This document shows, piece after piece, positions 1-45,852 of a stretch of DNA of 45,852 nt. The number at the start of each line of letters is the position of its first letter. The first letter of the stretch is position 1. The DNA comes from Pseudooceanicola sp. Its GTDB lineage: Bacteria; Pseudomonadota; Alphaproteobacteria; Rhodobacterales; Rhodobacteraceae. The position numbers were made by a program, and so were the translations under genes. Location of the stretch: assembly GCF_029213205.1 (NCBI RefSeq), contig NZ_JARGNH010000024.1:1-45852 (forward strand). The letters run 5' to 3'. The notes under the pieces are model-generated. The model did no database searches. It was not told the origin of the DNA and saw nothing but the letters and a program-made list of their open reading frames with translations.

Positions 1-243
1 GAATTACTTCACTGCTGCCGGATATGTCGCAGGTTAAAGGCGGGACGCTTTAGGCAATGCCGACGCCCGCCGGGCTGGGCGGTTGAGATCGACCAGCAGA
101 CGCCCGAACTGGTGTTCTTTCAGCATGACAGCGGCACGCTCCTGTTCATCTGCCGCCCGGCGGGCCCGGCCCTTGCTGATGGCGCGCCGCTCGCCCGGAA
201 TGGGCCGGAGGTCCTCCGTCAGGCCTTCCGCTGGCGGCATTGA
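1..243 (+). CDS. 3' end of an unidentified gene (partial)
   Basis: A plus-strand frame is open from the first base to a TGA at 241-243 and ends in a protein-like tail (AVEIDQQTPELVFFQHDSG followed by a FICRPAG segment). Codons from about position 79 onward have the strong G/C third-base bias of the neighbouring genes. The first 75 bases are less convincing (many Cys and Arg), so the true frame may enter partway or the gene may be frayed here. It converges on the atp operon. I do not recognise the family. A minus-strand reading over the same bases is possible but less protein-like. Confidence 0.3.
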   Translation, partial: ELLHCCRICRRLKAGRFRQCRRPPGWAVEIDQQTPELVFFQHDSGTLLFICRPAGPALADGAPLARNGPEVLRQAFRWRH

Positions 244-279
244 CCACAAGGCGCCGCGCCCCCGCTTCCTCTGGTCCAA

Positions 280-334
280 AATATCCTCGGGGGGAGTCCG
301 GGCCTCGGCCCGGACGGGGGGCAGACAGCCCCCC
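280..334. repeat. Two consecutive GC-rich hairpins, intergenic repeat-like
   Basis: An AAATATCCTC box is followed by a perfect 8-bp inverted repeat (296-303 with 308-315, GTCCGGGC/GCCCGGAC) and then a perfect 7-bp one (316-322 with 328-334, GGGGGGC/GCCCCCC, loop AGACA). From memory, AAATATCC plus G-runs and hairpins resembles dispersed intergenic elements of Rhodobacteraceae. It lies between convergent genes, so it may also help terminate the plus-strand gene. Confidence 0.35.
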
Positions 335-358
335 GCAACTGCGCCGCCAGGCGTCACG

Positions 359-384
359 AAAAAGCCCGGCACATTGGCCGGGCT
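359..384 (-). terminator. Rho-independent terminator of the atp operon
   Basis: Read on the minus strand, a perfect 8-bp stem AGCCCGGC/GCCGGGCT (363-370 with 377-384, 6-nt loop) runs straight into a T tract (359-363). It lies 27 bp downstream of the b-subunit stop codon. Confidence 0.8.
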
Positions 385-410
385 CTTCCTGTCTGTCCAG
401 GGGCGCAAAT

Positions 411-974
411 TCAGTGCAGCTTGCTGCCCGCCTGGGTGATCGCCTCGTCGATCAGCTTGTTGGCCTGGGCCGCGCTGATCTCTTTGGCGATGACCTCGCG
501 CGCCACCGCGATGGCGACACTGGCGGCCTGGTCGCGCACCTCGTTCTCTGCCGCAGTCTGGGCCGAGGTGATCTGATCGTCCGCCGCAGCCAGACGCCGC
601 ATGATCGAAGCTTCGAGATCGACCTTGGCCTGATCGGCGGCAGAATTGGCCTCGGCCCTGGCGGTTTCGACGATGCGATCCGCCTGCGCCTGCACCTCTT
701 TCTGCTTGCGCTCGTAGCTGGCCAGCAGCGACTGCGCCTCGTCCCGCAGCTTGCGCGCCTCTTCCAGTTCCGAACGGATGCCATCGGCGCGCTTGTCCAG
801 CATGCCCCCCAGCAAGCCGGGAACCTTGAAGTAGACCAGTGTCCCGATGAACAGGATGAACGCCAGCAGCACCACGAAATTGGTGTTGTGCAGCGAAAAG
901 AACGGGCCGGTTGCGGCGGCCGCCGGGCTGGCGGCCAGCGCGGCAAGGGTTGAGATGGTGAAAGTCTTGCGCAT
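411..974 (-). CDS. atpF: F0F1 ATP synthase F0 subunit b
   Basis: Peripheral-stalk subunit b of the proton-translocating ATP synthase; it holds F1 stationary against the a subunit. The 187-residue protein has an N-terminal hydrophobic leader (residues 1-22, rich in Ala), one membrane span (about 32-50) and a long charged heptad-type helix from about 55 to the end, as expected for the b dimer. I chose ATG 974, which begins MRKTFTISTL; longer in-frame starts run inside the preceding gene. It is the last gene of atpI-B-E-b'-b, with only 4 bp between the b' stop and this start, and it ends just before a strong terminator. Family and position in the operon agree. Confidence 0.93.
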   Translation of the reverse strand: MRKTFTISTLAALAASPAAAATGPFFSLHNTNFVVLLAFILFIGTLVYFKVPGLLGGMLDKRADGIRSELEEARKLRDEAQSLLASYERKQKEVQAQADRIVETARAEANSAADQAKVDLEASIMRRLAAADDQITSAQTAAENEVRDQAASVAIAVAREVIAKEISAAQANKLIDEAITQAGSKLH

Positions 975-978
975 ATCC

Positions 979-1524
979 CTACCCCTTGACCCGGTCTTCG
1001 ACAGCGCCGTCGATGGTGCCCTTGTCGGCCTTGAAGCCGAGTGTGGTGACCAGTTCGGCAGCGACGTCCTTGGCCACGGCCCGGATGCCGTCGACGGCCC
1101 CGGCGCGAATCTCGGCAATCGCTTTTTCGCCTTCCGCAGTCTTGACGGAAATCTGGGTGTCCGCCTTGGCGATGGCGGCGTTCAGATCGGCCTGGATTTC
1201 GGCCTTGGCCTCGGCAGCGATCCGGCCCGCTTCGACGCGGGCATCGGCCAGCGCCTTGTCATAGGCCTGCTCGGCTTCTTCGGCCTTACGCTTCAGATCA
1301 TTGGCGGCGGCAATGTCGTTGGTGATCGTGCTCGCCCGATGTGCCAGAACTGCACCGATGCGCGGCAGCGCCACCCGGTTCAGGATCAGGTAGATCACGA
1401 CAAGCGTGACGACCAGCCAGAAGATCTGGTTGGGGAAATGCGCGAAATCGAGCTGCGGCATCCCCGCGCCCGACGCAGCGTGATCCGCAGCCTCTGCCAC
1501 GGCACCATGCGTTTCAGTAGCCAT
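979..1524 (-). CDS. atpX: F0F1 ATP synthase F0 subunit b'
   Basis: Second, divergent peripheral-stalk subunit, as found in photosynthetic bacteria and alphaproteobacteria, which pairs with b to form a heterodimeric stator. 181 residues: short acidic N-terminus, one membrane span at about 33-52 (ending near [12 protein letters not shown]) and a long coiled-coil helix rich in Ala, Glu and Lys. ATG 1524 is preceded by AGGAGG with 5-nt spacing, which settles the start. It sits between subunit c and subunit b, in the usual order for this group. The symbol varies between databases (atpX, atpG, atpF2). Confidence 0.92.
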
Positions 1525-1606
1525 GTGATCCTCCTGGGAACCCAATGTTACCACGGATGAGGGCCGCTTCAGACCCCCATCCGCGTGTAAGGATGGAGAG
1601 CCTGGA

Positions 1607-1831
1607 TCAGACGGCGAACATCAGCAGCAGGGCGACGAGGAAGGCAAAGATGCCCAGGGCCTCGGCGAATGCGATACCGATGAACAGCGTTGCGGTCTGC
1701 GAGGCAGCCGCCGACGGGTTGCGCAGGGCGCCGGACAGGAAGTTGCCCGCAACGTTACCCACACCGATTGCGGCTGCGCCGGAACCGATTGCTGCGAGGC
1801 CTGCGCCGATATGTGCCAGATCGCCTTCCAT
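1607..1831 (-). CDS. atpE: F0F1 ATP synthase F0 subunit c
   Basis: Proton-carrying rotor ring subunit. 74 residues form the standard two-helix hairpin: a Gly/Ala-rich first helix ([17 protein letters not shown]), a polar loop with RNPSAA around residues 37-42, and a second helix containing Glu57, the proton-binding carboxylate, in the context [13 protein letters not shown]. There is no sodium-type signature that I can see. AAGGAG precedes the ATG at good spacing. The 92-bp gap to atpB upstream and the 82-bp gap downstream fit the known habit of separating atpE for high expression. Confidence 0.97.
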
Positions 1832-1923
1832 GATACTCTCCTTAGTTTGGTAATTGGTGATTTCAGATGATGAGCGCGAACGCCCGGGTTAAGCGGTAGG
1901 CTGCGCGCTTGCCACGCACGACC

Positions 1924-2853
1924 TTAGTGCGACGGGTGCAGCGCATCCTTCAGATACACGCAGGTCAGAATGGTAAAGACGTAGGCCTGGATGAACGACA
2001 CCAGCACCTCAAGCCCGTACATCGCGGCGACGGCGACCACCGACAGCGGCGCGATGGCGGCGATTGCGGCAAAGCCTGCGAACACCTTGATCACGGCGTG
2101 ACCGGCCATCATGTTGCCGGCCAGACGCACCGAATGGCTGACGGGCCGCACGAAATAAGAGATCAGTTCGATGATCGCCAGCACCGGACGCAGCGCCAGC
2201 GGCGCCGATTTCACCCAGAACAATTCCAGGAAATGCGCACCGTTCTTGACGAACCCAAGGATGGTGACGGTAAAGAACACCGCAAAGGCCAGCACCGCAG
2301 TCACCGCGATATGGCTGGTGGTGGTAAAGGCCATCGGCAGCAGGCCAAGGAAATTGGCAAAGACGATGAACATGAACAGCGTCATGACATAGGGGAAATA
2401 CTTGATCCCGTCCTTGCCGGTCACATCCTCGATCATCTTGTAGACAAAGCCATAGGCCAGTTCCGCAACCGACTGGGTCCGGTTCGGGATCGTGGCGCGT
2501 TTCGAGGTGCCGAGGATCAGCAGCACGACAATGGCCAGAACCGTGATCGCCATCCACAGGGTCACATTGGTGATCGTGTACCAGTGGACCTGTTGAATGC
2601 CGGCCTCGAAAAGATTGATCGCGACTGAGCCTCCAGCCTCGACCTCCAGCGCCTGCTTGGCAGTGAGAGCGACTTCATGCCCGCTCTCCGTCAGCCCTGT
2701 AAGCCCTTCCCCCCCGGAGCCGGGTTCACCCAGAGCCACGACATTATCATACGCCTGAAAGAGCGGTTTCACGATGAACTGATCCATCGGGTGAAAGGCG
2801 AGACCGCCCTCTGCCCCGTGTGCCGCCGCTTCGCCCTGCGCTTCCGTCGCCAT
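1924..2853 (-). CDS. atpB: F0F1 ATP synthase F0 subunit a
   Basis: Stator channel subunit that carries protons to and from the c ring. 309 residues. It begins [10 protein letters not shown] and has the group's [12 protein letters not shown] motif at 21-32, five or so membrane spans from about 100 on, the essential Arg243 in [12 protein letters not shown], and the last helix motif [15 protein letters not shown]. Odd feature: between [12 protein letters not shown] and [13 protein letters not shown] lie about 55 residues rich in Gly, Glu and Ala that I do not expect; related proteins are nearer 250 residues. The start lies 2 bp from the atpI stop, so the two are translationally coupled. Confidence 0.95.
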
Positions 2854-2854
2854 G

Positions 2855-3184
2855 TCAGCCCTCTTTATCTCGTTCGGCCTGTTCGGCCATTTGTTTTGCC
2901 TGCACCTCTTGCGCGGTGCGCAGCATTGTCTTGATCCCGGCCGCGAAGCCGATGAACGTGAACACGATCAGCCCCCAGGGCAGCGTTCCCGCCAAAATAT
3001 CCAGCCCGTAACCCAGCACCGCCCCGATCCCGAGACCGGCCACCAGCTCGGTCACCATCCGCCAGGCGATATTGGCCTGGGAATAATGCTCGTCCTTGCG
3101 AGGGCCCGGTTCCTGCGCCTTGCGCGCCACCGCCAACCGCTCCTCAAGCTGCGCCATGCGCTCCTTTTGGTCAGGTTCGGCCAC
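2855..3184 (-). CDS. atpI: ATP synthase protein I (AtpI/AtpQ-like)
   Basis: Small membrane protein encoded first in many atp operons, linked to c-ring assembly and Mg2+ supply. With the GTG start at 3184 the product is 109 residues: a charged helix (about 6-30), then two membrane spans (about 42-62 and 68-88) with Gly-rich [13 protein letters not shown] and FIGFAAGI segments, and a charged tail. GTG 3184 is chosen because AAGGGG lies just upstream and the size then matches the family; an ATG 42 bp further upstream is possible. It starts the minus-strand atp operon. Confidence 0.85.
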
Positions 3185-3435
3185 CGAAACACCCCTTCGG
3201 ACATCCGCGCTGTTGCTATGCGCCATCGGGGCCTGAGTCAAGCGGCCGGGAAATCCCGCCCGCCACCAACCAAGCATTTGTTTTCAATTGGTAAACTTAG
3301 ATGCCCCGTGTCTTCTCCGAGCGCCAAAACCGGGCGTCGGCCCATCGCACCCCCTGCCCGGCTCATTCAACCGTCCAGTTGAACGATTACACGCCCGACC
3401 TTGACCGCCCCGGCGTCGCACGGCTTATGGGGGCG

Positions 3436-3801
3436 ATGACACGCGATCTCGATCAGGTCTTTTCGGCCCTTGCCGACCCGACGCGGCGGCGCATCCTCGC
3501 CATGCTGCTTGAGGATGACATGGCGGTCACCGATGTTGCTGAGCCGTTCGAGATGTCGCTGGCCGCCGTATCCAAGCATCTGGGTATCCTGACCCGCGCC
3601 GGGCTGATCAGCCAGGACAAGCGTGGCCGGATCACCTGGTGCAAGCTGGAGCCGGGCGGGCTGCATGCCGCCTCGGTCTGGATGCAGGGGTTCGGCCAAT
3701 TCGAGCCGGTAAACCTGGATGATTTCGAACGCTTCCTGGCGGCCGAGCTGACGCTGGACGCCGACCCGGGCCTCGACACAGATGAGAGCGTGATGGAATA
3801 A
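3436..3801 (+). CDS. ArsR-family transcriptional regulator
   Basis: Winged-helix DNA-binding repressor or activator. The core LDQVFSALADPTRRRIL, a recognition helix region MSLAAVSKHLGILTRAGLI and the wing KRGRITWCKLEP are classic ArsR features. No CxC metal motif of the ArsR/SmtB metal sensors is visible, so a metal ligand is unlikely; relatives of this type often control neighbouring metabolic or SRPBCC genes. I place the start at ATG 3436 (121 residues), where family similarity begins. The frame is open back to ATG 3301, giving 166 residues, and neither start has a good ribosome binding site. It is divergent from the atp operon. Confidence 0.85.
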   Translation: MTRDLDQVFSALADPTRRRILAMLLEDDMAVTDVAEPFEMSLAAVSKHLGILTRAGLISQDKRGRITWCKLEPGGLHAASVWMQGFGQFEPVNLDDFERFLAAELTLDADPGLDTDESVME

Positions 3802-3867
3802 TCACGAGTCCCGAAATTGCCCGCGCCTTGCCCGAATGCCGCCCTATTCCGCCGATATCCCGGTCTC

Positions 3868-4452
3868 ATGACCACATCCTCCCCCCTTGCGCCGCATGGC
3901 GACCTCAACGGCGCCCCGGCGTCGGCCTCGCAACCTCGCCCAGCGCTTCAATACACTGCGCCAACCACCCCCGCACCGACGTGCCCGACCGAGCAACCGG
4001 CAGCGCCGATGTTCGGCAACATCTCGATGCGCGACCACGCAGCCTGTCGATTCGCCCAATACCGCCGCAAGTCCGAGGCCCCGCGCCAGGCGAAGACCGG
4101 CCGGGGCACCGACATTCTGGACAGTATTCTGTTGTTGTTTGCGGTCTGCGCCCTGTTGCTGCCAACCACTGTCGGATATGCGTTGGCGACCGCCGCCGCA
4201 CAGAGCCTGATCGGCCTGCCCTTCGCAGTGCTGATGTTCGTCAGCCCCTTTGCCCTGATGGCGCTGCTGCCGCTGCGCTTGATCCATCTGGCATTGGACG
4301 GGCTGTTCGGCATCCGCCTGCGGATAAGCCTGCTGGCGCCGCTGTCGCTGGTCTGTCTGGCGATGTTCCTGATGCTGGGACCGCTGAACATCCGGCCCGC
4401 GCTGACGGCCACCGCCATCGCCCCGGTCAGCAGCATGCCATCCTTGTCCTGA
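3868..4452 (+). CDS. Hypothetical three-span membrane protein
   Basis: 194 residues if it starts at ATG 3868. The first 75 residues are soluble and rich in Pro, Ala and Thr, followed by a basic stretch (RRKSEAPRQAKTGRG) and three hydrophobic segments at about 85-105, 112-140 and 151-172. I do not recognise the family. Third-position G/C bias supports coding in this frame. The start is uncertain: the frame is open to ATG 3817 and there is no clear ribosome binding site. It lies 66 bp after the ArsR gene on the same strand and may be its target. Confidence 0.6.
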   Translation: MTTSSPLAPHGDLNGAPASASQPRPALQYTAPTTPAPTCPTEQPAAPMFGNISMRDHAACRFAQYRRKSEAPRQAKTGRGTDILDSILLLFAVCALLLPTTVGYALATAAAQSLIGLPFAVLMFVSPFALMALLPLRLIHLALDGLFGIRLRISLLAPLSLVCLAMFLMLGPLNIRPALTATAIAPVSSMPSLS

Positions 4453-4516
4453 TCCGAACCCGACCAGTCGCAGCACCGGTAGAAGCGCGCCCCTGCCGGG
4501 CGCGCTTGCCGGGCGC

Positions 4517-5386
4517 CTAGCCCTCATCCTTTAGCAACAGCACCAACGCCACGATGGTCAGCCCGACCCCGCTGAGCACCAGCAGCGGCGGCACCTCGTG
4601 GCCCAGCGCGATTTCCCAGACAATCACCCAGGTCGGGGTGAAATAGGTATAGGCCATCACCTTGGCCGAGGGCAGATGCAGGGTGGCGAATTGCAACAGG
4701 GTAAAGGTCGTGGCGCTGGCAATGACCGAGACATAGGCCAAGGTGATCCAGACGATCGGCGGCAGCGCCATCCAATCGGTGCTCAGGATATCCGGCCAGG
4801 CATAGGCGCTCAGCACCAGCCAGCCCGCCACCAATGTGCCAAAAGTGAACACCACCGGCGGCTCGCCCCGGTTCAGCTTGGCCACCAGCGGCGTATAGAT
4901 CGCATGCGCCAGACAGCCCCAGAAGAAAATCGCCTCGCCGCGGCCGATCTGCATCTGCAGCAGGGCGTTCAGATCGGCGCGAAAGATCACCCATAGCGCC
5001 CCCGCCGCGCCAATCGCCAGCGCCAGCGCCATCCGGGGCGTGGTGATCTGGCGCAGCAGGACCCAGCCCGCCAGCGCCGACATCACCGGGGTCAGGGTGA
5101 ACACCGCCGAGGTTGACACCGCCGAGGCGGTTTTCAGCCCCTCGAACATCAGCACGAAATAGATTGCGAAAATGCCACCCAGCAGCGGATAGCGCCAGGG
5201 CGCGCGCAGAGCACTGCGCGGGATCCCGGTGGTGGCCGCGGCAACGCTGCCGACGATGATCGCTGCAATCAGGAACCGCACCGCATTCATCGCCGAGGGC
5301 GAGACATGCGGCGCCGCCAGCGCGCCGAGCGAAAACGACCCCGCCACCAGCACCGAAAAGGCCAGCATCGCGACATGGCCTTGCAT
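4517..5386 (-). CDS. EamA/DMT-family transporter
   Basis: Inner-membrane drug/metabolite exporter of the EamA (RhaT-like) family. 289 residues from ATG 5386 with about ten hydrophobic spans arranged as two similar halves (the first starting HVAMLAFSVLVAGSF, the second at about 150), the usual size for this family. Substrates in the family include amino acids, nucleosides and other small metabolites and cannot be read from sequence. A GTG at 5419 overlaps the stop of the upstream LysR gene as GTGA and is an alternative start. The close coupling suggests the LysR protein controls this exporter. Confidence 0.88.
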   Translation of the reverse strand: MQGHVAMLAFSVLVAGSFSLGALAAPHVSPSAMNAVRFLIAAIIVGSVAAATTGIPRSALRAPWRYPLLGGIFAIYFVLMFEGLKTASAVSTSAVFTLTPVMSALAGWVLLRQITTPRMALALAIGAAGALWVIFRADLNALLQMQIGRGEAIFFWGCLAHAIYTPLVAKLNRGEPPVVFTFGTLVAGWLVLSAYAWPDILSTDWMALPPIVWITLAYVSVIASATTFTLLQFATLHLPSAKVMAYTYFTPTWVIVWEIALGHEVPPLLVLSGVGLTIVALVLLLKDEG

Positions 5387-5415
5387 CGGCCGCCGGACTC
5401 GAGAGGCGCGGGCTC

Positions 5416-6297
5416 TCACGCCGGATGATCCATCTTGAACCAGTCCTTCAGAAAGGTCAGGAACGCCTGCACCTTGGTGGTGCGGTGCAGATCCATATGG
5501 GTGACCAGCCACAATCGGCTCTGCCAATCCGCGATCGCCGGATGCACCTCGATCAACTCGGGGTTATGCGCCGCCAGATCGCGGCGCAGAAAGCCGAGGC
5601 CAATCCCCGACAACACCGCCTGTTTCACCGCCAGGTCATCGCCCGACCGGAACACGATCTGCCGTGCCGGCACGCTGTCGCGCAGCCATTTGGAAAACGG
5701 CGCCCGGCTGGCCGGGTCATCCGAGCCGACAAAGCGATGCTGCGTCACCTCGGACTCGGTTTCCGGCTGGCCGTGACGGGCGATGTAATCGGGGCTGGCG
5801 TAGATCGACCAATCCAGCTGCATGAATTGCTGCACCACATTGTCGGGCTGCTGTGGCGGGCTGCCCGCCCGGATCGCCACATGCGCCTCGCCATATTCCA
5901 GCCGGAACAGCCGCGACGAGGTCAGATAGCGCAGGATCACATCCGGATAGGTGGTCTGGAACGCCGCCAGCGCCGGCACCAGCAATTCGCTGAACCCGCT
6001 GAGCGTGGTGATCACCAATTCGCCGGTCACCGCATTGCCACGGCCCTTGATCCGCCCCGCCAGCTGACCGAACTGATCGTCGGTGGCCTGCGCCACCCGC
6101 AACAGGTCCTGGCCCGCCTCGGTCGGGGTATAGCCCCGGGCATGGCGCTGAAACAGTTTGACCCCCAGCCGGGTTTCCAGCGCATCAACATGGCGAATGA
6201 CGGTGGCATGGTGCACCCCCAGCGCTTCGGCAGCGCCGGATACCGTGCCCAGCCGGGCGACGTGAAACGCGGTGCGGATCTCATCCCAATTGTCCAT
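5416..6297 (-). CDS. LysR-family transcriptional regulator
   Basis: 293 residues. The N-terminal helix-turn-helix (about 5-60) reads LGTVSGAAEALGVHHATVIR then HVDALETRLGVKLFQRHARG, the standard LysR layout, followed by a periplasmic-binding-like effector domain (about 90-290). LysR proteins bind DNA as tetramers and respond to a small co-inducer. Here the gene is transcribed in the same direction as, and overlaps or abuts, the EamA transporter, unlike the more usual divergent arrangement. The ATG at 6297 has GGAGGG just upstream (read from GAGTGGAGGGGCC). Confidence 0.93.
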   Translation of the reverse strand: MDNWDEIRTAFHVARLGTVSGAAEALGVHHATVIRHVDALETRLGVKLFQRHARGYTPTEAGQDLLRVAQATDDQFGQLAGRIKGRGNAVTGELVITTLSGFSELLVPALAAFQTTYPDVILRYLTSSRLFRLEYGEAHVAIRAGSPPQQPDNVVQQFMQLDWSIYASPDYIARHGQPETESEVTQHRFVGSDDPASRAPFSKWLRDSVPARQIVFRSGDDLAVKQAVLSGIGLGFLRRDLAAHNPELIEVHPAIADWQSRLWLVTHMDLHRTTKVQAFLTFLKDWFKMDHPA

Positions 6298-6352
6298 GGC
6301 CCCTCCACTCTGTGCGCTAGAAAACTCAGAGTCGTATCAATGCCTGTTGCGT

Positions 6353-6626
6353 GCGAATGTGCAAGGGTCTCGTATCGCCGCCTTTGCGGTCTTTGTCCGC
6401 CGGGTGCAACTGATCCTCGACCAGCGCGCGGCGTGATCTCGCCGAGCGGAGCGAGGCGGTGGTGGAGGACGACCGGGGCGATGATCAGATCACCACCTAT
6501 CGCCCGGCCCTGAACCTGACCGGCAACGGCGCCGGATCGATCCCCGTTGTCGCGGCCTATACCAACGGCCCCGGGTCCCGGCGCCTTGTCGAGGCGATCA
6601 ATGCCTGGCTGACAGCCAGCCGCTGA
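6353..6626 (+). pseudogene. Frameshifted gene remnant of unknown family
   Basis: A protein-like stretch reads RIAAFAVFVRRVQLILDQRA in one frame up to a TGA at 6434-6436. The adjacent frame then continues naturally as ARRDLAERSEAVVEDD and ends ALNLTGNGAGSIPVV ... LVEAINAWLTASR with TGA at 6624-6626. Joining the two frames near 6433 gives a continuous protein without a recognisable start, so I read it as a decayed, 5'-truncated gene. G/C third-position bias is kept. I cannot name the family. It fills most of the 543-bp gap between the LysR gene and ffh. Confidence 0.4.
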
Positions 6627-6840
6627 GGCGGCCCGTTGCCATGGTCAGACCCCGCCAAGCTTGACTCGCCCGCGACAGGCTTTTACACGCAGCCGCAGCA
6701 TCCGGAGGAGTCACACCTTCCGGTCTCTGATCAACAGGGATCGCCCCCCACCAGCGTGTTACGCCCGTGGGGGCATTTGCGTATTGTGCGCTTCGATCCT
6801 AAATCGGAGCATATGGGAACCGGCGAAAGGGCCATGAAAC

Positions 6841-8361
6841 GTGTTTGAAAACCTATCCGAACGCCTTTCCGGTGTCTTTGACCGGCTGACCAAACAGGGC
6901 GCCCTGTCCGACGATGATGTGAAAACCGCGCTGCGCGAGGTCCGGGTGGCACTGCTTGAGGCCGATGTCTCGCTGCCGGTGGCGCGCGACTTCATCAAGG
7001 CGGTGCAGGAGAAGGCGACCGGCCAGGCGATCACCAAATCGATCTCACCGGGCCAACAGGTCGTCAAGATCGTGCATGACGAGCTGGTGCATGTGCTGAC
7101 CGGCGACAGCGATCCCGGCAAGCTCAAGATCGACAATGCCCCGGCACCGATCCTGATGGTCGGGTTGCAAGGCTCGGGCAAGACGACAACCACCGCCAAG
7201 CTGGCCAAGCGGCTGAAAGAGCGGGACGGCAAGCGGGTGCTGATGGCCTCGCTCGACGTCAACCGCCCGGCGGCGATGGAACAACTGCAGATCCTTGGCG
7301 TGCAGATCGGCGTTGACACCCTGCCGATCGTCAAGGGCGAGGATCCGGTCAAGATCGCCAAACGGGCCAAGACGCAGGCCAGCCTCGGCGGTTATGATGT
7401 CTATATGCTCGACACCGCCGGGCGGCTGCATATCGACGCCGAGCTGATCCAGCAGGCCGCCGATGTCCGCGACGTGGTCAACCCACGCGAAACCTTGCTG
7501 GTGGTCGACGGGCTGACCGGTCAGGTCGCGGTCGAGGTGGCACAGGAATTCGACGACAAGATCGGTGTCACCGGCGTGGTGCTGACCCGGATGGATGGCG
7601 ACGGGCGCGGCGGTGCCGCCCTGTCGATGCGCGCCGTCACCGGCAAGCCGATCCGCTTTGTCGGCCTCGGCGAGAAGATGGAGGCGATCGAGACTTTCGA
7701 GCCCGAACGCATCGCTGGCCGTATCCTCGGCATGGGCGACATCGTGGCGCTGGTCGAAAAAGCACAGCAGACCATCGAGGCCGAACAGGCCGAACGCATG
7801 ATGAAACGGTTCGCCAAGGGCCAGTTCAACATGAACGACATGCGCGAACAATTAGGCCAGATGCTCAAGATGGGCGGCATGGAGGGGGTGATGGGCATGC
7901 TCCCCGGCATGGGCAAGATGACCAAACAGGTCAAGGACGCCGGGTTCGATGACAGCGCCATCAAGCATCAGATCGCCCTGATCCAGTCGATGACCAAGAA
8001 GGAACGGGCCAATCCGGCCCTGCTACAGGCCAGCCGCAAAAAGCGCATCGCCAAGGGCGCCGGGATGGAAGTGCAGGATCTGAACCGTCTGATCAAGATG
8101 CACCGCCAGATGGCGGACATGATGAAGAAGATGGGCAAGATGGGCAAAGGCGGGATGCTGAAACAGGCGATGAAGGGGATGATGGGCAAGGATGGCGGCG
8201 GCATGCCCGATCCGGCCCAGATGGACCCCAAGGCGCTGGAAGCGGCGGCCAAGCAGATGGGCCGGACGATGCCCGGTGGCAAGATGCCCGGTGGCTTGCC
8301 GGGTCTGGGTGGTGGCGGCGCGCTGCCCCCGGGGTTGAGCGGGTTCGGGAAGAAGAAGTGA
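6841..8361 (+). CDS. ffh: Signal recognition particle protein Ffh (SRP54)
   Basis: GTPase that binds signal sequences of nascent membrane proteins with 4.5S RNA and docks with FtsY. 506 residues: N-terminal helical bundle (1-90), GTPase domain with P-loop GLQGSGKTT (108-116), DTAGR (191-195) and TRMDGDGRGGAAL near 251-263, and a Met-rich M domain from about 300 with KMHRQMADMMKKMGKMGKG. The C-terminal tail (about 455-506) is Gly/Pro/Met-rich. Start is GTG 6841 with AAAGGG 12 nt upstream; the ATG 7 bp earlier is in another frame. It begins the long housekeeping run to rpmE. No 4.5S RNA gene is visible beside it. Confidence 0.97.
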   Translation: MFENLSERLSGVFDRLTKQGALSDDDVKTALREVRVALLEADVSLPVARDFIKAVQEKATGQAITKSISPGQQVVKIVHDELVHVLTGDSDPGKLKIDNAPAPILMVGLQGSGKTTTTAKLAKRLKERDGKRVLMASLDVNRPAAMEQLQILGVQIGVDTLPIVKGEDPVKIAKRAKTQASLGGYDVYMLDTAGRLHIDAELIQQAADVRDVVNPRETLLVVDGLTGQVAVEVAQEFDDKIGVTGVVLTRMDGDGRGGAALSMRAVTGKPIRFVGLGEKMEAIETFEPERIAGRILGMGDIVALVEKAQQTIEAEQAERMMKRFAKGQFNMNDMREQLGQMLKMGGMEGVMGMLPGMGKMTKQVKDAGFDDSAIKHQIALIQSMTKKERANPALLQASRKKRIAKGAGMEVQDLNRLIKMHRQMADMMKKMGKMGKGGMLKQAMKGMMGKDGGGMPDPAQMDPKALEAAAKQMGRTMPGGKMPGGLPGLGGGGALPPGLSGFGKKK

Positions 8362-8825
8362 ACCTTGCGGCGGCATATCTCTCGGTGATCGGCCTGTCGG
8401 CCTTGCCGGCGCTGGCGCTGGCGCAGGAGGTCGATCCGCGCGCGCTGGAAAGCTGTGCGCGCGACGGCGCGAGCTTTGTGGCGATTGCGAAATGCCTGCC
8501 CGAGGAACATGTCGGACTGCAAATGCTCGACACCATCGCGCGCGACAGCTTTTTCGGCGCTGCGGGCACGGATCTCTCTGAGCGCTGCCTCGGGCTGAAC
8601 GACGGCAAATACACCGGTGCCTGGTCCTGCGCCTCAAGCGCCATCGACGCGGCGGTGCAGCTGGGCCACCGCCTGCCCAAAGGCAGCCGGATCGACGACC
8701 CGTTGTTCAACGGCCTGAACCGCCCTGAATTGATGGCCCGCCTGGAGGAGTCCGAAAAGGCGGCCAAAGCGCTGTTTCCCGAAAAGACCCTTTGGGGCGG
8801 CAACATGTATCGGGCGCTGAAATGA
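8358..8825 (+). CDS. Hypothetical secreted protein
   Basis: 155 residues starting at GTG 8358, which overlaps the ffh stop as GTGA. Residues 1-22 form a signal peptide ending ALA-QE. The mature part holds four cysteines (33, 46, 77, 91), suitable for two disulfides in the periplasm, and a CLGLNDGKYTGAWSCAS segment. I do not recognise a named domain; it resembles small Cys-containing periplasmic proteins found after ffh in related genomes only by my recollection. The following GNAT gene overlaps it as ATGA, so it is part of the same translation chain. Confidence 0.75.
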   Translation: MNLAAAYLSVIGLSALPALALAQEVDPRALESCARDGASFVAIAKCLPEEHVGLQMLDTIARDSFFGAAGTDLSERCLGLNDGKYTGAWSCASSAIDAAVQLGHRLPKGSRIDDPLFNGLNRPELMARLEESEKAAKALFPEKTLWGGNMYRALK

Positions 8826-9379
8826 TGCGCCCAGCGCCCCTGAGCTATCCCGAGATCACCACCGAGCGGCTGCGCCTGGTCTGCCCCGCCGCGCCGGATT
8901 TCGACGCGACCGTGGCCTATCTGATGCCCGGCGCCCGCCGCTTCATCAACCAAAACCCGGACGAGGATTCAGTCTGGTGGTCGATTGCCACCATCATCGG
9001 CCATTGGCACTTGCGCGGCTATGGCCATTTCGCGGTCATCGAAAAGGCGACCGGCATCCATGTCGGGCTGGTCGGCCCCTGGTTCCCCAAGGGCTGGCCA
9101 GAGCCGGAACTCAGCTGGCAATTGCTGGAGGGCTCCGGCGGCAAGGGGTATGCCTCCGAAGCCGCGCGCGGGGTGCTTGACTGGCTGTTTCGCGACAAGA
9201 GCTGGGCCTCCTGCATTTCTCTGGTGCAAGAGCACGACGCCCGCTCCAGTGCGCTGGTCGAACGGCTCGGCGCACGGGCCGAAGGGGTGTTCCATCACAA
9301 GATGACCGGCGACATGCGGATCTGGCGCCACCTGCCCAAGACCAAGGCCGGGCGCAAGTTGCTGGAGGGGTTGGCATGA
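8822..9379 (+). CDS. GNAT-family N-acetyltransferase (first of three)
   Basis: 185 residues from ATG 8822, overlapping the preceding stop as ATGA. It opens with the RimJ/RimL-type strand ITTERLRL, then the central acetyl-CoA region (SWQLLEGSGGKGYASEAARGVL, where the SGGKGYASEA part is the pyrophosphate-binding loop, about 118-128) and a C-terminal EHDARSSALVERLGARAEG motif. RimJ/RimL-like enzymes acetylate N-termini of ribosomal proteins or small amines. Substrate is unknown here. The two following genes are its paralogues and all three are translationally linked. Confidence 0.88.
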   Translation: MMRPAPLSYPEITTERLRLVCPAAPDFDATVAYLMPGARRFINQNPDEDSVWWSIATIIGHWHLRGYGHFAVIEKATGIHVGLVGPWFPKGWPEPELSWQLLEGSGGKGYASEAARGVLDWLFRDKSWASCISLVQEHDARSSALVERLGARAEGVFHHKMTGDMRIWRHLPKTKAGRKLLEGLA

Positions 9380-9918
9380 CATCCATTCCCGTGCTGACAA
9401 CCGAACGCCTGACCCTGCGCGGCCCCGACGCAAGTGATGTCGCGCCGATCACCACCTTTTACGCCTCTGAGCGGTCGCATTTCGTCGGCGGCCCCAAGGA
9501 TGCCGATGGGGCCTGGCGCCAGCTTGGCACCGAAATCGGCCATTGGACCCTGCGCGGCTATGGCCGCTGGATGGTCGACCTCAGCGCCACCGGGGCGACG
9601 GTTGGCATCGTCGGCCTCTGGAACCCGGTCGGCTGGCCCGAGCCGGAAATCGGCTGGGATCTGTTCGACGGGTTCGAAGGCAAGGGCTATGCGACCGAGG
9701 CCGCCGCCGCCGCCCGCGCCTATGCCTATGACGTGCTCGGCTGGTCCACCGCGATCAGCCTGGTCGCCCCGGACAACACCGGCTCTGCCGCCGTCGCCAG
9801 CCGCCTCGGCGCGGTGCTGGAATCCAGCTTTGACCACGCCAAGCTGGGCCATTTGCAGGTCTGGCGCCACCCCGGCCCGGATGATCTGGAAAACGGCGGA
9901 ATGGGGGCCTACGCATGA
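9376..9918 (+). CDS. GNAT-family N-acetyltransferase (second of three)
   Basis: 180 residues, overlapping the first GNAT gene as ATGA. The same layout is visible: start LTTERLTLRGP, a conserved IGHWTLRGYGRWMV stretch shared with both neighbours, the acetyl-CoA loop FEGKGYATEAAAAARAYA, and the C-terminal NTGSAAVASRLGAV helix. The shared GHW.LRGYG motif and the WPEPE motif mark the three as a tandem family formed by duplication. Substrate unknown; location in the ffh-rpsP run makes a ribosome-linked target possible, which is inference only. Confidence 0.88.
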   Translation: MTSIPVLTTERLTLRGPDASDVAPITTFYASERSHFVGGPKDADGAWRQLGTEIGHWTLRGYGRWMVDLSATGATVGIVGLWNPVGWPEPEIGWDLFDGFEGKGYATEAAAAARAYAYDVLGWSTAISLVAPDNTGSAAVASRLGAVLESSFDHAKLGHLQVWRHPGPDDLENGGMGAYA

Positions 9919-9974
9919 CCCCCGTCTTTACCCGCCCCTCCGCCAGCACCGGAGGCGCCGCCAATGCCGCATAA
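9915..9974 (+). CDS. Possible 19-codon linking mini-ORF
   Basis: An ATG at 9915 overlaps the second GNAT stop as ATGA and opens a 19-codon frame (MTPVFTRPSASTGGAANAA) ending TAA at 9972-9974, just past the start of the third GNAT gene at 9964. Its overlap at both ends would let ribosomes pass across the 45-bp gap. It may equally be chance. Confidence 0.15.
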   Translation: MTPVFTRPSASTGGAANAA

Positions 9975-10569
9975 ATCCATCCCGGTGATCGAGACCAAAC
10001 GCCTGGTCCTGCGCGGCCCCGAGGCCGACGATTACCCGAATTTCAAATCGACCTTCACCTCGTATCGGGCGCGGTTCATGGGCGGGCCGCTGAACCCCTA
10101 TGAGACCTGGATGCTCTATGCCGCCGAGATCGGCCATTGGCAGATCCGCGGCTATGGCATGTGGATGATCCACGACAAGCGCAGCGACAAACCGCTGGGC
10201 ATGGCCGGCGGCTGGAAACCGGCGCAATGGCCCGAGGCCGAAATCGCCTGGATCATCTGGCCGGAAACCGCAGGGCGCGGCTACGCGTTGGAGGCCACCC
10301 ATGCCGCCCGACGCTATTTCTATGACACCTTGGGCTGGGCCGGCGCGGTCAGCTACCTCGACCCGAAGAACCTCGATTCGATCCGTCTGGCCGAACGGCT
10401 GGGCGCCAAAAAAGACCCCGAGGCGGCGACGGTTGATGGCAATGACATCTGTTACCGGCATCCCGCCCCAGCGGCGCTGCGCAACAGCCAACTGGCCGAC
10501 GGCATTGCCCTGGAAATCGCCCATTACAGCGATCCGAAATACCAACCGGAGGGATACGCCCTTGACTGA
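9964..10569 (+). CDS. GNAT-family N-acetyltransferase (third of three)
   Basis: 201 residues from ATG 9964, preceded by GGAGGCG. It keeps the paralogues' features: IETKRLVLRGPEADDY at the start, IGHWQIRGYGMWM in the middle, WPEAEIAW, a glycine loop TAGRGYALEATHAA for the cofactor, and LDSIRLAERLGAKKD near the end. It has an extra C-terminal 35 residues ending in [12 protein letters not shown]. The next gene starts inside its last codons. Confidence 0.87.
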   Translation: MPHKSIPVIETKRLVLRGPEADDYPNFKSTFTSYRARFMGGPLNPYETWMLYAAEIGHWQIRGYGMWMIHDKRSDKPLGMAGGWKPAQWPEAEIAWIIWPETAGRGYALEATHAARRYFYDTLGWAGAVSYLDPKNLDSIRLAERLGAKKDPEAATVDGNDICYRHPAPAALRNSQLADGIALEIAHYSDPKYQPEGYALD

Positions 10570-10873
10570 CACTTCTGCCAACGACCCGGTCGCCCAGGCC
10601 GCCGCGCTGCTGAAAGAGCACCGCCAGAGCATCGACCGGCTGGATGCCATCCTCGTCTATACCCTGGGCGAGCGCTTCAAACACACGCAGGCCGTGGGGA
10701 AACTCAAGGCCGAACACCAGCTTCCACCGTCAGATCCCACCCGCGAAGCGGCGCAGATCGCCCGGCTAGAAGATTTGGCCGTCCGGGCCGATTTGGACCC
10801 GGAATTCGCCAAGGAATTCCTGAACTTCATCATCGCCGAAGTCATTCGGCATCACCAGAAGCACCAATCCTAG
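10562..10873 (+). CDS. Chorismate mutase (AroQ class)
   Basis: Small all-helical enzyme converting chorismate to prephenate for Phe/Tyr synthesis. 103 residues: helix 1 with [20 protein letters not shown], then [13 protein letters not shown] (catalytic Arg/Lys region of the AroQ fold) and the C-terminal [16 protein letters not shown] helix. The start is TTG 10562, supported by GGAGGG exactly 8 nt upstream; it overlaps the third GNAT gene by 8 bp. The frame upstream has no good ATG. A chorismate mutase just before rpsP is usual in this bacterial group by my recollection. Confidence 0.88.
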
Positions 10874-10920
10874 GGCGGGGATCATCCCCCCCGAAACCGC
10901 CATTCAAAGGAGAACACCCA

Positions 10921-11301
10921 ATGGCCATGAAAATTCGTCTCGCCCGCGGCGGGTCCAAGAAACGCCCCTTCTACCGCATCGTTGCCGCCGACAGCCGGAT
11001 GCCGCGCGACGGTCGCTTCATCGAAAAGCTGGGCACCTACAATCCCTTGCTGCCCAAAGACAGCGAAGAGCGGGTGAAAATGGACATCGAGCGGGTGCAA
11101 TACTGGCTCGGCCAGGGCGCTCAGACCACCGACCGGGTTGCCCGGATGCTGGAAGCCGCCGGCGTGACCGAGAAGAAGACCCGCTCGAACCCGAAAAAAG
11201 GTGAGCCGGGCAAGGCCGCACAGGAACGCGCCGCCGCCAAGGCAGCAAAAGCCGCCGCACCTGCCGAAGACGCACCTGCCGAAGAGGCCGCCGCCGAGTA
11301 A
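10921..11301 (+). CDS. rpsP: 30S ribosomal protein S16
   Basis: Structural protein of the small ribosomal subunit. 126 residues: the S16 domain (1-80) with [18 protein letters not shown] and [14 protein letters not shown], then a long alphaproteobacterial tail rich in Ala, Lys and Glu ([19 protein letters not shown]), which makes it about 45 residues longer than the E. coli protein. AAAGGAG lies 8 nt before the ATG. It heads the rpsP-rimM-trmD-rplS set known across bacteria. Confidence 0.98.
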
Positions 11302-11331
11302 TCGGATCGGTTGCAAAACCGGGGCCGCAGG

Positions 11332-11357
11332 ATCGGGGGACAGCACCGCCCCCCGAT
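11332..11357 (+). promoter_or_regulatory. Hairpin between rpsP and rimM
   Basis: Perfect 8-bp stem ATCGGGGG/CCCCCGAT (11332-11339 with 11350-11357) 30 bp after the rpsP stop. There is no T tract, so it may be an attenuator or mRNA-processing/stabilising hairpin instead of a full terminator. This would let rpsP be expressed above rimM and trmD. Confidence 0.35.
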
Positions 11358-11449
11358 TCCGCGCCCCGGAAAGCCTGGCGCCTGCGCGCGCCGGGCGGGA
11401 TCGCGGCCCCGGCCGCGCTCCGATTTCGACATCCAGAGCCAGCTGACCC

Positions 11450-11578
11450 ATGCGCACCCTGATCCTGATCGCAATCGCCTTTGCCGCAGGCATGGTGTAT
11501 GAACACAGCCGCGAGGCCGAGCGTTGCGTGGATCGTGCCGGGGTCCTGGCCGACCTGCTCTGCAAGGGGGGAAAATGA
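11450..11578 (+). CDS. Small single-span membrane protein, 42 residues
   Basis: ATG 11450 opens a 42-codon frame: [20 protein letters not shown], then a charged stretch with two cysteines (C27 and C38) and a KGGK end. Residues 3-15 form one hydrophobic helix, giving a bitopic or signal-anchor protein. The stop overlaps the rimM start as ATGA and the end supplies rimM's Shine-Dalgarno (AAGGGGGG), so translation is coupled. Codon bias matches real genes. It is too short for most gene finders. Function unknown. Confidence 0.6.
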
Positions 11579-12078
11579 GCGAACTGGTCTGCGTCGGCGC
11601 CATCGCCGGATCCTTCGGGGTTCGCGGCGAAGTGCGGCTGAAAAGTTTCTGCGCCGAGCCCGAGGCGGTGGCCGACTATGGCCCGCTGACCTCTGAGGAT
11701 GGCACCAAGAGCTTTACCATCACCTTGACCCGGGTGATCAAAAACGGCTTTGCCGCCCAGATCAGCGGCATCGCGACCAAGGAACAGGCCGACGCGCTGA
11801 AAGGCATGCGCCTGTTCGTGCCGCGAGACCGGCTGCCCGCATTGCCGGATGATGAATATTACCACGCCGATCTGATCGGCCTGACGGTGCGCGACACCGG
11901 CGGCACCGAGCTCGGCCAGGTCAAGGCGGTGATGAATCACGGCGCCGATGACCTGCTTGAGGTGCAGATGCCCGGCAGCTCGCAGACCTTTTTCCTGCCC
12001 TTCACGCTGGCCTGTGTGCCAACCGTCGATCTGGCTGGGGGCCGGATTGTTGCCGACCCGCCCGAGGGGCTGCTCTGA
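11575..12078 (+). CDS. rimM: Ribosome maturation factor RimM
   Basis: Assists maturation of the 30S head, binding S19. 167 residues: N-terminal RimM barrel starting [21 protein letters not shown], and a PRC-barrel half with [13 protein letters not shown] and [13 protein letters not shown], ending PPEGLL. ATG 11575 overlaps the small membrane protein stop (ATGA) and follows AAGGGGGG. Placement between rpsP and trmD is the conserved arrangement. Confidence 0.96.
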
Positions 12079-12869
12079 TGCGGCTGATCGTGCATGCGGG
12101 TTTCCACAAGACCGGAACCAGCAGCATCCAGCAGACCCTGGAGGCCAATCGCGCGACTCTCGCCCCGGCCTACCGGGTGATGCTCAAGGCCGACATGCCC
12201 GGCCTGACCGAGGCCGCCCGCGCCTATTCCCAGACCATGGACGAGGTCGAATGGGCCTTGTTCGTCTTTGAAGCGGCGCGGGTGTTCACCGGATTGGAGC
12301 GCAGCGATCCGCGCCCGGTCCTGATGTCGAGCGAGGATCTCTCCGGCCATATGCCATTCCGCCACGGGCAGAATGAGTATGCCGCCGCGCCGCGGCTGAT
12401 GGCCGGGCTGGCCGAAATTGGCCGCGAAAGCGGCGGTGCGTCAGATATCGATTTTCTATTCACCACCCGCGCCGCCGGACCTTGGGTGAAAAGCTGCTAT
12501 GCCCAGCATCTGCGTGCCACCCGGATCACTGACGACCTGGACAGCTATGCCGCGCGGGCGTTGCCACATGCCGACCTTGACGCGATGGTTGATCGCATCG
12601 CCGCCGCCGTGGACCCGGTGTCGGTGCATCGCGCCCGGCTTGAGGATATCGGCGCCAGGCCGCTGGGGCCGCTCGACGCGCTGCTGGATCTGGCCGGGGT
12701 CGATCCGGGCTTGCGCGCCAACCTCGCCCGCCTGCCCCCCGCCAATACCGCGATGCCGCCCGAGGTGCTGAACCAGTTGCTGGCGCTGAACCGGTCGGAT
12801 CAGGATTGGGCCGCGATCCGGGCACAGAAAAAGACTCTGGTCCGGCAGGTGCGAAAGGCCGCGCGGTGA
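12078..12869 (+). CDS. Sulfotransferase-like protein (first of two)
   Basis: 263 residues. It opens with VHAGFHKTGTSSIQ (KTGTSS at 11-16), the phosphosulfate-binding loop of PAPS-dependent sulfotransferases, followed by LMSSEDLSGHMPF and, near 135, FTTRAAGPWVKSCY, which resembles the 3'-phosphate-binding R...S motif. By family these enzymes move sulfate from PAPS to sugars or other hydroxyls; no acceptor can be read. Start overlaps the rimM stop (TGATG). Its presence inside the rimM-trmD interval is unusual, and the next gene is a paralogue, so a local duplication happened. Activity is inferred. Confidence 0.75.
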   Translation: MRLIVHAGFHKTGTSSIQQTLEANRATLAPAYRVMLKADMPGLTEAARAYSQTMDEVEWALFVFEAARVFTGLERSDPRPVLMSSEDLSGHMPFRHGQNEYAAAPRLMAGLAEIGRESGGASDIDFLFTTRAAGPWVKSCYAQHLRATRITDDLDSYAARALPHADLDAMVDRIAAAVDPVSVHRARLEDIGARPLGPLDALLDLAGVDPGLRANLARLPPANTAMPPEVLNQLLALNRSDQDWAAIRAQKKTLVRQVRKAAR

Positions 12870-13645
12870 TCCCGCGGGTGGTCATCCATGCCGGGTTTCA
12901 CAAGACCGGCACCTCCAGCATTCAGGCGGCGCTCAAGGCCAATCACCCGCGGCTGGCGGCACATGTGCAAGTCCTGCTGAAACCGCAGCTGACCGCGCTG
13001 CTGCACGCCGCACGTGGCTATTCGACCTGGCGCGACCCGCTGACCCTGGCGAAATTTACCAGCCGCGCGGAAACCCTGGTGGCCGGGCTGAGCGGACTGA
13101 AACAGCGCCCGCTGATCCTGTCGGCAGAGGAACTTTCCGGCCATATGCCGGGGCGGGCGGGCATCGACGATTACAGCGCCGCGCCGGAGCTGATGGCGGA
13201 TTTGACCGCCGCGATCCTGCGCCGGTTTCCGCGCGCCGAGATCCGCTTGGTCTATTCGACCCGCAGCGCGGAAAGCTGGCTGCGCTCGGCGCATTGGGAA
13301 CATGTGAAAAGCTCGTCCCTGACCGACGACCTCGCGACCTTTTCCGCCCGTCTGGCCGGGGCCGCCGATCTGAACGCCGCCGCCGAAACCGTAGCGGCCC
13401 GGATCGCGCCGCTGCCGGTCACCTGCCTGCCGCTGGAACGCAGCGATGATCCGGTGGCCGCGCTGCTGCAGCAGGCCGGTGTCGACCCGGCCCTCAGTGC
13501 CACGCTGACCCCGGCCAAACACCGCAACGCCGCGCGGCCCGACGCATTGGACGACCTTCTGGAAATCAACCGGACCATCGCCAACCGCGATCAACGGCGC
13601 GAATTGAAACAGGCGCGGCTGCGCCGAAAGGCACCCCAAACATGA
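12866..13645 (+). CDS. Sulfotransferase-like protein (second of two)
   Basis: 259 residues from GTG 12866, which overlaps the first copy's stop as GTGA. It repeats the hallmark VIHAGFHKTGTSSIQAALKA at its start, the LSAEELSGHMPGRAG segment and, near 130, YSTRSAESWLRSAHW in place of the 3'-phosphate motif. Overall similarity to its neighbour is clear along the whole length, pointing to tandem duplication and divergence. The trmD start overlaps its stop (ATGA), so both are locked into the ribosomal/tRNA operon. Acceptor unknown. Confidence 0.75.
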   Translation: MIPRVVIHAGFHKTGTSSIQAALKANHPRLAAHVQVLLKPQLTALLHAARGYSTWRDPLTLAKFTSRAETLVAGLSGLKQRPLILSAEELSGHMPGRAGIDDYSAAPELMADLTAAILRRFPRAEIRLVYSTRSAESWLRSAHWEHVKSSSLTDDLATFSARLAGAADLNAAAETVAARIAPLPVTCLPLERSDDPVAALLQQAGVDPALSATLTPAKHRNAARPDALDDLLEINRTIANRDQRRELKQARLRRKAPQT

Positions 13646-14442
13646 GCCTGACGAAATCGCATGGACGCAAATCCATCCGCGAAAACCTGAAACCGCAAAG
13701 CCTGATGGATGAGCCCACCAATCTGGCCGGGGTCTGGACCGCGCGGATTATCACGTTGTTTCCGCAGGCTTTTCCCGGGGTTCTAGGCGAAAGCCTGACC
13801 GGCAAGGCGCTTCAGGACGGGCTCTGGCAGCTCGACGCCATTGATCTGCGCGACTTTGGTCTGGGCAAGCACCGCAACGTCGATGACACCCCCGCTGGCG
13901 GCGGCGCCGGCATGGTGCTGCGCGCCGATGTCCTGGGTGCGGCGATCGACGAGGCGCAGTCACGCAGCCGGGGGGCGGCGCCGCTGATTTATCTGTCGCC
14001 GCGCGGGGCAAGGTTTGATCAGGCGATGGCCCGCAATCTGGCCCGCGCCGATGGCGTCACGATGATCTGCGGCCGTTTCGAGGGCGTCGATCAGCGGGTG
14101 CTGGATCAGTACAACGTGCAAGAGGTCAGCCTCGGCGATTTTGTCCTGACCGGCGGCGAAATCGCGGCACAGGCGATGATCGACGCCACCGTGCGGCTGC
14201 TGCCCGGGGTGCTGGGCAATGCCGCCTCGACCGAGGAAGAAAGCTTTGCCGACGGGCTGCTGGAACATCCGCAATTCACCAAACCTGCCGAATGGCAGGG
14301 CCGCGCCATCCCGGATGTGCTGATGTCCGGCCATCATGGCGAAATCGCCAAGTGGCGCCAGGCCCAGGCGCAGGCGATCACCGCCGCCCGGCGCCCCGAC
14401 CTCTGGGCCGCCTATCAGGCGCGGCTGAAGCGAGGCGAATAG
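13642..14442 (+). CDS. trmD: tRNA (guanine-N1)-methyltransferase TrmD
   Basis: Makes m1G37 beside the anticodon, preventing +1 frameshifting, using SAM bound in a trefoil knot. 266 residues. The canonical protein begins at about residue 31 (VWTARIITLFPQAFPGVLGE); the first 30 residues (SHGRKSIRENLKPQSLMDEP) are an extension seen in Rhodobacterales. The knot region reads MICGRFEGVDQRV and VLTGGEIAAQAMID, followed by LLEHPQFTKPAEWQG. ATGA overlap with the preceding gene fixes the start. Confidence 0.97.
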   Translation: MSLTKSHGRKSIRENLKPQSLMDEPTNLAGVWTARIITLFPQAFPGVLGESLTGKALQDGLWQLDAIDLRDFGLGKHRNVDDTPAGGGAGMVLRADVLGAAIDEAQSRSRGAAPLIYLSPRGARFDQAMARNLARADGVTMICGRFEGVDQRVLDQYNVQEVSLGDFVLTGGEIAAQAMIDATVRLLPGVLGNAASTEEESFADGLLEHPQFTKPAEWQGRAIPDVLMSGHHGEIAKWRQAQAQAITAARRPDLWAAYQARLKRGE

Positions 14443-14511
14443 ACCCGGCTTTACCGATGGCACGGCGCCCGCTAGGCATGACAGCAACATCGTGCAACGG
14501 ATCGCCACCAC

Positions 14512-15270
14512 ATGTTCTATGGAAACTTCAAAGACGGACGCGGCGAAAAATTTATTGCCGCCCTGGCGCTGTTCAAGGACATCTTTGGCGCGGTCTATGC
14601 CAATGACAACCTGATTGGCCTGCAACGCAGCACCGGGTTCCTGCAAGATCCGCGCTTCAAGGACGCGATGCGCGCCCATAGCCGCACCAAGCAAGAGGCG
14701 TCGCTGGGCTGGCGGCTGCACACCCTGTGCTGGGCCGCCGGTCAGGCGCTGAAGCTGAAGGGGGATTTCGTCGAATGCGGGGTGCTGACCGGGTTCAGCA
14801 TGGGCGTGGTGTCGGATTATGTCGATTTCGTTCAGACCGGGCGGCGGATGTATCTCTACGACACGTTCGAGGGCATTCCCGAGGCCTATAATTCCGAAGC
14901 CCGCTCAAACGCGGCGATCGAAAAGATGAACGCCGCCGGCAAGGAAACCATCTATGACATCGCCCGGCTGCGCTTTGCCGATACGCCCAATGTGCAGCTG
15001 GTGCGTGGCATCGTGCCCGACAGCTTTGCCGAGGCCTGCCCGGACCAGATCGCATTCCTGCATATCGACATGAATTCCGCCGCCTCGGAAATCGCCGCGC
15101 TTGAGGCGCTGTATGACCGGGTGGTGCCCGGCGGCTACATTGTCTTTGACGATTACGGCTGGACCGGTTACGCGGCGCAAAAACATGCCGAGGATGACTG
15201 GCTGGGCGCCCGTGGCCAGCGGGTGCTGGAATTGCCCACCGGTCAGGGACTGGTGGTCAAGCTGGGCTAG
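14512..15270 (+). CDS. TylF/MycF-family class I methyltransferase
   Basis: 252 residues related to macrocin O-methyltransferase TylF: FVECGVLTGFSMG (86-98) is the SAM-binding segment, YLYDTFEGIPE follows, then the metal-binding acidic motif HIDMN (184-188) and FDDYGW (212-217) typical of Mg2+-dependent sugar O-methyltransferases. The family methylates sugar hydroxyls in antibiotics and surface glycans. Acceptor unknown. It sits 69 bp after trmD on the same strand, between it and rplS, where related genomes often have other genes. With the two sulfotransferase-like genes it suggests a glycan-modifying set embedded in the operon; that is inference. Confidence 0.82.
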   Translation: MFYGNFKDGRGEKFIAALALFKDIFGAVYANDNLIGLQRSTGFLQDPRFKDAMRAHSRTKQEASLGWRLHTLCWAAGQALKLKGDFVECGVLTGFSMGVVSDYVDFVQTGRRMYLYDTFEGIPEAYNSEARSNAAIEKMNAAGKETIYDIARLRFADTPNVQLVRGIVPDSFAEACPDQIAFLHIDMNSAASEIAALEALYDRVVPGGYIVFDDYGWTGYAAQKHAEDDWLGARGQRVLELPTGQGLVVKLG

Positions 15271-15535
15271 GGTCTGACCCCATGGCACGGCGCTTGCGCG
15301 CCACCCGACAAAGCACTATACGCAGCCCGTCCGGGGCTTGTTCGAGTCGCCGGACCTGTCTTATTTCGCCAAGGTCTCGGGCTGCTTCGGCCCCGACGGC
15401 GGATCGGACAGGCAGATGAACAGACAAGTAGGCATGACCTCCGGCGGGCGCCAAGGCGGACCCGAAAGAAGACCAGGAGCTCTCATTCCCGCACATCTTC
15501 GCGGAGCAACCGCGAGCAGCTAGGAGTAAGGTCGA

Positions 15536-15913
15536 ATGGACCTGATCGCACAACTCGAGGCGGAACAAGTCGCCTCCCTCGGGAAGGACATTCCCGATTT
15601 CAAGGCCGGCGACACCGTGCGCGTCGGCTTTAAAGTGACCGAAGGCACCCGGTCGCGCGTCCAGAATTACGAAGGCGTCGTCATCAGCCGCAAGAACGGC
15701 CATGGCATTGCCGGATCGTTCACGGTGCGCAAGATTTCCTTTGGCGAAGGCGTCGAGCGGGTGTTCCCGCTGCATTCGACCAATATCGACAGCATCGAGG
15801 TTGTCCGCCGCGGCCGTGTCCGCCGGGCCAAGCTCTATTACCTGCGTGCGCGTCGCGGCAAATCTGCCCGGATCGCCGAGGTCACCAATTACAAACCGAA
15901 AACCACGGCATAA
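15536..15913 (+). CDS. rplS: 50S ribosomal protein L19
   Basis: Structural protein at the 30S-50S interface. 125 residues; [11 protein letters not shown], then [48 protein letters not shown] and [15 protein letters not shown] match the family over its full length. AGGAGTAAGG precedes the ATG. The 265 bp upstream hold no convincing gene; they contain a small CGCGG/CCGCG hairpin near 15506-15520, a possible leader. Confidence 0.98.
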
Positions 15914-15924
15914 GGAGCGGCGCG

Positions 15925-16146
15925 ATGAAAAAGGATATCCATCCCGAATATCACGTCATCAACGTCAAAATGACCGATGGCACCATCCTCGAAATGCGCT
16001 CGACCTGGGGCGCCGAGGGCGATCAGCTGGCACTGGACGTTGACCCGACCGTGCACCCCGCCTGGACTGGTGGCGGCACCCGCCTGACCGATGCCGGTGG
16101 CCGGGTTTCGAAGTTCAAGAACAAATACGCCGGCCTCGGCTTCTGA
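15925..16146 (+). CDS. rpmE: 50S ribosomal protein L31
   Basis: 73 residues: [20 protein letters not shown], then [20 protein letters not shown] and [16 protein letters not shown]. There are no cysteines, so this is the zinc-free (C-minus) form. It follows rplS by 11 bp and is the last gene before a strong terminator. Confidence 0.97.
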
Positions 16147-16169
16147 GCCTGCCAACAGCGTATCGAACG

Positions 16170-16201
16170 AAAGGGCGCGGGAGAATTTCCCGCGCCCTTT
16201 T
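16170..16201 (+). terminator. Rho-independent terminator after rpmE
   Basis: Perfect 12-bp stem (16170-16181 with 16189-16200, AAAGGGCGCGGG/CCCGCGCCCTTT), 7-nt loop, ending in TTTT. The symmetrical A/T ends also let it act for the convergent SDR gene on the other strand. Confidence 0.9.
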
Positions 16202-16213
16202 CGCATGCCCGCG

Positions 16214-16990
16214 CTATTTCGACTGGGACTTGCCCGACACCTTCAGCAGCATCCGCCGCGGCACGAACGGCGTGACGAAGCGCAGGAAAAAGCCGAGCAT
16301 CGGGCGATCAAACGCCACCAGCTTGCCCGCCATCATCGCGTCATAGCCCTTTTGCGCGGTCACCCTGGCGCTTTTGCCGCCCGCCTTGACCATCATCGTG
16401 CCCTCCATGTCGGCGACCTTGGCAAATTCGGTCTCGACATAGCCCGGCGTCAGCACGGTGCAGGTCACGCCCTTGCCGCGCAGCTCTTCGTCCAGCGCCT
16501 GGCTGAACGAATTGACGAAGGCCTTGCTGGCGAAATAGACCGCCTGGTTCGGACCGGGCAGGAACCCGGCAGTCGATCCGACGTTGAGGATCCGGCCCGC
16601 GCCCGTCGCGACCATATCGCGCGCCACCACATGGGTCAGGCTGATCAGCGCCCGGATGTTGACGTCGTTCATCCCCAGTTCGGCGCTCAACTCGCGCTCG
16701 ATATGTTGACCATGACCGCCAAAGCCGGCGTTGTTGATCAGGGTATCGACCTTGAGCCCCGCCGTCTTGACCGTCAGGTAGAGCGCCACAGCAGCGCCCT
16801 CGACGGCCAGATCGGTGGCAAAGACATGCGCGGCGATGCCATGCGCCGCCTCGAGCTCGGCCTTCAGCGCGTTTAATTCCGCCTCGCGCCGGGCGACAAG
16901 GATAAGGTCGCCGCCACGCGCGGCATGAATCCGTGCCATTTCGCGGCCAATGCCTGAGGAGGCGCCGGTGATCAGGGCTGTGTTGGACAT
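16214..16990 (-). CDS. Short-chain dehydrogenase/reductase
   Basis: 258 residues of the classical SDR family: NAD(P)-binding TGASSGIG (8-15), NNAG (86-89), catalytic Ser139, Tyr152 and Lys156 (YFASK). An Arg pair after the second strand (LVARRE, 31-36) suggests NADP(H). A hydrophobic C-terminal region (LGFFLRFVTPFVPRRMLL) may associate with the membrane. Substrate unknown. ATG 16990 is preferred over the in-frame codon 21 bp upstream because family similarity starts here. It diverges from a TetR gene and shares two operator-like palindromes with it. Confidence 0.92.
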   Translation of the reverse strand: MSNTALITGASSGIGREMARIHAARGGDLILVARREAELNALKAELEAAHGIAAHVFATDLAVEGAAVALYLTVKTAGLKVDTLINNAGFGGHGQHIERELSAELGMNDVNIRALISLTHVVARDMVATGAGRILNVGSTAGFLPGPNQAVYFASKAFVNSFSQALDEELRGKGVTCTVLTPGYVETEFAKVADMEGTMMVKAGGKSARVTAQKGYDAMMAGKLVAFDRPMLGFFLRFVTPFVPRRMLLKVSGKSQSK

Positions 16991-17005
16991 GGGGGCTCCA
17001 CATGA

Positions 17006-17023
17006 TGTCAACGTTTGTTGACA
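17006..17023. promoter_or_regulatory. Operator-like palindrome 1 (SDR/TetR)
   Basis: TGTCAACGTTTGTTGACA: 7-bp arms TGTCAAC/GTTGACA around a 4-nt centre. It lies 15 bp upstream of the SDR start. The same arms recur at 17049-17066. It is a likely binding site for the adjacent TetR protein. Confidence 0.7.
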
Positions 17024-17048
17024 CCCAGCTAGTGTGCCCGGACCGCGC

Positions 17049-17066
17049 TGTCAACACACGTTGACT
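17049..17066. promoter_or_regulatory. Operator-like palindrome 2 (SDR/TetR)
   Basis: TGTCAACACACGTTGACT: the same arms as the first site (one end base differs), centred 43 bp away, about four helical turns. Each site contains TTGACA/TTGACT, so both can overlap -35 boxes: on the minus strand TTGACA with TAGCTG 17 nt on, and on the plus strand TTGACT with AACTAG 17 nt on. Confidence 0.7.
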
Positions 17067-17097
17067 TTCTTCTACTGCCGCGTAACTAGACGGCGCA

Positions 17098-17634
17098 ATG
17101 ACACCGATGACCACAGGCGAAAAACTGTTGCAGCAGGCCCGGCTCCAATTCTGGACGCGGGGGTACTCAAATGTGTCGGTGCGGTCGATTTCCGCCGCCG
17201 CCGGTGTCGATGTGGCGCTGATCGCGCGCCATTTCGGCAGCAAGCTCGGGCTGTTCACCGCCTCGCTGGACCACGGCTATGATGCGCTGAGCCTGCCTGC
17301 GGATCCGGCGCAGCTTGAGGAATATGTGATCGCGCTGTTCAGCCAGACGCCGCGTGGGGCCGCCGCCCCCTCGCTGATCCAGATGATCACCAGCAATGCC
17401 CATGACGAGACGGTCGGGCCGATGGTGCGCGATCTGCACCGGACCCGCCTGCAAGAGCCGCTGGAACGGCTGATTGGCCGCGCCGACCGTGCCGCCCTGT
17501 TCATGGCGGCGCTGATCGGATTTGCCGTGACCGAAAAGACCCTGCATCTGGCCGCCATCGCCCGTCCCGGCAGCCCCGCCTATGAGACGCAGCTGCGTCA
17601 GCTGATCCGCGCCGCGCTGCGCTTTGAAGACTGA
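17098..17634 (+). CDS. TetR-family transcriptional regulator
   Basis: 178 residues. The N-terminal helix-turn-helix reads LLQQARLQFWTRGYSNVSVR then SISAAAGVDVALIARHFGSK, followed by LGLFTASLDHG, the standard TetR pattern; the rest is the ligand-binding helical domain. ATG 17107 (MTTGEK) is an alternative start. It is divergent from the SDR gene with two palindromes between, so autoregulation and control of the SDR gene are likely. The putative -10 is so close to the start codon that the mRNA may be nearly leaderless. Confidence 0.93.
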   Translation: MTPMTTGEKLLQQARLQFWTRGYSNVSVRSISAAAGVDVALIARHFGSKLGLFTASLDHGYDALSLPADPAQLEEYVIALFSQTPRGAAAPSLIQMITSNAHDETVGPMVRDLHRTRLQEPLERLIGRADRAALFMAALIGFAVTEKTLHLAAIARPGSPAYETQLRQLIRAALRFED

Positions 17635-17641
17635 GTTGACG

Positions 17642-18862
17642 ATGCCCGACGCCCCCCTGAACCTGATCCTGGCTGTGGTCGCCCTGCTGACCGGGATCGC
17701 GCTGCTGCGGCCCCGGCTGCGCAACCGGCGGACCTGGCGGGCGATGGTGACGCCGCTGGCCTCGATCATCGGCAGCGGCTTTCTGATCATTGGTCCGGTG
17801 CTGGAAAAATCCTTTGGCTATTTCGCACCGCTGGCGATGCTGGCACTCTGCGCGCTGGCCTGGGCCTATGGCGGCGCGGTCCGGGTCAATATTGCACGCA
17901 TCGGCGATGGCGACGACCCGCGCCCGGCGCTGGACCAACGGATCGAAACCGTCGCCTCGGCGATGCTGGCCTTCGCCTATATGATCTCGGTCGCCTATTA
18001 CCTGAACCTGTTTGGCGCCTTCGCGGTCAGCCTGACACCCTGGGATTCCGCCCTGTCGGCACGGATCGTGACCTCGGCGATGTTCGTGATCATCCTGGTG
18101 ACCGGCTGGACCTCGGGCTTTGCGGCGCTGGAGCGGATGGAATATTCCGCCGTTGCGGTGAAACTGGCGGTGATCGCGGCGCTGCTGGTCGGTCTCAGTT
18201 TGTTTGCCTCGGGCAAGGCGGTGTCGGGCGATCTGGTGTTCAACCCGCCCGAACTGACCGGCTGGGCGGCGCTGACCCTGACGATGGGGTTGCTGGTCAC
18301 CGTGCAGGGCTTTGAAACCAGCCGCTATCTGGGTGCGACCTACCAATCGGCGGTGCGCATCCGGTCGATGCGCTGGGCGCAGTCGTTGTCGAGCGCGATC
18401 TACCTGTTCTACATCGTCGCGCTGGCCTATGTGTTTCGCAAGGACCAGCTGCAGTTTTCGGAAACCGCGATTGTCGACATGATGGCGATCGTCGCACCGG
18501 TCCTGCCGGCGCTGCTGGTGGTCGCGGCATTGGCGGCGCAATTCAGCGCTGCGGTCGCCGACACCAGCGGCTCTGGCGGTTTGATCGCCGAGCTGACCCG
18601 TGGCCGCATCCACCCGGCGCTGGCCTATGCCCTGCTGACCGCCGTCGGGCTGGCACAGACCTGGGCGGTGGATGTGTTCCAGATCATCACCTTTGCCTCA
18701 CGCGCATTTGCCGCCTATTACGCCCTGCAGGCGGGTCTGGCCGCCCTGGGCGATTGGCGCGACGGGCGGCGCGCACGGGCCATTGCCTTTGGCCTGCTGG
18801 CGATTTTTGGCGCGGCGATCGTCGTTTTCGGCCAACCGGTCGAGGGCGAGGCAGGGCAGTAG
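17642..18862 (+). CDS. APC-type amino acid permease-like membrane protein
   Basis: 406 residues with about eleven hydrophobic spans. The segment MVTPLASIIGSGFLIIGPVL resembles the unwound first helix of APC/LeuT-fold transporters (IGSG), with a conserved-looking VQGFETSRYLGATY later. Substrate unknown. It starts 7 bp after the TetR stop at ATG 17642; a TTG 18 bp earlier overlaps the TetR gene. The coupling suggests it is part of the TetR unit, perhaps moving the effector or the substrate of the SDR enzyme. Confidence 0.7.
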   Translation: MPDAPLNLILAVVALLTGIALLRPRLRNRRTWRAMVTPLASIIGSGFLIIGPVLEKSFGYFAPLAMLALCALAWAYGGAVRVNIARIGDGDDPRPALDQRIETVASAMLAFAYMISVAYYLNLFGAFAVSLTPWDSALSARIVTSAMFVIILVTGWTSGFAALERMEYSAVAVKLAVIAALLVGLSLFASGKAVSGDLVFNPPELTGWAALTLTMGLLVTVQGFETSRYLGATYQSAVRIRSMRWAQSLSSAIYLFYIVALAYVFRKDQLQFSETAIVDMMAIVAPVLPALLVVAALAAQFSAAVADTSGSGGLIAELTRGRIHPALAYALLTAVGLAQTWAVDVFQIITFASRAFAAYYALQAGLAALGDWRDGRRARAIAFGLLAIFGAAIVVFGQPVEGEAGQ

Positions 18863-18975
18863 CGCCACATATCCCGCCCAGCCGCTTGAAACCGGCTTTA
18901 TTTGCGGCTCAACACAACATATAGTTGCGCGAACGAAAAAGCCCGCCGGTGAGCGTGGCAGGAAAGGGCTCGGGC

Positions 18976-19785
18976 ATGGCTCATATTATCGTCGTGGGGA
19001 ACGAAAAGGGCGGCGCGGGGAAATCCACCGTCTCAATGCATGTGTCGACCGCGCTGGCGCGGATGGGCCACAAGGTCGCGGTGCTTGACCTCGACATGCG
19101 GCAAAAGACCCTCGGGCGCTATATGGACAACCGCACCCGGTTTCTGGCGAAAGAGGGGCTGACACTGCCCTCGCCGGAATTCCACGAATTGCCGGATGCC
19201 GACCCGTCCAAGCTGCAGCCGGGCGAAAACCCCTATGATCACCGGATCTCGGCGGCGATTGCCGCGCTGGAACCGACGGCAGATTTCATCCTGATCGATT
19301 GCCCCGGCTCGCACACCCGGCTGAGCCAGGTGGCGCATTCGCTGGCCGACACGCTGATCACCCCGCTGAACGACAGCTTTGTTGATTTCGACCTGCTGGC
19401 GCATATCGACAATGACGGCGAGCGCATCCTCGGCCCCTCGGTCTATGCCGAAATGGTCTGGTCGGCGCGGCAGCTGCGCGCCCAGGCCGGGCTGAAACCG
19501 CTGGATTGGGTGGTGCTGCGCAACCGGCTGGGCGCCCAGGCGATGATCAACAAGATGAAGATGGAAGGCGCGATCACCCGCCTGTCCAAGCGCATCGGCT
19601 TTCGCGTCGTGCCTGGCTTTACCGAGCGGGTGATCTTTCGCGAATTGTTCCCGCGCGGGCTGACCCTGCTCGACCTCAAGGATATCGGCGTCAAGGGGAT
19701 GAACATTTCCAACGTCGCCGCCCGGCAAGAGCTGCGCGATCTGATCTCAGCCCTGAAACTGCCCGGCGTCACCGTCGATTTCTGA
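18976..19785 (+). CDS. mipZ: Division-site positioning ATPase MipZ
   Basis: ParA-like ATPase that forms a gradient from ParB at the poles and inhibits FtsZ away from midcell. 269 residues with deviant Walker A GNEKGGAGKST (8-18), LDLDMRQKTLGRYMDNR and DCPGSHTRLSQ, and MipZ-specific stretches MINKMKMEGAITRLSKRIGF and GFTERVIFRELFPRGLTLLD. ATG 18976 chosen; the frame extends 17 codons upstream without a ribosome site. Typical of alphaproteobacteria, and one of the markers used here for the host. Confidence 0.95.
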   Translation: MAHIIVVGNEKGGAGKSTVSMHVSTALARMGHKVAVLDLDMRQKTLGRYMDNRTRFLAKEGLTLPSPEFHELPDADPSKLQPGENPYDHRISAAIAALEPTADFILIDCPGSHTRLSQVAHSLADTLITPLNDSFVDFDLLAHIDNDGERILGPSVYAEMVWSARQLRAQAGLKPLDWVVLRNRLGAQAMINKMKMEGAITRLSKRIGFRVVPGFTERVIFRELFPRGLTLLDLKDIGVKGMNISNVAARQELRDLISALKLPGVTVDF

Positions 19786-19836
19786 GCCGCCGCAGGTATC
19801 TGCAACCTGTCCTCGGATTGATTGACCCCCGACAGA

Positions 19837-19854
19837 GGTAATGACATCATCACC
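19837..19854. promoter_or_regulatory. Operator-like inverted repeat upstream of GntR gene
   Basis: GGTAATGACATCATCACC: 8-bp arms (GGTAATGA and TCATCACC, 7 of 8 pairing) around CA. It lies 48 bp before the GntR start. A close relative occurs at 25317-25333 upstream of the dioxygenase gene. It is probably the GntR protein's own site. Confidence 0.6.
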
Positions 19855-19901
19855 GCATTGGCTGTGGCGTGCCGCCACTGGCCATCACGGTTAGGACCCC
19901 C

Positions 19902-20654
19902 ATGGCCAACGCCCTGTATCGGCAGGTTTCTCGCGACCTGCTAGACCGGATTGCCGACGACGGTTTCGAAAAAGGCGCGATGCTGCCGAGCGAGGCCGAA
20001 CTCTGTGAGGAATACGGCGTCAGCCGCATCACCATCCGCGCCGCCATCGGCCAGCTTGTCGAAAAGGGCCTGCTGGTGCGCCGTCCCGGCGTCGGCACCT
20101 TTGTCACCGGCCGCCGCAGCACCGCACGGGAATTCAACCTGGTCGGTTTCCTCGAAGAGGCGCGGCTGTTTGCCAGTGAACCGCTGACCAACACGGTGAT
20201 CGCCGCCGATGCCGATCTGGCCAAGATCCTCGACCTGCCCGACAACAGCCCGGTGCGCCACATCCGCACTGCGGTGCACCGCGAGGGCGAGCCGCTGACC
20301 GTCGCCGATGGCTATTCCGCCGACAGCCCCGACACCCGCCTGTCAGAAGAGGACTACCGCCGTCCCGTCGCCTCGGCCTTTGCCATCGGCATCCGCACCC
20401 GGCGCAAGGTGCATCGCGCCGAACAGGTGCTGGAACCCTTTGCCGCCACCGGTGAGGTGGCCCGCCTTCTGGATCTTGACGAAGGGACCCCGATCATCCG
20501 CGCCCGGCGGGTCTATTTCACCCTGCGCGACAAGCCGATCTATTATCTTGAGGTGCATTACCACCCGTCGCGCTACAGCTTTAACGTCGATCTGGTGCTG
20601 CGCGATGGCAGTGCCGAGATCGGCTTTATCGCCGCCACGCCCGGCACCGGCTAA
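19902..20654 (+). CDS. GntR-family regulator, HutC/UTRA subfamily
   Basis: 250 residues: winged helix at the N-terminus (LPSEAELCEEYGVSRITIRA at 29-48, then IGQLVEKGLLVRRPGVGTFV) and a UTRA ligand-binding domain from about 90 to 245 (TPIIRARRVYFTLRDKPIYY near 210). UTRA regulators are released from DNA by a pathway metabolite. It heads the FAH/Ldh plus-strand genes, and its operator-like motif recurs before the TauD-like gene, so I infer that it governs both arms of the catabolic region. ATG 19902 is chosen because MANALYRQVSRDLLDRI is where similarity starts. Confidence 0.92.
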   Translation: MANALYRQVSRDLLDRIADDGFEKGAMLPSEAELCEEYGVSRITIRAAIGQLVEKGLLVRRPGVGTFVTGRRSTAREFNLVGFLEEARLFASEPLTNTVIAADADLAKILDLPDNSPVRHIRTAVHREGEPLTVADGYSADSPDTRLSEEDYRRPVASAFAIGIRTRRKVHRAEQVLEPFAATGEVARLLDLDEGTPIIRARRVYFTLRDKPIYYLEVHYHPSRYSFNVDLVLRDGSAEIGFIAATPGTG

Positions 20655-20661
20655 GGCAGGG

Positions 20662-20695
20662 GTGACGCGCAGGCAGGAGGAGGTCGGCGCGTCAC
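20662..20695 (+). promoter_or_regulatory. Perfect 9-bp inverted repeat after the GntR gene
   Basis: GTGACGCGC (20662-20670) and GCGCGTCAC (20687-20695) flank a 16-nt loop containing AGGAGGAGG. It follows the GntR stop by 7 bp. Without a T tract it may be a partial terminator or a structure that separates regulator from structural gene expression. Confidence 0.4.
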
Positions 20696-20731
20696 ATTCC
20701 CCCAGATTTCTCAGGTCCCGCAGGAGGAGCC

Positions 20732-21157
20732 ATGACCGCCCAACCAATGTCCCACGATCCGCTGGCAAGGGCCGGCAATGCCCTGATCCGGTTCTTTCGC
20801 GCCCTTGATGACAGTGACTACGAAACGATGGTGGCACTGCTGGACGGCGAATGGCACCGGCAGGGCAAGGTGCTGAGCGACCGCGCTTCGCTGCTGGCGG
20901 CGATGCAGGGCCGCTCGACCACCCGGCGCATTCATCACCTGCTCAGCAATATCGGCGGCACCATCGCCGACGACGGCGAAGTCACCCTGACCGCCTATAT
21001 GCTGGTGCTGCAACATGACAGCGGCGCGCGGCCTGAGGGCCCGTCACCGATGCAGGGCTTTTCCAGCATCCGCACGCTGACTGCCCGCATCGCGCAAACC
21101 GACAAGGGCTGGCAAATCCGCTGGCTGAAAAGCGGGCCGCAGTCGTTTGCGGCCTGA
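20732..21157 (+). CDS. NTF2/SnoaL-like protein
   Basis: 141 residues with the cone-shaped NTF2-like pattern: an N-terminal helix (ALIRFFRALDDSDYETMVAL), LDGEWHRQGKVLSDRASLL, and later strands (TLTARIAQTDKGWQIRWLKS). The family includes enzymes (isomerases, dehydratases, cyclases) and binding proteins; catalytic residues cannot be assigned. GGAGGAG stands 5 nt before ATG 20732. It is the first structural gene after the GntR regulator and lies 14 bp before the FAH gene. Confidence 0.75.
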   Translation: MTAQPMSHDPLARAGNALIRFFRALDDSDYETMVALLDGEWHRQGKVLSDRASLLAAMQGRSTTRRIHHLLSNIGGTIADDGEVTLTAYMLVLQHDSGARPEGPSPMQGFSSIRTLTARIAQTDKGWQIRWLKSGPQSFAA

Positions 21158-21171
21158 AGGGAGGATCAACA

Positions 21172-21951
21172 ATGCGTTGGTGCAGATTCGATACGGGCGG
21201 CAGCCCGCGCTATGGGCTGGTCGAGGGCGACATCATCCGCGAGGTCGCTGGCGATCCGTTTGATGGCTATGACATCACCGGCAGCGTCCACAATCTTGAG
21301 GCCGTTCACCTGCTGGTTCCGGTGGAGCCGCGCACCTTTTACTGCGTCGGGCTGAACTATGCCAAACACATCAGGGAAGCGGCGGATCGCAATGGCACGG
21401 TGCCCAACCTGCCGACCCAGCCGGATGTCGGCTATCGCGCCAACAATGCGCTGATCGGCCATGGCGCCGACATCGTGATCCCGCAGGATGCGAAAAAGGT
21501 GCATTACGAGGGTGAGGTGGTCGCGGTCATCGGCAAGACCACCCGCAAGGTGAGCGAGGCCGAAGCGCTGGATCACGTTCTCGGCTTTACCATCGGCAAT
21601 GATGTCTCGGAACGGCTTTGGCAGAAAAGCGACCGCACCCTGTGGCGGGCCAAGAATTCCGACACCTTCAAACCGATGGGCCCCTGGATCGACACCGAAG
21701 CCCGGCTTGAGGATATGTATACAACCGTGCGGGTAAACGGCGAACAGACCATCCGCTTCAAGACCGACGAGATGATCTTTGGCGTCGCCCGCTTTATCTC
21801 GGTGATGAGCCAATACATGACCCTCTGGCCCGGCGATGTGATCTGGATGGGCACCGATGGCACCTCGCCCGATCTCAAACCCGGAGATGTGGTCGAAATC
21901 GACATCACCGGCATCGGCACATTGAAAAACCAACTGGTGGCAGAGGCATGA
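21172..21951 (+). CDS. Fumarylacetoacetate hydrolase family protein
   Basis: 259 residues. FAH-fold core: FYCVGLNYAKHIREAA, the metal-binding HYEGEVVAVIGK (two Glu of the E-x-E type), FTIGNDVSER and MSQYMTLWPGDVIWMGTDG with GDVVEIDITGIGTL at the end. Members cleave or hydrate acylpyruvates and 2-keto-4-pentenoates in aromatic or amino acid catabolism, using Mg2+. GGGAGGATC precedes the ATG. Its last codon overlaps the Ldh-family start (ATGA), so the two act in one pathway. Confidence 0.9.
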   Translation: MRWCRFDTGGSPRYGLVEGDIIREVAGDPFDGYDITGSVHNLEAVHLLVPVEPRTFYCVGLNYAKHIREAADRNGTVPNLPTQPDVGYRANNALIGHGADIVIPQDAKKVHYEGEVVAVIGKTTRKVSEAEALDHVLGFTIGNDVSERLWQKSDRTLWRAKNSDTFKPMGPWIDTEARLEDMYTTVRVNGEQTIRFKTDEMIFGVARFISVMSQYMTLWPGDVIWMGTDGTSPDLKPGDVVEIDITGIGTLKNQLVAEA

Positions 21952-23024
21952 GCATGGGCGAATGGGGCGCGGATTTTGACACCCACAAGACGCAGATCGC
22001 CGGGATCCTGACCGCCTGGGGGATGCCCGCCGAAAATGCCGAAAAAACCGCCGAGGTGATGGCCTGGACCGATCTGCACGGCATCGACAGCCACGGAATC
22101 TCGATGTTGACGGTCTATCACCGACATCTGGGCAATCGGCGGCTGCGGATGGAGGCGACCCCGGCGATTCAATCCGAAGGACCGGTCAATGCGCTGATTG
22201 ACGGCGACGGTGGCCTCGGCCATGCGCCCGCTCAAATGGCGATGGCGGCCGCGATAGGCAAGGCCAGCACATTGGGCATCGGCATCGCTGTGGTGCGCAA
22301 TTCGGCGCATTTCGGCGCCTGCGGCTTTTATGCCAATATGGCGGCCGAGGCCGGGCTGATCGGCATGGTCACCACCTCGGCCAGCCTGATCCAGGTCGCA
22401 CCGACCGGCGGCGCCGAGGCGCGCTTTGGCACCGATCCTCTGGCCTTTGCGGCCCCCGGCGCACCGGGGCGACCGTTCTTGCTCGACATGGCGACAACGA
22501 CGGTGGCGGCTGGCCGCATCCGCAACAAGGCGAACGAGGGGCTGGACTGTCCGCCGGGCTGGGTGCTGAGCAAAGACGGCCTGCCCTCCACCGATCCGCT
22601 GGAAACCCAGAAAGGTGGCTACCTGACCTCGCTCGGCGGTTCGCCCGAAGGGTCGAGCTACAAGGGCTATGGCCTGTCAGCGATGGTCAATATCCTGGCC
22701 GCCGGCCTGTCCGGCGCGACCTTTCCGACCGACCCGCAGCACGCCAAGAAACCGCAGGGCATGGATATCGGCCATTTCTTCCTGGCCATCGACCCCGGCA
22801 TGTTCCGCCCGGTCGAAGAGTTCCGCGCCGAGGTCGCCGCCTTTTGCGAGGCGCTGTCGGCCACCCCGCCGATTGATCCGGGCCAGCCGGTGATGGTCGC
22901 CGGGGATCCTGAACGCCGCCACGCCGCCGAACGCAGCGCCAAGGGCATTCCGGTGGCGCCGGGGCTAAAGGCCAAGCTGCGCGAGATTGCGCAGGAAAGC
23001 GGCGCGGCCTGGCATCTGGGCTGA
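21948..23024 (+). CDS. Ldh-family (malate/L-lactate type) oxidoreductase
   Basis: 358 residues of the LDH2/MdhII family, which uses NAD(P)H and is unrelated to classical lactate dehydrogenases. Visible motifs are ADFDTHKTQIAGIL at the start, DLHGIDSHGI near 44, IGIAVVRNSAHFGACGFYA and GSSYKGYGLSAMVNILAAGL. Relatives reduce 2-oxo acids or cyclic imines (ureidoglycolate dehydrogenase, delta1-piperideine-2-carboxylate reductase, sulfolactate dehydrogenase). The exact substrate is unknown. It overlaps the FAH gene by 4 bp. Confidence 0.9.
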   Translation: MSMGEWGADFDTHKTQIAGILTAWGMPAENAEKTAEVMAWTDLHGIDSHGISMLTVYHRHLGNRRLRMEATPAIQSEGPVNALIDGDGGLGHAPAQMAMAAAIGKASTLGIGIAVVRNSAHFGACGFYANMAAEAGLIGMVTTSASLIQVAPTGGAEARFGTDPLAFAAPGAPGRPFLLDMATTTVAAGRIRNKANEGLDCPPGWVLSKDGLPSTDPLETQKGGYLTSLGGSPEGSSYKGYGLSAMVNILAAGLSGATFPTDPQHAKKPQGMDIGHFFLAIDPGMFRPVEEFRAEVAAFCEALSATPPIDPGQPVMVAGDPERRHAAERSAKGIPVAPGLKAKLREIAQESGAAWHLG

Positions 23025-23077
23025 CCTGCAAGGATGCAATATGTTAGGCTGTGCGGAACCATCAGAGAGGTTCCGCC

Positions 23078-24316
23078 GTGGCCCGTCGCATCCTGTTGTT
23101 GCTGTTTCTTGTTCTGGCGGCGCTTCCCGCCCGGGCCATCGACCGCGCGGCGGTTGAGCGGCAATTCCAAGCCTGGTTGCAAACCACCATCTGGCCACAT
23201 GCCCGGGCCAAGGGCGTGTCGCGCGCGACCTTCGATGGCGCCTTTGACAGGGTCCGCCTGAACTGGGACCTGCCCGATCTGGTGCCCCCCGGAACCAAAC
23301 CGAAAACCCCGAAAGACCAACGCCAGACAGAATTCGGCGCCCCGGCGAAATATTTCAGCCGTGGCGCCCTCGACGGCGCCACCTCGGTCGGTCGGCAAAT
23401 GGCCAAACGCCATGCCAGGGCGCTGGCCGCCGTCACGCAGAAAACCGGCGTGCCGGGGCGGATCATTCTGGCGATCTGGGGCCGGGAAAGCGGCTATGGC
23501 CGCGCCGCGATTCCGCATGACGCGTTTCAGGTGCTGGGCACCAGGGGATTCATGTCGACCCGCGCCGCCTATTTCACCGCCGAACTGATCGCCGCGCTGC
23601 AAATCGCGCAGGCAGGCCATGCACCACAGCGGGCGATGAAAAGCTCTTGGGCCGGGGCGCTGGGGCAGCCGCAATTCATGCCCAGCAGCTTTCTTAAATA
23701 CGCGGTGGACGGCGACGCCGATGGCCATGCCGATATCTGGCGCTCCGAGGCCGATACCATCGCCTCGATCGGCCATTACCTGGTCCGGCATGGCTGGGTA
23801 ACGGGACGCGACTGGGGGTTTGAGGTGCGGGTGCCCGCAGCCATCTCCTGCACCCTGGAGGGCCCCGATCAGGGCCGCAAGATTGCCGATTGGGCGGCGC
23901 TGGGGATCACCCGCGTCTCTGGCAAGCCCTTCCCGGCGCATGAATTGAAAGGACAGGGATTCCTGCTGATGCCCGCCGGACGCCATGGCCCCGCCTTTAT
24001 CGTCACCCCGAATTTCTATGTGCTGAAGGACTACAACATGAGCGACCTCTACGCCCTGTTCGTCGGCCATGTCGGAGATCGCATCCGCTATGGCGTTGGC
24101 GATTTCAGCGGCAGTTGGGCCAGGCTCGACCCGCTCTACCGCTCAGATATCGCCACGATGCAGCGGGCGCTTGAGGGGCTGGGGCATGATGTCGGCGGTG
24201 CCGATGGGCTGCCGGGGTTCAAGACCCGGCGTTCGATCGGGCGCTGGCAGGAAAGCCGGGGCCAGAAAGCCAGCTGTTTCCCCGAGGCCAGGATGAAAGC
24301 CCAGCTCAAAAACTAG
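23078..24316 (+). CDS. Lytic murein transglycosylase, MltB type
   Basis: Cleaves peptidoglycan between MurNAc and GlcNAc in the periplasm, leaving anhydro ends. 412 residues: signal peptide 1-20 (ILLLLFLVLAALPARA), a catalytic SLT-like domain with LAIWGRESGYG (Glu137 the likely acid/base), SSWAGALGQPQFMPSSF and DGHADIW, and a C-terminal peptidoglycan-binding domain (about 350-405, MQRALEGLGHDVGGADGLPG). No lipobox Cys is seen, so it is probably soluble. GTG 23078 is favoured by AGAGAGG 7 nt upstream. It follows the Ldh gene but looks functionally unrelated to it. Confidence 0.92.
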   Translation: MARRILLLLFLVLAALPARAIDRAAVERQFQAWLQTTIWPHARAKGVSRATFDGAFDRVRLNWDLPDLVPPGTKPKTPKDQRQTEFGAPAKYFSRGALDGATSVGRQMAKRHARALAAVTQKTGVPGRIILAIWGRESGYGRAAIPHDAFQVLGTRGFMSTRAAYFTAELIAALQIAQAGHAPQRAMKSSWAGALGQPQFMPSSFLKYAVDGDADGHADIWRSEADTIASIGHYLVRHGWVTGRDWGFEVRVPAAISCTLEGPDQGRKIADWAALGITRVSGKPFPAHELKGQGFLLMPAGRHGPAFIVTPNFYVLKDYNMSDLYALFVGHVGDRIRYGVGDFSGSWARLDPLYRSDIATMQRALEGLGHDVGGADGLPGFKTRRSIGRWQESRGQKASCFPEARMKAQLKN

Positions 24317-24347
24317 ACCGCCCGCACCGGGGAGGGCGCGGGCGGTC
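24316..24347. terminator. Hairpin between convergent genes
   Basis: Perfect 10-bp stem GACCGCCCGC/GCGGGCGGTC (24316-24325 with 24338-24347, 12-nt loop) beginning at the transglycosylase stop and ending 20 bp before the stop of the converging dioxygenase gene. There is no T tract; probable bidirectional transcription stop. Confidence 0.55.
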
Positions 24348-24367
24348 AATCCGTCGGCGGTTCTGCT

Positions 24368-25276
24368 TCAGGCGGCGGTGGCGTGTCTCAGCGCATCCGC
24401 AACAAAGGCCGGTTCGAACACCTTGTCGGCATAGACCTGACAGCGGATCATCTTGCGATGTTCCTGCGGTGTGTAATCGGCAATTGCCGTGTGCAGGGTG
24501 CCAATGTGATCCCAGATCAGCACGTCCCCCTTGGCCCAATCATGCTGGTATTGGTATTTTTCCTGCAGCTGATGGGCAAAGATGAACTCAAGAATCTTGT
24601 CACTCTCCGCGCGATCCATGCCTTCGATATATTCGGCATAGCCGGGGTTGGCATAGAGGATCTCTTCGCCAGTGATCGGATGGATCAGGAACAGCGGATG
24701 GCGAACCGCCGGGCGCTTGGCCCGCGCCTCAGCCGACAGCGGCGGCCGTTCCGACCCGGGGCGCGCCCGCATGTTTTCCCAGAACTTGTTGAAGTCATGG
24801 ACGCAAACTGCATCCTTGAGGCGGGTTTTCAGATCCTCGGGCAGATCCAGATAGGCCTGGCGCATATTGGCAAACAGCGTCGCGCCCAACGGCTTGCCCT
24901 CGCGCATCGGCACCTCTTCGGCATGCAGCACATTCACAAAGCCGACGACATCCATATAGGACATATCGGTGTGCCAATCCTGCCCGGCATCGGCGAGGCC
25001 GATCGGCTTGCCGTCTTCCTTCATGTTGGACAGGACCATCACCTCGGGCTGGTCCGGATGGGTATACTGGCCGCTGACCGAAACCTGCAGCGTGCCGAAC
25101 CGTTCGGAGAATTGCTTCAGCGCCGGGGCATCCAGGCTTTGGCGGGGAAAGCAGATCACCCCGTGGCGGCCCAGCGCGCTGACGATATCGCCAAAATCCG
25201 CGTCGCTCAGCGGCTGTGACAGGTCCACTTCAGACCCGATGGCGCCCATGATTTGGCCGGTGGGTTCAATCTTCAT
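24368..25276 (-). CDS. TauD/TfdA-family Fe(II)/2-oxoglutarate dioxygenase
   Basis: 302 residues. The facial triad is visible: His102-x-Asp104 in DWHTDMSY and His262 in GTLHTAIADY, with Arg278 (HRKMIRCQVY) to hold 2-oxoglutarate. The family hydroxylates sulfonates, phenoxyacids, carnitine-type and other substrates; this one cannot be assigned. GGAGGAAGC precedes ATG 25276. It is the last gene of the minus-strand catabolic arm, with its own 109-bp upstream region that carries the GntR-like operator, so it can be regulated apart from the GGT-like gene. Confidence 0.92.
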   Translation of the reverse strand: MKIEPTGQIMGAIGSEVDLSQPLSDADFGDIVSALGRHGVICFPRQSLDAPALKQFSERFGTLQVSVSGQYTHPDQPEVMVLSNMKEDGKPIGLADAGQDWHTDMSYMDVVGFVNVLHAEEVPMREGKPLGATLFANMRQAYLDLPEDLKTRLKDAVCVHDFNKFWENMRARPGSERPPLSAEARAKRPAVRHPLFLIHPITGEEILYANPGYAEYIEGMDRAESDKILEFIFAHQLQEKYQYQHDWAKGDVLIWDHIGTLHTAIADYTPQEHRKMIRCQVYADKVFEPAFVADALRHATAA

Positions 25277-25316
25277 CGCTTCCTCCCAGAATCGCGCACG
25301 GGCTGCCGCCCACAAA

Positions 25317-25333
25317 GGTTATAACATCATACC
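25317..25333. promoter_or_regulatory. Operator-like motif upstream of the dioxygenase gene
   Basis: GGTTATAACATCATACC matches the site before the GntR gene (GGTAATGACATCATCACC) in 14 positions, allowing one gap, and shares the block ACATCAT. It lies 41 bp before the dioxygenase start. On the minus strand it contains TATGAT, a good -10 box, so a bound repressor would block the promoter. Confidence 0.6.
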
Positions 25334-25385
25334 CTATTTAGCGTGGATGGGAATAGCCTGCCTGCCGGAAGGTTAGTAGACGCTC

Positions 25386-26957
25386 TCAGATATCGGCCTC
25401 GCGCACCGCGTCGCCCCAGGGTGAGGTGATCTCGCTGCAGCCCATATTGCGCCCAGCCTGGCGCATCACCCCGCCGGTGCAGGCCCAGTTCAGCGGATAG
25501 ACATTGCGCGGCCGCTCGGTGAGCTTGTGCGCCGCCGCAAGCGCCACCCGCGCCTGCGCCGGAATCGCCTCATCGGCGACCAGCGTGGTGGTCGAATAAT
25601 CAATCCTGGGGTGATGGAACGCCTGCTCCAACGTCATGCCCCGGTCGCTGACCAGATGCGCCAGCTGTGCCACCGCCCCGACGATCTTGCGCCCGCCCGA
25701 GGCGCCAAAACCATAGCCGCCGTCGGCATTGGTCGCGACCATCGGGCAGATGTTCATCAGCGTGGGCACATCGGGCGCCAGCGAATTCGGTTTGCCCGGT
25801 TCGGGATCGAACCACATGATGCCGTTGTTCATCATCACCCCGGTCGATTGCGACAGGGTGCAGGCGCCAAAGATCGACAGCAGGGTCTGGGTCCAGGCGA
25901 CGATGTTGCCATGCCGGTCAACCACCGAGAAATGCGAGGTGCAACTCTCGCGACCCGGAATCTCGCCATCATGGCCCATGGTCGCGATGCGGTGATCATA
26001 GGCCCCCTTCAGCGCCGTGGCGATCGCCGACCAGCCTGCGGCATCCGGGCTGCCGCCAGCGGCGGGTTCCGGAAGCCGGGCAAAGATATCGGCAAAGGTC
26101 GGGCCTGCCGTCAGCCCCGGCAGCAGGTGAAACCGGGTACCGGCGCGATCAAATCCATAGGGTGTAACCCATTCGGCGGCATAGTTTTCCAGATCGCTGC
26201 GCGCCAGCCTGCCGCCCTTGCCCTGCACATCAGCCACGATCCGCGCGCCGATATCGCCCTGGTAAAACGCCTCGCGGCCCTCGGCGGCCAGCGCCGCCAA
26301 CGTGTCGGCCATGCCGTCCATCGCGATCCGCGGCAGACCGGAATCGGTCCAACCCGCGACCGGGGCATAGACCCCGTCCGCCAGGAACATCGCCGCCAGA
26401 TCGGAGTCGCTGCCAATGTTGCGCGCTGATGAGGCGATCAGCAGCGAGGCATACCAATCGACCTCCATCCCGTCGCGGGCGATGGCCTGCGCCGGAGCCA
26501 GGAGATCGGCCCAGGGCAAGGCGCCAAAGCGGTCATGCGCCGCCGCCGCACCGGCCACCATCCCCGGCACCGCGATAGCCTTGGCGCCGCGCAGGTTGCG
26601 ATCCCCCTCGACCAGCGGCCAGGGGAACAGATCCGAGGCGACCCCCTGCCCGGTCAGCGGGTAATCCGCCAGATCCAGCCCGGCTGGTGAGCGCATGCCA
26701 AAGTTCAGCGCATGGGTCTGACCGGTGGCGGCCTCGTAGAACACCATGCCGCCGCCGCCACCCGGCCCGCTCATCCAGGGTTCAACAACGCCGAGCGCAA
26801 AGCCGGTGGCAATCGCCGCGTCAATCGCATTGCCCCCGGCCTTCAACACCTCGGCGCCGACCCGGGCGGCGCGGCTGTTCTGCGCCGCGACAACGCCAAG
26901 GTCGGTGTCCACCACCGGCTTGCGGGTGACCATGCTGGTCGAAAAACTCTGGCTCAT
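25386..26957 (-). CDS. Gamma-glutamyltransferase-family protein
   Basis: Ntn-hydrolase that self-cleaves to release a new N-terminal Thr. 523 residues. The start of the mature small subunit is visible as ESC-T340-SHFSVVDRHGNIVAWTQTL; the large subunit has AGGNAIDAAIATGFALGVVEP and MSGPGGGGGMVFY. No signal peptide is seen, so it should be cytoplasmic, unlike glutathione-type GGTs; such relatives cleave gamma-glutamyl or cephalosporin-type amides, or have other amidase roles. GGAGGATG precedes ATG 26957. Set between a VOC protein and a dioxygenase, it may open an amide-containing substrate (inference). Confidence 0.9.
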   Translation of the reverse strand: MSQSFSTSMVTRKPVVDTDLGVVAAQNSRAARVGAEVLKAGGNAIDAAIATGFALGVVEPWMSGPGGGGGMVFYEAATGQTHALNFGMRSPAGLDLADYPLTGQGVASDLFPWPLVEGDRNLRGAKAIAVPGMVAGAAAAHDRFGALPWADLLAPAQAIARDGMEVDWYASLLIASSARNIGSDSDLAAMFLADGVYAPVAGWTDSGLPRIAMDGMADTLAALAAEGREAFYQGDIGARIVADVQGKGGRLARSDLENYAAEWVTPYGFDRAGTRFHLLPGLTAGPTFADIFARLPEPAAGGSPDAAGWSAIATALKGAYDHRIATMGHDGEIPGRESCTSHFSVVDRHGNIVAWTQTLLSIFGACTLSQSTGVMMNNGIMWFDPEPGKPNSLAPDVPTLMNICPMVATNADGGYGFGASGGRKIVGAVAQLAHLVSDRGMTLEQAFHHPRIDYSTTTLVADEAIPAQARVALAAAHKLTERPRNVYPLNWACTGGVMRQAGRNMGCSEITSPWGDAVREADI

Positions 26958-26974
26958 CGGTTCATCCTCCACTC

Positions 26975-26993
26975 CCCGCCAATGTTCGGCGGG
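26975..26993 (-). promoter_or_regulatory. Small hairpin just before the GGT-like gene
   Basis: CCCGCC/GGCGGG (26975-26980 with 26988-26993, 7-nt loop) directly upstream of the Shine-Dalgarno of the GGT-like gene. It may influence translation or processing; no T tract. Confidence 0.25.
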
Positions 26994-27056
26994 AAGTGAC
27001 GGCGGCGCAAGAGCGCAGAATGCGGCGCCAGATCGGCAGCCGTCAGGCGTGCCCGC

Positions 27057-27641
27057 CTAGCGATAGGGATCGGCAGGGGCGCGGCTGGCCGACAGGGTCT
27101 GTTGCGACCGCGTCACGATCAGCTCGATCGCGTCGGCCAGGTGCCGCTCCTCGATGTTGTAGTCGCCACGGGCCACCCGGATCCGATGCGCCTCGATCAT
27201 CACCTCGGCATGCGAGGATCCCCGCGGCGGTTCGAACCGGTAGCAGGCCAGTTCGATCAGAAACCCCAGCGGATCCTTGAAATAGATCGAATCCATAAAG
27301 CCGCGATCCTTGACCCCGGAATGGCCAATGCCGCGCTCCTCCAGCCGCTCGATCACCTGCGAAAAGGTGGCATGGCTGACGTTAAAGGCCAGGTGATGCA
27401 CGCAGCCAGGATCGGTCGGGGTACGGCCATGCACCGGGCGGCGCTTTTCATTGATAAAGACGGTGATCAGCCGCCCGTCGCCGGGATCGAAATAAAGATG
27501 CCCCTCGTCCGGGTTATCGAGATTGGGCTGGTCAAAGATGAAGGGCATACCGAGCACCCCTTCCCAGAAATCAATCGAACTTTGCCGGTCGGCCCCGGTC
27601 AGCGTGATGTGATGGACGCCCTGAACCTGAAGCTTGCGCAT
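27057..27641 (-). CDS. VOC-superfamily (glyoxalase/ring-cleavage type) protein
   Basis: 194 residues with one pair of beta-alpha-beta-beta-beta modules: VHHITLTGADRQSSIDFWEG with metal-ligand His at 10-11, CVHHLAFNVSHATF, and FKDPLGFLIELACYRFEPP with the Glu ligand. That set (two His and one Glu) fits a divalent-metal VOC enzyme such as a glyoxalase or extradiol dioxygenase. It has about 50 extra C-terminal residues (EVMIEAHRIRVARGDYNIEE) beyond the usual fold. It sits between the MFS and GGT-like genes on the same strand. Substrate unknown. Confidence 0.87.
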   Translation of the reverse strand: MRKLQVQGVHHITLTGADRQSSIDFWEGVLGMPFIFDQPNLDNPDEGHLYFDPGDGRLITVFINEKRRPVHGRTPTDPGCVHHLAFNVSHATFSQVIERLEERGIGHSGVKDRGFMDSIYFKDPLGFLIELACYRFEPPRGSSHAEVMIEAHRIRVARGDYNIEERHLADAIELIVTRSQQTLSASRAPADPYR

Positions 27642-27710
27642 GATCTGTTCCTTTCGCGTGATCGCCTTTGCAGACCAGATAGCCCCGCTGCGGTTTCCGG
27701 CAAACGCCGC

Positions 27711-28895
27711 CTAGCGCACAACACCCGGGCGCTGGCGCACATGTCCGCGCACCAGGATCAGCGCCGCCGCCAACGGGATCAACGCCAGCAGCGCCGATAC
27801 CGGGACCGCCCCCGCCGCGCCAAATCGGTCGATCAGCGCACCGCCGACCAACGGCGCAAGCGCCGAGGCCGAAAATGTCGGCAGCGCCAACATACCGACG
27901 ATGCGCGCGTAGCGATCCGGACCGAACATCGCCAGCGGCATCGCGCCCCGCGTGATCGACCACAGCCCGTTGCCCATGCCATAGGCGATAAAGGCCAGCA
28001 TCGCAGGAATCCCGAGCCACAGCCCGCCCATGCCGACGACCGCGCAGATCGCATAGGTCAGCATCGTCCAGATCGGGTGATTGCGTCCCCGGCCCAGCAC
28101 TTCGCCCACCCGCGCGGCGACCTGTGCCGGGCCGATCACCGCGCCCAGGGCGACGGCAGCGGCCAGGCTCATCCCCTGCGCCGACAGGATGGTGATCAGA
28201 TGGGTCGACCAGAATGCCCCAATGCTGGCTGTCACCATCATCGCGATGCCGAACAACCAGAACCGCGGATCCTGCAGCACCGAAACCGGCGGCGTGCCAT
28301 CCGCCACCGGTGTCGCGCCGGGGATCGGCTTTACCCCGCGTGGCAGGGCAAACAGGCAAAGCGGCGCCGTCACGAACAGATGGATCGCCGCATAGCTGAG
28401 GCAGGCGCCGCGCCAGCCGACCCAATCGATCAGCACGGCCGACAACGGCCAGCACACTGTCGAGGCAAAGCCCCCCCACAGCGTCAACGCCGAGATTGGG
28501 CCGCGTGCCTCTGAGCCATAGATCCGGCCCAGCGTCGCAAACCCAGCCTCATAGAGTCCGGCGCCCATGCCCAGCCCCATGAACAGCCATGCGCCAAGGT
28601 AAACAGCCGGGTGATGCGCGGTGGCGATCATCGTCAGGCCCAGGGCCAACAGCCCCATACCCCCGGCCATCACCCGACGCCCGCCGCTGGCCTGGATCAT
28701 CCGTCCGACAAAAACGGCCGCCAGGGCCGAGGTGAGCAGCGCCAGCGAGATGCCCGCCGTCACCAGGCTGACCGACCAGCCGGTTTCGGCTCTGAGCGGG
28801 GTCGAGATCACCGCCAACAGGTAATAGGACGTGCCCCAAGAGAATATCTGCACCACACCCAGTGCCGACACCACGCGGAGGCGCTCGCTGATCAT
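27711..28895 (-). CDS. Major facilitator superfamily transporter
   Basis: 394 residues with twelve predicted spans. GVVQIFSWGTSYYLLAVIST in helix 1, the loop 2-3 motif FVGRMIQASGGRRVMAGG, and GLGMGAGLYEAGFATLGRIYG are typical of MFS proteins of the oxalate/monocarboxylate or YbfB-like type. ATG 28895 begins 1 bp after the stop of the DksA-type gene, which argues for coupled translation. It may import the compound degraded by the downstream VOC, GGT-like and dioxygenase products (inference). Confidence 0.9.
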   Translation of the reverse strand: MISERLRVVSALGVVQIFSWGTSYYLLAVISTPLRAETGWSVSLVTAGISLALLTSALAAVFVGRMIQASGGRRVMAGGMGLLALGLTMIATAHHPAVYLGAWLFMGLGMGAGLYEAGFATLGRIYGSEARGPISALTLWGGFASTVCWPLSAVLIDWVGWRGACLSYAAIHLFVTAPLCLFALPRGVKPIPGATPVADGTPPVSVLQDPRFWLFGIAMMVTASIGAFWSTHLITILSAQGMSLAAAVALGAVIGPAQVAARVGEVLGRGRNHPIWTMLTYAICAVVGMGGLWLGIPAMLAFIAYGMGNGLWSITRGAMPLAMFGPDRYARIVGMLALPTFSASALAPLVGGALIDRFGAAGAVPVSALLALIPLAAALILVRGHVRQRPGVVR

Positions 28896-28896
28896 C

Positions 28897-29244
28897 TCAG
28901 CGGGCGCAGGACATGCAGCGAACTGCGGCAGGGTCAAGGTCGAGCCGGGCAAAGCCGATAAAATCGCCGCAGCGGTCGCAATAGCCGAATTCGCCCGCCG
29001 CAATCCGCCCCAAAGCCGCGCTCAGGGCGCGGCCACGCGCGGCACGACGCGCCTCGGTCCCTGCCGCCATCGCCTGATTTTGCAACGCGTCCATCCGGCT
29101 CAACCGTCCGACGCTCTGCTGGTCGAGTTCGACCGGCTTGCGATCGGCGATCGTGGCCTCGGAGGTGGCGCGCAGCTCTTCCTGCTCCTCCAGAAGCTGC
29201 GGGCGGTAACGATCGGAAAGCGCGCTGTTTGATGGATCTTGCAT
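28897..29244 (-). CDS. DksA/TraR-type C4 zinc-finger protein
   Basis: 115 residues: an N-terminal coiled-coil helical region (residues 15-80) and a C4 zinc finger CDRC (89-92) with CMSC (110-113). It is shorter than DksA (about 150) and lacks the usual coiled-coil tip acidic pair in a place I can identify, so it may be a TraR/YbiI-like relative that binds in the RNA polymerase secondary channel, or simply a zinc-finger protein of unknown role. It is the first gene of a pair with the MFS transporter. Confidence 0.85.
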   Translation of the reverse strand: MQDPSNSALSDRYRPQLLEEQEELRATSEATIADRKPVELDQQSVGRLSRMDALQNQAMAAGTEARRAARGRALSAALGRIAAGEFGYCDRCGDFIGFARLDLDPAAVRCMSCAR

Positions 29245-29362
29245 TGGGGCCTTTGGGCTGTCGCACCCATGCTAGACCCCGGCCAAATGCGGCACAAGGA
29301 CCGGCAGCCCGCAAGCGCCGTGGTTTCAGAGACCTGAGAACTCGGCCAGGCGATTTCCCGGC

Positions 29363-30847
29363 TCAGAACGCCATCGCCGCCTGAACCGCCCGTTTCCAAC
29401 GGCCATGCTGCTCCTCGCGCAGGGGCGCCGCCATCACCGGTTCAAACCGCCGGTCCAGCGCCCAGGTGGCGGCGAATTCGGCAGCGCCGGGATAGACCCC
29501 GGCGCGTTGTCCGGCCAGCCAGGCGGCGCCCATCGCGGTGGTTTCCAGCACCGCCGGACGATCCACCGGTGCGCCGGTGATGTCGGCCAGGAATTGCATC
29601 GTCCAGTCCGAAGCGCTCATCCCGCCATCGACACGCAGCGCGGTTTCCCCCGCCCCCGGCCAATCGGCATGCATCGCGTCCAGCAGGTCGCGGGTCTGAA
29701 ACCCGACGCTTTCCAGCGCCGCGCGTGCCAGTTCGGCAGGCCCGGTGTTGCGCGACAGGCCAAAGATCGCACCACGACATTCGCTATTCCAATAAGGCGC
29801 GCCAAGCCCGGTAAAGGCGGGCACCATGACCACCCCCTGGGCGGCATCGGCGGTTTCGGCCAGCGGCTGGGTCTCGCTGGCCTCGCGGATCATCTTGAGC
29901 CCGTCGCGCAGCCATTGCACCACCGCCCCGGCGACAAAGATCGACCCCTCCAGAGCATAGCTGACCTGCCCGTCGAGCTGATAGGCCACCGTGGTCAGCA
30001 GCCGGTTTTGCGAGCGCACCATGTCGGGCCCGGTGTTCAGCAGCGCGAAGCAGCCGGTGCCATAGGTCGATTTCATCATCCCGGGGCTGAAACAGGCCTG
30101 CCCGATCGCCGCCGCCTGCTGATCGCCGGCAATGCCGAGGATCGGGATTTCGCGCCCGAACAGATCCACCCGCGCCATGCCGAAATCCGACGCGCAATCG
30201 CGCACCTCGGGCAGCATCGCCATTGGGATGTCGAGCAGGGCACAAAGCGCTTCGGACCAGCGCCCCTCACGAATGTCATAAAGCATGGTGCGCGAGGCGT
30301 TGGTGGCATCGGTCAGATGCGCCTTGCCGCCGGTCAAGTTCCAGACCAGCCAGCTGTCAACAGTGCCAAAGGCCAGCTCACCGGCCTCGGCCCGCGCCCG
30401 GGCCCCATCGACATTGTCGAGGATCCATTTCAGCTTGGTACCGCTGAAATAGGGGTCGAGCAGCAAACCGGTGCGGGCGGTCACCATGTCCTCATGTCCA
30501 GCCGCGCGCAACTCATGGCACAGGGGCGCGGCGCGGCGGTCCTGCCAGACAATCGCATTGTGGATCGGCTGGCCCGTCTTTCGGTCCCAGACCAGGGTGG
30601 TTTCGCGCTGATTGGTGATGCCGATACCCGCGATCCGCGCCACGTCGATCCCGGCCTTTTCGATCACCGACCGGCAGGTCGCGGCCGTGGTCGCCCAGAG
30701 GTCGGACGGATCATGTTCCACCCAGCCGCTGGCCGGAAAATACTGATCGAATTCCTGCTGGGCCACCGCCGTGACGCCAAAATCGGCGTCAAACAGAATG
30801 GCACGGCTCGACGTGGTGCCCTGATCAATGGACAGAATATATGACAA
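29363..30847 (-). CDS. glpK: Glycerol kinase
   Basis: Phosphorylates glycerol to sn-glycerol-3-phosphate with ATP. 494 residues: [15 protein letters not shown] (6-20), the glycerol-site [55 protein letters not shown] and the C-terminal [19 protein letters not shown]. The start is TTG 30847 with GGGAGG 8 nt upstream; no ATG fits. No glpF, glpD or regulator lies beside it, so it stands alone here. Length and motifs match the family closely. Confidence 0.96.
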
Positions 30848-30939
30848 CGGAACGGCCCTCCCCCTCAAGATTGCGCTTTTGTCGCGCAAATACCCCGTCC
30901 GGGGCAAGCCTGCATGTTATCGGTAACACTCGCCCTGGG

Positions 30940-31554
30940 TCAGGCCTGGCTGGCGCCCAGGCAGCGGGTCGCAATAACCGAGGTGTCGGTCATATAGCTG
31001 CGCCGCCGGGCAAAGCTTTCTGCCCAATCCGGCAACTTTGCACCCGGGGCGAGGTTGAAGAACCGCGAATTCGACCACGCCAGAAGGTCGTCATATTTGG
31101 CGACCAGAAGATAGCGGGTGACCCCGTCGCTTGGCGCCAGATGCCACAGGCCAATCACATTGCATTTGGTATCCTGCTCGAACCCGTCCCAGACCGGGAT
31201 CGTGTCGTTTTCGAAATCCCCGGCCTTGTTCGAGAGCACATGGAACCAGCGGTTGGTGAACATCGCCGGGCCTTCTTCCAGCATTGGCAGGTTCCGTTCG
31301 GCGGCCGGGGTCAACGGCTGCCGGGTCAGCGCGACAACCGCCGCCAGCGCGGCAAGCTCGGCGGCGGCGGCATCCAGATCGGCGCCGGTTTCAGCGGACA
31401 GGATCAGGTAGACCCTGTTCACACTGCCGCCGATCTGCGGCGTGAAAATGGCAATTGCCTGCGCCGCCCCATTGGCCAGCCTGGCCGATTTTACCGCGGC
31501 GCTGACGGGGCCCCAGGCGTTCGGCTCAGTCGTGAGGGTGACGTATTCCTTCAT
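30940..31554 (-). CDS. Hypothetical protein, possible dimeric alpha/beta-barrel
   Basis: 204 residues starting KEYVTLTTEPNAWGPVSAA. Two similar-looking halves (a VYLILSAETGADLDAA part and YLLVAKYDDLLAWSNS later) suggest a duplicated ferredoxin-like or NIPSNAP-like fold, but I cannot name a domain with certainty. No signal peptide or membrane span. Good codon bias and a plausible ATG support a real gene. It lies 92 bp upstream of glpK on the same strand and may share a transcript. Confidence 0.65.
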   Translation of the reverse strand: MKEYVTLTTEPNAWGPVSAAVKSARLANGAAQAIAIFTPQIGGSVNRVYLILSAETGADLDAAAAELAALAAVVALTRQPLTPAAERNLPMLEEGPAMFTNRWFHVLSNKAGDFENDTIPVWDGFEQDTKCNVIGLWHLAPSDGVTRYLLVAKYDDLLAWSNSRFFNLAPGAKLPDWAESFARRRSYMTDTSVIATRCLGASQA

Positions 31555-31679
31555 CGGTCAATTCCTTGGTGAAGCCCTGAAACGGCTCGGGCGATGTTTT
31601 CATGCTAGACCACTCGTTTTAATTTGAAAGCACTGATGGCGCGCGTCAGGCCAGAGGCCGCGGGATACGCCGTCAGATG

Positions 31680-31900
31680 ATGGTCTCGGCAACTGTCGTC
31701 CTGCTGACCCTGCAGGAACCGCAGCTCGACAGGGACAACGAAACCGGCGAACCGAAACCGCCACGGGCCACTGAATGGAGCGTCAGCGAGGACAATAGGA
31801 CCTAGACCTTCATACAGCGCGAAGGTGTCAAGTTTCACGACGGCAGCAATTTCACCACCGTGGCCAGCTACAACCTGACCGGGCGGGGACTCCCCGAACG
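31680..31900 (+). pseudogene. Fragment of an ABC substrate-binding protein gene (SBP_bac_5)
   Basis: A plus-strand frame from 31680 reads LTLQEPQLDRDNETGEPKPP then RATEWSVSEDNRT, TAG at 31803-31805 (where this family has Trp), then TFIQREGVKFHDGSNFT. This is the conserved opening of peptide/nickel-type substrate-binding proteins (LATEW...TWTFKLREGVKFHDG). Past 31870 similarity ends. The internal stop and missing remainder show decay. It occupies most of the 468-bp gap between the hypothetical gene and the antiporter; the rest shows nothing. Confidence 0.7.
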
Positions 31901-32022
31901 CGATGAGCCGGCCAAGACGATGCGGGTACCTGCGCTGGTCTGGCAACGGTCGTTCGTTGGCAGCGTTGTCCACGCCATTGATTGCACCCGGCTCGGATGT
32001 CAGCCGTCAGCCTGCTGACTTC

Positions 32023-34524
32023 TCATTCGCTTGGCAGAAACTCCGCCGGATTAATCCCGCGCTTCTCGGCAGCGGCGCGCACCGCCTCGCGCAGGACCTG
32101 GCTGCGCTCAAGCAGGCGCCGGAACCGATCCTCGTCCAGGACCAGTAGCGTTGTGGGCGCAATGGCACGGACATCGGCACGGCGGGCCTTGTTTGTCAGG
32201 ATCGCCATCTGGCCGAACATCTCTCCGCGTCCCAGGCGCCAAGTCTGGCCCGCGCTCTCCAGTTCGACCGCACCTGACGCAATGAAGAACACGCGCTTGG
32301 CGACGCTATCCTTGCGGATGATCACTTCGCCAGCATCGACGTAGCGTGTCGTCAGAGCCCGGATCAGGCGCTTCATCACACCGTCATCGAACCCGGCAAA
32401 GAGCGGGAATTGTTGCACCAAGACGGAGCGCTGGATCGCGACATCGAGGCGCGGACGTTCCTCGGCAGCCACCCGGCGCAATCCGAGTTCCTGCATGAGC
32501 GTGGTGTAGACCTCGGCGCCGATCAGCCCGTCTTCGCGCATCGCGACATATTCCCGTTCTTCCATTCGCAGGGTGGTGCGGCGAATGAAACGCCGCTCAA
32601 GCTCCTCGGCATAGCCCGGGTATTGCAGCCTCAGACCTTCCAGAGCGGTTTCGACAGATTCGATCCGGCGGGACAGCAATTCGTGGAGCAGATCGGCCAC
32701 CCGCCGCCCATGAATGCGGCGGATACGACCATCGATGAAAGCCCCGAGATCACGCAGGATCAGACGTTTCGACAACAACAGCTCGAACCGGTCCGCCGTC
32801 ATCCGGGCAAGCGGGGCGGACAGCCCGAGACGGCCATGAAGCAGAACCGCGGCCCGAAAAGCCCGACCATAGACGACGCTCTGGCGCGCGGCTCTTTGGT
32901 ATCCGCTGCGGCCCTGAGTTCGGGCGCCTTCGATCAGCCTATCGGCGTCAGACAGGACAAATTCAGCCATACGGGCCGAGATCGTGCGTTCCCGCACCCG
33001 TGCGAGGATCGTGTCACGCTCGTGCCCGGCCAGCGCGATCAGGCCCAGGACGATCCGGTCGCGGTCGAGAATATCGGCGCTCTCCTCGGCCATCTTTACC
33101 GCCAATTCCAGGCGCTCACCAAAGCGCTTGGCCTCGGACCGCACGGTGTCGCGATTGAGGTCGTAATTCTCGGTGGTTCGCGCAACATCTTCGCGAACGG
33201 TCTGCAACGCGACGGCAACCACCTGCCGCGACAGAGCTTCGTCAATGGGCGAGAGACGGTCGAGCCCGAGCCGCCCGATGATCCAACGCAGCGTCGCGCC
33301 CTGCACGAGCAGCGTAAACAGGACGAAACCAGTGGCGAGGATGCCGACCACGCGCTGGATATCGCTTGGCACGCGGACACTTTCGGTCACCGCGAGCGCC
33401 AGCGCGAGCGTCACCGCCCCTCTGAGCCCACCCCAGAGGATCGCCACCCTGTAGGGCCGCTCGACCGGCGGCGAGAGTTTCACCGCCGTGAGAAGCGGCA
33501 TCAGGACGAACAGAATCGCCGTTCTGGCGATAATGGCGGCGAGGGTGACAACACCGACCAATAGGAAATCGCCCAGTCGGGCCTCTTCGAGCAGCCGGGG
33601 GATCAGCAGGGCGGCGAGGATAAAGATGAGCGCACCGGCCCAATGGGCGAGCACGTCCCAGAGTTCGCGCAGGTTGGTCCATGATTGTGGCGGCAGGCGC
33701 CCCGGAGCCATCAGGTTGAGGGTCAGGCCGACGGCAACCACGGCAATCACCCCGGATGCGCCAACACTCTGCTCCGCCACGATATAGGCAAGGTAGGGCA
33801 CTGCCACCGAGATGGAGATCTGCGCCAGCTCATGCCGGCTGAACAGGGCCATCACCCACACCGCAATCCGCCCGGTCAGCCAGCCGGTCACCGCACCGCC
33901 TGCGACAAGGATCGGAAACCGGGCCAATGCATCGCCAAGGTCGGGATCCGGCAGGCCCAGCATCACGAATCCCATGAAGAGACCAAACAGGGCAATGGCC
34001 GCCGCATCGTTCAGCAGGCTTTCGCCCTCGATGATCCGCGCCAGCCGCCGCGGCGCCGAGATTGAGCGGAAGATCGAGACCACCGCAGACGGATCGGTCG
34101 TCGATACGATCGACCCGATCAGCAGACAGGCCGCCAAGGGCAGCGTGCTCGCCCAGGAGAGAGCGTAGCCGACAGAAACCGTGGCAACGACGACGGCAAC
34201 CACCGCCAGCACCAGAATCGGCACCCAGTCGTCCAGCATGCGCCGCAGGTTCATCCCGAGTGTCGCCTGGAACAACAGCGTCGGCAGAAAGACATAGAGG
34301 AAGACATTGGACTTGATCGGCAGGCCAAGGATCGCTTCCGCCACCGGGTTGAGCGCGTCCGTCAGCTCGGTTCTCAGAAAGAAGGTCGCCCCAGCCCCGA
34401 TCAAAATGCCGAGGGCCGCAAGTATCACGCTATAGGGAAGGCGCACCCGCGCGGCAAAGGGCTCGGCAGCGCCAATGACGAGGAAGAGTGACGCGATTAC
34501 AGTCGTGATGAGGATTATGTCCAT
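32023..34524 (-). CDS. CPA1-type Na+/H+ antiporter with C-terminal cNMP-binding domain
   Basis: 833 residues. The N-terminal half (about 1-410) has twelve or so spans with the CPA1 ion-site signatures SIVSTTDPSAVVSIFR and EGESLLNDAAAIALFGLF (the ND pair), and GGLRGAVTLALAL further on. A charged helical linker (about 420-690) leads to a cyclic-nucleotide-binding domain at the end (FAGFDDGVMKRLIR, GEVIIRKDSVAKRVFFIASG, GRGEMFGQMAIL, APTTLLVLDEDRFRRLL). The domain order resembles plant SOS1 and sperm NHE-type exchangers. ATG 34524 (MDIILITT) is chosen. Nucleotide control of ion exchange is inferred, not shown. Confidence 0.9.
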   Translation of the reverse strand: MDIILITTVIASLFLVIGAAEPFAARVRLPYSVILAALGILIGAGATFFLRTELTDALNPVAEAILGLPIKSNVFLYVFLPTLLFQATLGMNLRRMLDDWVPILVLAVVAVVVATVSVGYALSWASTLPLAACLLIGSIVSTTDPSAVVSIFRSISAPRRLARIIEGESLLNDAAAIALFGLFMGFVMLGLPDPDLGDALARFPILVAGGAVTGWLTGRIAVWVMALFSRHELAQISISVAVPYLAYIVAEQSVGASGVIAVVAVGLTLNLMAPGRLPPQSWTNLRELWDVLAHWAGALIFILAALLIPRLLEEARLGDFLLVGVVTLAAIIARTAILFVLMPLLTAVKLSPPVERPYRVAILWGGLRGAVTLALALAVTESVRVPSDIQRVVGILATGFVLFTLLVQGATLRWIIGRLGLDRLSPIDEALSRQVVAVALQTVREDVARTTENYDLNRDTVRSEAKRFGERLELAVKMAEESADILDRDRIVLGLIALAGHERDTILARVRERTISARMAEFVLSDADRLIEGARTQGRSGYQRAARQSVVYGRAFRAAVLLHGRLGLSAPLARMTADRFELLLSKRLILRDLGAFIDGRIRRIHGRRVADLLHELLSRRIESVETALEGLRLQYPGYAEELERRFIRRTTLRMEEREYVAMREDGLIGAEVYTTLMQELGLRRVAAEERPRLDVAIQRSVLVQQFPLFAGFDDGVMKRLIRALTTRYVDAGEVIIRKDSVAKRVFFIASGAVELESAGQTWRLGRGEMFGQMAILTNKARRADVRAIAPTTLLVLDEDRFRRLLERSQVLREAVRAAAEKRGINPAEFLPSE

Positions 34525-34603
34525 GCCCCCGAAATACCAGAAGTACACGGGACCGCACCCGCGTTATTTGGCCCGAAAGCCAAGAACTTGGGTCTTGGCA
34601 GGT

Positions 34604-34737
34604 TGCCGAAACTTCCCATATCAGGAAGGCTGTCCCCGCATCAGGGCTGTTTCGCCTGATCGCGATGCCCTTTGGCGGCTCGATATATGCCCCGTGGGCC
34701 GTCTCTCCGCGTCATGCGGCACGCAAAACCGGGGTGG
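34604..34737 (+). repeat. Direct repeat copy A flanking the polysaccharide locus
   Basis: The block 34619-34737 (119 bp) aligns without gaps to 41687-41805 with 6 mismatches by hand count; both are preceded by TGCCGAAAC 15-16 bp upstream. Shared key parts are TATCAGGAAGGCTGTCCCCG, CGATATATGCCCCGTGG and ATGCGGCACGCAAAACCGG. It reads in the same orientation in both places. Confidence 0.85.
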
Positions 34738-34826
34738 GACCACAGCGCAAACTCCAAGTATGTTGGATGTCCGGAACCAACCGCGTCCGTCAGCGCCTTG
34801 CGGACGGCCCTAGGCGGCGTCTTCAT

Positions 34827-35110
34827 TTAAGCAAGCCAGATCATTGCGCATGCGAGTGACACAAAGGCTCGGAACGATGAGTCTCTCCCAAACCCCTGAC
34901 AGCGTCCAGCGCCGGACTCGGCAATGCACCGTTCGCCAGTTGCCCGGCTCGGGCGGTAAATCTCGCCACGGCGACGCCGTTCGCGCCAGCCACAGGATTG
35001 CATCCAGGAAAGCCGGTTGTCCGTCGCCGTGCCTCCACGGTCGCCCTTTTTGCCAGGAACGAGCGGTTCAATCCGTGCCCATTGCACATCCGTCTGCTCA
35101 GGATCGCCTT
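34827..35110 (-). pseudogene. IS5-family (IS427-like) transposase fragment
   Basis: Minus-strand reading gives QWARIEPLVPGKKGDRGGTA, then TDNRLSWMQS, and pieces of the next conserved block in shifting frames (ARTGAPWRDLP-type sequence scrambled to WRERRRRGEIYRPSRATGE). This is the N-terminal DUF4096-type region of IS5-group transposases. Frameshifts and absence of the DDE part show a dead remnant. The 679-bp gap 34525-35203 otherwise holds only the direct repeat. Confidence 0.75.
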
Positions 35111-35203
35111 CGTTTTCAATCTTGAATCAGAACTCAGGCCGATTGGGTATCCCCAAATGAAGACGCCGCCTAAAGTGAAAAAAACGACCGTTTTGACGGA
35201 AAG

Positions 35204-37090
35204 TTACATGCTGCCAGATCCGCCTTTTATCTTTGTGACAGGATTGCCGCGATCACCGACTGTCCGTGTCGTTGGAATCCCAGACCTTGAACAGTTCGCT
35301 TGATACCTTTGGAAGCTGATCGACAACACCGATTCCAGCGTTAAATAGGAGCGGAACATCCGGAAGACCAGATATTGCGGGAGATGCAGCAAGGCACGAA
35401 ACTTGCGCATCGTCAGCGCCGCAAAGATCACCATGATCATCGGCGCCCCCATCAGAAAGGCAAGCACCGCCTGTGCGCTGATCGCGCTTCTCGGGTCGGG
35501 CGCCATAAGCAGGAAAATCGCCGCGAAAATCAGGAATGGCAGGGCGATCGCGCGGCGGGCGGTATTGATGAGCATATACGGCATCAACAGCTTGCTGCGA
35601 AGGGACAGGTTCCGCATGAGGAAATGCTGCTGGTTGCGTGCCATGACGTGAAAGAGCGAGCGGAACCACCGCATGCGCTGTTCGCGCATATGAGAAAAGG
35701 TGCGCGGCACCTCCGAGACAAAGGTTGCGCTCGGGTCGACCACCAGACGGCGGCCGGATTCGCCGATGCGGGTGGCGGCATCGGTATCTTCGCCGTTCAT
35801 CCCGCCGGCGAAGCCGCCGACCTCGCGCAGCGCCTGCGTGTTATAGGCGACGAACATACCCGGAATCCCGATGATTGCATCGCCTGCACCATAGGCCACT
35901 TGATCGAGTCCGACTTTCAGGATCACCTCCAGCTCGCGTGCACCGTCGAAGATGCCACCGCCCGGTACAAGGGCCTGTCCGCCGACAACGGCAACCAGCG
36001 GGTTAGAGAAATGTCGCATGACCCGCCACAGCGCGTCGGGCGAGACCTGCGTGTCCGCATCGATGCGCACGATATAATCTGTGTGCGTTTCGGCAATGCC
36101 CCTGTTGAGCGCATTTGCCTTGCCCGGCATCGGTTCGGACAGCAGCCGACCCCGGATGTGCCGCGCCCGCAGCAGCGCCTCCCGCACGATCTGCGCGGTC
36201 CTGTCGGATGAGTTGTTATCGATCACCAGCAGCGTCAGCTGATTGGTGTATTGCTCTGCGGCAACATCCAGAGAATGGATCGTCTCGGCAATGATATGCG
36301 CTTCGTTATGCGCCGGAACGATCACCGTGGCCGGCGGTGCGAAGCGTCCCGGCGGATAGAAGATCGCACGGAGCGCAGCCACCCAGTTCAATATCACGAA
36401 GAACAGTGGCAGAAACAGGAAAACGCCGGTGCCGATCCCGCCCAGCAGCGCCAGTTCGCGAAGCGTTACGATGCCCGGCAGCTCCATGCGGGCCACCGAC
36501 ATCGAGATGCCGGCGGACAGAGAAAATGCGAATGAGGCGACAAAATACTGCGTCGGGTGGACGCGCCTGCACACCGGACTGTCGTCGCGCGGCGGCATGT
36601 CGCCGTGGCGCAGGATGCGCACCGAGAAGACCAGCATCCCGGCAAGTCCAGAGATCGGCAGCGCCATATGCAGATACAGAAGAATCCCCAGCTGGTCATG
36701 GACGAGCGCCGCCATCAGATCGAAGAGCCAAAACGTCAGTGCGGCGGTCAGGCAGAGATCCAAGCCAAAGCAAAGACGCCCGGACAAGCCGCCATCCATG
36801 GCGCTGGCATAGCCGAGATAGAAGCTCAGCAGGAACAGCCGGACAGGGATTACATAAGAGCCTTGGTACCTGGTGAGATAGAGATCGCCTTCGGGAAAGG
36901 CCCGCTCGAGCAGCGGCACATTGTGCAGCGCATATGTGCCAAGCAGAGCGATGATCAGCGTCACGCAAATCGTCTGCGGCGCGAGCCAGAGCGGAACGGG
37001 TCGGGTCAGGCGCAGCGGCGCGCTGTCTGCGGACGCGAACTGCTCACGCGATAGAACCTGGTCGTGCCGCTCAATCGCCACGCTCACCAT
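35204..37090 (-). CDS. BcsA-like GT2 polysaccharide synthase (no PilZ domain)
   Basis: 628-residue membrane glycosyltransferase. Six or so N-terminal spans (about 38-245) precede a GT-A domain: VIVPAHNEAHIIAETI (256-271), LLVIDNNSSDRT, the UDP-binding DAD (344-346), the acid/base region NGEDTDAATR (ED 434-435), and Q(R)xRW as QRMRW (471-475). Two or three more spans follow (about 500-580). These are the marks of processive family 2 synthases (cellulose, hyaluronan, chitin type). The C-terminal PilZ domain of BcsA and its RxxxR motif are absent. The ATG overlaps the BcsB-like stop by 7 bp. Product polymer unknown. Confidence 0.9.
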   Translation of the reverse strand: MVSVAIERHDQVLSREQFASADSAPLRLTRPVPLWLAPQTICVTLIIALLGTYALHNVPLLERAFPEGDLYLTRYQGSYVIPVRLFLLSFYLGYASAMDGGLSGRLCFGLDLCLTAALTFWLFDLMAALVHDQLGILLYLHMALPISGLAGMLVFSVRILRHGDMPPRDDSPVCRRVHPTQYFVASFAFSLSAGISMSVARMELPGIVTLRELALLGGIGTGVFLFLPLFFVILNWVAALRAIFYPPGRFAPPATVIVPAHNEAHIIAETIHSLDVAAEQYTNQLTLLVIDNNSSDRTAQIVREALLRARHIRGRLLSEPMPGKANALNRGIAETHTDYIVRIDADTQVSPDALWRVMRHFSNPLVAVVGGQALVPGGGIFDGARELEVILKVGLDQVAYGAGDAIIGIPGMFVAYNTQALREVGGFAGGMNGEDTDAATRIGESGRRLVVDPSATFVSEVPRTFSHMREQRMRWFRSLFHVMARNQQHFLMRNLSLRSKLLMPYMLINTARRAIALPFLIFAAIFLLMAPDPRSAISAQAVLAFLMGAPMIMVIFAALTMRKFRALLHLPQYLVFRMFRSYLTLESVLSISFQRYQANCSRSGIPTTRTVGDRGNPVTKIKGGSGSM

Positions 37091-38703
37091 TCGATCAGCA
37101 GCGCCGCGACGCCCCGGCTTGGCACCGGCAGAGCGGCCTGAGGATCGAGCCGTTCCACCGTCACCGGTTGCAGTTCCCTGCCGCCGCCCTGCACGAGGTA
37201 GCGATGCGCGGCCCCGTACAGAGCGCTGTCATCCGGCGCTTCATCGGAGATCACCGCGATGCGCGGCCCCGCCGTCGTGTCCGCCCAGGTAACCTGCGTG
37301 GTCAGCGGCAACACAAGCCCGAGCAGCGCCGCGCCGTTGCGCGCGGCGGCGAGGGTTAGATCGCCGGGCAGCGCCAGCCCAACCCCATCTCCGCGCGCCA
37401 GCCTCTGCACCAGCGCTTCGGCGGCACCGGCCTCATCGCCGGGCGAGGCGAGGCTCAGGACCGTCTCGTCCAGCATCTGCGCCGCCGCGTCGGGCCCGGC
37501 CCGGCAGATCCCCTGGTTCGGCGTCGGATCGACCAGCGTCACCTCGATCTCGTTGATCAGCGCCTGGCGTGCGGCGGGCAATGCCACCGGCAGGTCGATG
37601 CGCCCGGCGCGGCCGTCGTGGCTCGACGAATGGATCAGCGTCCCGTTCAGCGTCACCCGGAGGTTCCAATCGATCTCGTCACCGAGACGGCTGGTGATCA
37701 GCGACAGATCGAGCCTATCGGGCAAGCGCCCCTCCGGCATGTCGGCAAGGCGGTAACCGAGGGTCCAGCGCCGGCTACCCCGGAAACTGGTGGTCTGCGT
37801 GTCGGCGCCAAGCACCGAGATCGGCACCGGCCAGTCGCTGCCGTAGATCTCGGGCAGCATCGCCCCGCGCAGTGCTGCCAGCCGGGCAATACCCGCCTGC
37901 GAACTCGCGACCCAGATCCCGCCGGCGTCATCCTCGGCCACCGGCACCGCCTCGGCACCGGCCAGCGTCACCGCGCCCTCGGTGACAAGCTCTGCGGGCG
38001 CGCCCATCCGCGTGAGATATTGCGCGACCAAGAGAGGCAGCGCGCCGTCGCCGCCGGTATCGGTCTGCGCCAGTTCCAGCGGCTGCGGCAGGATCTCCAG
38101 CGCGGTCTCGGCGCCGATATTGCTGGCCTCGTGGCGCAGCATCAGCCGGCTGGCCTCGTTGATCTCTACCGCGACGCCCAGATTGGTCACGTTGCTCGGG
38201 CAGATTTGGCCCTGATTGGTTGTCCCATCCCCGGTCAGAGCCACGGTCAGCACCCGCCCGACAAGATCCTCGGGGCGCAGTTCATAGACCAGAGTGCGAC
38301 GCTCCTCGCCGGGCTCAAGCACCAGCGCCTCGCGTTCGGTGCCGTTGATCGACACTCGCACCAACCCGTCCCCACGCGAGATCATCTGGATATCGAGTAC
38401 GAGCTGCAACTGACCGCTCAGCACCGGCAGGGCGTGGGGCAACGGAAAGTGGATTTCGGCGGAGCTCGGAAAGCCGGTGAGCCCGACCCACTGGCCCGGA
38501 TCGGGGCGCAGCACCGGCAACGCACCGGTCCCTGCCGCGATCGGTTGGGGCATGCGCCCCTCGACCGTGTGAAACTGCTCGGAGGAGAGCCCAAGTTTTG
38601 CCGCCACGAAGCGGCCGAGATCGGGATTGGAGAGAATGGTGACGACGGTGGCCACGAGAAAGGTCGTGATCGCCAGTGCGATTAACCGGGCAAATTCAGT
38701 CAT
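37084..38703 (-). CDS. BcsB-like periplasmic synthase partner
   Basis: 539 residues resembling cellulose synthase regulatory subunit B, which guides the nascent chain across the periplasm. An N-terminal hydrophobic segment (about 5-24, LIALAITTFLVATVVTILS) anchors or exports it; then beta-rich carbohydrate-binding parts with GLTGFPSSAEIHFPLPHALP, NQGQICPSN and WNLRVTLNGTLIHSS, and NQGICRAGPDAAAQ. It is shorter than BcsB (about 750) and I see no C-terminal membrane helix, so its anchoring differs. ATGA overlap with the SqdB-like gene, and overlap with the GT2 gene, mark a stoichiometric operon. Confidence 0.85.
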   Translation of the reverse strand: MTEFARLIALAITTFLVATVVTILSNPDLGRFVAAKLGLSSEQFHTVEGRMPQPIAAGTGALPVLRPDPGQWVGLTGFPSSAEIHFPLPHALPVLSGQLQLVLDIQMISRGDGLVRVSINGTEREALVLEPGEERRTLVYELRPEDLVGRVLTVALTGDGTTNQGQICPSNVTNLGVAVEINEASRLMLRHEASNIGAETALEILPQPLELAQTDTGGDGALPLLVAQYLTRMGAPAELVTEGAVTLAGAEAVPVAEDDAGGIWVASSQAGIARLAALRGAMLPEIYGSDWPVPISVLGADTQTTSFRGSRRWTLGYRLADMPEGRLPDRLDLSLITSRLGDEIDWNLRVTLNGTLIHSSSHDGRAGRIDLPVALPAARQALINEIEVTLVDPTPNQGICRAGPDAAAQMLDETVLSLASPGDEAGAAEALVQRLARGDGVGLALPGDLTLAAARNGAALLGLVLPLTTQVTWADTTAGPRIAVISDEAPDDSALYGAAHRYLVQGGGRELQPVTVERLDPQAALPVPSRGVAALLIEW

Positions 38704-39911
38704 GTGGCGGCCACTTCCGTTTTGACCACACCAGGCAGATTTTCAGGAGTCCAGAGCGCCCGCGCCGGGATCGTCTCGCGGCGGCTGCGCTGCGCGTAAT
38801 GTCTTGCGATGTCGAGCGTTTCCTCGAGCAGCCGGTCGCGCAGAAGGATCGGATGAAACCCGAGGCTGCGGAACCCGGCATTCGAGACCTGAAGGCCGTT
38901 CTCGTCGGCCTCCTTGCGCGGGTTGTCCACATGGGCGACGCTGGCCCCGGTCAGATCCGCCACCAGTGCCGCCAGGTCGCGCACCCGCAGCGATTCCGCC
39001 ACCTGATTGTAGATCCGCACACGCTCACCGCGCTCGGGCGGATTCGCCACCGCCAGCGCGACGCAGCGTGTGGTGTCCTGGATATTGATAAAGGCGCGGG
39101 TCTGGCCGCCGCTGCCATGCACGGTGAGCGGATAGCCCACCGCCGCCTGCATCACGAACCGGTTCAGCACCGTGCCATAGTCGCCGTCGTAATCGAAGCG
39201 GTTGATCAGCCGCGGGTCGCGCCTGGTCTCCGGTGTCTGGGTCCCCCAGACGATGCCCTGATGCAGATCCGTGATCCGCAGCCGGTCGTTGCGGGCATAG
39301 AACTGGAACATCAGGTGATCCATCGACTTTGTCAGGTGATAGACGCTGCCAGGCTTGGTGGGAAAGACGATGTCGTGCGCGCTCCAGCGGCCGTCGGGCT
39401 CTTCGATCTTCACATCGAGATAGCCCTCCGGGATCTCGCCGTTGAACCCGTCGTAGCCATAGACCCCCATCGTGCCGAGATGGACGAGATGGCAGTCGAG
39501 CCCGAGATCGGTCAGCGCCACCAGCGTGTTGTGGGTGGCACGGATATTGTTGTCGATCGTGTAGCGCTTGGTCGTTGGGGTCTTCATCGAATAGGGCGCC
39601 GCGCGCTGCTCGGCGAAATGCACGATGACATCGGGGCGTTGGCTGTCGAGCAGCGCACGCAGCCCGTCGTAATCCTCAGCGATATCCAGTTGATGAAAGG
39701 CGATGTGCCGGCCCGAGATCTTTTCCCAGGTGTTGAGCCGAGTTTCAGCATCTGCGATCGGAGTCAGGCTCGACGTGCCCATCTCGGCGTCGATAGCGCG
39801 CCGCGACAGGTTGTCGACGATGGCGATCTCATGTCCCAGCGACGAGAGGTGAAGTGCCGTCGGCCAGCCGCAAAAGCCGTCACCGCCCAAAATCAAGATT
39901 TTCTGTACCAA
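38700..39911 (-). CDS. UDP-sulfoquinovose synthase-like epimerase/dehydratase
   Basis: 403 residues from TTG 39911 (AAGGGG 6 nt upstream; TTG 39929 is an alternative). Extended SDR of the SqdB/SQD1 type: GGDGFCGWPTALHLSSLGHE (NAD site, 9-15), VDNLSRRAIDAEMG, HFAEQRAAPYSM, catalytic Thr147 (GTMGVYG), Tyr191 and Lys195 (YHLTK), ITDLHQGIVWGTQT and GGQTRAFINIQDT. SqdB converts UDP-glucose plus sulfite to UDP-sulfoquinovose for sulfolipid. No sqdA, sqdC or sqdD partner is here; instead it is fused by overlap to a BcsB/BcsA pair, so its sugar may feed that synthase. The symbol sqdB is avoided because the role is uncertain. Confidence 0.88.
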   Translation of the reverse strand: MVQKILILGGDGFCGWPTALHLSSLGHEIAIVDNLSRRAIDAEMGTSSLTPIADAETRLNTWEKISGRHIAFHQLDIAEDYDGLRALLDSQRPDVIVHFAEQRAAPYSMKTPTTKRYTIDNNIRATHNTLVALTDLGLDCHLVHLGTMGVYGYDGFNGEIPEGYLDVKIEEPDGRWSAHDIVFPTKPGSVYHLTKSMDHLMFQFYARNDRLRITDLHQGIVWGTQTPETRRDPRLINRFDYDGDYGTVLNRFVMQAAVGYPLTVHGSGGQTRAFINIQDTTRCVALAVANPPERGERVRIYNQVAESLRVRDLAALVADLTGASVAHVDNPRKEADENGLQVSNAGFRSLGFHPILLRDRLLEETLDIARHYAQRSRRETIPARALWTPENLPGVVKTEVAAT

Positions 39912-40056
39912 GTTTTTCCCCTTACTCAATAATCGAATCCTGAACGCGGATAGTCAGGTGATCAGGAAATCATGAATTTTTTGGGGCGCTTCTGTGGGTG
40001 ATGCGGTTAACGAAACCGCAGACGTGCTTACCCACGCCGGACCCATGCAATTAAAA

Positions 40057-40085
40057 GTGTGGGTCAGAGCACGTGTGGGTCGGAG
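40057..40085. repeat. Two 13-bp near-identical direct repeats
   Basis: GTGTGGGTCAGAG (40057-40069) and GTGTGGGTCGGAG (40073-40085) lie in the 183-bp gap between the beta-barrel and SqdB-like genes, which also holds a 7-bp stem (40002-40020, TGCGGTT/AACCGCA). They could be a regulator site or mRNA structure. Confidence 0.35.
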
Positions 40086-40094
40086 TCAGCGGGA

Positions 40095-41006
40095 TCACAT
40101 TGGCCATTTCAGCGGAACCGAGAACATCACCCCGAGCAGACCGCCGTTGTAGGATTTTTGTCCATTTGTAGAATTGTTCGTTTCGTACCCGAGATAGGCT
40201 TCCATATCCAACTGCTCGGCGAGCCCCTTCTCTATTCCGAGGCGGACCTGGAAACGCTCATCATAGCGCCCGCCGGCATCGTAATCGCGGGCGAAAAGCG
40301 TCATCTTAGCCAGCAGATTCGTGTCTGGATCGAGGCGCTGGTTATAAGCGAGACGCAGCCCGAATTCATTATAACTGAACTTCGCAGCCTCGGCGTCGCG
40401 TCGCTCGGCATAAAGTGTCGTGGTGCCCCGTCGGCTCCAGTCTTTCGAGCCCCACATATGCATCGCGTCGAACAGGTATTCGCGCTGGTCGTAACCCTGG
40501 AAGGTATTGAGGTCGTTCTGCTCGCGATACCCGATCCGGGCGCGCAGCTGCACAGTCTGGCGCGGCGCGGGGGCAAAGCGCAGGGCGGTGGAGAGCCGCA
40601 GCCGGGAAAAGACCTCGCCATCGGGGCCACTGGCATGACGCGCCTGCGCGCCTAGCCTAAGTTGTGTCCAGAACGGATGATCCAGTGGCAACGTGCGCAG
40701 GATTTCGGCGTCGAGATAAAGCCGGTTGTTGCTCTTGGCGTCGGGATAACGCTCGTGCGAGAGCCCGAAGGACAGATCCGTCCAGCCCCGGCCGGCAAAC
40801 TCGAAACGCCGACTTGCCTCCAGCCCATAGACGAAGTGCGTCTCGAGATCGAGTTGCAAACCGGCGCTGTTTGGGCTGTCGACCGCGTCGCGGTCGGCCA
40901 ACAGGGTCAGACCCGTTTGCCAGCCTTGCTCCGCCCGGAGCACGCCTGTCATACTCAGAATAAAAAGTGGGGTGACAAGAAAATAAGTCCAAAGTCGATA
41001 TCGCAT
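40095..41006 (-). CDS. Outer-membrane beta-barrel protein, probable glycan exporter
   Basis: 303 residues from ATG 41006 (TTG 41018 also possible). A signal peptide (1-25, FLVTPLFILSMTGVLRA) is followed by alternating short strands rich in Tyr, Arg and Gly (LRLGAQARHAS, SRLRLSTALRFAP, VQLRARIGYREQND, RVRLG-like), and it ends in the short barrel-closing strand GVMFSVPLKWPM. It lacks the TPR part of BcsC. Being in the same operon orientation as the SqdB-like, BcsB-like and GT2 genes, it is a good candidate for the outer-membrane pore. A 13-bp near-repeat (GTGTGGGTCAGAG) lies right after its stop. Confidence 0.75.
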   Translation of the reverse strand: MRYRLWTYFLVTPLFILSMTGVLRAEQGWQTGLTLLADRDAVDSPNSAGLQLDLETHFVYGLEASRRFEFAGRGWTDLSFGLSHERYPDAKSNNRLYLDAEILRTLPLDHPFWTQLRLGAQARHASGPDGEVFSRLRLSTALRFAPAPRQTVQLRARIGYREQNDLNTFQGYDQREYLFDAMHMWGSKDWSRRGTTTLYAERRDAEAAKFSYNEFGLRLAYNQRLDPDTNLLAKMTLFARDYDAGGRYDERFQVRLGIEKGLAEQLDMEAYLGYETNNSTNGQKSYNGGLLGVMFSVPLKWPM

Positions 41007-41177
41007 TCTTTCAATCAAGATTTATTTACGTCCTTGCTTTGAAGCTGGTTGGTGCTCTCAGGTGGTTTTCCCTTTGTGAACTATGGATGTCCCTCCCATT
41101 GCAGGGTTTCGCCGATCTGTTCCATCATCATGTCCCAGGCTGCAAACATTGAGAACGGCAGTGCAACGTTTCGTTGT

Positions 41178-41410
41178 TCAGTTTCGCACCTGCTGAATCG
41201 GATTTAGGATGAAATGATCTGGCGCTTAAGTCCAGATTTTGCAGATGTATTCCCAGGTGGTGTGGCCATTGAGACTCTGTTTCCTCCATGCGGCGTTTCA
41301 GGTCGCGTCCATGAAGTCGGCGAGCTCCGTGCCAACTGGTCGTGGTTATTGTAATGGAAGCGCGTGACGGTCGCCTCCCTGATCGTCCGGTTTATTCGCT
41401 CGACCTGGCG
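41178..41410 (-). pseudogene. IS481-family transposase C-terminal fragment
   Basis: Minus-strand reading gives QVERINRTIREATVTRFHYN and NHDQL, then with frame shifts ELADFMDAT, TTWEYICKIWT and APDHFILNPIQQVRN with a stop at 41178-41180. This is the recognisable end of the rve integrase core of IS481-group transposases. Internal stops and missing N-terminus make it dead. The remaining part of the 1.09-kb gap 41007-42097 holds a hairpin, the second direct repeat and a minus-strand 22-codon tail (MFAAWDMMMEQIGETLQWEG) near 41083-41150; nothing else is convincing. Confidence 0.75.
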
Positions 41411-41591
41411 CCTACCGGGAACACAATCCCCCGGGCTGTTTTCTGATCCCCACGGCGCCACGGATGGTTTGGCTTGGTCAGCCGATGCTCACTCCCATTG
41501 GCCGCGCAGATCATATCGCAGCGCATCTGCGGCGAATATGCCGTGTTCCGGTTGCGGGGGTGTTCGGCGAACTGGATGTCCTTGTGCGCTG

Positions 41592-41630
41592 CCCTCCAGG
41601 GTCTTTTCCGCAGGAAATGTCCCTGGAGGG
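41592..41630. repeat. Long nested inverted repeat
   Basis: CCCTCCAGGG (41592-41601) pairs perfectly with CCCTGGAGGG (41621-41630), and the loop itself contains TTTCC/GGAAA that can pair. This forms a two-tier hairpin 100 bp before direct-repeat copy B. It may be part of a mobile-element end. Confidence 0.5.
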
Positions 41631-41670
41631 GCAGAAACGTGTGGATGCGATAGGGGACGGCCGAACAGGG

Positions 41671-41805
41671 TGCCGAAACAGTCGCTTATCAGGAAGGCTG
41701 TCCCCGCAGCAGGGCCGTTTCGCCTGATCGCGCTGTCCTTTGGCGGCTCGATATATGCCCCGTGGATCGTCTCTCCGCGTCATGCGGCACGCAAAACCGG
41801 GGTGG
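41671..41805 (+). repeat. Direct repeat copy B flanking the polysaccharide locus
   Basis: 119 bp (41687-41805) matching copy A at 34619-34737 in the same orientation, with 6 mismatches and no gaps. It lies between the IS481 remnant and uvrB. After 41805 the sequences diverge completely. Confidence 0.85.
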
Positions 41806-42097
41806 TCTGGCGAGGTGGTTGGCGGCTATTGTCAGGGTGAACCGCGGCCCGCTCGTCTCGTCCGTCCCGCGCATCCTCAGCCCCGTCGGTGCGGCCCAAA
41901 GGGTGACTCATGTTCTCAAAGCCCTGTCGAGGCAGGGCTCGTTCAGCAACCTGCTAAGGATGATCGTCTAGCCGCGGTGGCTGGCAGACCGACAAAGGAC
42001 AGTGCAAAAATGAGTGTGCGTATGTTCATCGGGAGACCTCAACGTGCTGAATCGAGGTTCGAAAGCTTCCGTTAACAATCGGTTAAGCCGCCAATTC

Positions 42098-44290
42098 TCA
42101 CCGCCCCCGCCGCTTCACATTCCCACCATGTTGTCCGGGCCGCCCCGCCGTTGAGCGTCCGCGCCCCTTGACCGCCGCGTCTGACGCTTTCTCGACCGCC
42201 TGTTGGCGTGCCAGCGGGTCGTCGTGGATGGCGAGGTCGACCGCCTCCAGCCGCTTGACCTCGTCGCGCAGCCGTGCCGCCTCTTCGAATTCCAGGTTCT
42301 CGGCGGCCTTGCGCATATCGGTGCGCAGCCCGTCCAGGTGCGCCTGCAGATTGCCACCGAACAGCGGCTTGTCGACCTTGGCTGTCACCCGGTTCATGTC
42401 GACATCGCCCTTGTAGAGCCCGGCGAGGATGTCCTCGACGTTCTTTTTGATGGTGGTCGGGGTGATCCCGTGTTCGAGGTTGTAAGCGGTCTGTTTCTCG
42501 CGCCGCCGGTCGGTTTCGGCCAGGGCGCGTTCCATCGACCCGGTGATCCGGTCGGCATACATGATCACCCGGCCATCGGCGTTGCGCGCCGCCCGGCCGA
42601 TGGTCTGGATCAGCGAGGTTTCCGAGCGCAGGAAGCCCTCCTTATCCGCGTCCAGGATCGCCACCAGCCCGCATTCGGGGATATCGAGCCCCTCGCGCAA
42701 GAGGTTGATGCCGATCAGCACGTCAAAGGCGCCAAGGCGCAGATCTCGCAGAATTTCGATTCGTTCGATGGTGTCGATATCCGAATGCATGTAGCGGACC
42801 TTGATCCCCTGTTCATGCATGTATTCGGTCAGATCCTCGGCCATTCGCTTGGTCAGCGTGGTGACCAGGGTGCGCATGCCGTCGGCGGCGACTTTGCGCA
42901 CCTCGTCCAGCAGGTCATCGACCTGCATCTCGACCGGGCGGATCTCGATCTGCGGATCCAGCAGCCCGGTGGGGCGGATCACCTGTTCGGTAAAGACGCC
43001 GCCGGTCTGCTCCATCTCCCAGTTGCCGGGGGTGGCGCTGACGCTGATGGTTTGCGGGCGCATCGCGTCCCATTCCTCGAACTTCAGCGGCCGGTTGTCC
43101 ATGCAGGAGGGCAGGCGGAACCCGTGCTCCGCCAGGGTGAACTTGCGTCGATAGTCGCCCTTATACATGCCGCCGATCTGCGGCACGCTGACATGGCTTT
43201 CGTCGGCAAAGACAATCGCATTGTCGGGAATGAATTCGAACAGGGTCGGCGGCGGTTCGCCCGGGGCGCGGCCGGTCAGGTAGCGGGAATAGTTTTCGAT
43301 GCCGTTGCAGACGCCGGTCGCCTCCAGCATCTCCAGGTCGAAATTGGTGCGTTGTTCCAACCGCTGCGCTTCCAGCAGCTTGCCGTCGCCAACCAGCTGA
43401 TCCAGCCGCTGGCGCAGCTCTTTCTTGATCTCGACAATCGCCTGCTGCATCGTCGGTTTCGGCGTCACATAATGCGAATTGGCATAGACCCTGATCTGCT
43501 CGAACGTGTCAGTCTTTTCGCCGGTCAGCGGGTCGAATTCGGTGATGCTTTCCAGATCTTCGCCAAAGAACGATAGCCGCCAGGCCCGATCCTCAAGGTG
43601 GGCGGGAAAGATTTCCAGACTGTCGCCGCGCACCCGGAACGAACCGCGCTGAAACGCCTGGTCGTTGCGCTTGTATTGCTGGGCGACCAGATCGGCGATC
43701 ACCTGTCGTTGGTCATAGCTGCCGCCGGCCTTCAGATCCTGGGTCATCGCGCCATAGGTTTCCACCGAGCCGATGCCATAGATGCAGGACACCGAGGCGA
43801 CGATGATCACGTCATCGCGTTCCAGCAGCGCCCGTGTCGCCGAATGCCGCATCCGGTCGATCTGTTCGTTGATCTGACTTTCTTTCTCGATGTAGGTGTC
43901 GGACCGGGCGACATAGGCCTCGGGCTGGTAATAATCGTAGAAGCTGACGAAATACTCGACGGCGTTGTCGGGGAAAAACCCTTTGAATTCGCCATAAAGC
44001 TGTGCCGCCAGGGTCTTGTTCGGGGCCAGGATGATCGCCGGGCGCTGGGTTTCCTCGATCACCTTGGCCATGGTAAAGGTCTTGCCGGTGCCGGTGGCGC
44101 CCAGCAGCACCTGATCGCGCTCGCCGGCGTTGATCCCGCCGGCCAGTTCGACGATGGCGGTGGGCTGATCCCCGGCGGCGGTGAAATCGGTCTTCATCAC
44201 CAGACGCCGCCCCCCTTCCAGCTTTTCGCGGAGGCGCAGATCCGGTGCGGCGGCGTGCATCAGCGGCAGGGCGGTGTCGGTCTCGGGCAT
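42098..44290 (-). CDS. uvrB: UvrABC excision nuclease subunit B
   Basis: Damage-verifying helicase-like subunit of nucleotide excision repair. 730 residues: Walker A GATGTGKT (64-71), the beta-hairpin region [20 protein letters not shown] read as [74 protein letters not shown], and the C-terminal UVR motif [19 protein letters not shown] that binds UvrC. An Arg/Gly-rich tail follows. ATG 44290 has GAGGATC upstream. The 24-bp longer frame lacks support. Confidence 0.97.
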
Positions 44291-44501
44291 AATGATCCTC
44301 GGATGATTGTGCATGATGTGTGTGCTTTGCCCTGAATCGCAACCCCGTCACCGATGCCTGCTGACACTTCGCTGTCAGCTGCGGGGCGGCAGATCGGGCG
44401 ATTGCGCCGGATTTGACCGCGTCCGGGATCATTCCGCCCGAATTCGCCCTTGCCGCAGGGCGGCAAGTTTCGGATAAGACACGGGTTCAAGGAGCCTTGC
44501 G

Positions 44502-44813
44502 ATGACCGCACGCATCTACCGACCCGCCAAGACCGCCATGCAATCGGGCACGGCCAAAACCCATGCCTGGGTTCTCGACTACATCCCCGATACCGCCCGT
44601 GAGGTTGATCCGCTGATGGGCTGGACCTCATCCGCTGACACCCAGGCGCAGGTTCGGTTGCGGTTCGAAAGCAAAGAGGCCGCGCTGGCCTATGCCCGTG
44701 ACAAGGGGATCGAGGCAGTGGTCAGCGATCCGCATGAGCGCAAGCCCAACGTTCGCCCCGGTGGCTATGGCGACAATTTCGCCACCAACCGGCGCACTGT
44801 CTGGACCCACTGA
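44502..44813 (+). CDS. Complex I accessory subunit, NDUFS4/ETC complex I type
   Basis: 103 residues: [49 protein letters not shown] then [14 protein letters not shown], and [17 protein letters not shown]. This is the ETC complex I conserved region, the bacterial counterpart of the 18-kDa NDUFS4 accessory subunit found in alphaproteobacteria and mitochondria. AAGGAG lies 8 nt before the ATG. It is encoded apart from any nuo operon here. Confidence 0.95.
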
Positions 44814-44866
44814 CCCCCCGGTTTCGCTTGCACCCGCCCCGGCGGGCCGATTAAGCACAGCACAGC

Positions 44867-44943
44867 GGTCCCGTAGCTCAACTGGATAGAGCACCTGACT
44901 TCTAATCAGGATGTTGGGGGTTCGAGTCCTCCCGGGATCGCCA
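44867..44943 (+). tRNA. tRNA-Arg (anticodon TCT)
   Basis: Full cloverleaf: acceptor GGTCCCG/CGGGATC (one G-U pair), D arm TAGCTCAACTGGATAGAGCA, anticodon arm CCTGACTTCTAATCAGG with TCT in the loop, T arm with GGTTCGAGTCC, discriminator G and an encoded CCA at 44941-44943. Followed by a short T run. Confidence 0.97.
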
Positions 44944-45654
44944 TTTTTACCTATCTTTGTAAGTGTAGAATATGGCTGCACAAAACGACGTTCTCTGGGG
45001 CGCGTCGTGTCAAGACAAATTGCATGACCGGGCCTAAGATTACATCAAGACCCTGATAATTATAAGATATATCGAAACGAAGTCGCGAGGCCCTGATAGG
45101 CCCGGATTTCCTGCGTCTGGCCCCGTGGTTGGTTCCCTGGGCACTCTCGAGGCTTTAGCTTCAAAGCAGAACGCCCCCATCGAACATCCAAACCTTCTGC
45201 GGACACTACAGGCAGTGTCAGTGGTTCCCTGTGAATTACCGACGGCTGCGCCCTTTGGAATTTCAAATGCGGTATCTGACACGAAGGGTGGTTTCCAGCC
45301 CTTCCCCGCGCCGGTCGTAAACGGCGGAAATGCGCAGGGAGCGGGTTTTGCGAAATCGAGGAGGCCGAGCCAAGACAACTGGCGCGACCGGCCCAGAGCG
45401 GTCCTTGGGAAAGATACAAGACCGCCTTCTACGTTCTCCGAAGCGGCCATTCGTGAACCGCGCAATATTGTCCGCGTTCCAAGGTCTGCTTCGCGGGAGA
45501 TTGTTACCGCTCGGAAACGGTTGGCACTCCCACGGTGCCGATAGGAGGATGAATTCCTATCGTGGCCGAGTTTCTTGCAACTCACAACTTCTTGACCCAA
45601 AATCCGAAAGAGCGCACGGTTTGGGCGTTGGTTGCATTTGGATGGGTTCCTATC
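44944..45654. other. Gene-poor stretch downstream of tRNA-Arg
   Basis: About 710 bp with no open frame that has the codon bias of neighbouring genes. Both-strand frames here are long only by chance and use mixed third bases. Sequence looks like worn remnants and has visibly lower G+C than the housekeeping genes. tRNA 3' ends are common phage and island attachment sites, but I find no copy of the tRNA 3' end further on within the window. Confidence 0.5.
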
Positions 45655-45804
45655 ATGCGCTTTTTTGCGATCTTTCTCCTATGTCTTTCGCTAATTCCCA
45701 GCCTTTCATCGGCGCAGGATCGCGCCAACACCATCCTTGTTTTGGACGGGTCCGGCTCCATGTGGGGACAGATTGACGGGGTAAACAAGATCGTCATCGG
45801 GTAA
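45655..45804 (+). pseudogene. Truncated von Willebrand factor A protein
   Basis: ATG 45655 gives a clear signal peptide (FFAIFLLCLSLIPSLSSAQD) and the start of a VWA domain with MIDAS motif DGSGS (ILVLDGSGSMWGQIDGVNK), then IVIG and TAA at 45802-45804 after only 49 residues. Full-length relatives are several hundred residues and continue after this motif. The sequence directly following (CCCCC hairpin, GTAGGGGGCTGCATAAGTAG) looks foreign, so a mobile element or rearrangement probably cut the gene; the window ends before this can be seen. Confidence 0.65.
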
Positions 45805-45852
45805 TCCCCCCCGAAAGTAGGGGGCTGCATAAGTAGAATTTTCTCGCCAAGG

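Follow-up and report, generated by a model that had tools for sequence, protein, structure and literature searches.

A conserved SqdB–BcsB-like–GT2 gene cluster as a probable secretion system for a sulfoquinovose-containing polysaccharide

In bacterial cellulose synthase, BcsA-BcsB, the gene for a membrane GT2 protein with DxD, TED-like and QxxRW motifs adjoins the gene for a large periplasmic partner of the BcsB fold, which is anchored at its C-terminus. Class I hyaluronan synthase is a single GT2 membrane synthase that alternates two donors, UDP-GlcA and UDP-GlcNAc, and it is not known to have a BcsB partner. Sulfoquinovose is 6-deoxy-6-sulfoglucose, a sugar with a carbon-bound sulfonate. 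The available part of a 2026 review counts it among the largest organic-sulfur pools and describes it as the head group of sulfolipid and as a part of archaeal N-glycans (PMC12890257). The sulfolipid operon of R. sphaeroides is sqdBDC, with sqdA, according to the accessible text of a paper in which a figure legend uses sqdB as a sulfolipid marker (PMC11346425). Agl3 of Sulfolobus acidocaldarius is a UDP-sulfoquinovose synthase that supplies a glycan rather than a lipid, namely the N-glycans of the S-layer protein, and the available portion of its description mentions no GT2/BcsB machine (PMC4388408).

The locus considered here lies in a 45,852-nucleotide contig of Pseudooceanicola sp. (NZ_JARGNH010000024.1), and this whole stretch is called the window. 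A preliminary description had reported four minus-strand genes in close order, and gene calling placed them at 35204-41018 (Table 1). The overlaps of 4 and 7 bp that it gave for the last three genes were recovered at 38700-38703 and 37084-37090; 165 bp separate the barrel-like gene from the SqdB gene. An ATG four codons inward of the called start of the barrel-like gene, at 41006, is the likely start and coincides with the end given in that description. No BcsC-sized gene adjoins the locus within the window in the gene calls, which are rough outside the named families, and the library scan covered part of the neighbours.

Table 1. Genes of the predicted synthase locus (window positions)
Product	Position	Strand	Length and basis
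Small outer-membrane barrel-like protein, candidate export channel	40095..41018	-	307 aa; weak NCBIfam matches
SqdB, predicted UDP-sulfoquinovose synthase	38700..39929	-	409 aa; NF041015, SQD1; overlaps BcsB-like gene by 4 bp
BcsB-like periplasmic partner	37084..38703	-	539 aa; predicted fold; overlaps GT2 gene by 7 bp
GT2 membrane-integrated, probably processive glycan synthase	35204..37090	-	628 aa; Pfam, motifs, fold

Secretion of a sulfoquinovose polysaccharide by the SqdB-GT2-BcsB-like locus is the best explanation of these genes, and we consider it likely. We infer the product of SqdB, its use by the GT2, the polymeric nature of the material and the export route as follows. The locus would encode the synthase-dependent secretion of an acidic polysaccharide that contains sulfoquinovose. 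SqdB would make UDP-sulfoquinovose from UDP-glucose and sulfite, and the GT2 would take this donor and extrude the polymer through the inner membrane as it grows. Either the chain would be a sulfoquinovose homopolymer, or glucose from the shared supply of UDP-glucose would be mixed in. In the periplasm the chain would pass to the BcsB-like protein, with its inner-membrane anchor, and an outer-membrane protein, here the barrel-like one, would release it.

The GT2 belongs to Pfam Glycos_transf_2, and its Pfam matches are confined to glycosyltransferase and chitin-synthase models. The residues D344-A345-D346, G433-E434-D435-x-D437 and Q471-R472-x-R474-W475 are invariant across 25 GT2 homologues and read DAD, GEDTD and QRMRW in the window protein. 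In the AlphaFold2 model (pLDDT 82), long helices, read as transmembrane, flank the GT-A domain. The DxD, ED and QxxRW motifs, together with the helices around this domain, point to a membrane synthase that is probably processive. Foldseek matched the model to hyaluronan synthase, BcsA and chitin synthase; the best match was the hyaluronan synthase 8smn, albeit at 16% identity. Two narrower assignments were rejected. A cellulose synthase would be expected to score far higher than 22 bits against TIGR03030 (CelA; cut-off 699), and no PilZ match was found with Pfam. The poly-GlcNAc synthase family PgaC/IcaA (TIGR03937) gave the best NCBIfam score, though its 99.7 bits fall well under the cut-off of 422.3. 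As a separate observation, the invariant Arg342 lies two residues before the DxD motif. The residues aligned with it are non-basic in three relatives of solved structure, the ones with alignments listed, which no more than hints that the donor site is charged.

The protein encoded next to the GT2 adopts the BcsB fold over most of its chain in the predicted structure (Foldseek ranks 1–22). At E <= 0.1 neither Pfam nor NCBIfam gave a match to it, so its kinship with BcsB rests on the predicted fold, and a profile of 25 of its relatives matched no PDB chain at E <= 1. The protein is also shorter than BcsB, and the helix in its model that was read as a membrane anchor is N-terminal. The idea of a BcsA/BcsB-type machine holds for the two predicted folds and for the adjacency of the genes, whereas the absence of a PilZ match in the GT2 and the N-terminal helix set the pair apart from cellulose synthase. 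A further difference from BcsA-BcsB is the linked sugar-nucleotide enzyme, SqdB. Of the four gene identities, that of the barrel-like protein is the weakest. It has a start resembling a signal peptide and two weak NCBIfam matches below the cut-offs, to the outer-membrane family TIGR03016 and to OmpO; a relative in another locus (L137) weakly matches the EpsL outer-membrane protein and OMP_b-brl. Relatives of this protein adjoin SqdB or the GT2 in six other loci.

Conservation of the cluster was assessed across genomes. The GT2 was found in 16 genomes (15 of 394 from the same family, and G440 from a 385-genome sample of the class). SqdB adjoins it in all 16, joined by a BcsB-like gene in 15, and chance adjacency of SqdB and the GT2 was rejected on this linkage. 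Over 36 GT2 loci, 20 found via SqdB and 16 via the GT2 or as the window itself, SqdB was a neighbour in 36 and the BcsB-like gene in 35. Of the quartet put forward in the preliminary description, three members recur in this way, but the outer-membrane partner varies (barrel in 7 of the 36, porin in 3). When 198 genomes were searched with a BcsB profile, all eight strong matches (462–649 bits) were GT2 carriers, and three further genomes matched at 44 bits or less. The arrangement SqdB–BcsB-like (125 bits)–GT2 also occurs in another phylum, on a plasmid of Rhodococcus qingshengii. Cultured marine bacteria with the locus include Ruegeria atlantica CECT 4292 (L021) and Monaibacterium marinum C7 (L015). 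One genome (G219) has SqdB and the GT2, with the BcsB-like gene absent from its 18-kb stretch. For one SqdB of the linked clade (L014), the 21-kb locus lacks a GT2, and a genome of the same genus as the window (G192) gave no SqdB or GT2 match at the thresholds applied. In the wider SqdB family, 59 of the 80 loci fetched, some of them short contigs, have other neighbours, and one more ends at the contig end. Composition-scored gene calling of these 80 loci missed the BcsB-like gene of L040, which was found later.

The GT2 may instead make a neutral polymer, a glucan or another hexose chain, with UDP-sulfoquinovose used to cap, prime or sparsely decorate it, or joined by another transferase. UDP-glucose is SqdB's own substrate, the cassette has only one glycosyltransferase, and no sulfonate-binding pocket was recognised in the GT2. 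We nevertheless regard this reading as unlikely. The recurrent cassette neighbours scanned, in a set leaving aside eight rarer recurrent clusters, comprised regulators, an ABC protein, an MFS protein and a Sel1 protein, and no glycosyltransferase was among them, so that what SqdB makes would most obviously go to the GT2.

The window SqdB matches NCBIfam NF041015 with 333 bits (E 2e-99), below the curated cut-off of 575. L037 has SqdD- and SqdC-like genes after its SqdB, and that SqdB likewise falls short with 337.7 bits. The match to SQD1 in the PDB has an E-value of 9e-93, and identity to the SqdB of Sinorhizobium meliloti is 59.7%. In the alignment, 82 of 84 reference-invariant columns are kept, where the reference rows include L090-L093. 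The residues T153, M154, G155, Y197, H198, K201, R109, H104 and R338 are all present. The reported synthase fingerprint [ST]MG..YxxxK (PMC8987622) is found as T153-M154-G155 and Y197...K201. Across the 29 linked SqdBs, its T, G, Y and K are kept in all and its M in 27, with Thr in the other two; the same Met-to-Thr change occurs in 2 of the 18 SqdBs of the sulfolipid clade. The Thr/Tyr/Lys triad and the equivalents of His183 and Arg101 are also kept in all 29, and in one linked SqdB Gln replaces a conserved His. Mutants of Agl3, in the accessible text of its description, show that His95, Arg101, Met145, Tyr182 and Lys186 are needed (PMC4388408), and all five have equivalents in the window protein: H104, R109, M154, Y197 and K201. 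His95 and Arg101 were placed here through the primers of Table 1 of that paper, which read VHFAEQRSAP; the numbers printed there are off by one relative to the primers. The dehydration Glu beside TMG (Agl3 Glu147, SQD1 Glu148) is replaced by Val156. This does not separate the window protein from the sulfolipid-clade SqdBs, since Val stands there in 18 of 18. On these sequence features, the predicted product is UDP-sulfoquinovose from UDP-glucose and sulfite.

Such an enzyme could simply serve ordinary sulfolipid (SQDG) synthesis, its place beside a synthase being incidental. Well-known relatives do so, as in R. sphaeroides sqdBDC (accessible text of PMC11346425). The window SqdB shares catalytic residues with the 18 SqdBs of the clade holding loci in sqdBDC order and is 56.6–60.9% identical to them (mean 59%), values that refer to clade members other than the R. 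sphaeroides sequence itself. These 18 rows are one SqdB branch containing loci of SqdB-GT8 order (L037, L069, L070, L071 and L082). In addition, the window genome has only one SqdB, a result that the preliminary description would have read against itself if joined to normal sulfolipid. Unlike in sqdBDC, BcsB-like and GT2 genes take the places of SqdD and SqdC. SqdD gave no match at E <= 1e-8 in this genome, which is 95.6% complete, and the SqdX-like GT4 of L045 gave a weak partial match (36% over 125 aa, 46 bits). The label SqdX-like derives from the place after SqdB; L045 and L055 are 48–57% identical to L019 and L042, and L017 and L051 are 35–41% identical to those four. As the genome has a single SqdB, lacks a detectable SqdD and gave just this weak partial match, sulfolipid is an unlikely purpose of the locus, and a sulfolipid operon is disfavoured. 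Of 38 other genomes with SqdB, 28 had SqdD, versus 1 of 10 GT2-linked genomes searched, a set without the linked genomes G592, G618, G638, G652, G689 and G690; G638 has a second SqdB. The sole positive, G025, carries a sulfolipid-clade SqdB beside SqdD and, separately, another SqdB beside the GT2. Given also the linkage in all 16 GT2 genomes, we judge the sulfolipid explanation very improbable. The link between SqdB and a processive-type synthase, proposed earlier, is supported by the conserved pairing, the lack of a detectable SqdD and the two SqdB types of G025.

The sulfoquinovose polysaccharide reading can be carried further. There is about an even chance that bacteria of at least two phyla secrete a sulfonated analogue of cellulose, as a sulfoquinovose homopolymer or a co-polymer with glucose, by a dedicated SqdB-BcsB-GT2 machine. 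In the open-licence PMC literature, no description of a bacterial sulfoquinovose polymer made by a cellulose-synthase-like machine was found among the matches listed, as far as their available text goes, in line with the earlier remark that sulfonated polysaccharides from a Bcs-like route were not known; sqdB together with BcsB was not found there either. If this is correct, carbon-sulfonate polysaccharides would occur in nature, and the use of sulfoquinovose would extend beyond sulfolipid and archaeal N-glycans. Such a polymer would be strongly acidic, with the charge built into the sugar and not added later by sulfotransferases. Once secreted, it would add a reservoir of sulfoquinovose and a new substrate for the bacteria that degrade it. 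The cassette also cautions against taking sqdB alone as a marker of sulfolipid. It is small, with three core genes, so it is directly testable in a laboratory strain.

The phylogeny bears on one more possibility, a SqdB that has changed function and supplies another modified UDP-hexose (5,6-ene, 6-deoxy or another C6-adduct) for polymerisation by the synthase. Without sulfite, Agl3 releases UDP-glucose-5,6-ene, as the available part of its description states (PMC4388408), and a changed nucleophile is therefore conceivable. Most linked SqdBs, moreover, form branches of their own (quick-search tree, SH-aLRT only). This reading is given the smallest chance of the alternatives. The conserved columns and essential residues noted above speak against it, as does the gene of a SulP-type anion transporter, with a sulfate-transport annotation, 3 kb from the Rhodococcus cassette. 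Furthermore, the machine is paired with SqdBs of two distinct branches. In G038 and G073, SqdB and BcsB-GT2 are convergently oriented and the SqdB belongs to another branch of its tree, and the GT2s of both fall within the GT2 tree (midpoint root, no outgroup). A single clade for all 29 linked SqdBs was rejected (p-AU 0.005); without the G038 and G073 rows, an omission chosen after tree inspection and with group labels taken from gene linkage, it was not (p 0.59). For these tests, run under a simpler model, 111 rows remained once the long or cut-off rows L095, L094, L102 and L078 had been dropped. The trees indicate that the two carriers recruited SqdB independently, from another SqdB branch, a point in favour of the sulfoquinovose polysaccharide reading. 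The outgroup of the SqdB tree, L090-L093, scores 430–452 bits against NF041015, and its standing as canonical sulfolipid SqdBs is doubtful: Pro occupies the Arg101 position, and the neighbours are other epimerase-like genes and, in L139-L141, which extend three of these four loci, GT4-like genes.

Comparative analysis supports the view that the locus encodes a BcsA/BcsB-like synthase with a dedicated, predicted UDP-sulfoquinovose synthase. It lies in a genome of 3.69 Mb (60 contigs, 95.6% complete), and the window is the whole of contig C50. The gene coordinates confirm the four overlapping or closely spaced minus-strand genes of the preliminary description. The set spans 35204–41018 and is flanked on one side by a Na+/H+ antiporter gene (family scan); the gene on the other flank is presumably uvrB-like.

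Coordinates of the locus genes and of other features mentioned in the text
Feature	Location	Strand	Remarks
Barrel-like exported protein	40095–41018	minus	first in coding-strand order; 165 bp upstream of SqdB
SqdB	38700–39929	minus	second; 4 bp overlap with BcsB-like gene
BcsB-like protein	37084–38703	minus	third; 7 bp overlap with GT2 gene
GT2	35204–37090	minus	fourth, last in coding-strand order
rimM	11524–12078
Two genes with HAGFHKTGTSSIQ start	12078–13645	plus	consecutive
trmD-like gene	13642–14442
L190 cassette	L190 (Rhodococcus qingshengii plasmid NZ_CP054208.1), 2262–13777		actinomycete; order SqdB, hypothetical, GT2
Split BcsB-like gene	L013, 11230–12886		two overlapping ORFs
RTX calcium-binding-repeat protein	L131, 2258–3841		directly after GT2; scanned
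RTX calcium-binding-repeat protein	L025, 14756–16339		directly after GT2; similar start only

The linkage of these genes was assessed from each member of the trio. From a scan of genome contigs, 80 SqdB loci were kept (at least 576 confirmed relatives among the matches listed), and in 20 of them the BcsB-like gene and then GT2 come next on the same strand. One contig (L078) ends within BcsB, and the other 59 loci have different neighbours or contigs that are too short. Among these 59, a GT4 of one cluster is near SqdB in 20 (directly after it in 16, second in 2, third in 2), and the order SqdB-GT8 is seen in five, three of them with an epimerase as the third gene. GT2-centred searches gave 8/198 and then 15/394 genomes of the window's family and 3/385 of a class sample; these samples overlap and hold 16 carrier genomes in total. 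SqdB adjoins GT2 or sits one gene off in all 16, and the BcsB-like gene is present in 15, G219 being the exception. The BcsB-like profile matched 11 of the 198 genomes: eight at 462–649 bits, which are exactly the GT2 carriers of that sample, and three at 44 bits or less. In a profile check over 36 loci (20 and 15 from these searches plus the window), a set with near-duplicates (at least L031/L033 and L015/L183), SqdB and GT2 were found in all and the BcsB-like gene in 35. Many of these 36 loci had also supplied sequences for the profiles; the GT2- and BcsB-centred counts are the less circular evidence. The proposed pairing of an SqdB-like enzyme with a BcsA/BcsB-type machine is thus supported, and it is SqdB, not another sugar-nucleotide enzyme, that is conserved beside the synthase. 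As for the suggested quartet, the trio recurs, but the barrel is inconstant, with relatives in six other loci. In L013, the BcsB-like gene is split by either a frameshift or an assembly error; it is whole in the close relative L023.

The window SqdB matches the UDP-sulfoquinovose synthase model NF041015 with E 2e-99 and 333 bits, under the cut-off of 575. This shortfall is not telling: the SqdB of the Rhodovulum locus L037 reaches just 337.7 bits, even though the genes after it, for a GT8 and then an NAD-dependent epimerase, fit the expected sqdB-sqdD-sqdC arrangement. Identity to Arabidopsis SQD1 is 42.8% (E 9e-93), close to the mean of 43.1% for the SqdBs of the sulfolipid clade, the 18 proteins on the tree branch that holds the SqdB-GT8 loci. 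When SQD1, these 18 and four further SqdB relatives were aligned, 84 columns were invariant, and the window protein retains 82. SQD1 Thr145, Tyr182, His183, Lys186, Arg101 and Arg327 correspond to window Thr153, Tyr197, His198, Lys201, Arg109 and Arg338, and all six are kept in the 29 linked SqdBs, i.e., those adjoining a GT2 of this type. The Sulfolobus acidocaldarius enzyme Agl3 requires His95, Arg101, Met145, Tyr182 and Lys186, according to part of PMC4388408. All five equivalents are present in the window SqdB; among the linked SqdBs, the His is absent in one and the Met is Thr in two. The dehydration Glu of Agl3 is Val in the window protein and in all 18 sulfolipid-clade SqdBs. The window SqdB is 59.7% identical to that of Sinorhizobium meliloti pSymB, whose neighbouring gene shares 68% identity with the SqdD candidate of L037. 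Four other SqdB relatives (L090–L093; 430–452 bits with NF041015) have Pro at the Agl3 Arg101 position and adjoin other epimerase-like genes; the longer stretches L139–L141, which cover three of the four, also contain GT4-like genes. They are possibly another SqdB-like enzyme of surface-polysaccharide loci.

A sulfolipid role for the locus SqdB is disfavoured. The preliminary description had proposed to look for a second sqdB among sulfolipid genes elsewhere in the genome; the sole NF041015 match is the locus SqdB, and a sulfolipid-locus SqdD query found nothing at E <= 1e-8 in this 95.6% complete assembly. SqdD was present in 29 of 49 genomes searched: in 28/38 SqdB carriers without a GT2 of this type versus 1/10 GT2-linked genomes. 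It was not found in the same-genus genome G192. In the exception, G025, SqdD directly follows a second, sulfolipid-clade SqdB on another contig. The best match to a Trueperaceae SqdX-like GT4 in the window's genome is partial (36% over 125 aa); for comparison, Trueperaceae and Actinomycetota members share 48–57%, two Bacillota members share 35–41% with these, and identity falls to 20% for others of the cluster. For these reasons, the sulfolipid and GT2-linked routes look separate.

The SqdBs appear to serve the same machine from two origins, judging by the trees. In G038 and G073, a porin-like gene, the BcsB-like gene and GT2 stand in order with a convergent SqdB, which clusters on another branch of the SqdB tree, together with those of six genomes lacking a detected GT2 of this type; the GT2s of both are placed within the GT2 tree. 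A single clade of all 29 linked SqdBs was rejected (p-AU 0.005), and without the G038/G073 rows it was not (p 0.59). Such a double origin points to a requirement for whatever SqdB makes. In L014 (Pontivivens insulae), a linked-clade SqdB lies in a 21-kb locus without a GT2 or BcsB-like match, so that either the machine was lost or SqdB was put to another use. The nearest relative of the window's cassette, with 73% identity for SqdB and 71% for GT2, comes from L010, a record named Alloalcanivorax marinus (Alcanivoracaceae), which suggests horizontal transfer. Among 72,556 plasmid records, a GT2 of this type occurs once at E <= 1e-40, in the Rhodococcus cassette, whose hypothetical protein matches the BcsB-like profile (125 bits, E 8e-40). 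A gene for a SulP-type anion transporter is located 3 kb upstream of this cassette, and the gene immediately downstream encodes a protein with an alkyl-sulfatase domain.

In the simplest reading, SqdB would convert UDP-glucose and sulfite to UDP-sulfoquinovose, GT2 would polymerise it alone or with glucose, and the BcsB-like and outer-membrane proteins would carry the polymer out. A simple polymer is favoured because the cassette has one glycosyltransferase and one sugar-nucleotide enzyme. Parts of earlier papers place sulfoquinovose in sulfolipid and archaeal N-glycans (a 2026 review, PMC12890257), mention it solely in S-layer and archaellum glycans (PMC9549778) or treat sqdB as a membrane-lipid gene (PMC10315480). 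In a portion of PMC12555021, UDP-sulfoquinovose synthase is counted among the enzymes for monosaccharides that genomes of cyanobacterial mats are predicted to produce for extracellular polysaccharide; the idea that such polymers may contain sulfoquinovose has therefore already been touched on there, with no linked synthase named. Searches of the open-access literature found no paper on sqdB together with BcsB, nor, by titles and abstract openings among the matches listed, a description of an SqdB-linked polysaccharide synthase system. As far as that literature goes, the SqdB-BcsB-GT2 system appears to be new.

The exit route is the weakest part of the model because the outer-membrane partner varies between loci. 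Barrel relatives adjoin SqdB or GT2 in L010, L011, L020, L134, L137 and L184, the last with a gene order identical to the window's and left out of profile building. A porin-like gene takes this place in L133, L135 and L136 (of L133 and L136, which were family-scanned, Porin_4 matched the latter), and neither was detected by these profiles in the remaining 26 of 36 loci. In 10 of the 20 genome-contig cassettes, all ten marine (L021, L025, L031, L033, L040, L043, L047, L050, L057 and L073), two genes recur upstream of SqdB: one encodes a hybrid histidine kinase that carries REC and Hpt domains, the other a small Oxidored_molyb-domain protein, which in L021 has no cysteines. Eight of the genome-contig cassettes, among them most of these ten, also have a LuxR-type response regulator upstream. 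The RTX-repeat protein of L025 and L131 may be secreted together with the polymer or attached to it.

Elsewhere in the window, the two HAGFHKTGTSSIQ-start genes form an odd insertion in the housekeeping pair rimM/trmD-like; the second alone matches Pfam Sulfotransfer_4 (E 3e-7).
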